Source of the DNA: Lewinella cohaerens DSM 23179
GTDB taxonomy: Bacteria; Bacteroidota; Bacteroidia; Chitinophagales; Saprospiraceae
Assembly: GCF_000379805.1 (NCBI RefSeq)
Contig: NZ_KB903587.1
Coordinates: 158,155-215,648 of the forward strand
Reading direction: 5' to 3'
DNA length: 57,494 bases
The notes beneath the pieces were generated by a model that was not told where the DNA came from, made no database searches, and worked only from the letters and a program-made list of their open reading frames with translations. Position numbers and translations under genes: made by a program. Positions 1 to 57,494 of the stretch are shown here, piece after piece; the stretch's first letter is position 1; the number at the start of each line of letters is the position of its first letter.

Positions 1-2
1 AT

Positions 3-710
3 ACTTCTGATGCCAAAGAAAAGGGCGAAAAGCTCGAATTCGAGAAAGGAGGCAACACCTTCAACTGGAACATGCGCTACCCGGATGGTGTCGATTTTGA
101 TGGCATGATCATGTGGTGGGCAGGTGTAGGTGGCCCCAAAGCACAGCCCGGCACTTACGAAGCACGCCTAAAAGTAGGTGACGAAGAGCAGGTGCAAACC
201 TTTGAAATTCTTCCGGATCCGCGCTCCGAAGCGACAGCTGAGGATATGGCTGCACAATTTGAATTCATGAAGTCAGTGCAAGACAAAGTCAGCGAAGCTC
301 ACCAAGCCATCATCGACTTGAGGGATGTGAAGAAGCAAGTCAATGGCTTTATTGAGCGCTTGCCAAAAGGGGACAACTACGCCGCTTTGCGCGAACAAGC
401 CAAGGTGATTACGGAAAGCCTGACAGAGGTAGAAGAAAACCTGTACCAAACGAAAAACAGTAGTCGCCAGGATCCCCTGAATTTCCCTATCCGGTTGACC
501 AACAAATTGGCACACCTCAATAGCCTTGTGGGCATTGGAGATTCACGGCCAACGGCCCAGGCTTATAGCGTAAAGGAAGAAATTTCTACCCTGATCGATG
601 AAGAGCTGGCTGATTACCGCCGGATCATGAATCAAGAGATTCCTAAATTCAATCAGTTGATCCGCGAGAATCAGATTGATTTAATTACAGGGCCGAAGGC
701 GAAGCCGTAG
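3..710 (+). CDS. VPS10/BNR-type beta-propeller protein, C-terminal fragment
   Basis: The reading frame is open from the left edge (first complete codon at position 3), so this is only the last ~235 residues of a larger protein. The visible part starts in the segment TFNWNMRYPDGVDFDGM followed by GGPKAQPGTYEARL, a beta-sandwich region that follows the propeller in Bacteroidota proteins annotated as sortilin/VPS10 or BNR-repeat 'glycosyl hydrolases'. A helical tail with the family's typical DPLNFPIRL segment closes the protein. The propeller lies outside the window, so enzymatic activity cannot be judged; many members are probably secreted binding proteins. The internal ATG at 72 is not the start, because homologous sequence continues upstream. 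A strong terminator-like hairpin follows at 853-910. Family assignment is from recalled family features and is fairly sure; function is not. Confidence 0.8.
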   Translation, partial: TSDAKEKGEKLEFEKGGNTFNWNMRYPDGVDFDGMIMWWAGVGGPKAQPGTYEARLKVGDEEQVQTFEILPDPRSEATAEDMAAQFEFMKSVQDKVSEAHQAIIDLRDVKKQVNGFIERLPKGDNYAALREQAKVITESLTEVEENLYQTKNSSRQDPLNFPIRLTNKLAHLNSLVGIGDSRPTAQAYSVKEEISTLIDEELADYRRIMNQEIPKFNQLIRENQIDLITGPKAKP

Positions 711-852
711 AGGGACTCGGGCTGCTTCGGACGCTTTAGGGATCGCGCATTTTGGTAGCGGAGAAAACGCATGCGGGCTAAAGCCACGCGGCACCTGGTT
801 TTCTACTAAACCGGATCCTTACCTGAGAGATTCGAAGTCGACCTCCCTGCTG

Positions 853-910
853 AAAAGAGAAAGTCAAGATCAATAGGTACAACTCCTTGATTTGGGCTTT
901 CTCTTTTTTT
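853..910 (+). terminator. Intrinsic terminator
   Basis: The arms 853-873 and 887-907 form a ~21-bp stem with one mismatch and two G-U pairs and a 13-nt loop. The stem runs into a T tract ending at 910. It lies downstream of the gene ending at 710 and immediately before the AraC gene. The 140 nt between 711 and 852 hold no gene; 770-792 contains a degenerate GGGCTAAAGCC hairpin resembling the REP-like palindrome at 24072-24093. Confidence 0.8.
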
Positions 911-942
911 ACTCTCATATTCATTCGCGTTTATTACCCCTT

Positions 943-1809
943 ATGATTGACCTTGACACTACTCGTATCCGGCCTGCGGCCTTTATCTTCAACATCCAGC
1001 GGATGGAGGATATTCACGAAGCTGCAGATGGACAAGTAGATGTAGCTCATAGCCATGATTACTACACGGTTATTTGGATACAGGAAGGCAGCGGCGAGCA
1101 CTTGATCGACTTTAACAGGTATCCGCTGGCCGTGAATGATGTGTTTTTTGTTTCTCCCAGGCAGGTACATCGGCTCCTTCCCTCGGAAAAGCCCTACGGC
1201 TGGGTGATTACTTTTTCTCGCGACTTTCTGGCGCATAACCATATCAACGAAGATTTCATCACGGAGATGAACCTGTTTGGTCATTTTGAAGAACGCCCGC
1301 CGCTGCAATTGCCTGTAGAGGTAGCAAAACGGGCGCAGGTCCTCCTCTCCTATTTGAGTGAAGTCTACAAATCTGACGCCCCTTACCGGATGGCCAGTAT
1401 GAGTGCGTACCTGAAACTGTTCCTGATTGACTGCCATGCCCAATGCCAGTTGCCAGCGCCTCTTCCTGGTAGCGACCAGGGAGGAAGTACGATTTTGCGG
1501 GAGTTTAAGAAACTGATTACGGAGCACTTCTACGAGCAACACCAGGTGCAAGAATATGCCCAGCGATTGCACATCTCTGCTAAGTACCTGAACCAGGTTG
1601 TAAAAAGCCTACTGGGCAAAACCGCCAAAGAACTCATTCAGGAAAAGATTATCCTGAACGCAAAACGTAGCCTCCGTTTTACCGATCACAGCATTAAGGA
1701 AATTGCCTACGAACTGGGGTTTCAAGACCCGCTTTACTTCAGTAGCTTCTTTAAGAAGTGTACGGGGGAGTCGCCGAGTAGGTTTCGGAAAGGAGGAACT
1801 GGGTACTAG
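943..1809 (+). CDS. AraC-family transcriptional regulator with N-terminal cupin
   Basis: A predicted DNA-binding activator of 288 residues. The first ~110 residues resemble the AraC ligand-binding cupin (HSHDYYTVIWIQEGSGEH, then DVFFVSPRQVHRLLP). The last ~100 residues hold the double helix-turn-helix, with the second HTH hallmarks IKEIAYELGFQDPLYFSSFFKK and SPSRFRK. The reading frame can be extended upstream to a TTG at 892, but that lies inside the 3' arm of the preceding terminator, so I choose the ATG at 943. No clear ribosome site is visible, as is common in Bacteroidota. Neighbouring genes give no obvious regulon: upstream is a terminated gene and downstream a PQQ-like propeller protein. 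The family call is secure; effector and targets are unknown. Confidence 0.93.
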   Translation: MIDLDTTRIRPAAFIFNIQRMEDIHEAADGQVDVAHSHDYYTVIWIQEGSGEHLIDFNRYPLAVNDVFFVSPRQVHRLLPSEKPYGWVITFSRDFLAHNHINEDFITEMNLFGHFEERPPLQLPVEVAKRAQVLLSYLSEVYKSDAPYRMASMSAYLKLFLIDCHAQCQLPAPLPGSDQGGSTILREFKKLITEHFYEQHQVQEYAQRLHISAKYLNQVVKSLLGKTAKELIQEKIILNAKRSLRFTDHSIKEIAYELGFQDPLYFSSFFKKCTGESPSRFRKGGTGY

Positions 1810-1850
1810 GTACTTAGTATAGGGTATAGCGTATAGGGATTTTGAAATGC
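1803..1850. repeat. Dispersed GTACTTAGTA-type intergenic repeat, copy 1
   Basis: The sequence around the AraC stop and just after it contains GGTACTTAGTATAGGGTAT and then TATAGGGATTTT. Its reverse complement matches 20388-20427 (AAATCCCTATA, then ACTAAGTACC), with a short indel. A related stretch lies at 51079-51113. The first nucleotides overlap the AraC stop region, so the repeat may contribute the last codons. Confidence 0.6.
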
Positions 1851-1905
1851 CTAAATTGAAAAAAATCGACCATCTGATTTTCCAAAAGACCAGTTAACCA
1901 TTCTT

Positions 1906-1919
1906 TTGGTTTAAACCAA
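1906..1919. promoter_or_regulatory. Perfect 14-bp palindrome, possible operator
   Basis: TTGGTTTAAACCAA is a perfect dyad about 130 nt upstream of the chosen start at 2052, in an otherwise AT-rich 240-nt gap between the AraC gene and the propeller gene. It could be a regulator-binding site. There is no direct evidence beyond the symmetry. Confidence 0.25.
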
Positions 1920-2051
1920 TGTCAAACAAAAAATAGGCAAATCAACTTACCTATCGAAGAATAGTTGACATATACATTAGTAGAAATTGGCCTAGACCAT
2001 ATTCTTAATCAAATGGGGAAACCAATGGTAGCTCCGCTAAATCTCAACCTA

Positions 2052-4022
2052 ATGTATACATTATTAAAAAAAGTGCTAGTAAAACCAGGAGTATTCTTGC
2101 TCTCCTTGCTGTTCCTCCTTTTGGCTAGCCCTGGTAATACCCAAGTAGCCGTAAAGTGGGAAAAAGAACTGTCGGGCGACTTACGCTGGCAACAGGTAAC
2201 CTCTTTAGGCAACCTCATTGCTAGTACCGAAAATGGCCTTGAGCGCATTGATACAGAAACAGGGGAATTGAGCTGGGAGATAGAAGAGCTTGCGAACCTT
2301 GGAAGAGAACAATTTACGGAATTGCCGGATGGTCCTTTCTTTAAGGTAGAGACCTCTGATGCTTTTTATCTTATTGATCAATTTAGCGGGGATGTGGTTT
2401 TCGATTCCCGAAAAACAACTATTGTCAATATCCAAGGCTACTATACTTTATATAACCTGGGAGGTATACTCGTAGCGGGCCTGAATGACGCAAGAGAGCC
2501 CGAGATGATATTCGTGAGTATGGTAGATGCTAGCGTGCAATGGTCGCTCAATGAAGAGTTTGGCAGAATCGTTGCTGTTAACGAGCTTACTGATTATTCG
2601 ATACTCGTGGTAACCCTGTTCAACAACTACAAAATCAATACCAAGACGGGGGATATTATTTGGAAAGTAGCCAATTCGCAAGAAGCCGAAGATTTGGACA
2701 AGCTAGGTAATTTTGGCGCATTGGTAAAAGACCTCGCTGAAGCATCAGCCGACGAATTGATTACCGATATTCAATTTCATAGAAAGCCTAATAGTGATTA
2801 TTTCTATCTCGTCTCTTGGTATCCTAAAGAGACCTTTGATGACCAACCCACCGGGAAGTTTGAAAGCTCAATGATTGCCTATCGTTTAAGCGACGGAACT
2901 CGTGTATGGGATAGCCCATTGGAGTTTCCAGGAAGGCTTGATTTTCTGGTTTTCAAAGAGGATGGATTTATCCTGCTTCCTAACAAAGGAGACTACAACA
3001 AGATCAACCTTTACGATTATGAAACGAAAAAAGGACTGTGGGGCAAGCGAGGAGCTGGTCATAGCCCAAGAGGAAATATTTATACCTACCTGGAAACGGA
3101 TAGCGGGATTATGATTGTTACGGATGGTATTAATCAAAAGGACTTACTTACCTACATTGATTATTCAACTGGTGAGCCGGTTTTTAAAAGACCTTCCAAA
3201 ATAAGTGGAAAAGTTGAAGGAGTGGTACCCACTGCTACATCGGTATTCCTGATCACTAATGCAGGTCTGAACATCATTGATCTGAGTACAGGTGAACTGA
3301 AGTGGAAAAGAAACCTGTCTACTCGGCCTGCTCTGACTGCCGAAAGAGATGGTAATCTCTATGCCTTTGATTTAAAGGAGGAGGAGTTGAAAGTTATCAA
3401 CCTGGAAAGCGAAGCAGTAAGCACGCTTTCTTCATCGTCTTTATCATTTGAAGGTAAGGAAGCCCCTATTCGCCTAGAGTTAATGGAAGATGGAATATTG
3501 TTGTCTTCTGACCAGAACATCGCTAAATACGCAATGGACGGCACCCTCAATTTTAACCGCTACTACCCTGCTCCTCGTGAAGCTGCATGGAAGCAGGTAC
3601 TTCTTTACGCCTCAGCAGCGTATGCAGCCTTGGCAGCAGCAGATGCTTACTATACCGCCGCTGTAATATCAAATGCCGAGGACGAAATAAAAGGCGAGAG
3701 CCCTGTAACAAGTGAGCTTCTGGGCCAGCTAAAAGAAGGATATGCTGAATATGGAGATGATGCATCTTCCTACTTTTTGGAAGCCGTAACTACTGCAAGT
3801 GCTCGTAAGAAAGCTACGACTGGTGGTCTTGACTACAACCTTGTAATGAGCAAGGAAGGCAGAGAAATACTACTGCTACAAGTGAGCAAAGCAACCGGAG
3901 AAGCAGAGAGCCAAATATCTCTGGGCCGCGACCGCGAGCCTAGATATACCGTTGATTTTGTAACTAATCAAATCTATTACCAGAAAGGCTCCAGGGTTTT
4001 GGCGTCGTATCAGGTGAAATAA
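2052..4022 (+). CDS. Secreted PQQ-like beta-propeller repeat protein
   Basis: A 656-residue protein with an N-terminal signal peptide (MYTLLKKVLVKPGVFLLSLL, cut near SPGNTQ). Propeller blades follow, carrying the PQQ/outer-membrane-assembly-like pattern of a hydrophobic strand, then 'TGELSWE', 'TGDIIWK', 'DGTRVWD', 'TGELKWK'. Roughly residues 40-530 form the propeller. The region after ~540 is Ala/Tyr-rich helix (AAYAALAAADAYYTAA), followed by more strands. An upstream TTG at 1965 and ATGs at 2013 and 2025 are in frame, but only the ATG at 2052 places the hydrophobic segment at the extreme N terminus. No catalytic PQQ-dehydrogenase residues are recognisable, so a structural or binding role in the periplasm or on the surface is more likely. 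It is probably monocistronic, ending before a terminator at 4055. Confidence 0.8.
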   Translation: MYTLLKKVLVKPGVFLLSLLFLLLASPGNTQVAVKWEKELSGDLRWQQVTSLGNLIASTENGLERIDTETGELSWEIEELANLGREQFTELPDGPFFKVETSDAFYLIDQFSGDVVFDSRKTTIVNIQGYYTLYNLGGILVAGLNDAREPEMIFVSMVDASVQWSLNEEFGRIVAVNELTDYSILVVTLFNNYKINTKTGDIIWKVANSQEAEDLDKLGNFGALVKDLAEASADELITDIQFHRKPNSDYFYLVSWYPKETFDDQPTGKFESSMIAYRLSDGTRVWDSPLEFPGRLDFLVFKEDGFILLPNKGDYNKINLYDYETKKGLWGKRGAGHSPRGNIYTYLETDSGIMIVTDGINQKDLLTYIDYSTGEPVFKRPSKISGKVEGVVPTATSVFLITNAGLNIIDLSTGELKWKRNLSTRPALTAERDGNLYAFDLKEEELKVINLESEAVSTLSSSSLSFEGKEAPIRLELMEDGILLSSDQNIAKYAMDGTLNFNRYYPAPREAAWKQVLLYASAAYAALAAADAYYTAAVISNAEDEIKGESPVTSELLGQLKEGYAEYGDDASSYFLEAVTTASARKKATTGGLDYNLVMSKEGREILLLQVSKATGEAESQISLGRDREPRYTVDFVTNQIYYQKGSRVLASYQVK

Positions 4023-4054
4023 TAAGCCTTGTAATAGGCATAGAAATATACTGA

Positions 4055-4087
4055 GGGTTGGCCATGAGGCCAGCCCTTTTTGTTTTT
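4055..4087 (+). terminator. Intrinsic terminator
   Basis: GGGTTGGCC (4055-4063) and GGCCAGCCC (4068-4076) pair with one G-U around the loop ATGA, followed by TTTTTGTTTTT. It lies 33 nt downstream of the propeller gene's stop codon. Confidence 0.9.
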
Positions 4088-4122
4088 CTGTGATTTTCCA
4101 ATGCCTTGCAGCTATTTTTACA

Positions 4123-4158
4123 TGTACCAACACTTATTTTTGCCCGACCTTTGGTACA
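4123..4158 (+). promoter_or_regulatory. Promoter-like TAnnTTTG box bracketed by an 8-bp inverted repeat
   Basis: TATTTTTG (4135-4142) fits the Bacteroidota -7 consensus TAnnTTTG. It sits between perfect inverted repeats TGTACCAA (4123-4130) and TTGGTACA (4151-4158), separated by 20 nt. The arrangement, just upstream of the pirin ATG at 4171, looks like a promoter overlapped by a dimeric regulator site. No convincing -33 element is seen at the ideal spacing. This is inferred only from motif and symmetry. Confidence 0.45.
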
Positions 4159-4170
4159 AACAAATGAAAG

Positions 4171-5046
4171 ATGAAGCGAAAACAATTTATACGAAAAAGC
4201 TTACTAGGCGCTGCGGGGCTTACATTGGGTGCAAAGGCTGCCAATAGTAAAGCCACTGAACGGCCATCGACCTATGATAAATTGATGGCTCCGATAGGAT
4301 TCAATCATTTGCCAAACCAAGAAATTAAAACAATGAAAACGATATTGCATAAAGCCGATACACGCGGCCACGCCAACCACGGTTGGTTAAACAGTCATCA
4401 TACCTTTAGCTTTGCCAATTACTACAATCCCGAGCGGGTACACTTTGGTGTGCTACGTGTACTGAATGACGACACGGTAGCACCAGGTCGGGGCTTTGGG
4501 CGCCACCCTCATGACAACATGGAAATCATCTCTATTCCGCTGGCTGGCGCACTGGAACACAAAGACAGTATGGACAACGCTGCGGTCATTCGCCAAGGCG
4601 ATGTACAAGTAATGAGTGCCGGCACCGGCGTATTTCACAGCGAATACAATAAGAGTAGTGAGGAGGAAGTACGCTTCTTGCAAATCTGGATGTTTCCACG
4701 CGAAAAAGGCGTAGAGCCCCGCTATGACCAGATTACACTAGTGAATAGCGACACCAAAAACCAGCTCCAACAAGTACTTTCGCCCAGCAAAGACGACGCT
4801 GGTGTGTGGGTACATCAAGACGCATGGTTTCACCTGGGCGATCTGGAAAAGGGATGGAACAGCGAATACACTATAAAACACTCAGGCAATGGTGTTTATG
4901 CCTTTGTTATTGAAGGAGAAGTTAAAGTGGCTGGCCAACAACTTGGCAAGCGTGATGGCTTCGGCATCTGGGACACGGAAGCCTTTGAAATCAAGGCTAC
5001 CGCCGATACTAAATTACTACTAATGGATGTACCGATGGGGATTTAA
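4171..5046 (+). CDS. Pirin-family bicupin with N-terminal export-like extension
   Basis: Residues ~55-291 are a pirin/YhaK-type bicupin, beginning with the usual 'KTILHKADTRGHANHGWL'. The metal-ligand pattern is intact: H112, H114 (RHPHDNME), H156 and E158 (FHSEYN). Family members bind a metal, and some act as quercetinase or redox sensors. What is unusual is the 54-residue N-terminal extension with a basic start and a hydrophobic stretch (RKSLLGAAGLTLGAKAA) that resembles a Tat or Sec signal peptide. Most pirins are cytoplasmic and would start at the internal ATG at 4333. The extension begins with an ATG close behind the promoter-like box at 4135, so translation from 4171 is plausible; a start at 4333 is the alternative. 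The second cupin (residues ~200-290) lacks an obvious ligand set. It is isolated, with no operon partner. Confidence 0.9.
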   Translation: MKRKQFIRKSLLGAAGLTLGAKAANSKATERPSTYDKLMAPIGFNHLPNQEIKTMKTILHKADTRGHANHGWLNSHHTFSFANYYNPERVHFGVLRVLNDDTVAPGRGFGRHPHDNMEIISIPLAGALEHKDSMDNAAVIRQGDVQVMSAGTGVFHSEYNKSSEEEVRFLQIWMFPREKGVEPRYDQITLVNSDTKNQLQQVLSPSKDDAGVWVHQDAWFHLGDLEKGWNSEYTIKHSGNGVYAFVIEGEVKVAGQQLGKRDGFGIWDTEAFEIKATADTKLLLMDVPMGI

Positions 5047-5056
5047 GGGTTTTTAT

Positions 5057-5340
5057 GGGTGTAAAGGTGTAAGGGTGTAAAGGTTGGGGTTCTGATTTCC
5101 AGAGAGTGTTCGGAATTGTGGTCTTGGCATCCATCCCTACTGGGTGCGCAGCGCCACAAGTCCGCAGAGATTTTTTATCGCTGAATATCAAGTAGATACA
5201 TTTCGGTAATTATTCATCAGACACACATAATAAATAGTCTCAGGTCAGAAGTGTTTGATGCTACATGTGAAATCACCCAACTCTTACACCCTTACACTTA
5301 CCCAACTTTTACACAAAAAATGCTTACCCAATTTTCACAC
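5057..5340. repeat. GGTGTAA-type direct repeats in inverted arrangement
   Basis: The 288-nt gap between pirin and the MOSC gene has tandem ~8-nt units GGTGTAAA/GGTGTAAG at 5057-5089. Oppositely oriented units (CCCTTACACTTACCC, TTTTACAC) lie at 5276-5340, reaching the MOSC stop codon. The two blocks could pair across ~190 nt or act as convergent terminators. The same unit family recurs at 49855-49925. No gene is seen between the blocks. Confidence 0.6.
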
Positions 5341-6138
5341 CGATACCACCACCTCCTCACCTACTGACAAAGCGGCCTCGCCTGTACCTTCCCAGCAGGC
5401 GTTCATACCGAAGAGGACTTTCTTTTCCTTGCTATGCATTTGAGCCAAAGTGGCAAAGACACGTGGATTTTTGACCGTCGTCTCTGGATCAATGGTAATG
5501 ACAACACAGCGAGCGCAGGGTTTCGGTAAGCGAAAAGCCTCTTCACCGATTTCCAAGGCCTGCCATTCATCTTCCGCAAAAGCGGGGGCGCCTTCTACCA
5601 CAACATTAGGTCGGAAGCGTTGCATCGTCAGCTCCTCTCCTACTTCGGCAGCCAAAGCATCGAGGGAAGCCTGGTTGGCAATCAAATAAGGGTAACCATC
5701 GGCGAAGCTCACTTGCTCTTGCCCTTTTGCGTAGCGGGGGTCTAATGGCCGGTTGCTGTCTTCAGCCATATACACCAAGCGACAGGGAATTCCCAACGCC
5801 GCATTCAACTCCTCAGTGGATACTGTTTCTACCAAGCAGGCAGAAAACTGATCGTTCCAAACTTGTACTTCCACCAGCGGGCCCTCGTCTGCACGAGCTT
5901 CTTTGATGCGTAGTTGTTCGCCGGTATCGAGGTGCTTCAAGACCAGGTCTTCCTCTTCCGCCTGTGCCTGCCAACGCGCCAAATGGGCATGCTGCCGCTG
6001 GGAAATAAAGCGCCCATTCTCGTCGATCAGCATCCAGCGGCGATCGTCGATGAAGCCGCGACCAGCCAGGGTTGCAGAGGAAACGGCATTACCTGCCAAT
6101 GCTTTTACGGGGTAAACCCAAAGTTCTTTGATCTTCAT
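5335..6138 (-). CDS. MOSC domain-containing protein (YcbX/mARC-like)
   Basis: A 267-residue protein with the MOSC N-terminal beta-barrel (MKIKELWVYPVKALAG, then GFIDDRRWMLID) and a C-terminal MOSC domain from ~residue 120. The segment PKPCARCVVITIDPETT contains C208 and C211. By comparison with mARC/YcbX, C211 is the likely molybdenum ligand. Relatives reduce N-hydroxylated compounds using molybdenum cofactor, usually with a ferredoxin-like partner. Here no fused 2Fe-2S domain follows, so a separate electron donor is expected. The length matches the stand-alone form. It is transcribed divergently from the WG-repeat gene, with only 53 nt between the starts, and ends inside the GGTGTAA-type repeat block. 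Family is confident; the substrate is unknown. Confidence 0.9.
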   Translation of the reverse strand: MKIKELWVYPVKALAGNAVSSATLAGRGFIDDRRWMLIDENGRFISQRQHAHLARWQAQAEEEDLVLKHLDTGEQLRIKEARADEGPLVEVQVWNDQFSACLVETVSTEELNAALGIPCRLVYMAEDSNRPLDPRYAKGQEQVSFADGYPYLIANQASLDALAAEVGEELTMQRFRPNVVVEGAPAFAEDEWQALEIGEEAFRLPKPCARCVVITIDPETTVKNPRVFATLAQMHSKEKKVLFGMNACWEGTGEAALSVGEEVVVSV

Positions 6139-6191
6139 CTGGCTAAATTACGTAGTTTTTTATTGGGTAGACTTTTTATCTTCGCCCTCAC

Positions 6192-7208
6192 ATGAAGGAT
6201 CATCGTTACATCATCCGCGAACAAGGCCGCTTTGGATTTATGGATCGCAAGGGGCAAGTTGTTATTGAACCGCAGTACCTGGCTGCCGAAGACTTCCACA
6301 ATGGTTTTGCGCTGGTGGAGCTGATCGACCATTGGGTGCCGCTTGACACCTTGGGTAGGCCGCTGCTCAGGCACCTCTTTCGGCATATCTCTCCTTTTGA
6401 ATCCGAACGAGCAAGGGTTCAACTGGCTCAAAACTGGGGCTTCATTGGCCCCAAGGGGCGTATTCGCATTCCTTGTATCTATGAATTCGCGATGGATTTT
6501 AGCGATGGGCTGGCGGCCGTCAAAAGCCAGCAGTTGTATGGCTTCATTGATCCAGAAGGTGCCGTAGCCATTGATTTCAGCTTCGACCTGGTAGCGTCTT
6601 TCCTGCATCAGCGTGCACCAGCCAAGCTGGGCAACCATTTTGGTTATATCGATACATCCGGGCAGTGGATGGTAGACCCCGACTATGACCTCACACTACC
6701 GTGGATGGGCCAGGTAGGCGTCTATATCGAAGATGGCCGCTGGGGCTTGCTCAACCGTGATGGCGAGGTGGTGACGACGGCGCGTTGGCGATGGTCGCCC
6801 GAGCATCCGCCCCAATTTACCGAGGGGGTAGCTGCTATTGTGATCAACGACCATTGGGGATATTTACAAACCGACGGCGAGTGGCTCGTGAAGCCGCAGT
6901 TTCTGGCCGCCGAGGCTTTCCATAATGGTTTTGCTCGCGTGAGTGATGGCATGAAGATGGGTTTCCTAGATGCGCGGGGGGATTTGGTCATTCCTTGCCG
7001 CTATAGTCAGGCGCTCGACTTTGCGGAAGGGCTCGCCCCCGTACGCGAAAAGGGCCAATGGGGCTTTATTGATGCGCTGGGGAAAACGATCATTCCCTTC
7101 CAGTATGATCATGCCCATAGTTTTCAGGATGGCCTAGCCTTGGTGGCCAAAGATGGCAAGTGGTCGTACCTCGATACCACGGGTGCGGTAATTTGGCACG
7201 AGGGCTAG
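6192..7208 (+). CDS. WG-repeat protein
   Basis: A 338-residue protein built almost wholly from about ten WG-type repeats, each ending in a strand such as RFGFMDRKG, NWGFIGPKG, LYGFIDPEG, HFGYIDTSG, HWGYLQTDG, QWGFIDALG or KWSYLDTTG, spaced ~30 residues. There is no signal peptide or transmembrane segment, so it appears cytoplasmic. WG (KWG Leptospira-type) repeats are thought to form beta-rich scaffolds; no enzymatic role is established. The ATG at 6192 directly precedes the first repeat. The start is 53 nt from the divergently oriented MOSC gene, so the two may share a bidirectional promoter region. Confidence 0.88.
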   Translation: MKDHRYIIREQGRFGFMDRKGQVVIEPQYLAAEDFHNGFALVELIDHWVPLDTLGRPLLRHLFRHISPFESERARVQLAQNWGFIGPKGRIRIPCIYEFAMDFSDGLAAVKSQQLYGFIDPEGAVAIDFSFDLVASFLHQRAPAKLGNHFGYIDTSGQWMVDPDYDLTLPWMGQVGVYIEDGRWGLLNRDGEVVTTARWRWSPEHPPQFTEGVAAIVINDHWGYLQTDGEWLVKPQFLAAEAFHNGFARVSDGMKMGFLDARGDLVIPCRYSQALDFAEGLAPVREKGQWGFIDALGKTIIPFQYDHAHSFQDGLALVAKDGKWSYLDTTGAVIWHEG

Positions 7209-7241
7209 GCTTTTCAACCACCAAAGGCACTTAAGTTTTTT

Positions 7242-7280
7242 TTGAACCATATCAGGGATTATAAGAGAATTTAAGAAGAG
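7242..7280. repeat. CCATATAAGG-type dispersed repeat, copy 1
   Basis: About 39 nt starting TTGAACCATATCAGGGATTA match the reverse complement of the block ending at 24048, with roughly seven mismatches. The repeat has an A(T)AAGG core recurring at ~10-11 nt intervals, that is, on one face of the helix. It lies in the 251-nt gap between the WG gene and the T9SS gene at 7460, where I see no gene. Confidence 0.55.
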
Positions 7281-7459
7281 GAGATTTGCTAATGAATTTA
7301 GCCTAGCAAGGGGTGCTAAACGACCTTGAACAGAACATTTCCTTGTATTAATCCTATGTCTTTCAATTACCAAATTGAAAGGTTCTTGAATTGCGAGTAG
7401 TTATTTTCCCTATTTTTAAATAGACTGAAATTTTAACGACGCTCTAAATTTTTCAAACC

Positions 7460-8335
7460 ATGGAAAACATCTCCTTACCTCTATTCTATTTCACGCTTCT
7501 GCTCCTTTTCTCAAGCAACACACTTTCTAGTCAACGGATGGTTGAGCAAAATAAGCTCTGGTCCTATTATACAGACACCGGCCTAATAGGGAGCTCGCCT
7601 GATACTCACCCTACAGGCTACACAACTATCTTCACTTTCGGGGCTTCTGAAATGGTAGATAACGAGACCTACTACCGCCTCCAAACCAGTTATCAGTTTG
7701 ATTATTCCGCATATTGGAACAACAGCCCTTTTTTGATGCGAGAAGACAGTTTGGGCAGAGTTTACTTAAAAGAGGGAGGCCTTTCTGAAGTTGTTATTTA
7801 TGACTTCTCTTTAGAAGTAGGTGACCTCTTCGAAGACCAAATCAATGGTTGTACTTATCAACTTACTTCCAAAGATTCCGTTACCCTAATTTCTGGAGGA
7901 CGCTGGGAACGCTTCAATTTTGATGACGGAGACGCCTGGATAAAGGGACTTGGTAGCACCAGCTTCATCATTCCTAATTGTATCAATTCACCCACGGAAT
8001 TACTCTGTTTCCAAACGGGGGTAGACATGGAATACATGGTCGACTTGGCCAACCAAGAAATTGAACTATGCTATTTTGTTCCTGTAAGCACGGAGGACAT
8101 AAACCCTGCTGGCGTTTCAATATTCCCCAACCCTGTATTCAGCGCTTTCACGATTCAGTCGGAAGAAGAACCACTGCAAGGAAAATTGATTATCTACAAT
8201 TCGATGGGCCAACGGGTGTATCAGGAAGAGGTGCGCCAAACACTACGGAAAGAAATAGACCTAGGTGCATACCCAGCAGGAATTTATTACCTGACATTGG
8301 GTAACATAAAACAAAAACTGATCAAGGCTAATTAG
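7460..8335 (+). CDS. Small secreted protein with T9SS type A sorting domain
   Basis: A 291-residue protein: signal peptide at residues 1-24 (hydrophobic LPLFYFTLLLLFSS), a ~180-residue unclassified beta-rich region, and a C-terminal Por-secretion tail. The tail begins 'GVSIFPNPVFSAFTIQS' and continues with 'LIIYNSMGQRVYQEE', 'YPAGIYYLTLGN' and a final KQKLIKAN. Known T9SS cargo of this type is exported across the outer membrane and often attached to A-LPS after the tail is removed. The central region resembles other Saprospiria proteins that measure out as 'hypothetical T9SS sorting domain-containing'; no enzyme motif is visible. It appears to be a single-gene unit. Confidence 0.88.
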   Translation: MENISLPLFYFTLLLLFSSNTLSSQRMVEQNKLWSYYTDTGLIGSSPDTHPTGYTTIFTFGASEMVDNETYYRLQTSYQFDYSAYWNNSPFLMREDSLGRVYLKEGGLSEVVIYDFSLEVGDLFEDQINGCTYQLTSKDSVTLISGGRWERFNFDDGDAWIKGLGSTSFIIPNCINSPTELLCFQTGVDMEYMVDLANQEIELCYFVPVSTEDINPAGVSIFPNPVFSAFTIQSEEEPLQGKLIIYNSMGQRVYQEEVRQTLRKEIDLGAYPAGIYYLTLGNIKQKLIKAN

Positions 8336-8444
8336 GAACCTCTCCTCACGGAATCCAAGATCATTGTATTCTTCGCCGGAGCCTAACCTCTTTTTTTCAA
8401 CAAAAGCCCATTCTTTTTGTCTTAAGAGCCAGGATAATCTTACC

Positions 8445-8858
8445 ATGGATTTAGAACTCTTAAAGATCATAGTGAACACTGGGCTTTGTGTCCTTATTTG
8501 GACCGTTCAGCTGGTGGTATACCCTGGGCTTTGTTACTACAATGCTACCGACATCAAACGCTGGCATCGGGTATATACCAATAGAATCACGCTAATTGTG
8601 TTGCCCTTAATGCTGAGTCAGTTGGCATTATATGTCATTTCTTCTTATCTCAGCCCTAGCTACGTTTCTATTGGTCTACTGGTACTGATACTCCTCAACT
8701 GGTGTGTTACTTTTTTGCTTGCTGTACCGCTGCACAACGTCATTGGCAGTGTAGCACCATGCAAGCAAGAAAGGCAGCAACTCGTAAAAATCAATTGGAT
8801 TCGTACGGTCATCTGGACCTTAATATTAATCATTAGCCTCGCTTATTATGGAAAGTAA
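8445..8858 (+). CDS. Small four-TM membrane protein
   Basis: Predicted 137-residue inner-membrane protein with about four hydrophobic segments (near residues 5-25, 48-68, 72-95 and 115-135) and few polar loops. The frame opens further upstream (8364), but the extension is hydrophilic and lacks membrane character. The ATG at 8445 (MDLELLKIIVNTGLCVLIWT) gives the natural N terminus. The gene overlaps the start of the next by 11 nt, so the pair is very likely co-transcribed and translationally coupled. I do not recognise a named family. A conserved 'WTVQLVVYPGL' near the first helix could be a functional motif, though no activity can be inferred. Confidence 0.75.
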   Translation: MDLELLKIIVNTGLCVLIWTVQLVVYPGLCYYNATDIKRWHRVYTNRITLIVLPLMLSQLALYVISSYLSPSYVSIGLLVLILLNWCVTFLLAVPLHNVIGSVAPCKQERQQLVKINWIRTVIWTLILIISLAYYGK

Positions 8859-9243
8859 ACCTTGGATGAAAACAGTCATGCGCTTAGCCGCAGTTTACAA
8901 TCTTCTTTGGGGAGCTTGGGTAGTTTTATTTCCACTATCCTTTTTCCGGCTCACCGGCATGGCCGACCCCATTCACCCCATGATCTGGCAAGGCATGGGC
9001 ATGGTCATCGGCGTTTATGGCCTAGGCTACTGGTGGTCGGCAGCTAACCCCGTCAAGCATTGGCCCATTGTAGCCGTAGGTTTTATAGGTAAAATCTTCG
9101 GCCCCATTGGCTTTGTTTTCAATTATCTCAACGGCCAAGTGCCCGCTTCTTTTGCGTACACGCTCATCACCAATGATCTCATATGGTGGGTTCCTTTTTT
9201 CCTGATCCTCAACGAAGCGAGAAAACATCAGTGGGAGTTGTAA
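8848..9243 (+). CDS. Small conserved multi-pass membrane protein
   Basis: A 131-residue hydrophobic protein with about four membrane segments: near residues 11-32 (AAVYNLLWGAWVVLFPLSFF), 46-64, 73-92 and 107-123. It has conserved-looking Trp/Pro/Gly positions such as HWPIVAVGFIGKIFGPIGF and NDLIWWVPFFLIL. I recall similar small uncharacterised proteins in other bacteria but no demonstrated role. It starts inside the 3' end of the preceding gene (11-nt overlap), which suggests the two small membrane proteins form a complex or act in one process. The stop lies 54 nt before the convergent gene at 9298, with a perfect palindrome between them. Confidence 0.8.
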   Translation: MESKPWMKTVMRLAAVYNLLWGAWVVLFPLSFFRLTGMADPIHPMIWQGMGMVIGVYGLGYWWSAANPVKHWPIVAVGFIGKIFGPIGFVFNYLNGQVPASFAYTLITNDLIWWVPFFLILNEARKHQWEL

Positions 9244-9284
9244 TCTTCTCTTTTACACAAGACATATACAAGACACATACAAGG

Positions 9285-9316
9285 ATACAAGGCAAATTCA
9301 TGAATTTGCCTTGTAT
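9285..9316. repeat. Perfect 32-bp palindrome between convergent genes
   Basis: The arms TACAAGGCAAATTCA (9286-9300) and TGAATTTGCCTTGTA (9301-9315), plus one more pair, form an uninterrupted dyad. It straddles the stop codon (9298-9300) of the minus-strand gene and lies 41 nt beyond the plus-strand gene. It is preceded by ATACAAG-type direct repeats at 9260-9290. It could act as a bidirectional terminator or cruciform. Confidence 0.7.
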
Positions 9317-9873
9317 AGTTGGGTTTCCAGCTGTTCCAAAACATCGTCTTCCTTTTCGGACAGGCCATAGCAATACATCAATTGTTCCCTGGCCTCGCGG
9401 CAAGATTCTCCCGCTGCGGCACACTTCCCTACGAAGGCCTTGGCCAATCCTATATTGACGGACCAGTTTTCGGGGAAGGTTTCCTTTAGGCGGCCAAAGT
9501 CATCAATGGCGTCGTCCCAGTAGCCGCCAGCAAGGCTTCCTTCGGCCAATTCCAACAGCTTATTGTAGTTACCACTGCGTTGCTCCTCCATGTCCCTCAC
9601 TATTCCCGCGTGGTACCGATCCACCGTTTCGACCGATTCTCCCCAAAACTGACCTGCAAAAAACAGTACGATTAAGCCTGCCGCCACCAATAGCGAGTAG
9701 TACACCCAGCTGGGGTAGCCCTTAGCTTTTTCCCGTGGCGCATAGCCTCCTTCTTTCACCTTTCCCTGCGTACGCATTTTCTCTTGCACCCAATGTTTGC
9801 GGCGTTCAAAACCCTTCTTGTGCTTAAACTGGGTGCCACTATGGCCGCTTATTTTTAGTCCGTTCCATCCCAT
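9298..9873 (-). CDS. One-TM protein with N-terminal GTQFKHKKGF motif and TPR-like C-terminal domain
   Basis: A 191-residue protein. Residues 10-22 read GHSGTQFKHKKGF, nearly identical in sequence and exactly in position to the protein at 12469-13062. A basic linker follows, then one membrane helix at ~56-75. A helical, TPR-like domain (YWDDAIDDFGRLKETFPENWSV) contains four cysteines and ends at residue 191. The topology suggests a cytoplasmic N terminus carrying the motif and a periplasmic TPR-like domain. I do not recognise a named family. It is the last of eight same-strand genes starting at 20259, separated from OmpA by a GC-rich structured gap. Its stop codon is inside a 32-bp palindrome. 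The motif could be a partner-binding or targeting signal; that is inference. Confidence 0.75.
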   Translation of the reverse strand: MGWNGLKISGHSGTQFKHKKGFERRKHWVQEKMRTQGKVKEGGYAPREKAKGYPSWVYYSLLVAAGLIVLFFAGQFWGESVETVDRYHAGIVRDMEEQRSGNYNKLLELAEGSLAGGYWDDAIDDFGRLKETFPENWSVNIGLAKAFVGKCAAAGESCREAREQLMYCYGLSEKEDDVLEQLETQLYKANS

Positions 9874-9893
9874 AATTTTGGTGTTTTTATTTT

Positions 9894-10030
9894 TGGGCGT
9901 GTCCCCTACGGGGTCGTTACGTTACAGGGCTCGCTGCTCGCTCGGCCAGCTCTCTACGGTCGCTGTCTGGCCCTTCTGCGGCGGGCCACCCTTGCACATC
10001 ACTCACGCGGGGGCTTGCCTCAAGGTGTTC
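9894..10030. repeat. GC-rich structured intergenic element
   Basis: This ~135-nt stretch between two minus-strand genes is far more GC-rich than its surroundings. It contains several short hairpins: CCCC TAC GGGG (9903-9913), GGCCAG with CTGGCC (~9944-9972), and GGCCC with GGGCC (~9969-9986). Its start (GGGCGTGTCCCCTACGGGG) resembles a repetitive intergenic sequence I recall from other Bacteroidota genomes, but I cannot check this. No credible ORF uses it. It may be a dispersed repeat or a structured RNA. Confidence 0.5.
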
Positions 10031-10038
10031 GCGGAGCA

Positions 10039-11088
10039 TCAATTTGTAATAACAATTTCTACCCGCCTGTTTATCCTTCTACCTTCTTCGGTAGCGTTCG
10101 TCTCCAAGGGCACGGAGTCTCCTTTTCCTATCGCTGTTAACCGGTCACGACGAATGGCTTTCTCTACCAAATATTCAAGCACTGCATTCGCTCTGTCTGA
10201 AGACAGCTTTTGGTTATCCGCCGAGGTCCCAACATTATCCGTATGTCCTTCTATTCTGATCTTCTTGTCGGGATGATCTTCAAGAAAGGCGACCAATTTA
10301 TTCAACTCACCAAAAGCATCCGGCTTCAAATTGGAGCTATTGGTTTCAAATTGAATATTCTTGGTATTCATGATGCTCGATATCCCATTACAGTCTTCTC
10401 CTACTTTTACCAACTGCACATCATCAAAGAGATAGTAAGCATAGTTGATCCCACCGGGTTCCCCCCTTGTTTGTGTTTGCCTGTCTAGGTAAAAATTGCC
10501 TATCGCAAGGTATTGGTAGCTACTATCTATACAAATAGTATCCGAAATTTTGACCCACTCATTGTTTACACTATTATCCAGAACACTATCAATATTCAAC
10601 GTTGGTTGGTAATCAAAGATGCCTTTTCCGAATCTTTCAATCTTATCCACAGAGAAAAGCATCCCGATATTATTGACCTTCATTGATGTACGGATTGGCT
10701 TCGTCCATACTTCAAAATAATATTTTTCGCCTATTTCAAGGCGCTCCTTCAGTGCTACCTGTAAGTACTCTTTGCAGTGGTCACCATCATTGCAGCCCAC
10801 CAGCTTCAAGCCGATCATCACCTTGCCGGTTCTGGGGCTATAGGAATCGATATCGACGTTGGGGCGTTCATTCCTCATTCTCCCCAATTCCGGTTTTTGC
10901 AAAATATCCGGAGACCCCGAATTCGGAGAAAACCAGTTGATCATCAATTTATTAAACGAAATATCTGATAAGATCCAATTATTAATCGGGGTTACACTGT
11001 ATTCAAAGCTCGGATTCGGCACTAAATTCTGCCCAAACGCGGCTTGCTTAACAAGGAAGAGAAAGCAAAAAAGGAGGATGTTTTTCAT
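10039..11088 (-). CDS. OmpA-family outer-membrane protein
   Basis: A 349-residue protein. The signal peptide is residues 1-19 (MKNILLFCFLFLVKQAAFGQ). An N-terminal ~200-residue beta-sandwich begins 'NLVPNPSFEY', a pattern typical of carbohydrate-binding-like galactose-binding folds. A C-terminal OmpA peptidoglycan-binding domain spans ~residues 240-349. OmpA hallmarks are present: IQFETNSSNLKP, IRIEGHTDNVGTSADN, LSSDRANAVLEYL and NRRVEIVI. The Asp and Arg that contact diaminopimelate in the family are present in HTDNVG and SSDRA. There is no 8-strand barrel, so it is probably anchored by interaction with peptidoglycan. It lies 49 nt downstream of the lipoprotein gene at 11138 on the same strand. 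It may tether surface material to the cell wall; substrate binding by the N-terminal domain is inference. Confidence 0.9.
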   Translation of the reverse strand: MKNILLFCFLFLVKQAAFGQNLVPNPSFEYSVTPINNWILSDISFNKLMINWFSPNSGSPDILQKPELGRMRNERPNVDIDSYSPRTGKVMIGLKLVGCNDGDHCKEYLQVALKERLEIGEKYYFEVWTKPIRTSMKVNNIGMLFSVDKIERFGKGIFDYQPTLNIDSVLDNSVNNEWVKISDTICIDSSYQYLAIGNFYLDRQTQTRGEPGGINYAYYLFDDVQLVKVGEDCNGISSIMNTKNIQFETNSSNLKPDAFGELNKLVAFLEDHPDKKIRIEGHTDNVGTSADNQKLSSDRANAVLEYLVEKAIRRDRLTAIGKGDSVPLETNATEEGRRINRRVEIVITN

Positions 11089-11137
11089 GTTTTATGTATT
11101 CGTTATATACCACAGCTTTCCCCCACAAGCTCCAAGC

Positions 11138-12004
11138 TTATTGATAATCAATATATGCCTTTTCCTTTAGCCACTGTATTTCACCTGGTGGCTTAGCAGA
11201 TATTTTCAGGCAAGCTTCTCGACCTTCTATCAAGCTGTCATTTTGAAGGCCACTTATACTAGTTGTTGCATCGAACTGATAATCGACCAGTAGGTATTTG
11301 TAACCCAGCAGGCTATCAGTCAACGCTAATATCATATGTTCTCTACAATCTTCGCCCCTGAACATTTTAATGATTTTACCGCTTGTACTTTCTTCCTGAT
11401 CGCCTATTCTTAATAGCTTATCATTAAACTCATCATAAATTTGCACTATACTCCCTAAGCGAGGCATCAAATCTGTTTTTTTAAAGATCGTATCTGGAAC
11501 GAAAGTCGTATTTATTATTTGCCCTTCATAAAACCTGTAGTAGGAGTAATGAGTCTCATCTAACTTATTCCTCGCTTCTACGATCAACATAGGTTCATCA
11601 AACCAATAGTCATAACTTATTGATGAATCCTTATCCAAATCAATGATCAGAAAATCACCTGCCAAAGAATCTCTTTTAAATGACCTGATCCGCACTTGAC
11701 TAAGCATAGGTTCTATCCTTGATAAACCATACATAAAGTAAATGATAGCATCCTGATCATTCTTCAGCTGATAGGCCGCTTTTCTATAGACTCTATCTTT
11801 AGGATCAAATTCCAGGATCTTCTTTATTTCAGCACCGATGGTATCACCAAAAAGAAGGTCAGAATTTACAAATCTTGGGTACCGGCCCTTGCTATTAAAA
11901 TATTCGACCACGTCTTCATGGTTGTATATTTCAGTTTTTGTTTCACATCCAAGTACAATGACTAGGCTTAGTATTAATAGAATGCCATTCGTATACCTAA
12001 TCAT
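11138..12004 (-). CDS. Lipoprotein of unknown function
   Basis: A 288-residue protein beginning MIRYTNGILLILSLVIVLGC. The hydrophobic segment ends in a lipobox-like VLGC (Cys20), so it is probably lipid-anchored. The rest is mostly beta-strand with charged loops and no recognised domain. It lies in the minus-strand cluster 9298-20259, with 77 nt to the small upstream gene and 49 nt to OmpA downstream. Composition is AT-richer and more Ile/Lys/Asp-rich than its neighbours. It could be an accessory envelope factor, but no function can be assigned from sequence. Confidence 0.75.
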   Translation of the reverse strand: MIRYTNGILLILSLVIVLGCETKTEIYNHEDVVEYFNSKGRYPRFVNSDLLFGDTIGAEIKKILEFDPKDRVYRKAAYQLKNDQDAIIYFMYGLSRIEPMLSQVRIRSFKRDSLAGDFLIIDLDKDSSISYDYWFDEPMLIVEARNKLDETHYSYYRFYEGQIINTTFVPDTIFKKTDLMPRLGSIVQIYDEFNDKLLRIGDQEESTSGKIIKMFRGEDCREHMILALTDSLLGYKYLLVDYQFDATTSISGLQNDSLIEGREACLKISAKPPGEIQWLKEKAYIDYQ

Positions 12005-12081
12005 TGCTTTATTCTCTCGCTTTCAAAGCACAAACAGCTCATTTTCTAGATATCATCTTCCATTATCTATACTTATTTAAA

Positions 12082-12345
12082 TCAATCTTCTTCTATTGAT
12101 ACTTCCTGTGTTAGACTAAAGAAATGGTCCCTATCTAATGGCTTATAATTCTGTTCCTCTGCTAGTTCTTTAACACTAACATTTTTCCGCATAGGTCTAA
12201 TCACCATGTCCCATATTTGATCATGTGAAGTCACTTCTTGATCTTGGGCAAGGCGATTTTCTAGATCAATGATCAGATTTTCATCTTCTGTCTTGATCAA
12301 CTCCTGAATAATTTTATACTTTCTATCATCCAAATTCTTTGTCAT
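12082..12345 (-). CDS. Small antitoxin-like hypothetical protein
   Basis: An 87-residue soluble protein with an N-terminal helical segment (KYKIIQELIKTEDENLIIDL) and a C-terminal section (VSVKELAEEQNYKPLDRDHFF). The C-terminal pattern, 'KELxxEQxxKxxxxxxFxxL', resembles small proteins often annotated as antitoxin components or partners of PIN-domain toxins in cyanobacteria and Bacteroidota. No toxin gene is adjacent: downstream is a lipoprotein and upstream the TM protein at 12469. It may be an orphan antitoxin, or the resemblance may be superficial. The gene is flanked by 77 and 123 nt gaps within a same-strand cluster. Confidence 0.6.
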   Translation of the reverse strand: MTKNLDDRKYKIIQELIKTEDENLIIDLENRLAQDQEVTSHDQIWDMVIRPMRKNVSVKELAEEQNYKPLDRDHFFSLTQEVSIEED

Positions 12346-12468
12346 ATCATCACTTGGCTTTGATTAGACTTATTCAAATATACCTATTTTCATCATTATA
12401 ACGTCCGAATATCTGCCGAAGGTTTCCTGTTTAGGCTGAAAATATAAATAATATTATCCTTTTATTTT

Positions 12469-13062
12469 TCATCGTTTCCTTCTATTTCTGCCCAAATTAT
12501 CAGCCAATCCATCCAACAACCGCTCATCTCTATCCGACAAGCTTCTACAGAATTCCAAATACTCCTTTGCCTCCTCACAAAACTGGCCATTTTCGGTACA
12601 CATTTTGGTGAGGGTCATCGTCAGGCCAGCATTGGCATCCCAGGTGTAGGGAAAAAGTTCAAGTGCACCTTGGTACAATCGCCGGGCATAGGCATAATCA
12701 CCGCTATTCAGGTGTACCTTTCCCAGCTTTACCATGTTCCAATATTCTACCGACTCGTTCTCGTACCTCTCTTGTTGGTACAGTTCGTGTTTTTGCTGTG
12801 TTTCCTGCCTCACCGTTGTCGTCAGCAGCTGAGAAAATTGCCAACCGAAGTATATCATCACTGGCAAAACGAGCAACAACAAAACATAGAGCACTACCCT
12901 TCTGCGATTATTACGCTTGCCGAGCCTATTGTCCCACTCCCCTACTCGGTTATTTCCTCCTTTCAGTTTTTTGCGGAGCAATTCCTTTTGCTTCACAAAA
13001 CCCTTCCGATGTTTAAACTGAGTACCCGTGTGTCCTGGCACTGAACCTGACCATAGTCCCAT
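12469..13062 (-). CDS. One-TM protein with N-terminal GTQFKHRKGF motif and TPR-like C-terminal domain
   Basis: A 197-residue paralog of the protein at 9298. Residues 10-22 are GHTGTQFKHRKGF. A highly basic linker (KKLKGGNNRVGEW... NNRRR) leads to a single membrane helix at ~56-74 (VVLYVLLLLVLPVMIYFGW). A TPR-like helical pair around 'HLNSGDYAYARRLYQGALELFPYTWDANAGL' and a basic C terminus (GRNRRKR) follow. The start is fixed by alignment with the paralog. Only 25 nt separate it from the transglutaminase-like gene upstream, so the two are probably co-transcribed. The function is unknown. The motif's conservation while the rest has diverged points to a constrained interaction site. Confidence 0.78.
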   Translation of the reverse strand: MGLWSGSVPGHTGTQFKHRKGFVKQKELLRKKLKGGNNRVGEWDNRLGKRNNRRRVVLYVLLLLVLPVMIYFGWQFSQLLTTTVRQETQQKHELYQQERYENESVEYWNMVKLGKVHLNSGDYAYARRLYQGALELFPYTWDANAGLTMTLTKMCTENGQFCEEAKEYLEFCRSLSDRDERLLDGLADNLGRNRRKR

Positions 13063-13087
13063 GTTTATATGGTTTTATCTAATCACC

Positions 13088-14680
13088 TTAATTCCCATAA
13101 TACTCTTCAAGCATCTTCCGTTTCCTCAAAATCTCTTCGTTTCCTGGCAGTACTTTCAGGCCTTCCTCCAACCAACGGAAGGCCTCCTTTTTATCGAGAA
13201 TTCGGAAATAATAGCTGGATGCATTCGTAAACACCTCACTGATGGCCATTATCGAAGCTTCTGTCCCGTCATTCAAGGAGGCTATTCTTGGCTTTAATTC
13301 TTCGTAAGCGGCCAAGGCCTCCTCTTCTCGATTCTCCTGGAAATTTTCAATTACTGGGGCCAGTTCGCTAAACATAAAGAGCTGTCGAAAGCGTTCGTTC
13401 TCCTTCAAAAAAGGAAACCTGCGGTTTTCTGCTTGCAGGTAATCCATCAAGATGTAGGGGTCTTCTTCATTCGCTTTCTTGTTAATGTTCCCGAACACCA
13501 AATCCCGTAACATCGACTGCACCTGCAAATGGTCCGGCTGTAGCTGATAAGCGCTATCCAGGTAAACATAAGCTTGCTCATACTGCTCCAGTAAACCGTG
13601 GTGGCGGCCCATTTGCACGAAGTGATTAAAATCAATTTTTGCCCTGGCTTCCGTAGCTGTTGGCAACAAATGGATCAAGAAGTATTCTCGCAGCGTCCTG
13701 TACTGGTCTTTCTTATTATTGGCTATCAAAAGCTGTTCACTCGCATTACCATAATTCATGACCAAATCTTCCATCGCCAAGACTTCGTAATCCGGAAAAT
13801 ACTGAAGCGTAAACAAGGCCCTGAAACTCTCCGGTTTCTCAAAGAGCATATTATCTAGTTGCACTAAAAGGCTATTGCTCCACAACTCGATCTTCACCTC
13901 GTTACTGGCCAGATAAACGGCCTTTTCTGCCAACGCTTCCGCCTCGGGGTAGTGTTCTTCATACATAGCCAGTACGCCCGCATTGAAATAGAGGTCACTC
14001 AATATGCCCGTCAAATCGATGATCTTGTCTTCCGACTCAATAAAGTCAGCGTAGAGCTGGTCCGCCGTTTTTCGGTCATACTCCGCCTGACTGATTAGCT
14101 TTTCAGCCAACAACTCTTTAGCGATATCTTCCTTGTCCAACTCAAAAATGCCGGTGCTCGGGGCAGTGCTTTCTACGATCAAATACTCCCCAACAGGATC
14201 ATAGACTAGGTAAACGTGGGTAGGTAATTCGTGCAGTTCGTAAGGCAAACCCAACTCTTCCAACACCAAAGCATACAAGGCCGAGGCCGTCACACAATTG
14301 TAGTTACCACTCGTAAAGATATCCGCGAACTGCGCATCTTCGTCGTACTTGGTCAACAGCCTTTCGTGGACGGTAGCATACAATAGTTTTGCAGCCTTCA
14401 AGGGTTTCTTCTTCTTCAGGTTTGCAGCTTCCAGATCGGCCACAATTTGCTCAATCTGTGCCGTCAGGTCGGTAGCTATTGCTTCTGTAGCGGTACTGTC
14501 TACGGCTTGCAGAAACCGGACCTTCGACTTTAAATCTGGTAGCTTCTCAAAAAAGGTCGCCGTCAAAACTTCCTCTTCCAGCTCAGAGTGAAAATCAAGA
14601 TCTGTATAATCAACCGATTGACCAACAGACCAAGTCGTGATAAAAAGCAGTATCAGAAGTGCGCAAATACAACGTAACAT
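13088..14680 (-). CDS. Secreted transglutaminase-like/TPR protein
   Basis: A 530-residue protein with a signal peptide (residues 1-20, ending TTWSVGQ). Residues ~95-175 look like a transglutaminase-like core: a Cys-initiated helix NCVTASALYALVLEELGLPY (C129) followed by THVYLVYDPVGEYLIVEST. This supplies H155 and an acidic residue (E170) where the family normally has Asp. The rest is helical, TPR-like repeats ending in 'AFRWLEEGLKVLPGNEEILRKRKMLEEY'. Such proteins may be cysteine peptidases or crosslinking enzymes; the acidic third position is unusual but tolerable. It lies 43 nt downstream of the 14724 gene and 25 nt upstream of the GTQFKH paralog, suggesting an operon. The catalytic assignment is moderate confidence. 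Confidence 0.75.
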   Translation of the reverse strand: MLRCICALLILLFITTWSVGQSVDYTDLDFHSELEEEVLTATFFEKLPDLKSKVRFLQAVDSTATEAIATDLTAQIEQIVADLEAANLKKKKPLKAAKLLYATVHERLLTKYDEDAQFADIFTSGNYNCVTASALYALVLEELGLPYELHELPTHVYLVYDPVGEYLIVESTAPSTGIFELDKEDIAKELLAEKLISQAEYDRKTADQLYADFIESEDKIIDLTGILSDLYFNAGVLAMYEEHYPEAEALAEKAVYLASNEVKIELWSNSLLVQLDNMLFEKPESFRALFTLQYFPDYEVLAMEDLVMNYGNASEQLLIANNKKDQYRTLREYFLIHLLPTATEARAKIDFNHFVQMGRHHGLLEQYEQAYVYLDSAYQLQPDHLQVQSMLRDLVFGNINKKANEEDPYILMDYLQAENRRFPFLKENERFRQLFMFSELAPVIENFQENREEEALAAYEELKPRIASLNDGTEASIMAISEVFTNASSYYFRILDKKEAFRWLEEGLKVLPGNEEILRKRKMLEEYYGN

Positions 14681-14723
14681 TCGTGTTTATTTTTCTTAAC
14701 GCTAATCAATACAAAGGGCTCTA

Positions 14724-15932
14724 CTACCAATCATAACGAAAACTATACACAGAAATTCCGTGCTTTAGTTTCCAGTATAAATCAAAGAAATCACTATCGG
14801 TAGCAAGAGAGGTATCAACGGTATCAGAAGCAACATAGACATAAAAGCGGGCAGATCGCGGAGACTTCCATATTTCATTCATCTCTGCTGAGCCCGTGAT
14901 CTCTTCTGGTATCTCTGGCATAACAAATTGGATACCACTTGGAGTTTTAGCAATAATTACCCAAGCACAAGTAGCTCCATCTGGTTTATCATAACCATAC
15001 ATGAGTTGAAATAATGCAATATCATTAGCAGGAATATTACAAGCAGTAGGTTGAACTTTGTGATCAATATTTGGGTTTTCAACATTATTATCCTGAATCA
15101 AATGCGATTCCAAATCATCAAATTCCGTATAAATTTTCACATTTCTGGCTTCCGTGATTAAACCAATTTTATAGATATCTAACGCCTCAGGTACGGGTAC
15201 CGACATGGTCAATATTCCTTTCAAGGTTTCTCCGTACAGCAAATAAGGTTGATCATAGGTTTTGGAAAAAAGAAGAATATCAGATTTCCAATAAATACTA
15301 TCTGATAATTCTATATCCAAGAAATTACTTGAACTCGCAATTTCATCATTTTGTGCTACCAACCTAAAATCAATACGATCCCGTGCTAATGAAGGATGGG
15401 TATAATATTGATATCCATTATCACTATCAAAATTATAAGGTATAAATAACGGATGCAAAAAATTATAACTTAGGGAAATTGTCTTCGTAACGTGGCTAGT
15501 TGTTGACCGACTCGGCTGCCAATCTCCGAGTTCGACATTAGTGGATACTACTGAAGAAAAATCTACAGTATAACCCGCAGAAGCAAGATTAAGGGAATTG
15601 GACGTCTTTATCTGTTGTCGATCAAAGATCAAATTTTCGCTAAGTGGAAAATAAGAATAATTACTTTTCTCAAAAACAATCGTAATCGCCAAACTATCGG
15701 TGGAAGTACTATTCAAAAGTACCTTCACTCCTTTCTTAAGTGACTGCCTGTCGAATTTTGCATATTGAATTACGGTTCCATCTAGCGCATGAATCACATA
15801 ACCGATGGGCTGCTGAATGTTCATGTATCCTTCAGAAAACTCAATTTCCATTTGCTCTTGTGAAAACAGCAGCAGTGGAAAGAGTAATAGTAAGTATCCC
15901 ACAGTGAGCGCTTTATTCTTTCGCATAGCCAT
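14724..15932 (-). CDS. Secreted hypothetical protein
   Basis: A 402-residue protein with an N-terminal signal peptide (MRKNKALTVGYLLLLFPLLL, starting at Met1 or Met3). The remainder is beta-rich and not matched to a family I recognise. It has few cysteines and no T9SS tail, so it is probably periplasmic or outer-membrane associated rather than T9SS cargo. The coding sequence is AT-richer than the adjacent PKD gene. Only 37 nt separate it from the upstream 1429-residue PKD gene and 43 nt from the downstream transglutaminase-like gene, placing it inside a likely operon. The role is unknown; association with the giant surface protein is inferred from position only. Confidence 0.65.
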   Translation of the reverse strand: MAMRKNKALTVGYLLLLFPLLLFSQEQMEIEFSEGYMNIQQPIGYVIHALDGTVIQYAKFDRQSLKKGVKVLLNSTSTDSLAITIVFEKSNYSYFPLSENLIFDRQQIKTSNSLNLASAGYTVDFSSVVSTNVELGDWQPSRSTTSHVTKTISLSYNFLHPLFIPYNFDSDNGYQYYTHPSLARDRIDFRLVAQNDEIASSSNFLDIELSDSIYWKSDILLFSKTYDQPYLLYGETLKGILTMSVPVPEALDIYKIGLITEARNVKIYTEFDDLESHLIQDNNVENPNIDHKVQPTACNIPANDIALFQLMYGYDKPDGATCAWVIIAKTPSGIQFVMPEIPEEITGSAEMNEIWKSPRSARFYVYVASDTVDTSLATDSDFFDLYWKLKHGISVYSFRYDW

Positions 15933-15969
15933 TTTTACTACAAAATAAGTTCATAACCTTTATCCCTTA

Positions 15970-18900
15970 TTACCGCACCAAAGTCACCTGCCCCTTCAGC
16001 TCCTCTTGTCTCCCAGCTTTGAGGACATCCACTACGATGTGGTAGATATACACCTCCGACGGAGCGGGCTTGCCATTGTTGGTGCCGTCCCAGCGGGCGA
16101 GCGGGCCATTGCCACGGTACACTTCCTGCCCCCATCGGTTGTAAACCCGGAAGGATTTGATGTTAATCATATCCGTCTGTTCGAGGTCTATTTCTGTGAA
16201 GATGCGGAACTCATCATTGATGCCGTCACCATTGGGCGAGAAGATATTAGGCACCACCAAGCTGTCTGAGACCGATTGTACAAAGAAGCGATAAGTATCC
16301 TCATAGCATCCATTGACGTCTTGGATAATCAATTCCAGGTCCACGTCATCATTACCAATAACGGTGGGTGGTGGCGAGGGCAGCCAAGTGACGATAAAAA
16401 AGGAGTCAGGTGCTGGAAGTTCTATCTGCAAAGAATCGCCCGGACAAGCGGTCTCGTCGATGTCTTGCCAGAGGTAAGGCTCAACAATATTAATCGTCGC
16501 CATGCTGTTACTTACGCAACCAACACTGTCGGTTACCGTCACGCCATAAGTTGCACTTTGAGTGGGGAGAACTAGAGGATTAGCTGAAGTAGCTGGCGAG
16601 AGAAATCCAGTCACTGGTGCCCACAACACCTCGGCATTGAACGGCAGATCCATTAAAGTCAAACGAGCCGTATCTCCCGGACAAATGGTATCTCCTATCG
16701 CTTGCGCAAAACTTGGTTGGGTAAACGTAAAGGTCTGGCTCAATTCATTGACACAGCCTAAACCAGTATCTTCTACGGTCAGGCTAATGGTGTAGGTGCC
16801 TGGTTCTACCGTAAATTCAGGTTCAAAATTATTCACCGTGCTACCATCTGGCAACACCCAACTGTAACTGTCGGCTCCCACCGACTCATTGCTCAGCATA
16901 TAAGTACCCGCGCAGAAAAGACTATCTCCAGCATCACCCAGCGAAAAGCCCGCTTGCACATTGCGAATCAGCAGCGTTTCAGTCACCGATAACTCACAGG
17001 CATCACTAGCGCCTAGCAGCGTAAGCGTCACTGGCCGGTTGCCCAATACGGGTACATTCTCGTAAGTATAAACCAACGGATTGACATCGCTGATCACTGT
17101 ACCATCACCTAGGTCCCAGCTAAAGGAAGTCACATCCATGATGTCCACCAACTCGAAGGTGACGGCTTCGCCTTCGCAGATGGCTTGTGGGCCAAACATA
17201 AAGGTGCCCAATGGGCCAACAATCTCGTAGTTCTGCTGCAAAGTATCGGCACAACCATAAGTGGTCGTCGACACCAGCGTCACCGTAAAATCTCCTCTAT
17301 CAAAAGTCGTTACCGGATTGGGGGCAGCAGAGAAGGAGCCGTTGCCAAAATTCCATTGATAACTCATCCCCCCCGCAGCAGTAGAGGTATTAGTGAATGC
17401 AATCTGGGCCGGTGCACAAACCACTTCTTCGTCATCCACTGAGCTATTAAACCCTGCCTGCGGATAGGCTTGTACATTCACGGTAGCTTGCTGTTGTCCG
17501 CTACAGCCTGTAGCTATTTCTTCATAACTCAAAGTCAAAGGATAGCTCCCTGCGGAGAGGTAGGTATTGCTCGTATTCATTCCCGCCACCGGAGGGTCGC
17601 CTACGCCTAAATCCCATTCGTAAGTAAGCGAAGAACCGCCACCCGTAAACTGGGTAGCACTGAAATTGATCGTTTCGCCTTCGCAAATATTCAAAGGATT
17701 GACATCGGTTAGAATTTGCGAAATCGGCGTGTAAGTACTGATCGCCAACGTATCTGTAGCCATACAACCTTGGGCATCTTCGAGCGTAAGCACCACCATG
17801 ATCGAATCAGTAAGCACATTTATATACGTATGGGTAGCAGACAGTGGCGTATTGCTATTACTGTTGTCTCCAAAATCCCATGTCCATCCCACCAGTGTCG
17901 TGTCCGCTACGGAGAGGTCGGTGAAATTAACCGTCCCTGGCGAACAAATGAACGTATCATCCGCCGCAAAACCTGGATCAATACTATACACATTGATCAA
18001 CCTGGAGATGGTATCCTTGCAACCATTAACATCTTTAGCAATAAGCGTTACCCGTTCTTGCCCCGGCACCGTGAACGTAAAAGGCAGAATCGTGTCATTG
18101 CCCATGATCGGGCGGCTGTTTTGTTCAAACATCCAGGTAAAGCCATAGGCACAAAACTCACCATTGACATCCACCGTTCCTGATGCATCAAGGTCTATCA
18201 TTTCACCAAGACAGGCCCCAAAAGGAATATCAAGGTCGGCCTGAAGATCACGGATACAAATCAGCGTGCTGTCAGTACGAGACGGGCAATTTGTTGCTGG
18301 ATTAAAGGCCGTAACCCGCACCCAGAAATCGCCCGTGACACTGTATTCATGTACCGGGTTTAAGGTATTAGAAGTCGCTCCATCGCCAAACTCCCATAGC
18401 ACACTGGTCGCATCGTAAGTTGTACTGGTAAATTTCACTTCGTAGGGAGACTCACAATCTATTTCATAAGACAATTCAACATCTGGTCCTTCGATGATGA
18501 TGTCTGGATTAACTGTTTGACTCAAACAGCCATTATAGTAATAGTACAGCGTATCGGGTTCTACAAATTCGTACCAATCTACCTCCGGAGGTGGATTGAC
18601 AACCGTAAACTGTATCGTATCGTCTACGCAAACTACGGCATCGTCATAAGTAAAATCAATGTCCAGCGGTGCCCCTACTTCAATGAGTCGGACATAAGAA
18701 GTATCGAGGCAACCAGCCTCATTTTCGATATTCAAAACCACCTCATAAACGCCTGGATCAGTATAGGTATGGGTGTTCGGATCATCATCCGTAAACGTAG
18801 CACCGGTTCCATCTCCATAATCATACACATAGCTGATCACCGGTTCAAAACTCTGGGTAGAGTCCGCAAAGGTCACCGTCAAGGGAGCACACCCACTGCT

Positions 18901-20259
18901 TACGTCAGGCATAAAGAGCGCATTGGGCGTAAAGATCGTATCCGCCCGAATCAAGGTATCCCGACAACCGCTGGGATTAGTGGCGTAGAGGGTTGTATAG
19001 TATTGTACCAAGCCGTTGATCGCGTATTCCAGTGTGTCTACATAAGTATAGGTATGGGTCACTTGCGGGCCAGCATCGATAACCATATCGTAATACTTCC
19101 AGGTAAAGAAAGCCCCCGTTGTAGAGCTGGCCGTAAAGTCAATGGTCAGCTCGTTCTCACAAGTATAGGTCGGTGAAGCAATCAAGGATTCGTCCACATC
19201 ATCGACATAGATTTGGAAAGTAGAATCTCGCACACAAAAAATGGGCGTATTGGTCTCTGTTTGTACGGTCACCGTCTGCCAGCCGGGTTCAGTAAAGACA
19301 ATAACAGGGACCATTAAATCATCAATGGTTTCGATAACATTATCAGGGAAAGTCCAGCTTATCCCGTCTGCAACGACAAAATTTTGGTAGTAAACATATT
19401 CATTTAGGCATACCGTATCTGGTGCATTCAGAGGCACCTCCCCGTCATAGATCGTTACAAAGCGACTACGGCTGGCCGTACAACCGAGGCTATCGGTACC
19501 TGTCAGAACGACTTCAAAATTACCGCTATTTATGTATGTTTCTGCTGGAGGGACGGCACCGTTAAACGTGTTGCCATTCGCAAAGTCCCAGGAGAAATTC
19601 AGACCCGGCACCTGTGGGGTAATGTTGGCGAAAGCTACCGTCAGCGGAGGCTCGCATGCCAAGGCGGGGTTGGGGTTGGTAAAAAAGTTGAGGTTCTGCA
19701 CCCCGCCGACAGTGATCGCTCCGGGGAAGACGACGGTCTGGTCACAACCTTCCTGATCAGTCACCAGGTTCAGCGACACATCGTAAAGCCCGGGGCTTCC
19801 ATAGGCATAAGTTGGATTCACCCCTTGCGTGGCGCCACCATCACCAAAAACCCAATTGTAACTCGTGACCCCAATCCCGGGCTCAATCGTTGAGTTATCA
19901 GCAAAATTGAGAACCAATGGGGCACAGCCCCGATTGGTATCTACCGTAAAGCCCAGCTCTGGTGGCGAAAATACGGTAATCGTCACCGTCCCTACCAGGG
20001 CTCCGCCCTGCCCTTCCCGCAGGCTGACCTCATACATCCCCGGCGTCGTAAAAATAGCCGAAGGGTTCAAAGTTGTAGAATTCGCACCATTTTGGAATTC
20101 CCAAAAGGGATTACTTGCGCCAGCCGGAGCAGTAAAAGCGACACTCAACGGAGCACAGCCTGAATTAATATCAGCAGTTTGGGCCTGTAGCCCGAACCAA
20201 GAAGAGAAACAGAGCAAAAAGAGGCCGAACAGTCGGCTTGGGGTGTAGAAAGTGCGCAT
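15970..20259 (-). CDS. Giant PKD-repeat surface protein with T9SS type B (gliding-motility) C-terminal domain
   Basis: A 1429-residue protein with a signal peptide (ending WFGLQAQ). About a dozen PKD or PKD-like Ig domains of ~80-100 residues follow, typified by 'CAPLSVAFTAP', 'YNWVFGDGGATQGVNPTYAY', 'VLWEFGDGATSNTLNPVHEY' and 'WTWDFGDNSNSNTP', most with a leading Cys and a central GCxDT-type Cys. The last ~95 residues are the gliding-motility/T9SS type B sorting domain: VVPNIFSPNGDGINDEFRIF, then FRVYNRWGQEVYRGN and YIYHIVVDV. Known cargo of this class is secreted by T9SS and held at or released from the cell surface. PKD modules usually mediate binding. It heads an eight-gene minus-strand run, and the 330-nt gap upstream contains dispersed repeats rather than a recognised promoter. 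Confidence 0.93.
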   Translation of the reverse strand: MRTFYTPSRLFGLFLLCFSSWFGLQAQTADINSGCAPLSVAFTAPAGASNPFWEFQNGANSTTLNPSAIFTTPGMYEVSLREGQGGALVGTVTITVFSPPELGFTVDTNRGCAPLVLNFADNSTIEPGIGVTSYNWVFGDGGATQGVNPTYAYGSPGLYDVSLNLVTDQEGCDQTVVFPGAITVGGVQNLNFFTNPNPALACEPPLTVAFANITPQVPGLNFSWDFANGNTFNGAVPPAETYINSGNFEVVLTGTDSLGCTASRSRFVTIYDGEVPLNAPDTVCLNEYVYYQNFVVADGISWTFPDNVIETIDDLMVPVIVFTEPGWQTVTVQTETNTPIFCVRDSTFQIYVDDVDESLIASPTYTCENELTIDFTASSTTGAFFTWKYYDMVIDAGPQVTHTYTYVDTLEYAINGLVQYYTTLYATNPSGCRDTLIRADTIFTPNALFMPDVSSGCAPLTVTFADSTQSFEPVISYVYDYGDGTGATFTDDDPNTHTYTDPGVYEVVLNIENEAGCLDTSYVRLIEVGAPLDIDFTYDDAVVCVDDTIQFTVVNPPPEVDWYEFVEPDTLYYYYNGCLSQTVNPDIIIEGPDVELSYEIDCESPYEVKFTSTTYDATSVLWEFGDGATSNTLNPVHEYSVTGDFWVRVTAFNPATNCPSRTDSTLICIRDLQADLDIPFGACLGEMIDLDASGTVDVNGEFCAYGFTWMFEQNSRPIMGNDTILPFTFTVPGQERVTLIAKDVNGCKDTISRLINVYSIDPGFAADDTFICSPGTVNFTDLSVADTTLVGWTWDFGDNSNSNTPLSATHTYINVLTDSIMVVLTLEDAQGCMATDTLAISTYTPISQILTDVNPLNICEGETINFSATQFTGGGSSLTYEWDLGVGDPPVAGMNTSNTYLSAGSYPLTLSYEEIATGCSGQQQATVNVQAYPQAGFNSSVDDEEVVCAPAQIAFTNTSTAAGGMSYQWNFGNGSFSAAPNPVTTFDRGDFTVTLVSTTTYGCADTLQQNYEIVGPLGTFMFGPQAICEGEAVTFELVDIMDVTSFSWDLGDGTVISDVNPLVYTYENVPVLGNRPVTLTLLGASDACELSVTETLLIRNVQAGFSLGDAGDSLFCAGTYMLSNESVGADSYSWVLPDGSTVNNFEPEFTVEPGTYTISLTVEDTGLGCVNELSQTFTFTQPSFAQAIGDTICPGDTARLTLMDLPFNAEVLWAPVTGFLSPATSANPLVLPTQSATYGVTVTDSVGCVSNSMATINIVEPYLWQDIDETACPGDSLQIELPAPDSFFIVTWLPSPPPTVIGNDDVDLELIIQDVNGCYEDTYRFFVQSVSDSLVVPNIFSPNGDGINDEFRIFTEIDLEQTDMINIKSFRVYNRWGQEVYRGNGPLARWDGTNNGKPAPSEVYIYHIVVDVLKAGRQEELKGQVTLVR

Positions 20260-20328
20260 TGGGGATTATTTAACGTGAGACTTGAGTTTAAGTATCTCTT
20301 TTCTAGCAACTTGAACACTTCAAGCCTC

Positions 20329-20430
20329 ACTGTACTAAGTAAAAGGTAAACGGTACTTGGTAAAGTTTCAATTTCAAATTGATCAAAAATCCCTATACCC
20401 TCTACTAAGTACCTGGTAATTTAAGATTTG
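20329..20430. repeat. GTACTTAGTA-type dispersed repeat, copy 2 and variant
   Basis: The 330-nt non-coding gap between the divergent PKD gene and the gene at 20590 contains two related stretches. ACTAAGTAAAAGGTAAACGG (20334 on) is followed by GGTACTTGGTAAAG, and AAATCCCTATACCCTCTAC (20388 on) is followed by TAAGTACCTGGTAA. The second is an inverted copy of 1803-1850. The stretch 20308-20322 (CTTGAACACTTCAAG) is a small hairpin. Confidence 0.5.
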
Positions 20431-20474
20431 CCTGTGGAAGACCTGCTTTTAAAGGACCACTAAAAGGTAAAGCT

Positions 20475-20482
20475 TACATTTG
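20475..20482 (+). promoter_or_regulatory. TAnnTTTG promoter-like box
   Basis: TACATTTG matches the Bacteroidota -7 consensus, 108 nt upstream of the ATG at 20590. The -33 region is weak (TTTTAAAGG around 20450), so this is a low-confidence candidate. Confidence 0.3.
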
Positions 20483-20589
20483 CGTTTAAATTTACACTAT
20501 TTCTCCGAAATCCATTTGTCAATACCCACTTTTGACGTTAACTTGTCGGAGATTCATGATGCGCTGACAAGTGCTAAACTCGCTCTCCA

Positions 20590-21426
20590 ATGCAAAATCT
20601 TATCCCTTCTACTAAGTTACCTTTTCTTGTTGCCCTTCTTTTGGGCTGCTTCTTTTTCGCCGAATCGCCGACCTTACAGGCGCAACGTGCTTTGCTCGAC
20701 AAGCGGCAATCTACCACCTGCCTTGATCGCGAATTCGTCGTCATGGCACATTTGGTAAGAGATACCTTTCAGACCATTAATTCCACTCCCGAAGAAATCG
20801 AAGCGGCTTTAGAATTGGCTAATCTTTGGTTTGAACCCATCTGCACCAAATTTGTCCTGCGGCAGGTAGATACGATAGACAACTTCCAGTACTCGATCCC
20901 TGAGAATTCCAATGTACTGGACCAACTATGGGCCAATCACCATGAGAATAATCGCATCAATCTGTACATCGTGAGCGATGTGAGTTTCGTTAGCCCCGAG
21001 CCCACATTTGCCACCTTTGAAGGTATCTTACAAAACGACCGCGGCGGTATATTAATCAACTCCTTGCAATTGAATGATGCCCCCGTATGGCTGGTACATG
21101 GACTAGGCCATTATTGTGGCTTACTCGACACCAACGAAGATTTTACCAGCCAGCTTGTCAACGGCGACAACTGCGAAACTACCGGTGACGAGATTTGTGA
21201 TACACCAGCGGACCCTTACAATCCCAATGATCCGGAAATCGGTTTAAGCAGCTACGTCAACATGGAGTGCCGCTTCATCTTCTCAGGCCTTGATGCCAAC
21301 AGTGAATTCTACCTTACGCAAACGGGCAATGCCATGTCGCTTTACCCGGCCCAATGCTGGTGTGGCCTCACCTACGGACAATTTGAACGAATGGCAGAGG
21401 TGATTGGGCGGTCAGGTTTGTGGTAA
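20590..21426 (+). CDS. Secreted pappalysin-like (M43-type) pseudo-metalloprotease
   Basis: A 278-residue protein with a signal peptide (LPFLVALLLGCFFFAESPTLQAQ). The fold signature of M43/pappalysin-like zinc peptidases is clear: an N-terminal 'REFVVMAHLVRD', the zinc-site helix region, then CETTGDEICDTPADP with paired cysteines, 'NAMSLYP', and 'CWCGLTYGQFERM'. The metal helix, normally HExGHxxGLxHT, reads HGLGHYCGLLDT. The catalytic Glu is Gly (codon GGA, one transition from GAA) and the distal His is Asp. The protein should therefore be inactive as a protease, perhaps a binding protein or decoy. No T9SS tail follows, so export beyond the periplasm is uncertain. A sequencing error is possible for the GGA but would not explain the second change. 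Confidence 0.82.
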   Translation: MQNLIPSTKLPFLVALLLGCFFFAESPTLQAQRALLDKRQSTTCLDREFVVMAHLVRDTFQTINSTPEEIEAALELANLWFEPICTKFVLRQVDTIDNFQYSIPENSNVLDQLWANHHENNRINLYIVSDVSFVSPEPTFATFEGILQNDRGGILINSLQLNDAPVWLVHGLGHYCGLLDTNEDFTSQLVNGDNCETTGDEICDTPADPYNPNDPEIGLSSYVNMECRFIFSGLDANSEFYLTQTGNAMSLYPAQCWCGLTYGQFERMAEVIGRSGLW

Positions 21427-21498
21427 AAAGGGAATGTTCATTACAGGATAGAACGCCGATGGAACGGATAGCACAAGATTTTCACGGATTTTGGGAAT

Positions 21499-21546
21499 TA
21501 TAGTCCTCCAAGGCAGGATTTGTGAATTCTGACTTGGAGGACTATA
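21499..21546. repeat. Long near-perfect hairpin
   Basis: The arms TATAGTCCTCCAAG (21499-21512) and CTTGGAGGACTATA (21533-21546) pair perfectly. The interior CAGGATT/AATTCTG continues the stem with one G-T pair after a single mismatch, leaving a TGTG loop. The 48-nt hairpin has about 21 pairs. There is no T tract of note, so it is more like a REP-type repeat than a terminator. Confidence 0.65.
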
Positions 21547-21599
21547 GATAAATTCCGCTCACCCGCTCATATTAGTTTTCCAAACTATCCCCGCTGGCT

Positions 21600-21625
21600 T
21601 AATACCTATGTGTCTCTGTGGTCAA
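21600..21625. repeat. 26-nt direct repeat, copy 1
   Basis: The sequence beginning TAATACCTATGTGTCTCTGT is identical to 22203-22228. The two copies bracket the nested palindromic element and the small membrane-protein gene. A few further bases upstream also match after a 1-nt indel. Confidence 0.7.
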
Positions 21626-21689
21626 CCGCTCATTTCTATCCCTCCTCCTCTGGCATATTCAAATTAAGATAAAACCTTTGTTTTCTGGC

Positions 21690-21819
21690 GCTAGATGAAA
21701 TCGCTTGGGGTTGAATGCTTAAGACGTGGCTTGGACTTCAGTCCGAGCGGAAAGATATTGCGATTGTGGCCGGACTGAAGTCCAGCCTACGCTTTTCCAA
21801 CCAAACGATTTCATCTAGC
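21690..21819. repeat. Nested palindromic element (REP/BIME-like)
   Basis: The outer arms, 21690-21713 (GCTAGATGAAATCG core) and 21798-21819 (CGATTTCATCTAGC core), are inverted copies. Inside, TGGACTTCAGTCCG (21732-21745) and CGGACTGAAGTCCA (21771-21784) form a second perfect 14-bp inverted pair. The right outer arm covers the stop codon of the minus-strand gene at 21811. The core CTGAAG/CTTCAG recurs in the hairpin at 24072. Confidence 0.7.
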
Positions 21820-22185
21820 TCCTATTTTCTTTATTGTGAAATAATATGCTGATAAATTTATTAAGGAAGCAATTATTAAGATCAACCAGTAATATTTATG
21901 TGCTCCTATATCTAACCCACTCATCAACTTCATCAAGTATTTGTGAGAGATTACCCCTATAATTATTGGAAAAACAAAGGGTCCTATTGTAAAGTTAAAA
22001 GGTCTGAAAATTAGAAAACCAAGCAAAGTCAATAAAGAGTTGTAGAGATAAATAAGGGTTGACAAGAATATTGACAAACCAAACATCAACCCGATGGTAC
22101 GTTGATCTTCACCACTTAACATTCCGCCAAATGTATAGATTATCGCGTAAATGTAGTGAAGCAGATAATATTTCAAGAAGTCCAT
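21811..22185 (-). CDS. Small multi-pass membrane protein
   Basis: A 124-residue, strongly hydrophobic protein with about four membrane segments (near residues 5-22, 33-53, 56-80 and 100-118) and small charged loops (SGEDQRT, KKIGAR). The AT-rich codon use differs from the flanking pseudo-protease and GH36 genes. It belongs to no family I recognise. The gene is enclosed by 26-nt direct repeats (21600-21625 and 22203-22228). Its stop lies in a palindromic arm, so it may have arrived as a small mobile cassette. The start ATG at 22185 lies 17 nt from the downstream repeat copy. Confidence 0.6.
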   Translation of the reverse strand: MDFLKYYLLHYIYAIIYTFGGMLSGEDQRTIGLMFGLSIFLSTLIYLYNSLLTLLGFLIFRPFNFTIGPFVFPIIIGVISHKYLMKLMSGLDIGAHKYYWLILIIASLINLSAYYFTIKKIGAR

Positions 22186-22202
22186 ATTTTTTATTTTTTG
22201 GC

Positions 22203-22228
22203 TAATACCTATGTGTCTCTGTGGTCAA
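22203..22228. repeat. 26-nt direct repeat, copy 2
   Basis: Identical to 21600-21625 and in the same orientation; lies just upstream of the minus-strand membrane-protein gene start at 22185. Confidence 0.7.
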
Positions 22229-22268
22229 TTTTTCCCGTTGGTCTCCCGACCAACAACACTATATACCA

Positions 22269-23957
22269 TCACACATCCGAACTTGCCAACATCCACCCCG
22301 TCTCTTTTTCCAGGTATATCCTGAAATCCCCCTGCGCTGTTTGAACCAAAAATTCCGTTGCGGAAACCGGCTCTACGCCTATGACCATCGTCTCCCACCA
22401 TTCCGCTTGCCAAGCTTCTTCCTGGTGCTGAAAATCGCCATACGAAGCAGCATTATCCGACGTAAAGAGCAATTCTCCCAGCAACGTATTCAAGCGATGC
22501 ACTAGTGATTTTTCCTCAGATTTGAGTTGTAAATTCTCCTCCCGCAAGAGATAAACATCCGGGTCATTGCGCCACATTCGGCCCGCAAGTGGCCAGCGGC
22601 CCAACACCGAACGCATAGCCGCCAAGGTAGAAACCCGTTCGCGGTGCCGAAACCAACGCAGCATGCGATGTTCCCATTTCAAATGGATATCGGCCCCAAT
22701 ACGGCAATAATCAAACAAGCCAAAACCCGAAGCCAGGGGCGTCCCACACCCCAGCAAGCAAGCATCCCCCGCCCACTGCCGCAGGTTCACCAACAGTTCA
22801 TGCATCAGCTGCGCGCGGGTCTTCGCTGGCGTAGGAAATATACAAGCAGCGTAAAGAAAATCCAGCTTGATCAAGCCATATCCCCAATCTTCCACCACCG
22901 TCCGGAACACTTCCCTAAAGTGGGCCTGCCAACCGGGGTGCTGTGTATCAAGCGCATAAAACCAGCCGCCCCACATGGGGTTATACCCCGCTTTCAGGGG
23001 CTTACCTTTCGCATCTTTGAGTATCCATTCCGGGTGATCCTTAAGTAATTGACTGCGTTTATCTGCTACCGCTGGCGCCAACCATAAGCCAGGCACAGCG
23101 CCAGTAGCGCGAATCTCCTCCGCCATGGCTTTCATTCCCCGTGGGAAGTTTCTTTTTATCGACAACCAATCTCCTACCGCCGTTTGGTAACCATCGTCTA
23201 TTTGGAAGTAATCGAGTGGCTGCGCTCGGCTTTGAAAAGCCTTGAGGTTATCGCTAATCACCTGTTCCGAGATATTGGTGTAATGTTGGTACCAACTCGT
23301 CCAGCCACGGGCAGGTTGCGCACGCAAGGCAGGCATTTCCAGGGCGCTCGCCCAGGCATCGTAGACTTCCTTGACAGAGCCTTCTAGCACCAAGAAATCA
23401 AGGAGAACAACAGGTTCGGTGACTTCCCAACCACGGCAGTCGCTTTCAACCTTGAGGCAGTTTTTGGCTTGTTGCCACTGAAAATAGGTAAAAGCCGTTG
23501 TTTCGTTCAGGGAAGCCAGCAAAATTGGGGTTGCGTCTTTCACGCGCCATTCTGTCCAGCTCCAGCTGTGTAGGTGGCCTTTCTTACGCGAAATCCAGGG
23601 GATGTGGTAATCACCGTAATAGCCCATCAGTGGCTGAGCGATCCGCCTCAGTTGGGGTATGCAATCTTGAGGATGCCGCCAATGGCTTTCTGTCCATGAT
23701 TGAAAGCCATTGCACAAAAGCCAGTCCGCTTCATCGCCTTGCCAGGGGAGTTCCAGGTAGCAAGATTTGATTTGAGTGTGTTTTTCTGCCGGACTAAACG
23801 CCAAGCGGAGGCGATAACCTAAGGGGTGCTCTTCCTGCGTCAAGGTGATCGCCCCTTTTGAAAATGTTTGCGTTCCTTGGCCTGCCAAAACCACATGGTC
23901 ACCCGCTAGCTCAAGTCCGGCAGTCCATGCAGCGGGTGGTAGCTCCTTTTGCATCAT
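22269..23957 (-). CDS. GH36-type alpha-galactosidase
   Basis: A 562-residue glycoside hydrolase family 36/clan GH-D enzyme. An N-terminal beta-sandwich (to ~200) precedes a (beta/alpha)8 barrel with RGWTSWYQHY, then DYFQIDDGYQ (residues ~249-258). The nucleophile region is GLIKLDFLYA (D366) and the acid/base region YCRIGADI (D423). Family members hydrolyse terminal alpha-galactosides such as raffinose or galactomannan side chains. It is somewhat shorter than the typical ~700-residue GH36 and has no signal peptide, so it is probably cytoplasmic. It sits alone, without a PUL-type SusC/D pair nearby. The start at 23957 (MMQKELPP) may be Met1 or Met2. A dispersed repeat occupies the upstream gap. 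Family call is confident; exact specificity is not. Confidence 0.9.
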   Translation of the reverse strand: MMQKELPPAAWTAGLELAGDHVVLAGQGTQTFSKGAITLTQEEHPLGYRLRLAFSPAEKHTQIKSCYLELPWQGDEADWLLCNGFQSWTESHWRHPQDCIPQLRRIAQPLMGYYGDYHIPWISRKKGHLHSWSWTEWRVKDATPILLASLNETTAFTYFQWQQAKNCLKVESDCRGWEVTEPVVLLDFLVLEGSVKEVYDAWASALEMPALRAQPARGWTSWYQHYTNISEQVISDNLKAFQSRAQPLDYFQIDDGYQTAVGDWLSIKRNFPRGMKAMAEEIRATGAVPGLWLAPAVADKRSQLLKDHPEWILKDAKGKPLKAGYNPMWGGWFYALDTQHPGWQAHFREVFRTVVEDWGYGLIKLDFLYAACIFPTPAKTRAQLMHELLVNLRQWAGDACLLGCGTPLASGFGLFDYCRIGADIHLKWEHRMLRWFRHRERVSTLAAMRSVLGRWPLAGRMWRNDPDVYLLREENLQLKSEEKSLVHRLNTLLGELLFTSDNAASYGDFQHQEEAWQAEWWETMVIGVEPVSATEFLVQTAQGDFRIYLEKETGWMLASSDV

Positions 23958-23965
23958 ATTTTTTT

Positions 23966-24046
23966 AAACCATATAAGGTGCTATGTTATAAACCAAGGAA
24001 ACTTCCAATTTTTTCTTAAATGCCCTTATAATACCTTATATGGTTC
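23966..24046. repeat. CCATATAAGG-type repeat with 13-bp terminal inverted repeats
   Basis: AACCATATAAGGT (23967-23979) and ACCTTATATGGTT (24033-24045) are perfect inverted copies 53 nt apart. They lie in the 109-nt gap between the thioesterase and GH36 genes. The right half, read on the minus strand, matches 7242-7280. The left copy lies 10 nt upstream of the GH36 start, so it may be part of that gene's leader or promoter region. Confidence 0.6.
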
Positions 24047-24066
24047 AATGAATCCTATCACAGCAT

Positions 24067-24828
24067 TTAGAAGTGCGGGCTGAAGCCCACACTACTTATC
24101 CACACCGTTTCTGCTTGCGCCAAAACAACATCGCCTCGCCGTAATTGGTGTAAACAATGATCTTCGTTCAAAATCGCAGTTTCAGCCGACACTTCATCAT
24201 CAAGTGCTGCTTCGGCCTTATAGTGCAGCCGAATAAGGCGAGGTGTCTTCTCCTTCAGAATAGCGGTAGGGACACTGTCCAGCAACAACCTTAGAAAGTG
24301 GGTATTATTGAGGTGCCAGTTAAAATCGAGGTCGTGCCAACCGACAGTATAGCGGTGTTGGTGATCAGCAACCGTCCAGTCCGGCAGCTTGGTAGCCGGG
24401 CGAGGTAGCGGCTCCTCCCCTGCTGCCTGCGAAGGAATCCTTTCAGGTATCCAGCCGGGAATTCGAGTAGGTCGTCGATTTTCGATATTGAAAAGTGCCC
24501 AAGTAGTTGCTGCTTCCACGATTAACTTACCATCAGCGTCGGTGACCCGGTAATCACGATAGGTAAATACCCGTTCAAAACCAGAAGGCTGCGTATGAAT
24601 ACTCAACTGCTCCCCTAATTCAGGTAGACGATGTATACGAATTTCCAAGCGCAACAACACCCAGGCAATCTGGTGAGGTTCTAGATCCCACACGGAAAGC
24701 TTCAATGCCAACACATGCTGCATAGCCACCTCGTTGAGCACCCGCAATAAGGCCGGAGATGTCATTCGCTTGTAGGCGTCGATATCAAAAGCACCAACGG
24801 TGTAGGATTGACGATAATCTGCTAACAT
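24067..24828 (-). CDS. Acyl-ACP thioesterase (Fat-type, double hotdog)
   Basis: A 253-residue protein similar to plant FatA/FatB-type and bacterial acyl-ACP thioesterases. An N-terminal hotdog (residues ~5-125, with YRQSYTVGAFDID and RRPTRIP) and a second hotdog with the catalytic region GWHDLDFNWHLNNTHFLRLL (residues ~163-182) are present. The Asn and His of the Asp-x-Asn-x-His arrangement are N170 and H172. The expected reaction is hydrolysis of acyl-ACP to free fatty acid and ACP. It overlaps the upstream lipoprotein gene by 7 nt, suggesting co-transcription. The final eight codons coincide with a palindromic sequence (24072-24093), so its C terminus may have been set by a repeat insertion. 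Confidence 0.9.
   Translation of the reverse strand: MLADYRQSYTVGAFDIDAYKRMTSPALLRVLNEVAMQHVLALKLSVWDLEPHQIAWVLLRLEIRIHRLPELGEQLSIHTQPSGFERVFTYRDYRVTDADGKLIVEAATTWALFNIENRRPTRIPGWIPERIPSQAAGEEPLPRPATKLPDWTVADHQHRYTVGWHDLDFNWHLNNTHFLRLLLDSVPTAILKEKTPRLIRLHYKAEAALDDEVSAETAILNEDHCLHQLRRGDVVLAQAETVWISSVGFSPHF
24072..24093. repeat. GGGCTGAAGCCC-type REP-like hairpin inside the gene end
   Basis: AGTGCGGGCTGAAGCCCACACT folds into a 9-bp stem (one wobble on the minus strand) with a TGAA loop. It encodes the last residues of the thioesterase, stopping 3 nt before its stop codon. Confidence 0.6.
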
Positions 24829-25535
24829 CCAACAACTCCCTTTTTGAGGTCAGCAATATAAGATAAGACGTCTAAATAACTTTGATCTGCGATGATTTCC
24901 ACCTCTTCATTAGGAACTTCATTGCCTTCGGGGAGTTTCTCCCAACTGTGGGTTTCAAATGCTTTCGTAAGCTGGCGGATCAGTACACCGTCTTGAAAGT
25001 AATACCGATTTTCAGTGGAATAATCAATGGTATTGGAGGTTTCATCTTCGTTTAGTGGCCCACCGAAGGTCCAGTAACCTTCTTCTTCTAAAACAAAGAA
25101 AGGCATTCCGCCTTTAAGGTAAATTTGCTTGCCTTCCCAGCCGTGCCCACCACCCTGGTTATGTTGCATGACCACCAAATCGTCTCCTTCATAATAACGA
25201 ACCAGTTCCCCCTCCGTAGGGTCGCCCTCACAATCAAAGGTTTTGACCTCTTTACGCAGTGTACCAGCATCCAACATTTTTTGAAGGCGAGCATATTCTG
25301 CACGGATAGCCGCAACAGCCTCCTTGGTTGAACCATTCTTGACGGTTTCCTCCAGCATAACTTCTTTGCTTGGTGCTGGAGTAGGGTGTGTTTTTTCTTC
25401 TTCTGAAGGTGAGTCGATGCTTGTTGTTTCCTGTTTTATTTCATCGGTTGTGGCTTCCTGTGTCGCTTCTCCTCCACAAGAGAAAAGTACAGAGAACAAG
25501 AGTATTGTCACCGGGTAAAGTAGGTTCGCTTTCAT
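24822..25535 (-). CDS. Lipoprotein of unknown function
   Basis: A 237-residue protein starting MKANLLYPVTILLFSVLFSC, where FSCGG is a lipobox (Cys20), followed by an acidic Thr/Glu/Pro-rich linker (EATQEATTDEIKQETTS) to about residue 75. A compact C-terminal beta domain ends in Cys. The frame can be extended to a TTG at 25541, but the ATG at 25535 is preferred. A 7-nt overlap with the acyl-ACP thioesterase start suggests co-expression. No domain is recognised. The domain after the linker has a GGGHGWEGKQIYLKGGMPFFV motif of unknown role. Confidence 0.75.
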   Translation of the reverse strand: MKANLLYPVTILLFSVLFSCGGEATQEATTDEIKQETTSIDSPSEEEKTHPTPAPSKEVMLEETVKNGSTKEAVAAIRAEYARLQKMLDAGTLRKEVKTFDCEGDPTEGELVRYYEGDDLVVMQHNQGGGHGWEGKQIYLKGGMPFFVLEEEGYWTFGGPLNEDETSNTIDYSTENRYYFQDGVLIRQLTKAFETHSWEKLPEGNEVPNEEVEIIADQSYLDVLSYIADLKKGVVGC

Positions 25536-25610
25536 AGTCAAAATGCGTGATCAGTTTGTAAGTTAAATGCAGTAAAACATCAAGTAGCTACTCAAGGGGT
25601 TTGCCAGTCT

Positions 25611-25675
25611 TGACCTCGGCAGAGGTCACAGATTGGTAGAACATACGGGAACGAGAACGACCTCGACAGAGGTCG
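25611..25675. repeat. Pair of GACCTC-x4-GAGGTC hairpins
   Basis: TGACCTCGGCAGAGGTCA (25611-25628) and CGACCTCGACAGAGGTCG (25658-25675) are each perfect 7-bp hairpins with 4-nt loops. They lie ~30 nt apart in the 213-nt gap between the giant gene at 25749 and the lipoprotein. They may be a repeat family or terminators. Confidence 0.6.
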
Positions 25676-25748
25676 AAGCAGCTCAAATTGGATAACCTGA
25701 GACTTGCTAAAAACGTCTTCAATCTTGATTTCTGCCAAATAAAATGAT

Positions 25749-28700
25749 CTACCGAATCAAAGTCGTCTGTCCACTGAACAATTCCGTACGGTCATCCGGG
25801 AAGCGGACTTCCACCTGCCAGAGGTAAACACCACCATTTACAGCATCATCACGGAAATTACCATCCCATCCACGGGTCGGATCATTGACGGGGAAGCCAG
25901 CGTCTTCAAACAACATTTCTCCCCAACGATCCCAAATACGGTAACTCACCACTTCGATACCCGGCAAACCGTGAACCAATAAACGGTCGTTTACACCATC
26001 GCCATTTGGCGTAAAGCCTGTAGGCACAGCGACAGGAAAATCTTTGCTGACACGAATCTGAATCCAGGCTTTGGAGGTACATCCATTTTCATCTACCACC
26101 GTTAAGAAAAGATCGCGCTGGACGTTGGTAAATACCTCTTGCGAACCACAATCAGGACAAGACAACCAGGTACTATCGTAAGGCGACCATTCTAAAGTAA
26201 TAATTGGCAAGTCACTAGATATATCAGGGGTAACACGGATGGTATCACCAAAACGAACCTCCCGGTTTCCACCTAAGTCAATCATGATTTCAGCGGGTTC
26301 TGTAATTTCTGGGTTACCCAACAAAAGTGGACAACCTTCTGCATCTTCTGCCCAAAGGGTATAGTTTCCAGCACCAAGCGCCAGGAACGTAGGACTTGGC
26401 TGCCAATCGCCATTATCAAGTCGGAAGCGATAAGGTAGGGTACCTCCACTCATTTCTCCCTTAATGAAACCATCACGGCCACCATTACAGCTCACCATAT
26501 CTGTGAGGAAGCTACCACTGAGGGCCGTTGGCTCCGCAATATTGAACGTCTCTACCAGGGTACACCCAAAGTCATCCGTAACGGTAAGGGTGTAATCACC
26601 CGCTAGTACGTTAGGTAAAGCAGAGGTGCTACTGCCATTGCTCCAGCTATAAGCATAAGGAGGTTGGCCGCCCTGTACCGTGGTTGAAACACGACCAGTT
26701 GAAGCACCATTACATACTACATCTTCTACCTCGCCTACTAAACTCAGTGTGGAAGCTTGAGCGATAGAAGTACTGTATATTTTACTACATCCTTGCGCAT
26801 CAGTTACCGTAACCGTATAGCTTCCGGCTCCCAAACTCGTAATATCTTCTGCATTTGCTCCCGTGTTCCAATTGTATGAATACGGAGCAGTACCCCCACT
26901 AACACTCAAGTCTATTTCTCCGGTCGTTTCTCCGGCACAAATGACATTGGTTACATTTTCACTGATCGCCAAAGCAGTGGGTTCTGCAACAACTGCCTGA
27001 AGAATATCCGTACAGTTGTTCGCGTCTGTCACGGTCAGGGTATAGTTTCCAGCGTTTAACCCCGTCAATGGAGCGCTCCACGTGAATGGTCCGGTGCCCC
27101 CTTGCAGGTTGACAGCAATGCTACCATCCGATCCGTCGTTACAACTGGCATCGGTAACGGAAAAGTCAAGAATTTCTACGGTCTCCGCCAAAGCTACCGT
27201 AGCCGAAATATCTAAAAGACAGTTTTGTGCATCCGTAACCGTAACGCTATAAGTACCGGCTGTAAGCCCTGTAGCTGTAGCTGTTTGCTGACCATCTTCC
27301 CATAGGTAAGTATATGGACCTGTGCCACCGGTAGGCATTACAGAAGCCTCACCATTGGCTGGGCCGGTACAAGCCTGTTCCTGACTGGTTGTACTGAGAC
27401 TCAGCACGGTAGGTTCATCAAGTGTTAGATTAGCCGTAACAGTACAACTATTCGCATCCGTCACAACCACACTGTAATTGGATGCAGTAAGCCCCGTAGC
27501 GGTATCGGATGTTTGCGTATCGCTCCAGGCATAAGTGTATGGACCAACACCTCCCGTAGGTGTAGCGACAATGCTACCATTCGTTTCCTGAAAACACGTA
27601 GGATCAGTACCACTAAGCATTACGGTAAGTTCCGTCGGTTCGTTGACCATAATGTCTGCAACGACTAAACAGTTATTGGCATCGCGCACTTCTACGCTTG
27701 CCATTCCCGCAGGCAGGTCGGTAGCCGTCGGGTCAGTATCACCATTGCTCCATAGATACGTGTAAGGGCCAGTACCTCCAGTGGGTGTAGCCGTAGCAGT
27801 TCCGTCCGTTCCTTGGAAACAGGAAGTAGCGACCGCGCTAATATCTACAGACACCGCAATTGGAGCATCTAGCATAAAGGCCAAGCTGTCGGTACACATA
27901 TTGGCATCTGTCACCAATACATAGTGATCGCCGGAAGCCAGCGCATTTTCATTATCTCCCGTTATGCCCGTATCCCATGTAATGGTGTAAGGACCTGTTC
28001 CGCCTTGCACTTCTACCGTGGCGTTGCCATCCAAAGCGCCTGTACAGGTAGGTTGATTGGTTTGCAAATTGGTCAATTCTAAAACATCAGGTTCACCAAT
28101 CTGAATTTCTTCGGTGTACGTACAGCCATTGCCATCCGTTACTACCAATTCGTAAGTACCGGCAAACTGGTCAATAACTGCGGCCGTCGTTCCTACAATG
28201 GAGTTATCTCCAATGTCGCGCCAACTGTAGGTATATCCCGGTGTTCCACCTGATGGCACAACCATCAAGCTTCCTGTATTAGAGGTATTACAAAGTGCCG
28301 GTGTACTGCTCACCACTGCTGACAGTACCGGAGGTTCTTCTACCGTGATGGTATTGTTAGAAATACAGCCCATCGCGTCGGTCACTTCTACATTGTAAGT
28401 ACCGGCTGTTACCAGAAAAGCCGTATCTGTTAATTGGCCATTGTCCCATAGGTAGGTATAAGGGCCAACGCCTCCATCAGGAATTACGCGGGCTTGGCCA
28501 GTGTTTTCACCAAAACAATTGACGGAATCAGCGGCCACACTGGTAGAAAGCAGTGCTGGCTCCGTTAGTTCTATATTTAAGGTAAATGGACAATTTCCAG
28601 CATCTACCAGGTCTACCGCATACATGCCTGCATTAAGGCCTGTCACGATAGAGTCGGTAATACCACTGCCCCAATCAAAGGAATAAGGGCCATTACCATC

Positions 28701-31163
28701 GGTAATCGCTACTGTGAGTGCCCCATCTGTATCGCCATTACAATCCAACGGATTTTCGATAACCTCCGTAATATTTGGCGAAGGTGGCTCTGCTATCACA
28801 AAACTAATATTGCCTGGGCAACCATCACCATCCGTGACGACACCTACATAATTATTGGCCGTTAAGCCGGAAAAGGCACCATTGTTATTCGTTACGCCAT
28901 CTAATTCATAGGAAAACGGCCCCGTACCCGAGACTACGTTTATTTGTACACTTCCATCACTACCCCCAAAACAGTTTACATCCACAGGAACGGCGGCTAA
29001 GCTAGCAGGCGTACAATTCAAACTCGTACACGTAATCGTTGACGGAAAGCTGGGGCAGGTCGCAATAGCGCGAACCGTCACCTCTACATCTTCCTCTAAG
29101 CCAAGCCCTGTCACCAAGTGCTCCAGGCTCCCGGAGGCAGGTATCCAAGGGCCACCATTGATGCTTACTTCATAACCAATTGCACCTGCTACTGCTGGCC
29201 AAACAACCTGCACCGAACTCGTCGTCAATTCTCCACACTGAAGCGGAGACATCGTCAAAGCTGGTAAAACATCAAAATTGATGGTATCCTGCTTGATACA
29301 ACCGTAAGAATCAGAAACAGTAAGGATATAAGTCGTACTGGTATCCGCAGAAGCGATAGGGTCTGGACAGTCCGTACAGCTCAAACCAGCTGCCGGGCTC
29401 CAGGAATACTCTACCTGATAGACTGGATTGAAACAGATACTCCATGAGAAGAGCGTTCCTCCCAGGCCTTGCGTATCATCTGTAATCACCAATTGCCAGG
29501 TACCGTTGGTGCGGTAATTGCCATCCCATAAGTCAGAAAACACACCTTCTGGCAGCCATTCCCCTGTAAATGGAACCGCTGAAGCTGGTGCAAACGGGCC
29601 AGGAGAATTAATGACTGTGGTAGCATCTATGGTAAAGCAGGTTCCTTCGTAATAATCATAAGCAATCCCGTTGCCACCTTCGGCACCATTATCTGTTGTT
29701 AACTCCAGGAATTGTCCATCCGGACCAACAAGGTAAATATCGAGATCATCAATCCATTGATGTTCAAGACTATCTATACATATCATTTTTATGGCCTCCG
29801 GACCTAATTCTACCGGGAGAACACCAAAAACATCAATTTCCGAGATAAAAGGTACGTTCGTTTGATTGATCGCAAGTGGCGTGTCATTCACAAACCGAGG
29901 AGGGTCCGGCAAAGCAATAGGCACCGTCCCATCCAACTGCGTTTCATCGGTGGGACACACTATCAGGTCAGGGCCTAAATCAGGGTCCACCAATCGATTA
30001 TCTTTGATAATAATGGTAAAGGTATCCCGATTACAGGGGTCACGTTGAACGCTAAGTTCAATGGTCTCATCGCCTTCTACCAGAAAATCTTCGTAAGCAC
30101 TTATCGGTAAACGGAACGTACTGTCTCCTTCCGGAATAATGATCGTACTGGGCAAAGTCGGGTAATCTACGCCTGGTGTTGCCGTACCTCCAACAGCAAA
30201 TTCCACATCGTAATCCGCTTCTACAGGCGAGGGTAAGTTGAAGACAATTTCACCGGCACCACAACCTTCTGCCAAACCGCCATCAATGGCCAGGCCTTCA
30301 ATTTCTACATCCAGTGAGCCTGTACCAAAACTTTTGGCTTCCAAGAATACACCTGAATCAAAAATGGCGTCAAATGCATCAGCAATTACCAGCTTAATGG
30401 TATAAGTGCTACAAGGTTCAACGACAGCCTGAGCCACAAAAACATCCGTAAAGCCATCATATACCGGTAACGTATTGCCATTATTAGCATTATAAAATCC
30501 GGCGAAAGCCAAAGATCCGTCATCACCGCTACAGTTGGCGATAGTTCCTCCGGCAGCACCAGGCATTCCAGGGTTTACGTTATTGATGGTCACTGGCCGA
30601 TCTGTACCAGGAATCAAAGCAATATTTTCAGCATTATTGGTGTAAGGACCGTTGATGCCAGGGCCACTGATAAAGAAACCAAAAACATCGTTGTAATTGG
30701 TACAAGCAAATTCCGGGTATTCCTCTGAAGCAAACGCATACGTAAACCTCAAGGTGTCATTTACAGGAATAAACTCAATGGTGTAGCTGGTAACGTTACT
30801 GATCCCGATATTAGCACCAACAATTCCTAAAAGGTCGGCATCCGTTGCGCTACTTCCATTATTAAAGGAAGCTTGAGCACTGGCAGGAGCGTTTACCCCA
30901 GTTTGACCAGGGTTAGACACTGCTGTTCCTGTAGTCATTACTATACCTCTTTCCATACCGATGGTGGTACTTCCCTGGGTAAATAAGCCTACGGCTCCTT
31001 GATCACCCGCATAGGTAATACTAACCACCTCTACCCCATCGCCAAGGAAGACGTTAGATATCAAGTTTTCCGGCGTAATGGGAGCTGCGTTGGTCACCTC
31101 AAGTTGGGCAAAAACCGAAACAGACAGCATGGAGAAAAGAACGAGTAGAAGGAAACGTGTCAT
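25749..31163 (-). CDS. Giant surface protein: choice-of-anchor L, P-domain, 12 SprB repeats, T9SS type B tail
   Basis: An 1804-residue protein. After the signal peptide (LLVLFSMLSVSVFAQ) comes a choice-of-anchor L domain (residues ~20-270, with ITPENLISNVFLGDGV and TYAFASEEYPEFACTNYNDV). A Calx-beta-like segment and a proprotein-convertase P-like domain follow, the latter with HQWIDDLDIYLVGPDG and GTWQLVITDDTQGLGG. Then an Ig/FN3-like module precedes twelve tandem SprB repeats of ~75 residues (GGTGPYTYLWSNG, AGTYSVTVTDAQNC). The tail is a gliding-motility/T9SS type B domain (VAVPTGFTPNGDGVNDRLLV, then YRIWDRWGEMLF). SprB repeats are characteristic of the mobile gliding adhesin SprB; the role here is likely adhesion or surface motility. 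It is isolated from other T9SS genes and preceded by a 150-nt gap. Confidence 0.94.
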   Translation of the reverse strand: MTRFLLLVLFSMLSVSVFAQLEVTNAAPITPENLISNVFLGDGVEVVSITYAGDQGAVGLFTQGSTTIGMERGIVMTTGTAVSNPGQTGVNAPASAQASFNNGSSATDADLLGIVGANIGISNVTSYTIEFIPVNDTLRFTYAFASEEYPEFACTNYNDVFGFFISGPGINGPYTNNAENIALIPGTDRPVTINNVNPGMPGAAGGTIANCSGDDGSLAFAGFYNANNGNTLPVYDGFTDVFVAQAVVEPCSTYTIKLVIADAFDAIFDSGVFLEAKSFGTGSLDVEIEGLAIDGGLAEGCGAGEIVFNLPSPVEADYDVEFAVGGTATPGVDYPTLPSTIIIPEGDSTFRLPISAYEDFLVEGDETIELSVQRDPCNRDTFTIIIKDNRLVDPDLGPDLIVCPTDETQLDGTVPIALPDPPRFVNDTPLAINQTNVPFISEIDVFGVLPVELGPEAIKMICIDSLEHQWIDDLDIYLVGPDGQFLELTTDNGAEGGNGIAYDYYEGTCFTIDATTVINSPGPFAPASAVPFTGEWLPEGVFSDLWDGNYRTNGTWQLVITDDTQGLGGTLFSWSICFNPVYQVEYSWSPAAGLSCTDCPDPIASADTSTTYILTVSDSYGCIKQDTINFDVLPALTMSPLQCGELTTSSVQVVWPAVAGAIGYEVSINGGPWIPASGSLEHLVTGLGLEEDVEVTVRAIATCPSFPSTITCTSLNCTPASLAAVPVDVNCFGGSDGSVQINVVSGTGPFSYELDGVTNNNGAFSGLTANNYVGVVTDGDGCPGNISFVIAEPPSPNITEVIENPLDCNGDTDGALTVAITDGNGPYSFDWGSGITDSIVTGLNAGMYAVDLVDAGNCPFTLNIELTEPALLSTSVAADSVNCFGENTGQARVIPDGGVGPYTYLWDNGQLTDTAFLVTAGTYNVEVTDAMGCISNNTITVEEPPVLSAVVSSTPALCNTSNTGSLMVVPSGGTPGYTYSWRDIGDNSIVGTTAAVIDQFAGTYELVVTDGNGCTYTEEIQIGEPDVLELTNLQTNQPTCTGALDGNATVEVQGGTGPYTITWDTGITGDNENALASGDHYVLVTDANMCTDSLAFMLDAPIAVSVDISAVATSCFQGTDGTATATPTGGTGPYTYLWSNGDTDPTATDLPAGMASVEVRDANNCLVVADIMVNEPTELTVMLSGTDPTCFQETNGSIVATPTGGVGPYTYAWSDTQTSDTATGLTASNYSVVVTDANSCTVTANLTLDEPTVLSLSTTSQEQACTGPANGEASVMPTGGTGPYTYLWEDGQQTATATGLTAGTYSVTVTDAQNCLLDISATVALAETVEILDFSVTDASCNDGSDGSIAVNLQGGTGPFTWSAPLTGLNAGNYTLTVTDANNCTDILQAVVAEPTALAISENVTNVICAGETTGEIDLSVSGGTAPYSYNWNTGANAEDITSLGAGSYTVTVTDAQGCSKIYSTSIAQASTLSLVGEVEDVVCNGASTGRVSTTVQGGQPPYAYSWSNGSSTSALPNVLAGDYTLTVTDDFGCTLVETFNIAEPTALSGSFLTDMVSCNGGRDGFIKGEMSGGTLPYRFRLDNGDWQPSPTFLALGAGNYTLWAEDAEGCPLLLGNPEITEPAEIMIDLGGNREVRFGDTIRVTPDISSDLPIITLEWSPYDSTWLSCPDCGSQEVFTNVQRDLFLTVVDENGCTSKAWIQIRVSKDFPVAVPTGFTPNGDGVNDRLLVHGLPGIEVVSYRIWDRWGEMLFEDAGFPVNDPTRGWDGNFRDDAVNGGVYLWQVEVRFPDDRTELFSGQTTLIR

Positions 31164-31314
31164 TTCAAGAGAAGTTCAGTGGGTGTAGTTTTGAATAAGC
31201 CGTACAATAATACGCAATGGTAAGCTTAAGCAGAAATTTATGATGATAGAAGACGGCTTACCGTCAGTTTTTAGAGTTTATTGGGAAATTTGCGAACTGG
31301 TTTTCAACAAACTC

Positions 31315-32091
31315 TTAATCCTGCCAAGGAAATGCTTCGTAAAAAACAGCAATGGTTTGTTGGAAAGATTCGGGGATACGCTTCATCACTTCCGCTTCAA
31401 TCTCGACAGGAACACCTCCATAAAAAGCTTCGGCAATAGCCCCTGCTATAGAGCCCATGGTATCAGCATCGCCGCCCAGGGAAATGGCGTTACGTACGGC
31501 ACTTTCCCAATTGTTACTTTCTAAAAATGCAATAATTGATGGAGGTACTGATCCCTGACAGCTTACATCGAATTGATAGCCAGAACGGATATCATCTAGT
31601 CGCTGCTCCATATCGTAACCAAAAATACGCTGAACGTGGTCTTTTATCAGGGGTTTGCCAAAACCGGATCGGGCAAGGTAAATGACGGCGGCTACTGCCT
31701 GGGCACCTTTGATGCCCTCGGGATGATTATGGGTAATCTCGGCACTGGCTTTGGCAGCCTTCATCACATCTGACAGTTGTTCAAATGCAAAACCTATGGG
31801 GCTTACCCGCATAGCAGAACCATTGCCCCAACTGTTGTAAGGGCCTGTGATAATACCCGCCATCCATTTTTTAAAAGTACCACCGTAACCCGCCAAAGGA
31901 TATTGACAGGCATAACTCCTAACATTATCTTCGAAAGATTTTTCGGTAAGTAAACTGTCAGCGATTGCAACAGTGAGAACAGTATCGTCGGTAAAGCAAG
32001 AGTCTTCCGTAAAGAGTGGAAAACGCATGTCTTTGACCGGATCTTTTTCGTAGATCGAGCCAATGATATCACCGGCAATAGCACCCAGCAT
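31315..32091 (-). CDS. ADP-ribosylglycohydrolase-family protein (DraG-like)
   Basis: A 258-residue enzyme. Metal-binding motifs of the ADP-ribosylglycohydrolase family are complete: FTDDT (residues 33-37), SWGNGSAMR, THNHPEG, and the C-terminal GGDADTMGSIAGAIAEAFYG (D208, D210, T211). Family members hydrolyse ADP-ribosyl bonds on proteins or small molecules using two Mg/Mn ions, as DraG and ARH3 do. No DraT-like transferase or macrodomain partner is visible, so the substrate is uncertain. The start MLGAIAGDIIGS at 32091 is the normal N terminus of this family. Its 5' end lies 7 nt from a structured repeat (32099-32222), which could be its transcript leader. Confidence 0.93.
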   Translation of the reverse strand: MLGAIAGDIIGSIYEKDPVKDMRFPLFTEDSCFTDDTVLTVAIADSLLTEKSFEDNVRSYACQYPLAGYGGTFKKWMAGIITGPYNSWGNGSAMRVSPIGFAFEQLSDVMKAAKASAEITHNHPEGIKGAQAVAAVIYLARSGFGKPLIKDHVQRIFGYDMEQRLDDIRSGYQFDVSCQGSVPPSIIAFLESNNWESAVRNAISLGGDADTMGSIAGAIAEAFYGGVPVEIEAEVMKRIPESFQQTIAVFYEAFPWQD

Positions 32092-32098
32092 AGCCCCA

Positions 32099-32222
32099 AG
32101 TATTGCGCAGAAAATAAAACGCGATTTTTCTTAAGTTTTCCAAATAGTTAAAACACTTAAAATGAAGCGTTTATTCAACTATTATGAAAAACAAAATCGG
32201 TTTTTATTTTCGTGCTGTTCCT
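32099..32222. repeat. Double-stem inverted-repeat element, copy 1
   Basis: A 124-nt element matched by 46199-46344. The outer arms, 32110-32129 (GAAAATAAAACGCGATTTTT) and 32193-32211 (AAAATCGGTTTTTATTTTC), are imperfect inverted repeats. The inner arms are AATAGTTAAA (around 32143-32152) and TTCAACTATT (32174-32183). The last 82 nt match copy 2 at 76 positions. It ends 7 nt before the minus-strand start codon at 32091. A possible 68-codon plus-strand ORF inside it is judged spurious. Confidence 0.75.
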
Positions 32223-32426
32223 AAGTTAGATGGAGTCCTCTTGGTACTCCTGGTTTTTCGTTTTATCCTACCGATGGACGCATTGCCCGTGCGCTTTTCG
32301 GATTTTGCTAAGATAGGGAGTTCGATTAAAATATTAGAAACATCCGTCAATAAAGGGGAGAAAAGCCTTTATTTCAACGGTGAATGGTAGCTACAACAAC
32401 GACAGCAAGGTTAAAATTGCACTTAC

Positions 32427-32464
32427 AAAAACAGCGGACTTTGCACAAATGACAAAATCCGCTG
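32427..32464 (-). terminator. Intrinsic terminator for the 2385-residue gene
   Basis: On the minus strand, CAGCGGA pairs with TCCGCTG (plus-strand 32458-32464 and 32432-32438), extended by AAA/TTT. It is followed by TTTTTG, downstream of the stop at 32487. Confidence 0.7.
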
Positions 32465-32486
32465 CTTCTATTTAGTTTATTAAGAC

Positions 32487-35400
32487 TTAACGCATAATGA
32501 CAACGTCGCCTTTGATGATTTCTACATCACCGTTTTTGAATTCGATTTCGGCAAACCAAACGTAAACGGCAGCGTTAACGGGTTGGCCGCGATAACTACC
32601 ATCCCAGCCCCAACGAGGGTCGTTCGGTTGGCTACCATAAACTTCGAAGACCGACTCGCCCCAGCGGTTGAACACCAAGAAGGATCTAATTTCCTCCACA
32701 CTATCGTCAGAGAAAATGTAGAAGATATCATTGTCACCATTACCATCAGGTGAGAAAGCATTAGGAACGTAGATGTTCCGGTCTTTCTTCACAAAAATGG
32801 TCAATAAATCTCTGGTTGTACATCCATTTTCATCCTCAAGATCGAGGAAAAACTGGGTAGATTCTTCGAGGGCAAGATCAAGTTGATATACACAACCCGG
32901 GCAAGGAAGATTAGCGAGCGTCTGCCAATCAATGCTCACCAAAGCAGCGGTATCAACACTGATTTCCGGGTATATATCCGCTAATTCACCTTCTGTAATA
33001 TACTGATCAGGCCCTAGCTCCAACGTCAAATCATTACCATCCGGAACTGTAATTGTTGTAAGCAACAAACAACCTGTAGCGTCTTCTACGATTACTTCAT
33101 AATCCCCGGCAATAAGGTCGTTAAAGCTAGTGGTGGTGCCATAAGGCGCGCCTCCGACACTGTACGTGTAAGGCGGAATACCACCTTGCACACCAGTCAG
33201 AATAATTCCGCCATCATCATCGCCAGCACATGTTGGGGTGTCGGTAATGAAATTCAAGGCTTCCGGCTGAGCAGGGTTTAATGATATTTCTACCACATCC
33301 TGTGCCGTACAATCATTTTCCGTATCGGTAACGATCAAGGTATAAGTACCCGGTGCCTCTGCCGTCAATTGTAGGCTAGTAGCATCGTTCACCGGATTAC
33401 CGTTGAGCAACCATTGGTACGCATACGTGCCACCAATTGAGCTTCCTGCACCACTTAACGACGTGGTTGGGAAATTACAATCCAACTCAAAATCATCGCT
33501 CGTTTGTGCTGTTGGCAGCGTAGTATTTTGGCTAACAAAAACAGAATCTATATTTGCACAACCATTTTGTTCATCCGTTACCAATAGGTAGTACCATCCT
33601 GGTTGATTAGCGGAAGCGACGATGTTATTGTTATTGCCAACAATGGATCCATCAGGCGTTGTCCAGTCGTAAGTAATCTGCCCACCCATTTGCGAATCGC
33701 TACCATTGAGTGTTACCACAGGTTCTCCGCAAGTGATGAGTTGAGCGAGGCCAGCTTCAGCCACTGGATACAATTCGTTCTCGGTTACTTCTATCATATC
33801 AGTATTGTCACACCCAGTGAGCGTATCGATAATACTGAGGGTATAAAACTGGGCTTCATTGACATCCAGTAGCAAAGTATTTCCTCCTGGAATAGGATTA
33901 AGGTCTCCATCATACCATTGATAGACAAACTGAGGGCCTCCATCAGAATCACGGGCATCAATCTGGACGGTTGCTGTTGCACAATCCAGAATATCCAACA
34001 CTTCCAATACGATTTGTGGCGTGTAAGCCAAGTCCGTTATTTCTACTTCCGCAGGTACACTTAAACAGCCATAAGTTTCATTCGTAACCTGCAAACTATA
34101 GGTACCCGGTTCGCCAACAGTGGGCGAGAACATATCCTCGTTGGCAGGCGTAATCCCAGGGCCAGTCCATTGATAAGTGAACTGATTGCCTGTTGTACTA
34201 CCATTGCCGCCAATACTTACTTCCAGTACATCACAATCCAAATCTTGCGGGCTACCTGCATCTGCAAGTGGCAGCGGTACCGTAGCTACAGCTTGAGCAC
34301 CGGAAGAGATACAGCCATTAGAGTCGGTGACAGTGACGCCTACCGTTCCTCCCGTGCTTACTTGCACTGATTGCTGATCACTACCCACACTCCAATCGTA
34401 AGCCGCAAACGCAGGCTGTACGTTCAGCTGGGTAAAGGAATCGACACAGAAATTAGTAGGCCCGACAATCGAGAATACCGGCAAGGCTTGCTCGATGACG
34501 GTCGTACTTGTTTCGTTAATACAACCGTTGTCATCCTCCACCGTTACGGAATACGCTCCGGGGGTATTGACCGTAATCATGGTGGTTGGTGCGCTTGTAC
34601 TCCAGGTGTAATTAACATAACCAGGCGTTGCAGATAATTGTGTCGACAAACCAGCACAATAATCCAAATCACCGGTAATTGCAGGAGTAGGCAAAGCATT
34701 TTCAATGACATCAACCATCGCCGTTCCTTCACAACCTCCTGCATCCGTCACATTAAGGGTGTAGGTTCCAGGTTCATCGACAATAATGCTATTCGTTGTT
34801 TCTCCGTTTGACCACATGTAGGTGGCAAAACCAGTACCTGCACTAAGTGTGGTGGACGAGCCAATACAATAATCGCGGGCTCCCGAAATAACGGGTGAAA
34901 GCTCCGTCGCTTCATTTACAAACTCTACTGTATTTCCGATACAACCGTTAGCATCAGTAACCGTAAGACCAACATTACCAGGCGTGTTTACCGTAACCTC
35001 AGGTTGATCGCTACCATCTGACCAACTATAAGTCGAATAAGTAGCACCAGCATTAAGTTGTGTACTGTTTCCAATACAGAAAGTCAAAGACCCCCCAATT
35101 TCCGGCGTTGGTAAAGCATATTGCTGAATATTAATGGCCGCTTCCGAAGGGCAACCATTGTTGTCTATTACATCTAGTTCGTAAATACCACCTGTGTTTA
35201 CTGTAATATCAGCTGTTTGAGCTGAATTCGACCACAGGTATTCTGCATAACCAGGTGTCGCTGATAAATCAGCAGTAAGGCCACTACAGAATCCAACTGG
35301 AGCAGTAATCATTGGGGCTGTTACGATGAAGTTGCTAAGGTCAATACTGTTATTGGTAACACAGCCGTTGCCATCGGTTACGACAAGAGAGATGTTCCCC

Positions 35401-38400
35401 GTTTGCGTAATCGTCACATCGGCCTCGTTAGCTCCATTCGACCAGTTGTAACTAACAAAACCAGCCTCAGCACTCAAATCTGTACTTTCGCCAGGGCAAA
35501 ATTGAGGTTCCCCTGAAATATCTGGAATCGCTGTTACGTATTCTTCTACCGCTTGGGTAGCAACACCAACACAACCATTAGCATCGGTGACCGACAGGCT
35601 AAATGTTTCAGTCGTGCCTACTTCTATACTCGTACCACTGGTATTTGTGCTCCAGAGGTAAGAAACAAAACCTGGTTCGGCCGTCAAAACGGTCGTCAAG
35701 CCCGGGCAATACCCTGGCTCCCCTAGAATAGTCGTTACCGGTAAAGCATTCTGGACAACAGCCGCAGAAGTCATACCAATACAGCCATTATCATCCGTGA
35801 CCGTCAAGCCATAGTTTCCAGGGTTATCTACCACCAGAAACTGGTCCGTATCACCTGCCACACTCCAAGCATAGCTGGCGTAACCGTTTCCACCATTAAG
35901 TGTAGTACTGTCGCCAATACAGTAATCTAAGTCACCACTAATCGCAGGTGTTGGCAAGGCCAATTCAACTACATCTACTGTAGCCGTTCCCATACAACCA
36001 AATTCATCCGCCACCGTAACCGTGTACATACCGGGCGTGCTGACGCTAATTTCGTTAACCTGCGCACTGTTCGACCATTCGTAAGTACTAAAATCATCAG
36101 GCACCGTAAGCGTAGTATTCAATCCTGCACAATAGAAAGGATCTCCATTGATTATAGGATCTAATTCTGAGTCTTCTATGATGGTTGCAGAAGCTGTATT
36201 CTGACAACCATTCGCATCTGTAACCGTAACCGTATAGGTACCAGCTTGATTTAGGAAGATGGTACTCGTGGTTTCCATATTTGACCAAAGGTAACTGACA
36301 TAGCCCTCTGTCGCCGTCAGGTTTGTTCCACCCGCCGGACAGAAACTCAGGCGACCAGTAATCTCAACAGTAGGTAATGGAAACTCGGTGAGGCTTACGG
36401 TATCCGTCGCTGTACAACCATTTTCATCCGTGACCGTAACACTTACATCCATCATGCCTGATGTCGTAACTGTATTCGTGGTGCCTCCGGTTGACCATGC
36501 ATAACTGCTAAAGTTATCTGGAACGCTGAGTGTTGTTGTTTCCCCAAAACAGAAGTCTAGGTCCCCAGTAATCGCAACAGTAGGGATAATCTCTTCCAGT
36601 GTAACACTGGTACTTCCCATACAGCCTTCTGCATCGGTAACCGTAACACCAAAGGTTGTACCATCCATCACATCAAGGGTAGGGTCAGTACTGGTATCAC
36701 TCCATAAATAACTAGTATAAGGTTGATCCAGACTGAGCGTACTGATTTCGTCTTCACAAAGAACCAGGTCGCCAGAAATAACGGGCGTTGGGTTAGGAAC
36801 TTCCACTACTTCGACACTGGATTCGCCAGTACAACCGATCGCATCGGTAACGGTAACGGTAACAATACCGGGGCCAACCCCAGTGACTTCATTTGTGCTT
36901 CCGCTGACGGTCCAGCTGTAGTTATTATAGCCGGAGTCTGCTGTTAATACTGTTGTACTACCAGGACAAACCGTTAAATCACCAGCAATTGCAGGTGTTG
37001 GTGACGGTACTTCGGTAACATCAATGTCTAAAAAACTTTCACAACCGTCCCCATCGGTGCCTATCACCCAGTAATTACCAGGGCTGGTGACGGTAATCGT
37101 TTGCGTAGTTTCATTGTTACTCCATAAATAGGAATCATAACCAGCAGAAGCCATTAGCTGGCCATCACCGTCAGAACAGATTTGGGTATCACCCACGATA
37201 TCAATGGGTTCAGCTTCTCCTTCCGGAATGTCGATTGACGCGAAAGCTTCACAACCATTTTGATCAATGACTTCGACTTCATAAAGTCCGGGGCCAACAA
37301 TGTCATAGATGTTAGTACTCGGTCCTCCTATCCATTGAACATTCATGAAGCTTCCCGAAATGGATACCTGCCCAAAAGCATTGTTACAAAGTGCGTCTGG
37401 CCCATCTATTTCTAACTCAACAGGAATATTGACGACAACATCCACACTCGTCTCTCCTTCACAACCATTATCATCGGTAACGGTAACAGAGTAGGTGTCT
37501 GTCTCATCTACGTTAAGTTCAAAGTTAGTAGTACCATCTGACCATTCGTAGCCACTGTAGTTACCTACTACGACTAAGTCTGTATTTTCGCCTTCACAAA
37601 TGGCCAAATCTCCTGTAATACTAGGAGAAGGAGGCGTTAGCTCATCTACAAAGAAATCGAGAATCTGGGTACAACCATCTACACTGGTAACTGTAACCGT
37701 ATAATCTCCTTCCATATCAATAAACTGCTCATTCCCACTTAAGCTATTCGACCATTCATAGGTATCATAGCCATCTGTAATGGTAAGCTCAGTGCTTTCG
37801 CCGGGGCAGAAAAATAAATCTCCTTCAACAAAGGCATCAACGCCTTCGCCTTCAATTACTTCGAAATCGGTTTCCCCTTCACAGCCGTTACCGTCTGTAA
37901 CGGTAACAGTGTAAATTCCCGCCGCATCTACTGGTGTAGACTGGGTATTGAAGGAGGTTGACCAACTATATCCAGCAAAGTTTTCGGTAACCGACAGCGT
38001 GATAGTCTCTCCGGGGCATACCGCCTCCGGACCATCAATTTCGGGCTCTGGCAATGGATTTTCTTCTACTTCTACTTCCGCAGTGCCTTCACAGCCTAAA
38101 TCATCTATAACCGTTACAGAATAAGGGCCCGGTGCATCTACATAGATATCCTGGAAGGTTTCCGTTGTAGACCATTCATAGCTCACAAAACCATTAGACG
38201 CTATCAGCGTCGTTCCTTCTCCTTCACAGTAATCTAAATCACCAGAAATTGTAACAACTACAGGAGCAGCTACATTAAGGGTAAAGTTTGTCGTGCCTTC
38301 ACAGCCATTATCATCGGTAACAGTTACCTCATAGCCTCCAAAATCAGTGACGACAATACTTTGCGTGAACTCGACGGTAGACCATTCATAAGCCGCAAAG

Positions 38401-39644
38401 TCTTCTAGTACTTCCAAAACGGCATCATCTCCGTCACAGATTTCGTCAGGGCCGAAAATGGTAGGTTCTGGATTAGGGAAAGCCTCTACCGTAAAATCGG
38501 TAACACTCTCACAACCTGCAGGATCACTTACGGTAACAGAGTAAGTTCCCGGGCCAACATTGATATTGTCAGCGGTAGAACTTGTACTCCAAAGGATATC
38601 ATCAAAGGGGCCACCAATCAATTCCAAAGTCGTCGTTTCTGTATCACAGACGAAATCGTCTCCGGTAATTTCTACATCTGGGCCTTCTCCTACTAACACT
38701 TCTACTTCAACAAAGTCTTCGCACCCAAATTCATCTGTTACGGTGAGGGTGTAAACAATATCGCCTACAAAATCAGGCGGGATATTGACATTGGTCGTTA
38801 GTGAAAAAGGATTAGAAAGATAGCTATCACCGCCATTTGTAGCTGACCAAGAGTAACTAGCTCCGGTTGCACCAGGTGCAGTTGCGATCATGGTAAAGCT
38901 GTTGCTTCCAGCACAAAACTCATACATATCTTCATTGATTGTCATCATAAAGTCGGGACAATCATAGAAACAGGAGCCATCATCGACAATGGCATTAGGG
39001 TCAAAATTAATGGCATCAGGATCAGTACAGCCACAAAGTACCGGGTTCGGGAAAATATAGGTGATATCAAGCGCTACGCCTGAGTCTGCTCCTGCATGAT
39101 CTGAAATACAAATATTGGTAGTAATATCCTCATCGGGAGGAAACAACGTCCAAAGATCGGCGAAAGAGGTTACTCCGGGAGTACCTAAACCACAACCATC
39201 ATCGGCTGTCAGTCCGTAATCTCCTCCTCCTAAGACCATACCATTCTCAGGGTCAGGACCTCCACCATCGGAAAACGTATAGGTCGAGGGGTTACCTGGA
39301 GTCCCTAAGTCAGCAGAGTTACCACAAGGGCACCCTCCTGTACAGCTTCCCAGTACACCGGGGCGCTGAAAAATATTCAAATAAGTCCCATCTACCTCAA
39401 TCCATAATGCTAAATCTCCTTGCCAAGTGTGCTGAATATCCAGCGACAAACCTGTAGGAAACCCAGTTAAAGCGGGGTTGAAGGTAAGGGTAACACAATA
39501 AGCATTGTCTAAGTCCCCATCCACAGGTACCGAAACATCCGGTAAAGCTACCGTGGGGTTTTCACATTGCGAATGAAGTAAACTACTATACAGCATTCCT
39601 ATTACTAGGAAAACAGAGGTTACAATTGGTAAAATTTTGCTCAT
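32487..39644 (-). CDS. Giant Ig-like repeat surface protein (2385 aa) with T9SS type B tail, paralog A
   Basis: Architecture, in order: signal peptide; P-domain-like beta-sandwich (residues ~26-205, with LSLDIQHTWQGDLALWIEVD and GLTADDGCGLGTPGVTSF); a Cys-rich DxDx-type calcium motif (CTDPDAINFDPNAIVDDGSC). Then come 21 tandem ~70-residue Ig-like units, each with 'ITGDLxxCxGESTTL', 'YLWSNGETT' and 'TYTVTVTDxNGC'. Four longer 'LDC' type repeats (about 85 residues), one SprB-like repeat (TCAGDDDGGIILTGVQGG) and the gliding-motility C-terminal domain (YVPNAFSPDGNGDNDIFYIF, FLVFNRWGESVFEVY) complete it. It is likely an exported adhesin. The upstream gene at 40037 is a tandem paralog with the same plan but 16 units. 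Repeat count is from my manual reading and could be off by one. Confidence 0.95.
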   Translation of the reverse strand: MSKILPIVTSVFLVIGMLYSSLLHSQCENPTVALPDVSVPVDGDLDNAYCVTLTFNPALTGFPTGLSLDIQHTWQGDLALWIEVDGTYLNIFQRPGVLGSCTGGCPCGNSADLGTPGNPSTYTFSDGGGPDPENGMVLGGGDYGLTADDGCGLGTPGVTSFADLWTLFPPDEDITTNICISDHAGADSGVALDITYIFPNPVLCGCTDPDAINFDPNAIVDDGSCFYDCPDFMMTINEDMYEFCAGSNSFTMIATAPGATGASYSWSATNGGDSYLSNPFSLTTNVNIPPDFVGDIVYTLTVTDEFGCEDFVEVEVLVGEGPDVEITGDDFVCDTETTTLELIGGPFDDILWSTSSTADNINVGPGTYSVTVSDPAGCESVTDFTVEAFPNPEPTIFGPDEICDGDDAVLEVLEDFAAYEWSTVEFTQSIVVTDFGGYEVTVTDDNGCEGTTNFTLNVAAPVVVTISGDLDYCEGEGTTLIASNGFVSYEWSTTETFQDIYVDAPGPYSVTVIDDLGCEGTAEVEVEENPLPEPEIDGPEAVCPGETITLSVTENFAGYSWSTSFNTQSTPVDAAGIYTVTVTDGNGCEGETDFEVIEGEGVDAFVEGDLFFCPGESTELTITDGYDTYEWSNSLSGNEQFIDMEGDYTVTVTSVDGCTQILDFFVDELTPPSPSITGDLAICEGENTDLVVVGNYSGYEWSDGTTNFELNVDETDTYSVTVTDDNGCEGETSVDVVVNIPVELEIDGPDALCNNAFGQVSISGSFMNVQWIGGPSTNIYDIVGPGLYEVEVIDQNGCEAFASIDIPEGEAEPIDIVGDTQICSDGDGQLMASAGYDSYLWSNNETTQTITVTSPGNYWVIGTDGDGCESFLDIDVTEVPSPTPAIAGDLTVCPGSTTVLTADSGYNNYSWTVSGSTNEVTGVGPGIVTVTVTDAIGCTGESSVEVVEVPNPTPVISGDLVLCEDEISTLSLDQPYTSYLWSDTSTDPTLDVMDGTTFGVTVTDAEGCMGSTSVTLEEIIPTVAITGDLDFCFGETTTLSVPDNFSSYAWSTGGTTNTVTTSGMMDVSVTVTDENGCTATDTVSLTEFPLPTVEITGRLSFCPAGGTNLTATEGYVSYLWSNMETTSTIFLNQAGTYTVTVTDANGCQNTASATIIEDSELDPIINGDPFYCAGLNTTLTVPDDFSTYEWSNSAQVNEISVSTPGMYTVTVADEFGCMGTATVDVVELALPTPAISGDLDYCIGDSTTLNGGNGYASYAWSVAGDTDQFLVVDNPGNYGLTVTDDNGCIGMTSAAVVQNALPVTTILGEPGYCPGLTTVLTAEPGFVSYLWSTNTSGTSIEVGTTETFSLSVTDANGCVGVATQAVEEYVTAIPDISGEPQFCPGESTDLSAEAGFVSYNWSNGANEADVTITQTGNISLVVTDGNGCVTNNSIDLSNFIVTAPMITAPVGFCSGLTADLSATPGYAEYLWSNSAQTADITVNTGGIYELDVIDNNGCPSEAAINIQQYALPTPEIGGSLTFCIGNSTQLNAGATYSTYSWSDGSDQPEVTVNTPGNVGLTVTDANGCIGNTVEFVNEATELSPVISGARDYCIGSSTTLSAGTGFATYMWSNGETTNSIIVDEPGTYTLNVTDAGGCEGTAMVDVIENALPTPAITGDLDYCAGLSTQLSATPGYVNYTWSTSAPTTMITVNTPGAYSVTVEDDNGCINETSTTVIEQALPVFSIVGPTNFCVDSFTQLNVQPAFAAYDWSVGSDQQSVQVSTGGTVGVTVTDSNGCISSGAQAVATVPLPLADAGSPQDLDCDVLEVSIGGNGSTTGNQFTYQWTGPGITPANEDMFSPTVGEPGTYSLQVTNETYGCLSVPAEVEITDLAYTPQIVLEVLDILDCATATVQIDARDSDGGPQFVYQWYDGDLNPIPGGNTLLLDVNEAQFYTLSIIDTLTGCDNTDMIEVTENELYPVAEAGLAQLITCGEPVVTLNGSDSQMGGQITYDWTTPDGSIVGNNNNIVASANQPGWYYLLVTDEQNGCANIDSVFVSQNTTLPTAQTSDDFELDCNFPTTSLSGAGSSIGGTYAYQWLLNGNPVNDATSLQLTAEAPGTYTLIVTDTENDCTAQDVVEISLNPAQPEALNFITDTPTCAGDDDGGIILTGVQGGIPPYTYSVGGAPYGTTTSFNDLIAGDYEVIVEDATGCLLLTTITVPDGNDLTLELGPDQYITEGELADIYPEISVDTAALVSIDWQTLANLPCPGCVYQLDLALEESTQFFLDLEDENGCTTRDLLTIFVKKDRNIYVPNAFSPDGNGDNDIFYIFSDDSVEEIRSFLVFNRWGESVFEVYGSQPNDPRWGWDGSYRGQPVNAAVYVWFAEIEFKNGDVEIIKGDVVIMR

Positions 39645-40036
39645 AGACGGATAGATTAAAAATACAGTAACACCAATTACTATCAGTATTAATATACTAA
39701 TAAGGATTGATAACAGAAAGATAGTCTACGAGAGCGCGAGTGATTTTTAAAAATACAATGACAGCAAGAGGTCTGTTCCTCTTGTCCGTTGTTTTGGTCT
39801 AATCTACTCCAGCACAGCATTTAATACAATTAAAATCAGGCTAAAGAAGCAAGACATCAGACGTGCTAATTATTTGGAAATAACCAACACCGTCTTCATT
39901 TATAGGTTCGCTGTTATACAAAAGTAGGTTTTTCTTTTATTAATAAAAGAAAAACCAAATAAAAATAAAGTCCGGATATTGACGATACTTGCCCTAACAA
40001 CCAATAATACAAGCCTTTAAGTTTTACCCATGCGGA
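39645..40036. other. AT-rich gap between giant paralogs with a 30-bp palindrome
   Basis: The 392-nt gap has no ORF of note. At 39927-39956 GGTTTTTCTTTTATT is followed by its exact reverse complement AATAAAAGAAAAACC, a 30-bp perfect palindrome. CAAGAGG/CCTCTTG (39765-39784) is a short hairpin. A promoter for the gene starting at 39644 should lie here, but I see no clear consensus. Confidence 0.6.
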
Positions 40037-43000
40037 TCATTTTATTAGTGTGATCTCTCCCTTTTCAATAATTTTCTCTCCACTTTTCAACTTAATCTCT
40101 GCAAACCAGACAAAAACGGCGGGATTTAGTGGCCGTCCAGACTGTTTTCCATCCCATCCCAGCATAGGCTCATCTGGTTGAATATTTTTGGTTTCCCAAA
40201 CCATACTCCCCCATCGTTCAAAAATCTGAAGAGAATTTATCTCTTCAATGGTATTCCCATCTGTCTGTAGGAAGAAATAGTCGTTGTAGCCATCATCGTT
40301 AGGGGAAAAAATATTTGGCACAAAGATGCCTTCTCTCTTTTTTACAAAAATAGTCACCTCGTCTTTAGCAATACAGCCATTTTCATCGGTGACCGTTAAG
40401 AAAAACTGCGTAGCCTCGAACAAGGTTATACGCGTTTGGTTGAGGCATTCAGGACAGGATAGTTCTGCCGCTGTTTGCCAAGACAATGATTGCAACGCCA
40501 AAGAATCGATGCTCAGTTCAGGGATAATATCAGCTTGATCGCCGGCTTCAATCGTTTGATTATCACCTAATTCTACCCACAAATCATTACCATCCTCTAA
40601 TTCGGCTAGTGCTGTCAATTGACACCCGTTAGCATCTTCTAGGATCACTTGGTAGCTACCCGCCCCCAAATTCTGAAAATTGGTATTCAAGCTGAAGGGT
40701 TGACCAGCAAAACTATAAACGTAAGGACTTAGCCCACCACTCACTCCGCTAATAGAAACACTACCGTCCGTGTCACCTGCGCAGGTTGGAGGGTCAAATA
40801 CTAGCTCAAAACTCTGAGGTGCCTCAGGGTCTTCAAGTATTTCTACGGAAGCACTGGCACTACAACTATTTTCTACATTTGTAACTACTAATTCGTAAGT
40901 ACCAGGGGCTTCCACCGTCAAATTAAGGTTAGTCGCAGTAGGTAGAGGTGTATTAGCCTGCCACCACTGGTAAGTAAATTGGTTCCCTTGGCTACTTCCT
41001 TGTCCACTAATCGTTACATTGGCATCATTACAAAAGAGGGTAATTACATCACTCGTCACAACATCTGGAATCACGACATCTTCTACCACTTCCAGGGAAT
41101 CCGTCGTAGCACATCCATTTGTGATATCTGTTACTGTAAAAAAGTACATGCCCGGGGTATTCGTCATAATCATTGACGAAGAAGGATCGCCAATAATATT
41201 ACCTCCGGTAGTTGTCCATTCTTGAACGATTGTAGTAGCTTCGGAGGTGGTCGTTCCCGTAAGGCTCACCTCCATAATGGCACAATCAAGCTGTTCTCCT
41301 CCAGCAATAGTCACTGCTGGATAGTTGAAATCTTCTAACACTGGCATCGTTCCTTGTGCAACACAAGCTGTGAGCATGTTCGTCACTACAAGCGTATAGG
41401 TGCCAGGTGTGTTAACCTCTAAATTCAAGGAGGTTTCAGCACTCAATACCTCACCAGAAGGATCCAGCCACTCATAAGAAAATGCTGATCCTGTCGCAGA
41501 GCCACTCCCGTCTAACACTACTGTATTGGTGATACAATCCAGGGTATCAGCTATTGCAAGATTCAATGCTGGTGCTTCGTTCATCAGCAATACCTCAACG
41601 CTGTCTATGCCGCTCAAACAACCATTGGCCTCATCAGTTACCTGTAAGTAATATAGACCAGGTTCGCTTACCACTGGTGATAATTCTCCTTGATTACTCA
41701 TCGTAATTCCAGGCCCCGACCAAGTGTAAGAGATCGTGTCACCTTGCGAAGTACTTTCACTGCCTAGCAAAACACTGTCTGTATCACAATCTAAAACTTG
41801 TCCTTCTCCGGCAAAAGCCCAGGGAAGTTCAATTTCAACGACCGAAGACTGGGCTTCGTTTTGGCAACCGGCATCATCCGTGATGGTAACACTTACATCG
41901 CCAGGGGTACTTACTATTGTTGAAAACCCTGTATCTCCGGTACTCCAGAGGTAAGAAGCAAAACCCGTTGGTACTGTTAATTCGGCTGAGTCTTCTTCGC
42001 AAAACCTTGTCGGCCCCACAATAACTACCGGTGGCACGGCTAACATTTCTACCGTAGCCGAGGCACTAGCCTGGCAGCCATTATTATCTGTAAATACCAA
42101 ACTGTATTCTCCGCCAGCGTTGACCTCAAGGGAGGAGGATGTCTCACCATTATCCCATAAGAACATACCTGTTGATGACGCTTGCGCATCGAGTACCGTA
42201 CTCAGATTTGCACAAAAAGAAGTATCTCCGGTTATCGAAACGGATGGAGCAGAAAAGGCTACTACATCCAAAGAAATCTCTCCTGTACACCCCGCTTCGT
42301 CGGTAACGGATACCGTATAGGTTCCTCCGGCATCTACGATTAATGAATCTCCAATACTTCCATCTGACCAACTATAGGTCGCATATTCTTCCGTAACGTA
42401 AAGTGTCGTAATTTCATCCGGGCAAAGCCCTTGATCACCCGTAATTCCAGGTGTTAATCCATCTGCTATAGTTAGCGTTACCCCAGTACTACCTACACAA
42501 TTGTTAGTATCAACAACGGTAAGGCTCACTGGTCCAGGGCTTCCTACACTGATTGAATCAGTTGTTTCTGCGGTAGACCAAGTATAACTACTATAAGATT
42601 CGTTGACACTCAGCGTCGTGGGAAAGCCGTCGCAGAAGCTAAGCGCACCTTCGATGGTTGGTTCAGGAAGATCATAAACGACAACACCAACGGTACTGCT
42701 ATAAGTACAACCAAAAGCGTCCATTGCACTAACGGATAAAGTATCAGCGGCAAGCACCGTTACTTCACTAGTGGTTTCACCGTTGGACCAAATATAGCTG
42801 ACAAAATCCCCCGTTACACTCAGGGTTGCACTTTCGCCTTCACAAAACCCTGCAGGAGCAACTACCGCGAGTGTTCCTTCTGGAAAAAGGCTCAGGTCAG
42901 CAATACTACTTGTTACACAACCATTACTATCCGTTACCGTCACACCTGCTGATCCGGGGATATTAAAAGTAGTCGTAGGAGTGGTATCATTATTTGACCA

Positions 43001-46000
43001 TAAATAGGTCTCGAATGCAGGGCTTACGGTCAGTTCTGTTGTTGTAGCAACACAAAATTGCAACTCACCGTTGATTTCTGGATCGATGGTGGCAAATTCG
43101 TCAACGATTTCGGCAGTCGTTCCTACACAACCGTTAGAATCAATGACCGTAAGCCTTACAAATCCTTCCGTTGCGACCATCGTCTGCGGGCCTGTATCGC
43201 CATTGTCCCAAAAATAAAGGGCGTAAGTATCATTACTCGTAAGAACAGTAGTATCACCGGGGCAAAAGCCTGTTTCCCCAAGAATTTCTGGATTTGGAGA
43301 AGGAAAAGTCGTTACTTCTACCATGTCTTCGCCCACACAACCGTTCCCATCAGTCACGGTTAATCCATAAAAACCACTGTTGTTGATGGTTAATAATTGT
43401 CCTCCATTGGGCAGCGTTGACCATTGGTAACTGGTATAGCCCGAACCACCATTAAGTACTGAGGTTACCCCTTCACAAAAGCTGAGGTTACCGGTAATCA
43501 TTGGCTGGGGCAAGGTGTCTACTTCTACCTGGACATTAGCGGTAGCAGTACACCCCAAGTCATTGGTCACTGTCAACGAATAATTCCCGGCATCGCCTAC
43601 GGTGATGGCGGCTGTTTCTTCTGTTGTAGACCAAAGGTAGCTACTGAAGGTGCTGTCTGGCATCAGCGTTGTGCTACTGCCTTCACAGAAACTATCATTG
43701 CCCTCAATACTGAATTGAGGGATAGAAAAACTTACAGCCTGACTCGCCGTTGCTGTACACCCAAAATTATCTGTAACCGTTACTCCGTAAACCAATGCAT
43801 CCGTAACGGTAATGGATTCGGTTTCACTGGCATCAGACCATAGGTAACTGACAAAACCAGGGCTAGCTGTTAACTGTCCATTGCCACCCACACAAATTTC
43901 CGTTACGCCGGATATAGCAACCGAAGGTGCTGACAGCTCGGAAAGCGTGAAACTACCACTAACCCGACAGCCATTACTATCCGTGGCAAACAAAACATAG
44001 ACAGCGGCAGAATCTACGGAAATGGCAGCTGTAGTAGCTCCGGTAGACCATAGATAATCGGTAAATCCAGGTGGCCCGGTGAGTGTAGTCGCCGTTCCGG
44101 CACAAATTTCCGCGGGACCATCAATAACGATGAGTTCTGGCACATAATTCGTCAAAATAACGGTATCTGCACCTACACAACCCGCCGAGTTCGTAACCGT
44201 TACCTCGTAAATTCCTGTTTGATCAATAAAAATTTGTGCCGTGGTATCTCCTGTTGACCACTGATAAGTAGCAAAACCAGAAGCAACCGATAACAAAGTA
44301 CTATCTCCAATACAGAAAATAGTATCTCCCATGATTTCAGGCATGGGCAATGGTGCATCAAGTACGGAAAATGCTGTCATGCCGGTACAACCTGCCGAAT
44401 CCACCACTGTCAATTGATAGATTCCCATTGAATCCGTCAAGATGGAGCTTGTAGTGTCTCCCGTCGACCAGAGGTAATTCACAAAACCAATTGTACTGCT
44501 CAAGGTAGTTGATTCTCCAGGGCATAGGCTATCTGAACCCGTAATCAACGGAACAGGCAGAGAAAGGGTATCGATTATAAAGGAGGCTTCAGATAAACAC
44601 ATATTACTATCTGTGGCCATCAACATAATCGTATCTGACTGACTGACTTCGATGGACAAAGTAGTGTCTCCGGTAGACCACAGATAACTTACAAAACCGG
44701 TTGAAGCTTCTAGCGTAGCTGTCTCATCAACACAAAAAGAGGCAGGGCCTGTAATCGTGAGTGGTGTGACATCATAGTGTGCTAAAGAAAAAGTATCGCG
44801 TGCAGTACAACCGTTACTGTCTACAACTTCGAGGGTATATTCCTGTGCCAACTGCACGTTTGTAAAAGGCAATGTATCACCATTGGACCATTGGTAGCTC
44901 ACAAAACTGGTATCGACAAACAAAAGAACACTATCTAATGCACAAATCGTGTCAAGGCCATTAATCATGACAGAAGGTGTGGGGAAAGCGCCCACAACAA
45001 TCATATCCGTTCCATCACAAATCCCGCCGTCACTAACGGTTACGCTATAGGTTCCAGCACCAACAAGGAGGGTGTCGGTTGTCGCGCCATTGCTCCATAA
45101 AATACTTTGAAAAGGGCCGCCTTGTAATACCAAGAGCGTACTGTCCGTTCCACAAACGAAGGGGTCGCCAGTGATTTCAACCAGCGGGGCTGCTGCAACC
45201 GTCACAAGTGTTGAGGCAAACTCTTGACAATTGTACTCATCGGTAATCGTACAAGTGTAGGTTATATTACCAGAAAAGCCTGCGGGAATAAAAACACGAG
45301 TCGTTGCACTATTTGCATCTTCTAAAAAGCTGTTGCCTATACCTGTGCCGATCCATTCGAAAGTGGGGTTACTCGCCAAGCCTGCTGTAACAGAAAGCGT
45401 GATGGTATCGCCAGCGCAGGCGTCAATTTGAACCGCAGCATTCATTACATCAAAGTCCTGGCATTCATAGAAACAATCACCACTGCTGACACTGGCATCC
45501 GGGTTGTAATTGATCGCATTAGGATCCATACAACCACACTCGTAAGGATTAGGAAAAATAAAATTGAGGTTAGAAACATAGCCTTGGTGAAGGGTAGCGT
45601 GATCGGTAAAGCATATTTCTGCTTCTACCAAACCTTCGGGACAATTGCTCCAAAGGTCTACGAACGAATTGACTCCTGGTGTTCCTACGCCACAGGCATC
45701 ATCAGCTGTAAGGCCAAAGTTGCCACCAGCTGAAATACCGCCATCTGGTTCGGTACCGTTATCGTAAAAAGTAATGATTTCCGGTGCTGGTTGAGTACCA
45801 ATCATAGCACTGCTTCCACAGTCCCCATCAGGTATATTAAATGCACAATCAGGATCACAATTCCCTACGGCTCCGGGACGCTGTAAAACATTGAGCCGCT
45901 GCCCACAGGCTTCGACAAAGATACCAAGATCACCTTCGTATTCATGCCACAAGTCCATTGTAATCCCCGTAGGCCAGCCAGTAATATCGCTGTCAAAGCG

Positions 46001-46174
46001 AAAGTAGAAACAATGCGCTTCGGGGTTACTGGCGCTCGATTCCGATACGGGTATTGGTGTATCAAGGAGAGCACCTTCCTGTCCGTCGCATGGTTGCCCC
46101 CAGCCAATAGCTGGAGCAAGGCCCAAACATAAACATGCGATCAAGACCCCTTTTTTTTGTAGATAGTTGAACAT
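40037..46174 (-). CDS. Giant Ig-like repeat surface protein (2045 aa) with T9SS type B tail, paralog B
   Basis: The plan is identical to the 2385-residue neighbour. A signal peptide is followed by a P-domain-like region (residues ~26-215, with ITMDLWHEYEGDLGIFVEA and GLTADDACGVGTPGVNSFV) and a Cys-rich loop motif (CMDPNAINYNPDASVSSGDC). Sixteen ~70-residue Ig-like units (YLWSTGDTT, GVTVTDNFGC) come next. Then four 'LDC' units, one SprB-like unit (TCAGDTDGSVSISGVSGG) and the T9SS type B tail (FVPNIFSPNDDGYNDYFFLQ, LQIFERWGSMVWET). The five-unit difference from paralog A and otherwise parallel layout indicate tandem duplication followed by repeat expansion or loss. The start at 46174 is preceded at 24 nt by copy 2 of the double-stem element. 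Confidence 0.95.
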   Translation of the reverse strand: MFNYLQKKGVLIACLCLGLAPAIGWGQPCDGQEGALLDTPIPVSESSASNPEAHCFYFRFDSDITGWPTGITMDLWHEYEGDLGIFVEACGQRLNVLQRPGAVGNCDPDCAFNIPDGDCGSSAMIGTQPAPEIITFYDNGTEPDGGISAGGNFGLTADDACGVGTPGVNSFVDLWSNCPEGLVEAEICFTDHATLHQGYVSNLNFIFPNPYECGCMDPNAINYNPDASVSSGDCFYECQDFDVMNAAVQIDACAGDTITLSVTAGLASNPTFEWIGTGIGNSFLEDANSATTRVFIPAGFSGNITYTCTITDEYNCQEFASTLVTVAAAPLVEITGDPFVCGTDSTLLVLQGGPFQSILWSNGATTDTLLVGAGTYSVTVSDGGICDGTDMIVVGAFPTPSVMINGLDTICALDSVLLFVDTSFVSYQWSNGDTLPFTNVQLAQEYTLEVVDSNGCTARDTFSLAHYDVTPLTITGPASFCVDETATLEASTGFVSYLWSTGDTTLSIEVSQSDTIMLMATDSNMCLSEASFIIDTLSLPVPLITGSDSLCPGESTTLSSTIGFVNYLWSTGDTTSSILTDSMGIYQLTVVDSAGCTGMTAFSVLDAPLPMPEIMGDTIFCIGDSTLLSVASGFATYQWSTGDTTAQIFIDQTGIYEVTVTNSAGCVGADTVILTNYVPELIVIDGPAEICAGTATTLTGPPGFTDYLWSTGATTAAISVDSAAVYVLFATDSNGCRVSGSFTLSELSAPSVAISGVTEICVGGNGQLTASPGFVSYLWSDASETESITVTDALVYGVTVTDNFGCTATASQAVSFSIPQFSIEGNDSFCEGSSTTLMPDSTFSSYLWSTTEETAAITVGDAGNYSLTVTNDLGCTATANVQVEVDTLPQPMITGNLSFCEGVTSVLNGGSGYTSYQWSTLPNGGQLLTINNSGFYGLTVTDGNGCVGEDMVEVTTFPSPNPEILGETGFCPGDTTVLTSNDTYALYFWDNGDTGPQTMVATEGFVRLTVIDSNGCVGTTAEIVDEFATIDPEINGELQFCVATTTELTVSPAFETYLWSNNDTTPTTTFNIPGSAGVTVTDSNGCVTSSIADLSLFPEGTLAVVAPAGFCEGESATLSVTGDFVSYIWSNGETTSEVTVLAADTLSVSAMDAFGCTYSSTVGVVVYDLPEPTIEGALSFCDGFPTTLSVNESYSSYTWSTAETTDSISVGSPGPVSLTVVDTNNCVGSTGVTLTIADGLTPGITGDQGLCPDEITTLYVTEEYATYSWSDGSIGDSLIVDAGGTYTVSVTDEAGCTGEISLDVVAFSAPSVSITGDTSFCANLSTVLDAQASSTGMFLWDNGETSSSLEVNAGGEYSLVFTDNNGCQASASATVEMLAVPPVVIVGPTRFCEEDSAELTVPTGFASYLWSTGDTGFSTIVSTPGDVSVTITDDAGCQNEAQSSVVEIELPWAFAGEGQVLDCDTDSVLLGSESTSQGDTISYTWSGPGITMSNQGELSPVVSEPGLYYLQVTDEANGCLSGIDSVEVLLMNEAPALNLAIADTLDCITNTVVLDGSGSATGSAFSYEWLDPSGEVLSAETSLNLEVNTPGTYTLVVTNMLTACVAQGTMPVLEDFNYPAVTIAGGEQLDCAIMEVSLTGTTTSEATTIVQEWTTTGGNIIGDPSSSMIMTNTPGMYFFTVTDITNGCATTDSLEVVEDVVIPDVVTSDVITLFCNDANVTISGQGSSQGNQFTYQWWQANTPLPTATNLNLTVEAPGTYELVVTNVENSCSASASVEILEDPEAPQSFELVFDPPTCAGDTDGSVSISGVSGGLSPYVYSFAGQPFSLNTNFQNLGAGSYQVILEDANGCQLTALAELEDGNDLWVELGDNQTIEAGDQADIIPELSIDSLALQSLSWQTAAELSCPECLNQTRITLFEATQFFLTVTDENGCIAKDEVTIFVKKREGIFVPNIFSPNDDGYNDYFFLQTDGNTIEEINSLQIFERWGSMVWETKNIQPDEPMLGWDGKQSGRPLNPAVFVWFAEIKLKSGEKIIEKGEITLIK

Positions 46175-46198
46175 ACCTTTCTTCCTTTTTGCTTCCTT

Positions 46199-46344
46199 AG
46201 TATTGCACAGAAAATAAACTGCGATTAGCTTCGCTGCTTCTTCGAGGTCTCTTTAGGTTTTTCAAATAGTTGAAACACTTGAAATGAATCGTTTATTCAA
46301 CTATTATGAAAAACAGAATCGAATTTTATTTTCGTGCTGTTCCT
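46199..46344. repeat. Double-stem inverted-repeat element, copy 2
   Basis: A 146-nt copy of the element at 32099-32222, in the same orientation. Outer arms are 46210-46226 (GAAAATAAACTGCGATT) and 46317-46333 (AATCGAATTTTATTTTC). The inner arms, AATAGTTGAA (46265-46274) and TTCAACTATT (46296-46305), are perfect. Relative to copy 1 it carries ~22 extra nt near AGCTTCGCTGCTTCTTCGAG. It ends 24 nt before the minus-strand start codon at 46174. Confidence 0.75.
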
Positions 46345-46820
46345 TGGAAGCCATCTTCTTCTACCAGGTTAACCCAAGCAAAAGACTAAAGTCTGAGTGT
46401 ATGTTCATGGGATAAAACAAAACATAATTCGCGAACTCCAAATCAAAAAACATATAAACAGGCAACTAACTTGTTGTCAGGTTTATACAAAGTCTTATTT
46501 TTTCAAATAAGTACGTTCCTACTACCCCCAAATAAATAAATCATGTTTGGGTCTGAACGTGTTCAGGTAGTAAAAACTTTCCAATAACTGAGGCAACGGG
46601 ACTGCACTAACCAAAGCAGCTTTTAATTACTTTGGTGTGAATGTTAAGGCGAGTGTAGAAAACATAGTTTGCAAGTAGAACGGGTATACTGATCAGTATC
46701 TCCCCGGCTAATTGTGCTTATAAAGGAATACAAATATAGTTTTTAATTAATAGAAAAAGAAAATATCCAAAAAATTATCAAATATAAAATAGCCATAATA
46801 TCTGGTGGCCGACAAGGAGG
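46345..46820. other. AT-rich intergenic region without genes
   Basis: The rest of the 646-nt gap upstream of paralog B. It contains a short AGACTAAAGTCT palindrome near 46387 (REP-like core), a TACTACC/GGTAGTA inverted pair near 46516-46572 and AT-rich sequence (46728-46790). I see no ORF, tRNA or strong promoter. It probably holds the promoter of the giant gene and the terminator of proline dehydrogenase. Confidence 0.5.
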
Positions 46821-48074
46821 TCAACTAAGCTTCCTGCGTTTCATCTCTCGGCTAACCAATTCAAGCTCTCTGCTCATATCTCCTGTTACAGAACTGTTCT
46901 CTTCGGCCCTGCGGACAAGGTAAGGAACGACTTCACTGACTTGTCCGTAAACGACATATTTGGCTACATTGAACCCTGCTTTAGCCAGGTTAAAAGTCAA
47001 ATGATCACTCATGCCATAGAGTTGGCAAAAATTTAGATGAGGATGATTTCTTTCGATACCTTTCTCTACGATCAACTCCGCCAATAAGCGGGCACTGTCT
47101 GCATTATGAGACGCATTACAAGAGGCGATTTCTTCATAATGATCAACACAAAACCGGATGGCTGTGTTAAAGGCATCATCCGTAGCGGCCTTGTTCGGTT
47201 GAATAGGAGAAGGATAACCCATTTCTATTGCTCTTGTTCGCTCTTTATCCATGTAGGCGCCACGAACCATTTTTGCACCAAGTTTATAACCACCTCGTTT
47301 TGCTAATTGGTAAGAGTCAAAAAGGAACTGTAGTCGATCATGGCGATACAATTGAAAAGTATTGTAGACAACTACACTTTCACGGTTATAACGACGCATC
47401 ATCACTGTTACCAGGTGATCGATACTGTCTTGTATCCAACTCTCCTCTGCATCAAAAAATACACCAACACCATGGGTACAAGCCACATGGCAAATGGCAT
47501 CCATTCGTTTGAGGACCACTTTGTATTCCTGACGGGTAGCCGGCGTGAAAGGTTCACCCTGTTGTAAATTCTCAAGCAGTCCAAAGCGAGCTAGACCACT
47601 TATTTTGGCACTTACAACCGGTACATTGTCATTGTGCTTAGCAAACTCAATCGACCGGATGGTTTCCTTCATGGTCTGGTTATAGTCATCCTCTGTCTCT
47701 TTCGCTTCGGCACCATAATCCAGGATAGTAAGGGTATTAAATTTTGCCAATTGATCAATGGAGGGCAAACTTTCCAGCAAGGTGGTTCCTCCACAGAATT
47801 GGGCAAAAATAGTATTCTTAACGATTGATTCTACAAAAGGCAATCGCATTCGGATAGCCGTAAGCCCTAGCTTTGATCCAAGGCTAACCAACCAGGCTTT
47901 ATTCATTACGCCAAATAACCATGCTGCTTTTTTAAGCTCGGCATCGGTCTTGTGAGCAAAGGCAATTTCTGTATTAGAAAAATTGAGTTCCAGGAACTCC
48001 TCTCCTACCATGCCTTTAGCAATGGCCTTGGTTTTATCCAAATCTTTGGGCACAGGTTTACCTAATTCCTTCAT
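46821..48074 (-). CDS. Proline dehydrogenase (PutA-type PRODH domain)
   Basis: A 417-residue monofunctional FAD-dependent proline dehydrogenase. It catalyses L-proline to 1-pyrroline-5-carboxylate with electron transfer to the quinone pool. Family hallmarks in the TIM barrel are ILDYGAEA (residues ~118-125), VSAKISGLARFG, FDAEESWIQDSIDH (~207-220), NTFQLYRHD (~238-246), GAKMVRGAYMDKER (~266-279) and the substrate-binding YLVRRAEEN (~385-393). The length fits the monofunctional, non-PutA form. Its start overlaps aroE by 17 nt; an internal Met22 start is possible. No P5C dehydrogenase is nearby. Family confident. Confidence 0.94.
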   Translation of the reverse strand: MKELGKPVPKDLDKTKAIAKGMVGEEFLELNFSNTEIAFAHKTDAELKKAAWLFGVMNKAWLVSLGSKLGLTAIRMRLPFVESIVKNTIFAQFCGGTTLLESLPSIDQLAKFNTLTILDYGAEAKETEDDYNQTMKETIRSIEFAKHNDNVPVVSAKISGLARFGLLENLQQGEPFTPATRQEYKVVLKRMDAICHVACTHGVGVFFDAEESWIQDSIDHLVTVMMRRYNRESVVVYNTFQLYRHDRLQFLFDSYQLAKRGGYKLGAKMVRGAYMDKERTRAIEMGYPSPIQPNKAATDDAFNTAIRFCVDHYEEIASCNASHNADSARLLAELIVEKGIERNHPHLNFCQLYGMSDHLTFNLAKAGFNVAKYVVYGQVSEVVPYLVRRAEENSSVTGDMSRELELVSREMKRRKLS

Positions 48075-48840
48075 CTTTTTTCGAGATATCTTCTTTGTTT
48101 CTCCAAATAGACCAAGCTGCTTCAGCCTGTCCGTGTAACATCGCTAAGCCGTTGAGGGTTGCCGCTCCTCGCTCTCGGCCACGTTTAAGAAATAGGGGTT
48201 CAGTTGGATTGTATACTAAATCATAGAGGCGATGACCTTTTCCTAAACAAGTATACGGAATATCAGGACAAGTTTCAATATTTGGGGACATTCCCAGTGG
48301 TGTGGTGTTAACAATCAGGTCGACACCTGCGAGTATTTCTTCATTTAAATCTTGATACGACCATTGTCCTGGCAATGGACTGCGAGATACATAACGAAAA
48401 TTGACACCCTTCTGCTTTAAGACCCAAGCGATTGCTTTAGCAGCACCTCCTGTCCCCAGAATCAATGCGTTGGACGAAGGGCCTCCATTTGCCATCAGAA
48501 AATCATCAAGGCTCTCTCCAAAGCCCATGACATCTGTGTTGTACCCTATAAGTTTTCCGTCCTCAAACAATATCGTATTCACCGCTCCAATATCAGCAGC
48601 AGCAGGGCTCAATTCATCTAAATAAGCCATTACCGCTTCTTTGTACGGAATGGTAACATTTAGCCCTAAAAGACCAGGTTTGCTGTCAATTAAGGCTGGC
48701 AGATCCGTGATCTTTGGTAACGGATACGTTTCATAACAAAACTGATCAGCAACTCCATTCTGAGCAAATTTCTCCGTAAAATATCCTTCTGAAAAAGAAT
48801 GGGACAAGGGGTAGCCTATAAGGCCAAAGTAAGTCATCAT
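48058..48840 (-). CDS. aroE: Shikimate dehydrogenase
   Basis: A 260-residue enzyme that reduces 3-dehydroshikimate to shikimate with NADPH in aromatic amino acid synthesis. All diagnostic motifs are present: YPLSHSFS (shikimate-binding Ser13/15), NVTIPYKE (catalytic K67), GAVNTI (N88), GYNTDVMGF (catalytic D103), the dinucleotide loop LGTGGAAKA (residues ~128-136), NTTPLGM (~178-184) and DLVYNP. The family length is typical (~260-280). ATGA overlap (48837-48840) with the upstream DUF368 gene and 17-nt overlap with proline dehydrogenase show translational coupling in one operon. The start is MMTYFGLIGYP. Confident. Confidence 0.96.
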   Translation of the reverse strand: MMTYFGLIGYPLSHSFSEGYFTEKFAQNGVADQFCYETYPLPKITDLPALIDSKPGLLGLNVTIPYKEAVMAYLDELSPAAADIGAVNTILFEDGKLIGYNTDVMGFGESLDDFLMANGGPSSNALILGTGGAAKAIAWVLKQKGVNFRYVSRSPLPGQWSYQDLNEEILAGVDLIVNTTPLGMSPNIETCPDIPYTCLGKGHRLYDLVYNPTEPLFLKRGRERGAATLNGLAMLHGQAEAAWSIWRNKEDISKKDEGIR

Positions 48841-49814
48841 GATGCAGAGGGGTTACTTGCACCTGCTTTTTCCACTATAAAAATGGTTACAAACCCAATC
48901 AACATTAGCACGATTACCGGCAATAATTGGGCGTCATTTCCATAGAAAAAATTATCGGTCAACTGTCCAAAAGAAGAAGGGCTTACGCTGTTGGAAAACA
49001 AGACTTGTTCTTCTCCTTTGCTATTGATTCTGGTTTCGAGGACCTCTTGCCACGGCCATACCTTATTCAGACTACCAAGCATGAAACCAGTAAGGCCCGC
49101 CATGGTAAGGTCACGATGGTGCTCAAACAACCAGGACAACACTCGCGCAAAGGTCAGTACGCCTACTACACAACCCAATCCAAAAGCACCTAATGTTACT
49201 ACCGCACCAAGGTCATGCTGTTCCAAAACCCCTTCTTTGAGCGTCCGGTGCAGAATAAACTGATACATCCCCAACAGTAGTAGCATAAAACTACCCGAAA
49301 GGCCTGGTAACATCAAAGCCGAGATAGCAATGACGCCACAAAGGAAAACATACAATAAAGAGTCGCTTCCTTGCGCAGGGGTAGCAATGGTCACCCAATA
49401 AGCCAATGCTGCTGTAAGCAACAGAATGAGAATGGTAGGCAATGACCACCCCTCTACTTTTCGCCCTATATAAATCGCCGAAGCAGCGATCAGGCCAAAA
49501 AAGAAGCCCCAAACCGGCAAAGGAAAATTATCCAATAAATAGGACATTCCGAAAACGCCAAGTAAAATCCCCAGTAGCATCCCTGCAAATAAGCGTAACA
49601 GAAAATTTCCGTCTATCTTTTTCCAAAAAGCTGTAAGACCTTCTGTGCGCCATAGCTGAATAGCTGGCAAAAAACTACCAATACTCTCTAACAGGCGTTC
49701 ATAAATTCCCGTAATAAAGGCAATCGTCCCACCGGATACGCCCGGAATAGTCTCTGCTATTCCCATGGCTGCGCCCTTCAAAATGAGCGCTAAATGTGCT
49801 AGTGATTTCTGCAT
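48837..49814 (-). CDS. DUF368 membrane protein (PopT-type polyprenyl-phosphate translocase family)
   Basis: A 325-residue polytopic protein with about 8-10 membrane segments. It shows the two family signatures ETIPGVSGGTIAFITGIYERL (residues ~21-40) and LMLPGLSGSFMLLLLGMY (~167-184), a pseudo-repeat typical of DUF368. Members (PopT) were reported to recycle undecaprenyl-phosphate across the cytoplasmic membrane for envelope synthesis; that is known for other species and assumed here. It is the first gene of an overlapping three-gene operon with aroE and proline dehydrogenase. Stop/start ATGA overlap (48837-48840) indicates coupling. The N-terminal MQKSLAHLALILKGAAMG start is well supported. 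Confidence 0.9.
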   Translation of the reverse strand: MQKSLAHLALILKGAAMGIAETIPGVSGGTIAFITGIYERLLESIGSFLPAIQLWRTEGLTAFWKKIDGNFLLRLFAGMLLGILLGVFGMSYLLDNFPLPVWGFFFGLIAASAIYIGRKVEGWSLPTILILLLTAALAYWVTIATPAQGSDSLLYVFLCGVIAISALMLPGLSGSFMLLLLGMYQFILHRTLKEGVLEQHDLGAVVTLGAFGLGCVVGVLTFARVLSWLFEHHRDLTMAGLTGFMLGSLNKVWPWQEVLETRINSKGEEQVLFSNSVSPSSFGQLTDNFFYGNDAQLLPVIVLMLIGFVTIFIVEKAGASNPSAS

Positions 49815-49854
49815 TCCGCAAAGGTAGCAGAAATTGGAATTAGATTCAGGTGGA

Positions 49855-49925
49855 AGGGTGTAAAAGTGTATAAGGTGTAAGAGTCAATAACTTTTACACC
49901 TTTACACCTACTTAACCCTTACACC
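49855..49925. repeat. GGTGTAA-type repeat hairpin between minus-strand genes
   Basis: GGGTGTAAAAGTGTATAAGG (49856 on) is followed by the opposite-strand units CTTTTACACCTTTACACC and CCCTTACACC. These fill the 114-nt gap between the DUF368 gene and the PiT-like gene and could fold into one hairpin. It is related to 5057-5340. Confidence 0.6.
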
Positions 49926-49928
49926 ACC

Positions 49929-51074
49929 TTAAATCCCCGTCAATGCTTGCATGATGTAAACCAGTACAATACTGATAATGAGGCCGAAGGAAACCTTCGC
50001 CAAATCCATGCCTACCATTCGGAAAGTGCCTTTGAGTGAAATTTCTTGTTGTTTTGCTTCGAGATAGAAGACAAAACCGCGGATAGCGATAGCAGCAGCA
50101 AACAGTAAAATAAGAGCATCGCTAACATCCTTTTGCAAATACACTACTACTCCGATCAACACAATCAACAGCACGTTGAGGCTCATGCCTATGTACTTTA
50201 AACCAGCAGAGAGTGAACCAGGTGCTTTTTCTTTGCTCAACAGGTAACGAATAGCAATTTCGCGGCCAGCCAAAAGACCTAAGAATACCCAGGTCGTAGA
50301 CATAGGAACATTGCTGTACTGCTTGAAAAACAAGAGTACTAGCGCATACAAAAAATCTATCAAGGTAGCTGAGCGAATATCGACCGTATTGGTTTTGGCT
50401 TTTACAATTTCCTGAATGCTTCCTCCTCGGGAATAGAAAATGTAACCAAGCATGAGTAAAAGTACCGTTAACGATATACCGATCTCCGCCGCGCTTAAGG
50501 CGCGAGGGAGATAAACATAAATATTTGCAAAATCCTGAATCAACCATTGGCCCCATAAGAAACCTGTGGATGACCATTGGAGTATCGTCCAAACACGTTT
50601 TTCTTTAGCAGAAATAGGATTTTCGATAAAACGCTTATCCAATAAACGGGTGATGACCTGCCATACCAGAATTGCAAGTGCAAAAGCCAGTACATAGCCT
50701 AGCAAAGACTTCATCGTCATATCCATCAAGCCTTTGGGCTTGAAAAAAGTAAGAATCAGAAAGGAAGTGCTCACTGGAATTCCTGTCCGTGTCAAAACCA
50801 TCAATACCAGTGGTGGCAAGAGGTATGGCCAAGACATATCTGCGATGAAAGGATATTTCTCAAGACGACCATAGCTTACATCACCACCATATTGTTGCCA
50901 ACCATAGAGCAAGGTAAAGGCGAGAATACTACCTGCAAACAACCACAGTACATACCAAGGCCGCTCTTCATTAGAAGAAAGGAACGTTCCCAGGGTTTGT
51001 ATCGAGTCATTACCTACAACAGAATAACCAGCCAGAATAAAGCCGAACCACATGATAATAAACGTAGGATCCAT
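49929..51074 (-). CDS. PiT-like (PHO4-related) membrane transporter
   Basis: A 381-residue polytopic protein (about 10 segments) with two inverted-topology motif pairs characteristic of inorganic phosphate transporters. Half one has GNDSIQTLGTF (residues 21-31) and GIPVSTSFLIL (98-108). Half two has QDFANIYVYLPR (180-191) and NVPMSTTWVFLG (255-266). These resemble, in degenerate form, the GANDVAN and PVSTTH motifs of PiT. Typical PiT proteins are longer, with a more conserved motif, so this is a divergent relative; the substrate may be phosphate or another anion. It lies upstream of the DUF368 operon and immediately downstream of the TonB receptor gene on the same strand, separated by a terminator and repeats. 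Confidence 0.65.
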   Translation of the reverse strand: MDPTFIIMWFGFILAGYSVVGNDSIQTLGTFLSSNEERPWYVLWLFAGSILAFTLLYGWQQYGGDVSYGRLEKYPFIADMSWPYLLPPLVLMVLTRTGIPVSTSFLILTFFKPKGLMDMTMKSLLGYVLAFALAILVWQVITRLLDKRFIENPISAKEKRVWTILQWSSTGFLWGQWLIQDFANIYVYLPRALSAAEIGISLTVLLLMLGYIFYSRGGSIQEIVKAKTNTVDIRSATLIDFLYALVLLFFKQYSNVPMSTTWVFLGLLAGREIAIRYLLSKEKAPGSLSAGLKYIGMSLNVLLIVLIGVVVYLQKDVSDALILLFAAAIAIRGFVFYLEAKQQEISLKGTFRMVGMDLAKVSFGLIISIVLVYIMQALTGI

Positions 51075-51078
51075 TTGA

Positions 51079-51113
51079 GGTACTTGGTACTTAGTACAGG
51101 GTACTAGGTAAGT
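51079..51113. repeat. GTACTTAGTA-type dispersed repeat, copy 3
   Basis: GGTACTTGGTACTTAGTAC followed by GGGTACTAGG, just upstream of the PiT-like gene start (51074). It is related to 1803-1850 and 20329-20430. Confidence 0.55.
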
Positions 51114-51190
51114 GGATGATGCAGCAAATATATTAATTTGCGGGGGTAAGCCTGTCCTCTGGTGTTAAGCCAGTGTTAAGTTTACAAATA

Positions 51191-51218
51191 AACGCCCTGC
51201 GGCTAGCCGCAGGGCGTT
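51191..51218 (-). terminator. Terminator-like 28-bp palindrome
   Basis: AACGCCCTGCGGCT followed by its perfect reverse complement AGCCGCAGGGCGTT. On the minus strand it ends in GTTTATTTG, 46 nt past the TonB receptor stop codon (51264). It is a strong GC-rich hairpin, with a modest T tract. Confidence 0.8.
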
Positions 51219-51263
51219 AGTGATTACGATTAAGTAACCTAGTGCTTCTTTAGTACGGTGATC

Positions 51264-54155
51264 TTACATGCTGTAAGAAACGCCGAAGCTGAATTCAATT
51301 CCGCGCTTGTAGTTTTGGAAAACATACTCCTGACCTTTAAAGTCGGAATAGCGGCGGAAATCAGGATTCAAAAGGTTTCGAGCCCGGAAGGTCGTTTTGA
51401 AACCGCTTATTTTTTTACTCAATGAGAAGTCTAATTGACCACGACCTTTCTCAAAGATATCAGGTGTACCTACTGCACCAACAGAGGCAAGGCGATCGTC
51501 GAAATAGTTGTATGCCAAAATACCGTCCCATCCTTTCTCTGCATTGGTGTAGCTCAGGTTTAGGTTGGCAACGATAGGTGACTGGCCAGCAAACTGGCGC
51601 TCACACTCAAAATCAGGATCAACATCACGGCTAAGCTCACACTCAAGCTCATCAATCGTAACAGAACTGTTGATATAAGCCAAGTTTGCACTAATATTGA
51701 ATTCTTCTAAAGTCGGTGTAATGAAGTCAAGGTTCTTACGAACTTCAATCTCTGCACCGTACAATTCTCCTGATTCCGTATTCTCCCAAGTAAACTGAGG
51801 GTTACCTGCAAAACGGTAAGTCGATACGATAGGGTCTGTGAACTTCTTGTAGAAAGCACTTACTGCCAGTACTTCACCTGCATTAGGGAATACTTCGTAA
51901 CGCAAATCCAGGTTGGTGATGTTTGTAATCGTCAGGTCAGGGTTACCAAACAAGGTAGGCTCACCAATCGCTCCGAATGAACCGAAGGGCGCAACTTCCC
52001 GCATATTAGGGCGAGCAATAGTTTGGGTGGCACTTGCACGTAGATTTGAGTTATCAGATACGGCATACACCAAGTTCAAAGCTGGCAATAAGGAGAAAGT
52101 ATCAATAATTGCTTGGTTCCGTTCGATACGATCAAAATCAGGTGAGTCTTTTGCTAGTTCCGAACCAACAACATCACTTTCAACTTCGATATTCGTTTGC
52201 TCAGCACGAGCGCCTGCAATTACTTTTAGTTTACCAAACTCCAAAGTCGTCATCAGGTAACCAGCAGCAATATCGTATTTGCCGATATAACTGTTGCTCA
52301 ATAGCGAGTTGTCTATGAGGTATACGCCAACAACATTACTACCTGGCTCACCACCAATGACGCCGATATTATCAGAGCCAAAGTAAGTACCTGCATTACC
52401 TTCTGATTCACCAAACGTTAGTCCGTCACGCTGGCCATAGATATACTGTACTTCGTTGAAGTCACGTTCCTTGGTATTGTAGAGACCACCGAATTTGATG
52501 CTATTGCCTTTTGCCTTTTTCTGTAGAAAAGGAACAGTGATATCCAATTTCCCTTGGTAGGTATCATCGGTAAGATCACGCCAAAAGCGAGTAGGCAGGG
52601 TAAACTGTGATTCGTTAATATCAAATCGATCTTGATCAAAGCCATAAGCGAAGAAACGCAAGTCTGGCTCGTTTTGCTCAGAGTCAACGTAATTCGCTGC
52701 CCATTCGATGCGGGTTTTATTTAATCCCACAAGGGTATGTTCACCGCTAACAACGTAGCTGACAAGCTCTCTTTGTAACAAACTTTGCGTTTGTGAAGAG
52801 AAGAAATTCCCTTCACCACCAATACCGTAATCATCATAATCACCAACCAACTCGCGTCCAGTAAGAAACGATTGGTGGCTGTATATGCTGTAAACATTTA
52901 TCGCATTGGAACTGTTGGGGCGGAAAGAAAGCCCTAGCATACCATTTACTGTTGGCGACTCTTCACTCTTGGCTTCGGTAAGGCCAAAGTTAGCGATCAA
53001 CTGGTCTTCACCAGGAGAAGCAAAGTAGCTAGCGTTCGTTCCGTTCTTAAATTGCGTAAAATCTTTTGAGTAGCTCCCTGTCGCAAAAACACCCAATTTG
53101 GCATTTCCACCAAATTCGAATTGATTTCCTACGCTAAAGCTAAGGCTGTGATCAATACCTGCATCCATAACTACAGGCTGCATATCGTGCTCTAGTGAAC
53201 GGATACCTTTATCCAGAAATCCGGCAATCTCATCATCTCTGCGGGCCTCACGGGCTGCACTACGTTCGAAAGCTCCAAGCTCACGAGCGGCAGGATCAAT
53301 AATAGCAGATGGGATATCTGCACTTCCATCCAGAAAACCTAGGCCATCAATACCAGGATTAGAGTAGCCCAAGAAATCTTCCGTCAAATTGTTCTGTGAA
53401 TTGTAGGCTGCTGAAGCAGAAACAGACCAAGTGAAACGCTCAGGTAAAGCTTTCAGCTTAATGTTTACACTACCTCCGGTAAAATCACCAGGAAGATCTG
53501 GTGTAAAAGTTTTGGAGGTTACAATATTATCAAGGATACTGGTTGGAATAAGATCCAACTGTGCGCTATTGCGGTAAGGGTCAATTGAAGGCAAACGCAA
53601 GCCGTTAAGGGTCGTCGCAGAGTAGCGATCACCCAGACCACGTACATATACATACTTGCCATCAACAATTGTGGTACCTGTTACTTTCGTCAAGGCAGCA
53701 GCAGCATCTCCTGCACCAAGGCGAGAGATTTCCGCAGCAGAAATGATATCCTGTACCTTGTCCGCTTTCTTACGCAGCATAAGTACTGCGTTCTCGCTAC
53801 GCTCCAAGGCTTTTTCTACCACTACAATTTCTTCCAGGTCAATCCCCCCTTCTTCCGCAGAGAGGATGATATCTACGACTGTGGTTTCGTTGGCCACTAC
53901 CACTGCTTCTACCTTGGTATCAGGATAACCGATGTAGCTGGCAACAAGCGTGTAGGTGCCCGGAACAATCTGGAAAGAGAATTTCCCATCGATGTAATCA
54001 GATTGTCCACCAATAGAGGTTCCTTCGGCGAGGACGTTGGCTCCGTAAAGGATTTCTCCTTCGGAATCATAAATGGTGCCCGTAATTGCACCCTTTTGAG
54101 CTTGCAGGCTTAACGCTAAGAACAAGCTAATAATTAAGATAAATGCGTTTCGCAT
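51264..54155 (-). CDS. TonB-dependent receptor with carboxypeptidase-regulatory-like N-terminal domain
   Basis: A 963-residue outer-membrane receptor. The signal peptide (MRNAFILIISLFLALSLQAQ) precedes a CarboxypepD_reg-like domain (residues ~20-110; GAITGTIYDSEGEILYGANV). A plug domain (~120-235; DVQDIISAAEISRLGAGDA-like segment, then TTIVDGKYVYVRGLGDRYS) and a 22-strand barrel ending in the aromatic C terminus EFSFGVSYSM follow. Family members import large or scarce nutrients using TonB energy. It is not a SusC of the classic SusC/D pair, as no SusD is present. The upstream gene on the same strand is the T9SS surface protein at 54505, separated by a terminator. The next downstream gene is the PiT-like transporter. 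The substrate is unknown. Confidence 0.93.
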   Translation of the reverse strand: MRNAFILIISLFLALSLQAQKGAITGTIYDSEGEILYGANVLAEGTSIGGQSDYIDGKFSFQIVPGTYTLVASYIGYPDTKVEAVVVANETTVVDIILSAEEGGIDLEEIVVVEKALERSENAVLMLRKKADKVQDIISAAEISRLGAGDAAAALTKVTGTTIVDGKYVYVRGLGDRYSATTLNGLRLPSIDPYRNSAQLDLIPTSILDNIVTSKTFTPDLPGDFTGGSVNIKLKALPERFTWSVSASAAYNSQNNLTEDFLGYSNPGIDGLGFLDGSADIPSAIIDPAARELGAFERSAAREARRDDEIAGFLDKGIRSLEHDMQPVVMDAGIDHSLSFSVGNQFEFGGNAKLGVFATGSYSKDFTQFKNGTNASYFASPGEDQLIANFGLTEAKSEESPTVNGMLGLSFRPNSSNAINVYSIYSHQSFLTGRELVGDYDDYGIGGEGNFFSSQTQSLLQRELVSYVVSGEHTLVGLNKTRIEWAANYVDSEQNEPDLRFFAYGFDQDRFDINESQFTLPTRFWRDLTDDTYQGKLDITVPFLQKKAKGNSIKFGGLYNTKERDFNEVQYIYGQRDGLTFGESEGNAGTYFGSDNIGVIGGEPGSNVVGVYLIDNSLLSNSYIGKYDIAAGYLMTTLEFGKLKVIAGARAEQTNIEVESDVVGSELAKDSPDFDRIERNQAIIDTFSLLPALNLVYAVSDNSNLRASATQTIARPNMREVAPFGSFGAIGEPTLFGNPDLTITNITNLDLRYEVFPNAGEVLAVSAFYKKFTDPIVSTYRFAGNPQFTWENTESGELYGAEIEVRKNLDFITPTLEEFNISANLAYINSSVTIDELECELSRDVDPDFECERQFAGQSPIVANLNLSYTNAEKGWDGILAYNYFDDRLASVGAVGTPDIFEKGRGQLDFSLSKKISGFKTTFRARNLLNPDFRRYSDFKGQEYVFQNYKRGIEFSFGVSYSM

Positions 54156-54413
54156 TGGAATAGTAAATTTTGCACTAGTTACTAAATCAAAGACAGCTTC
54201 GTGCCTTTTTTACACTAAGCTTCCGCAAAGGTCGATGATTAGCTTAAACTAGGTGTTAAATATTTTTCAGTAGTGTTAACTTTACGTAAACGACAATACT
54301 TATTACTAGAATTCAAAAAAATAGCCAAACAATATTCCGAACTACCTCATTATGAGTCCTTAAGAATTCTATAGCTATTGCTAAAAAATGAAATTCTTTG
54401 GGTTAAAACAACA

Positions 54414-54444
54414 ATCTCCCCCACCCAAAAAGGATGGAGGAGAT
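54414..54444 (-). terminator. Intrinsic terminator of the T9SS surface protein gene
   Basis: On the minus strand ATCTCCTCCATCC and GGGTGGGGGAGAT pair over 13 bp (two G-U) around TTTTT, followed by TGTTGTTTT. It lies ~60 nt downstream of the stop codon at 54505, within the 349-nt gap before the TonB receptor. Confidence 0.85.
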
Positions 54445-54504
54445 CATATATAAGCTTAGATATGTGAATTATACCACACTTCTACTAAGCTATCAAGATA
54501 CAGA

Positions 54505-57494
54505 TTAATGGCTCACAACCAACTTCTGCAAGAGCTGTGTTCCTTCTGCTTCCAATACAATTACATATACCCCTTGAGGAAGTACACGAGTATTGATGGT
54601 TACCGCCTGAGGGCCATCATTTAGACGCTCATTAGACATAACAGTCATAACAGAACGACCAAGTGCGTCCACTACAGAGATGTTTACGCTAGCAGCGGCA
54701 GGTAGCTCGAAAGTAACCATGGTCTGCTGATTTGCAGGATTAGGAACAGGAGCATCCAAAAGGAAGCCGTTACCAAACTGAGTATTCACGCCAGTAGTAA
54801 GATCTACAACACCGTACTCATTCATCGCTGTCCAGCCTAGGTACCAAGGAGTACCAAAAGGACCATTACCCGGAGCAAAAGCACCGTAGTAAGCAACATC
54901 CTCAAAGAAGTCATCAGAAGTTCCTACTGCACCAGAAGCAGCTGGCTGGCCATACTGAGGGCGTGGGTCAATAGCACCACTACGGTCCATGTTTTGTAAA
55001 ACAGGATCTTCAATGACGTTACCATTTGTGGTAAAAGTAGCAGCAACAGTAGCAGAGCTACCATCAACGATTACTTCGTCGGTATCTACGGCTACGAACA
55101 GGTCAGCATCAGTAGTTCCTGCACCAAATCCGAAAAAGAAGTTATTGTTGAATGCCAAGTCGCCAGCTTGTAGACGATCAAAGGCATCAACACCATCACG
55201 GTCCTCAATTGCTATGGCAATTCCAGGAAAATCAGTGAAGATGGAGTTGTTGTAGAATCCACCAGCGTTGTCACGCATCAGGATAGCGAAATCATCTGCA
55301 TCGCCACCAGGCAGGTTCGTTACATCTGCACCTAAACCGATATAAGTAGCATTATAGATAGTTGGCTGGCTGAAAGGAGCCTGGTTGTCAGGGCTAGCAC
55401 CATCATGCTCACCAGCACGGCCGGTAGAATTATCAGGGTTCTGAACAGAGAACCAGAATTGACCACGACCGCGGTAACCGAAGTCATAATCAAAGGCATC
55501 GTCACCACAACCAGAAACGGCTGCGTGCTTAACATCTACAGTTCCACCAAAGAACTCAATACCATCATCAAGGTTAGCGATAACTTCGATGTAGTCAATT
55601 TCTGTACCTGATCCTACACCACCAAGGGTAAGACCGTTGATCTCATCACCAGGAGCAAGAGCTGCACCACCGTGACGGATAGAAACATAACGTAGAACAC
55701 CACTATTGTCGGCATCATCAGGAGTGTCACCACCACCAAAAGCAGTACGTGGTTCAACAGTAATACCTTCGATGTTATCAGCACCACCTGGGCGAGCAAT
55801 AGTAGCGTTACCAAGGATGATTAAACCACCCCATTCGCCACGATCTTCGATAAGGAAATCCTCTGAATCGTTTAGATCATCATCAGCAGCAGTAAAAATA
55901 ATTGGGTCAGCAGAAGTACCGTTGGCAAAGATTTGTGCGCCTTGAGTAATGATCAAGCCAGAAGTGTTGTCACCAGTAGTGATTAGGTTAGCCTCTTGGC
56001 CACGAATCACCGTACCAGCTTCGATGTTTAGCACACCACCTTCTTCCAAGAATACAAGACCATCAAGGATATAACACTGGTCAGAAGTCCAGTTGTAAGT
56101 ATTATCACCCTGGAGGTCTGCATCAGTGATAATGTTACAGTCAAACTGGTCGATAGGTGTTACTAGGTCTCCTAAGTAACCATAAGCATCAAGTGCTGTC
56201 CAACCGTTCAACCACAATTCATTGTTACCAAAAGCGCCACGGTAACTAACCTGCTGGAAGAAACTATCTCCACCAGTAGGGTTACCACCCAAATCTGGGC
56301 TACCAGCATTCAAGCGTGGATCAAGGCCACCATTTGGTGTACGACTGATGCCCGCAAGCGTAGGATCGACAAATGTATTGTTAGCAGCAGAAAGATTAGC
56401 GGCTACATCTGAAGAAGAAGCAACTTGGGCTTCGTTCTGATCAACAGCCGTAAATAATGCAGCAGCATCGCTACCAGCACCAAAGTCAAACCAAGTGTTA
56501 TTGGCAAAAGCCAAATCGCCAGCTTGAAGACGTTCGAAAGAACTCTCTGTATCACGATCTTCAACCGCCAAACCAACAGATGGGAAGCCAGTGAAGATAG
56601 AATTGTTGTAGAAGCCACCTGCGTTATCGCGCATCAAAATGCCGAAATCATCCGCATCACCACCAGAACCGGTAGCACCATTTCCAATACCAATGTAAGT
56701 AGCATTGTAAATAGTAGGCTGACTGAATGGAGCTTGGTTATCAGGGCTAGCACCATCATGCTCACCAGCACGGCCGGTAGAGTATTCAGCACTCTGAAGA
56801 GAGAACCAGAATTGTCCCTTACCACGGTAACCAAAATCATAATCGTAAGAATCATCACCACAGAAAGAAACAGCAGCGTGCTTTACGTCTACGGTACCTC
56901 CAAACCACTCGATACCATCATCAAGGTTGGCGAATACTTCTACGAAGTCAATTTCAGTACCTGATCCTACACCACCAAGGGTGAGGCCGTTAATTTCGTC
57001 ACCAGGAGCCAAGGCAGCACCACCGTGGCGAATAGATACGTAACGTAGAACACCACTATTATCAGTATCATCCGGAGTGTCACCACCACCAAATGTGGTA
57101 CGTGGTTCAACTGTAATACCTTCGATGTTGTCCATACCACCAGGGCGAGCAACAGTACCGTAACCAAGGATGATCAGACCACCCCACTCACCACGATCTT
57201 GTGCAGTGAAATCACCTGCATCGGCAATATCATCATCTTCAGCAGTAAAGATAATAGGCTGATCAGCCGTTCCTTCTGCATAAATTTGAGCACCACGGGC
57301 AATGATCAATGCAGAAGCGTTATCTCCCACATTAGGTTTAGCACGAACTACTGTCCCTGCTTCGATGTTCAGGCGACCGCCTTCTTCAAGAAAAACAAGA
57401 CCATCTAATACATAAGTATTGTCATTGGTCCAGTTGTAAGTTTGCCCAGCTTCTAAATCAGTATCTGTGATATCTACCACAGTCTGTGCTGAAA
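54505..57494 (-). CDS. Internally duplicated T9SS type A surface protein (5' end beyond window)
   Basis: The frame runs off the right edge; the first complete codons there read SAQTVVDIT, apparently the end of a signal peptide. At least 990 residues are visible. Two ~440-residue repeats follow (about 57480-56175 and 56155-54820). Each has 'TYNWTxDxxYxLDGLVFLEEGG', 'GEWGGLIILG', 'GGDTPDDxDNSGVLRYVSIR', 'DGIExFGGTVDVKHAAVS', 'GRAGEHDGASPDNQAPFSQP' and 'ILMRDNAGGFYNNSIF'. They probably form a right-handed beta-helix. The Por-secretion (type A) tail begins DAPVPNPANQQTMVTFEL and ends LQKLVVSH. It is near the TonB-dependent receptor in a layout that I recall recurring in Bacteroidota, where the pair may act together. 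Function unknown. Confidence 0.9.
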   Translation of the reverse strand, partial: SAQTVVDITDTDLEAGQTYNWTNDNTYVLDGLVFLEEGGRLNIEAGTVVRAKPNVGDNASALIIARGAQIYAEGTADQPIIFTAEDDDIADAGDFTAQDRGEWGGLIILGYGTVARPGGMDNIEGITVEPRTTFGGGDTPDDTDNSGVLRYVSIRHGGAALAPGDEINGLTLGGVGSGTEIDFVEVFANLDDGIEWFGGTVDVKHAAVSFCGDDSYDYDFGYRGKGQFWFSLQSAEYSTGRAGEHDGASPDNQAPFSQPTIYNATYIGIGNGATGSGGDADDFGILMRDNAGGFYNNSIFTGFPSVGLAVEDRDTESSFERLQAGDLAFANNTWFDFGAGSDAAALFTAVDQNEAQVASSSDVAANLSAANNTFVDPTLAGISRTPNGGLDPRLNAGSPDLGGNPTGGDSFFQQVSYRGAFGNNELWLNGWTALDAYGYLGDLVTPIDQFDCNIITDADLQGDNTYNWTSDQCYILDGLVFLEEGGVLNIEAGTVIRGQEANLITTGDNTSGLIITQGAQIFANGTSADPIIFTAADDDLNDSEDFLIEDRGEWGGLIILGNATIARPGGADNIEGITVEPRTAFGGGDTPDDADNSGVLRYVSIRHGGAALAPGDEINGLTLGGVGSGTEIDYIEVIANLDDGIEFFGGTVDVKHAAVSGCGDDAFDYDFGYRGRGQFWFSVQNPDNSTGRAGEHDGASPDNQAPFSQPTIYNATYIGLGADVTNLPGGDADDFAILMRDNAGGFYNNSIFTDFPGIAIAIEDRDGVDAFDRLQAGDLAFNNNFFFGFGAGTTDADLFVAVDTDEVIVDGSSATVAATFTTNGNVIEDPVLQNMDRSGAIDPRPQYGQPAASGAVGTSDDFFEDVAYYGAFAPGNGPFGTPWYLGWTAMNEYGVVDLTTGVNTQFGNGFLLDAPVPNPANQQTMVTFELPAAASVNISVVDALGRSVMTVMSNERLNDGPQAVTINTRVLPQGVYVIVLEAEGTQLLQKLVVSH

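What the first reader, a model, noticed from the sequence alone, without database searches (positions are those of the whole stretch)
32099..46344. Two copies of a double-stem palindromic element placed just 5' of unrelated genes
A 124-nt (32099-32222) and a 146-nt (46199-46344) element share 76 of 82 nt in their distal part plus both ends. Each has outer inverted arms (GAAAATAAA...GATT with its complement) and inner arms (AATAGTT.AA with TTCAACTATT), so both can fold into a stem-within-stem. Both end 7 and 24 nt before the ATG of a minus-strand gene (ADP-ribosylglycohydrolase; giant paralog B), in the same orientation. The bases in the outer stem differ between copies but pairing is retained in most positions. 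This could be a MITE-like mobile element lacking a transposase, a REP-like repeat or a structured 5' leader. The two copies flank exactly the tandem giant-gene pair, so recombination between them could delete or duplicate that locus.
Basis: partly seen in the sequence, partly recalled or inferred. Interest (0 to 1): 0.72.

Follow-up and report, generated by a model that had tools for sequence, protein, structure and literature searches.

The report
Hairpin-shaped mobile repeat in Lewinella-group bacteria
The two odd palindromes are copies of a small, gene-less mobile DNA element that sits in well over a hundred places of this bacterium's genome, and related bacteria carry versions whose stem letters differ widely while the folded shape and one small loop stay the same.

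Summary
The two window sequences (32100-32221, 46200-46343) belong to a dispersed family: its two end motifs match 235 and 175 times in this 7.3-Mb genome (controls 4 and 6). Intact copies are one ~120-nt imperfect hairpin: A-rich stem 1, a 6-nt bulge on one side, an 18-bp stem 2 and a conserved apex. It inserts: a same-genus relative has empty sites, and the flanking 3 bp (TNA) are duplicated in 56 of 112 copies, 26 expected. In the own genome it prefers gaps between co-directional genes and one orientation (60:21), the left end within 13 nt of a start codon in 22 of 77 cases. Elements of other stem types, in four further genera, keep apex and architecture; 27 of 41 pairs carry pair-preserving double changes. 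No Rfam family reaches threshold, and my paper searches found no description. Best reading: a new family of structured MITE, moved in trans by a DDE-type transposase with 3-bp TNA staggering (IS5/IS1031-like). No partner was found. What the conserved apex does is open. Recombination deleting the giant-gene pair is untested.

The parts
32097..32099 (.). left target duplication of copy 1 (CAA; right partner 32222-32224 TAA, one mismatch)
32100..32221 (+). hairpin element, copy 1 (main ~120-nt form)
32153..32173 (+). conserved apex of copy 1 (ACACTTAAAATGAAGCGTTTA)
32222..32224 (.). right target duplication of copy 1 (TAA)
31315..32091 (-). ADP-ribosylglycohydrolase gene whose start codon lies 8 nt from the left end of copy 1
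46197..46199 (.). left target duplication of copy 2 (TTA; right partner TTG, one mismatch)
46200..46343 (+). hairpin element, copy 2 (form with a 22-nt module in the left arm)
46227..46248 (+). 22-nt GC-richer module at the bulge of copy 2; in other copies a like module is in either arm (limits approximate)
46275..46295 (+). conserved apex of copy 2
46344..46346 (.). right target duplication of copy 2 (TTG)
40037..46174 (-). giant PKD/CHU_C (type IX secretion signal) protein gene downstream of copy 2
32487..39644 (-). second giant PKD/CHU_C protein gene lying between the two copies

Best explanation
A non-autonomous transposable element (MITE) with a conserved folded shape. Shown: many copies (235 and 175 end-motif matches); ends GTATTGCGCAGAAAATAAA...TTTATTTTCGTGCTGTTCC; insertion at a TNA target (context CTNAG) with duplication of 3 bp in about half of the copies; empty sites in a relative; shortened copies that have lost the inner hairpin; in the own genome, preferred orientation between co-directional genes. 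Shown across genomes of five genera: the same architecture with different stem types and a shared apex. Inferred: a DDE-type transposase of the IS5/IS1031 kind (3-bp TNA) acts in trans on the ends; stems and apex are kept because only copies that fold and show the apex go on multiplying (or are tolerated in transcripts); the orientation bias reflects what is tolerated in front of start codons.
For: Copy number. Sizes, ends and flanks of 122 copies in 540,801 bases of own-genome DNA held. TNA duplication exact in 56 of 112 (26.3 expected, maximum 41 in 5000 re-pairings); TTA/TTA 35, TAA/TAA 14, cross pairs 5; 14 of 24 in relative G002, without a shuffle control. Empty sites: 10 complete and 1 partial joined junction (of 16 prepared, from 27 candidates) searched in three same-genus genomes; 8 of 11 gave a match across the junction in G002 with no full element there, cleanest at C2:255594, C8:160153 and C12:56744; at C2:223332 a stretch TATACTGTTC may be a remnant, so that site may be a loss and not an empty site; C3:119993 is filled in G001 too. 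Covariation on 17 elements of 8 genomes (2 of them own-genome): 88.8% of 695 cells paired (shuffled 69.3, slid partners 41-55), 141 double-change cells (45.9), score 0.505 (0.158), 0 of 500 shuffles as high. Apex positions 2 and 17 covary: A-T 45, G-C 38, other 19 of 102. IS5-type elements with TAA or TTA flanks: 3 of 8 PF13340 loci looked at, in G127, G002 and G021; the IS1031 group is stated to give 3-bp TNA repeats (PMC12016507, passage).
Against: No autonomous partner found: 15 solitary left ends and 9 solitary right ends were followed through the DNA held next to them (34 to 4000 bases), and none encloses a gene with a matching second end; one runs into a neighbouring full copy, one into a short degenerate copy, two give only 4-mismatch matches. 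The IS5-type elements have different terminal repeats. The outermost bases of the two ends (GTATT, GGAAC) are only weakly alike, unlike usual MITE ends. Half of the copies lack an exact 3-bp duplication, and the C2:255594 empty site shares only 1 base. Within the own genome covariation is weak. A plain MITE needs no conserved apex, so the most striking feature is left to inference.
Confidence: 0.62

Rival explanations
1. A structured regulatory RNA element (5' leader or intercistronic processing hairpin) that the host uses, spread by transposition but kept for its function in mRNA, as proposed for ERIC and Correia elements.
For: Orientation bias 60 (-|-) to 21 (+|+); left end within 3-13 nt of ATG in 22 of 77 start-facing cases against 1 of 40 for the right end; pair-preserving changes across genomes; precedents for ERIC and Correia transcripts (PMC2229807, passages).
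Against: 25 of 122 copies have lost most of the hairpin and 33 of 122 lack a recognisable apex, so most single copies do not seem needed; the bias is weaker in G002 (11:6) and not seen in 21 loci of six other genomes (6:4); insertion sites differ between relatives. No expression data.
Confidence: 0.2
2. The folded strand is itself the mobile substrate: a single-strand (IS200/IS605, RAYT or integron-cassette-like) or RNA-mediated (SINE-like) mobile hairpin whose apex is read by the mobilising protein.
For: Architecture with a constant stem 2, a one-sided bulge and a covarying apex kept while stem types differ; all five element pairs lying within 400 bp of each other share orientation, as do four full-partial neighbours read; asymmetric ends.
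Against: A 3-bp target duplication is not expected of Y1 or integron systems (established knowledge, recalled); no copy beside the four Y1 matches; strand preference relative to replication only 16:11 in G002 (counted by hand).
Confidence: 0.13
3. Ordinary long palindrome that corrects itself: arms stay complementary because hairpin-templated repair copies one arm to the other, with no selection on the fold.
For: Palindromes are known to self-correct (recalled); within the own genome some outer-stem positions are mismatched in many copies and covariation is weak.
Against: Does not by itself explain the constant 18-bp stem 2, the one-sided bulge or the shared apex across stem types.
Confidence: 0.1

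Closest known systems
ERIC / IRU elements of enterobacteria (review PMC2229807, passages read)
   Same: About 127-bp imperfect palindrome (length recalled), intergenic, many copies, one hairpin, orientation matters for transcript effects
   Different: No sequence comparison with ERIC made; target here is 3-bp TNA, ERIC is listed with TA ends (TA duplication recalled); different phylum; shared apex across stem types of several genera
Correia/NEMIS, RUP, BOX, SPRITE (PMC2229807 and PMC3049150, passages)
   Same: Small repeats described as AT-rich with inverted ends, target duplication and base-paired transcripts, no own transposase (not every trait in every family)
   Different: RUP is linked to IS630-Spn1 and a TA target, here TNA and no partner known; pneumococcal repeats are over-represented between convergent genes, this one lies mostly between co-directional genes
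CIR elements of Caulobacter and relatives (PMC2229807, passage)
   Same: Motif kept in an exposed terminal loop across species
   Different: CIR loop carries GANTC and CIR has two arms with a linker; here one long hairpin and an apex CNCTTNAAATGAANCGYTT
IS5 family, IS1031 group (PMC12016507, passage)
   Same: 3-bp TNA target duplication, ends that begin with G; three IS5-type loci in this group of genomes have TAA/TTA flanks
   Different: Terminal repeats (GAGTATG, GAGCCTG, GAAGCCG) do not match the element's ends
REP/REPIN with RAYT (PMC3733652 and PMC3116915, search listings only)
   Same: Hairpins dispersed between genes
   Different: REPs are 20-40 bp; here ~120 nt with target duplication and no copy beside the Y1 matches

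Membership tests
Bacterial MITE (class) | Short (<200 bp), non-coding, many dispersed copies | tested here: met
   34-188 bp (measured ATTG to GTTC) in 122 copies read; 235 and 175 end matches
Bacterial MITE (class) | Terminal inverted repeats | tested here: met
   GAAAATAAA arms paired, outermost bases imperfect
Bacterial MITE (class) | Target-site duplication and empty sites | tested here: met
   3-bp TNA exact in 56 of 112; empty sites in G002
Bacterial MITE (class) | Autonomous IS with the same ends | tested here: inconclusive
   None at 24 solitary ends in the DNA held; genome not scanned for every transposase
IS5/IS1031-derived MITE | 3-bp TNA duplication | tested here: met
IS5/IS1031-derived MITE | Terminal repeats shared with an IS5-type element of the host group | tested here: not met
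   10 PF13340 matches in 5 of 7 genomes; 8 loci looked at, repeats seen in 3 and different; other IS5 branches not searched
ERIC | TA target duplication (recalled) | tested here: not met
   TNA, 3 bp
ERIC | ERIC core sequence | not tested
   No ERIC alignment made
REP/RAYT | 20-40 bp unit next to a Y1 transposase gene | tested here: not met
   ~120 nt; 4 Y1 loci without a copy
IS200/IS605 or PATE | No target duplication (recalled) | tested here: not met
   Duplication present
Integron attC | Conserved base boxes, variable apex, adjacent cassettes (recalled) | tested here: not met
   Conservation is reversed and copies are dispersed
Known Rfam RNA | Score above gathering threshold | tested here: not met
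   0 in the window; three further loci give only matches below threshold

The most novel reading that the evidence does not exclude
A mobile genetic element defined by a fold and a loop instead of by sequence: a bacterial hairpin whose stems have been rewritten in several lineages while a 21-nt apex, the bulge and the stem lengths are kept, because the folded strand (single-stranded DNA or RNA) is what its mobilising protein recognises through the apex, a bacterial counterpart of a SINE.
Probability: 0.15. Interest if true: 0.85.

Novelty: new variant of a known kind. Interest (0 to 1): 0.56.

Why it matters
Small hairpin repeats of bacteria are usually recognised within one genus by sequence, so which part of them matters is unknown. 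Here genomes of five genera carry the same hairpin design with several unlike stem types and one shared loop, which separates what seems needed (apex, bulge, stem length, ends, TNA target) from what is not, and makes a mobility or RNA role of the fold directly testable. It also accounts for a large class of palindromes in gene gaps of these genomes and gives a search handle (the apex) for related families.

Tried and rejected
REP/RAYT partner: the four Y1 transposase matches of the own genome have only 3-mismatch matches to the end motifs nearby; rejected. Autonomous partner through solitary ends: 15 left-only and 9 right-only exact ends, none enclosing a gene within the DNA held, which was often under 2 kb. 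Some right-only ends read TATTTTCGTGCTGTTC and are explained by loss between two TATT direct repeats. IS5-type partner: 10 PF13340 matches in 5 of 7 genomes, 8 loci looked at, ends differ; kept only as the kind of enzyme that fits a 3-bp TNA duplication. Replication-strand preference: 27 exact left ends in G002, 16 against 11, counted by hand; not supported. Coding reading of the apex (ATG AAN CGY TTA opens a short frame): frames differ in length and sequence between stem types (inspection); rejected. Phages, plasmids, viral contigs: no match. Single apex matches outside the family: 6 of 395 phylum genomes (reversed control 2); the four of these six that were folded are not such hairpins. Of four single apex matches in the family, G161 folds as the element; G041, G118 and G158 do not. 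Of the six G054 hits, four fold as elements, L234 does not, and L240 was not centred and so not judged.

Literature: searches. Nothing describing this family appeared in their listings. PMC2229807, PMC3049150 and PMC12016507 were seen as passages; PMC3733652 and PMC3116915 as listings only.

Limits: most members of alignment A2 from outside the own and G002 main types were picked by the apex pattern, so the 0.85 apex identity is partly built in; the independent fact is that the first G054 hits came from a whole-element search and five of six covered the apex. The structure counted came from one member (G127). Stem type does not follow genus strictly: G001, of the own genus, has copies of the G127/G021/G136 type. 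Genes are ORFs of at least 100 aa with ATG from a script, not annotation, and distances run to ATTG, 2 nt more than to the element's first base. P values treat copies as independent. Copies read are those listed by capped searches, not all in the genome. That the own genome is of the Lewinella group rests on the names of three contigs.

Full report
1. The observation. Both elements are in the sequence as described. With the duplicated target left out they run 32100-32221 and 46200-46343. BLASTN between them gives 84 of 92 identical bases in the distal part and 25 of 28 at the left end. Both fold better than all 200 shuffles, as + strand DNA and as RNA of either strand. Beyond the left ends lie an ADP-ribosylglycohydrolase gene and a giant PKD/CHU_C protein gene, 8 and 25 nt from the start codons.

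2. Copies in the genome. BLASTN with the two copies lists 49 and 74 matches, some copies giving several (40 candidates scored of 229 and 205). The left-end motif ATTGCGCAGAAAA with at most 1 mismatch occurs 235 times (4 for the reversed-pattern control), the right-end motif TTTTCGTGCTGTTC 175 times (6 for the control). In 540,801 bases of own-genome DNA held, 122 elements have both ends within 260 bases: 74 of 112-125 nt, 23 longer, 25 shorter (lengths ATTG to GTTC). The shorter ones lack inner parts of the hairpin, down to 34 nt; a 16-base form, TATTTTCGTGCTGTTC, can be explained by deletion between two TATT repeats. Most longer ones carry 22-nt modules at the bulge on either arm, or an extra hairpin in place of the apex loop. 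89 of 122 have a recognisable apex. All five pairs of elements within 400 bp of each other share orientation.

3. It is an insertion. Flanks tend to CTNAG|element|CTNAG. Left and right flank bases agree beyond what the shared consensus gives at the TNA positions: exact 3-mer match in 56 of 112 copies (10 tandem members left out), 26.3 expected, maximum 41 in 5000 re-pairings; TTA with TTA 35, TAA with TAA 14, crossed 5. In G002 14 of 24, no shuffle control. Joined flanks of 10 complete loci and 1 partial one (of 16 prepared from 27 candidates) were searched in three same-genus genomes. Eight of the 11 match across the junction in G002 with no full element there: cleanly at C2:255594, C8:160153 and C12:56744, less so at C7:78042 and C8:66626, and with diverged junctions at C2:223332, C4:24181 and C7:6510; at C2:223332 a stretch TATACTGTTC could be a remnant of the element. 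C8:160153 also looks empty in G003. The clean sites do not all show a neat 3-bp duplication: C2:255594 shares one base, C8:160153 shows TTA plus one extra base. C3:119993 is filled in G001 too, so that insertion predates the split. Of the other two loci, C5:198537 matched on one side only and C1:393954 not at all.

4. Where it sits. By simple ORF calling, 60 copies lie between two genes that run against the element's + strand, 21 between two that run with it, 17 divergent, 12 convergent, and 12 overlap an ORF or lack a neighbour. The left end faces a gene start in 77 of 111 (p 5e-5), and 22 of these starts are 3-13 nt away; the right end faces a start in 40 of 112 (p 0.003), and only 1 is that near. 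In 13 of 72 cases the stop codon of the ORF on the right side lies exactly in the 3 bases beside the right end. G002 shows 11 to 6, and 21 loci of six other genomes 6 to 4, so the bias is established for the own genome only. A likely reason (inference): the left end puts an A-rich, unpaired stretch before the start codon, the right end a pyrimidine stretch.

5. Relatives. All four genomes of the genus have matches. A whole-element search of 120 family genomes found the own genome, G002, and weak hits in three others, six of them in G054 of another genus, five of these over the apex. Four of the six were seen to be hairpins with other stems and the same apex. The apex pattern CNCTTNAAATGAANCGYTT occurs in 11 of 199 family genomes: G054 103, G000 89, G136 34, G002 16, G127 12, G001 4, G021 3 and 1 each in four; the reversed control hit once in all 199. 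In 395 phylum genomes only the own one has several; 6 others have one, with 2 control hits, and the four of those six that were folded are not such hairpins. So as a multicopy repeat it was seen only in this family. Folded examples share a GTA-type left end, A-tract, stem 1, a bulge of about 6 nt on the 5' side, an 18-bp stem 2 and the apex. There are several stem types: the main own type, a second own-genus type, one shared by G127, G021, G136 and G001 (G001 is of the own genus), one in G054 and one in G161. On 17 elements of 8 genomes in five genera and 41 pairs, 88.8% of 695 cells pair (69.3 shuffled, 41-55 with partners slid), 27 pairs and 141 cells have changes on both sides (19.7 and 45.9 shuffled), covariation 0.505 against 0.158, none of 500 shuffles as high; the number of further pair types is a weaker signal, 57 against 51, reached by 21 of 500. 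Within the own genome (47 copies) covariation is weak: double changes at 3 of 26 predicted pairs and no covariation bonus. Pairwise identity is 0.85 in the apex and 0.54-0.67 in the stem arms, with the caveat that many members were chosen by apex. Apex positions 2 and 17 covary (A-T 45, G-C 38 of 102), so the apex itself probably folds.

6. Named relatives. The scan of named genomes gave three contigs: two of an uncultured Lewinella MAG and one of a Bacteroidetes MAG. Lewinella is in Lewinellaceae, Saprospirales.

7. What it is. Copies without genes, inverted ends, a short target duplication and empty sites fit a MITE. A 3-bp TNA duplication fits the IS1031 group of IS5 (PMC12016507, passage), and three IS5-type loci in these genomes have TAA or TTA flanks, but their ends differ, so the partner is unknown. 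Y1, integron and REP readings fail on the duplication, on which part is conserved and on gene neighbourhood. The apex and the preserved fold are not explained by a plain MITE: either the fold is needed for mobility, or for tolerance or function in transcripts. I rank the first higher because 33 of 122 individual copies lack a recognisable apex, which suggests that selection acts on the multiplying lineage and not on each copy; this is inference.

8. Novelty. No Rfam family reaches threshold, plasmids, phages and viral contigs gave no match, and the paper searches listed in Tried and rejected returned no description. Compared with ERIC, Correia, RUP, BOX and CIR it is a new family of the same broad kind, with an unusual kind of fold conservation.

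Noticed in passing
L098 (G000:C46:34124-34468, minus): A Y1 transposase-like gene (open frame 162 aa) with long near-perfect palindromes of another family on both sides (e.g. CCGTAGAGTCGGGTTT...AAACCCGACTCTACGG), which looks like a REP/RAYT-type pair.
   Followed up: no
window 46227-46248; L088, L089, L117, L118: A 22-nt GC-rich module (about CCACGAAGTAGCCGCGAAGCGA) occurs in one or two units at the bulge of the hairpin, on the right arm or, reversed, on the left arm; it may be a repeat of its own.
   Followed up: partly
G000:C35:223261, C16:109261, C2:377543, C12:56744: In four copies the apex loop is replaced by an extra stretch, in most with GCATCCC...GGG-like arms.
   Followed up: no
G136:C10:52, C27:75, C33:25, C66:50; G054:C14:75: Several apex matches lie within 100 bases of a contig end, as expected if near-identical copies break assemblies and the family is recent there.
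   Followed up: no
L279, L280, L281, L282: IS5-type (PF13340) loci in the same group of genomes, three with 3-bp TAA/TTA flanks; the own-genome match contains an in-frame stop.
   Followed up: partly
L086, L257, L276, L278: A second subfamily with ends ATTGCGCAAAAAA and other stems coexists with the main one in the own genome and in G002.
   Followed up: partly
window 32487-46174: Two giant proteins (2385 and 2045 aa) with Ig/PKD-type repeats and C-terminal type IX secretion signal domains lie in tandem.
   Followed up: no
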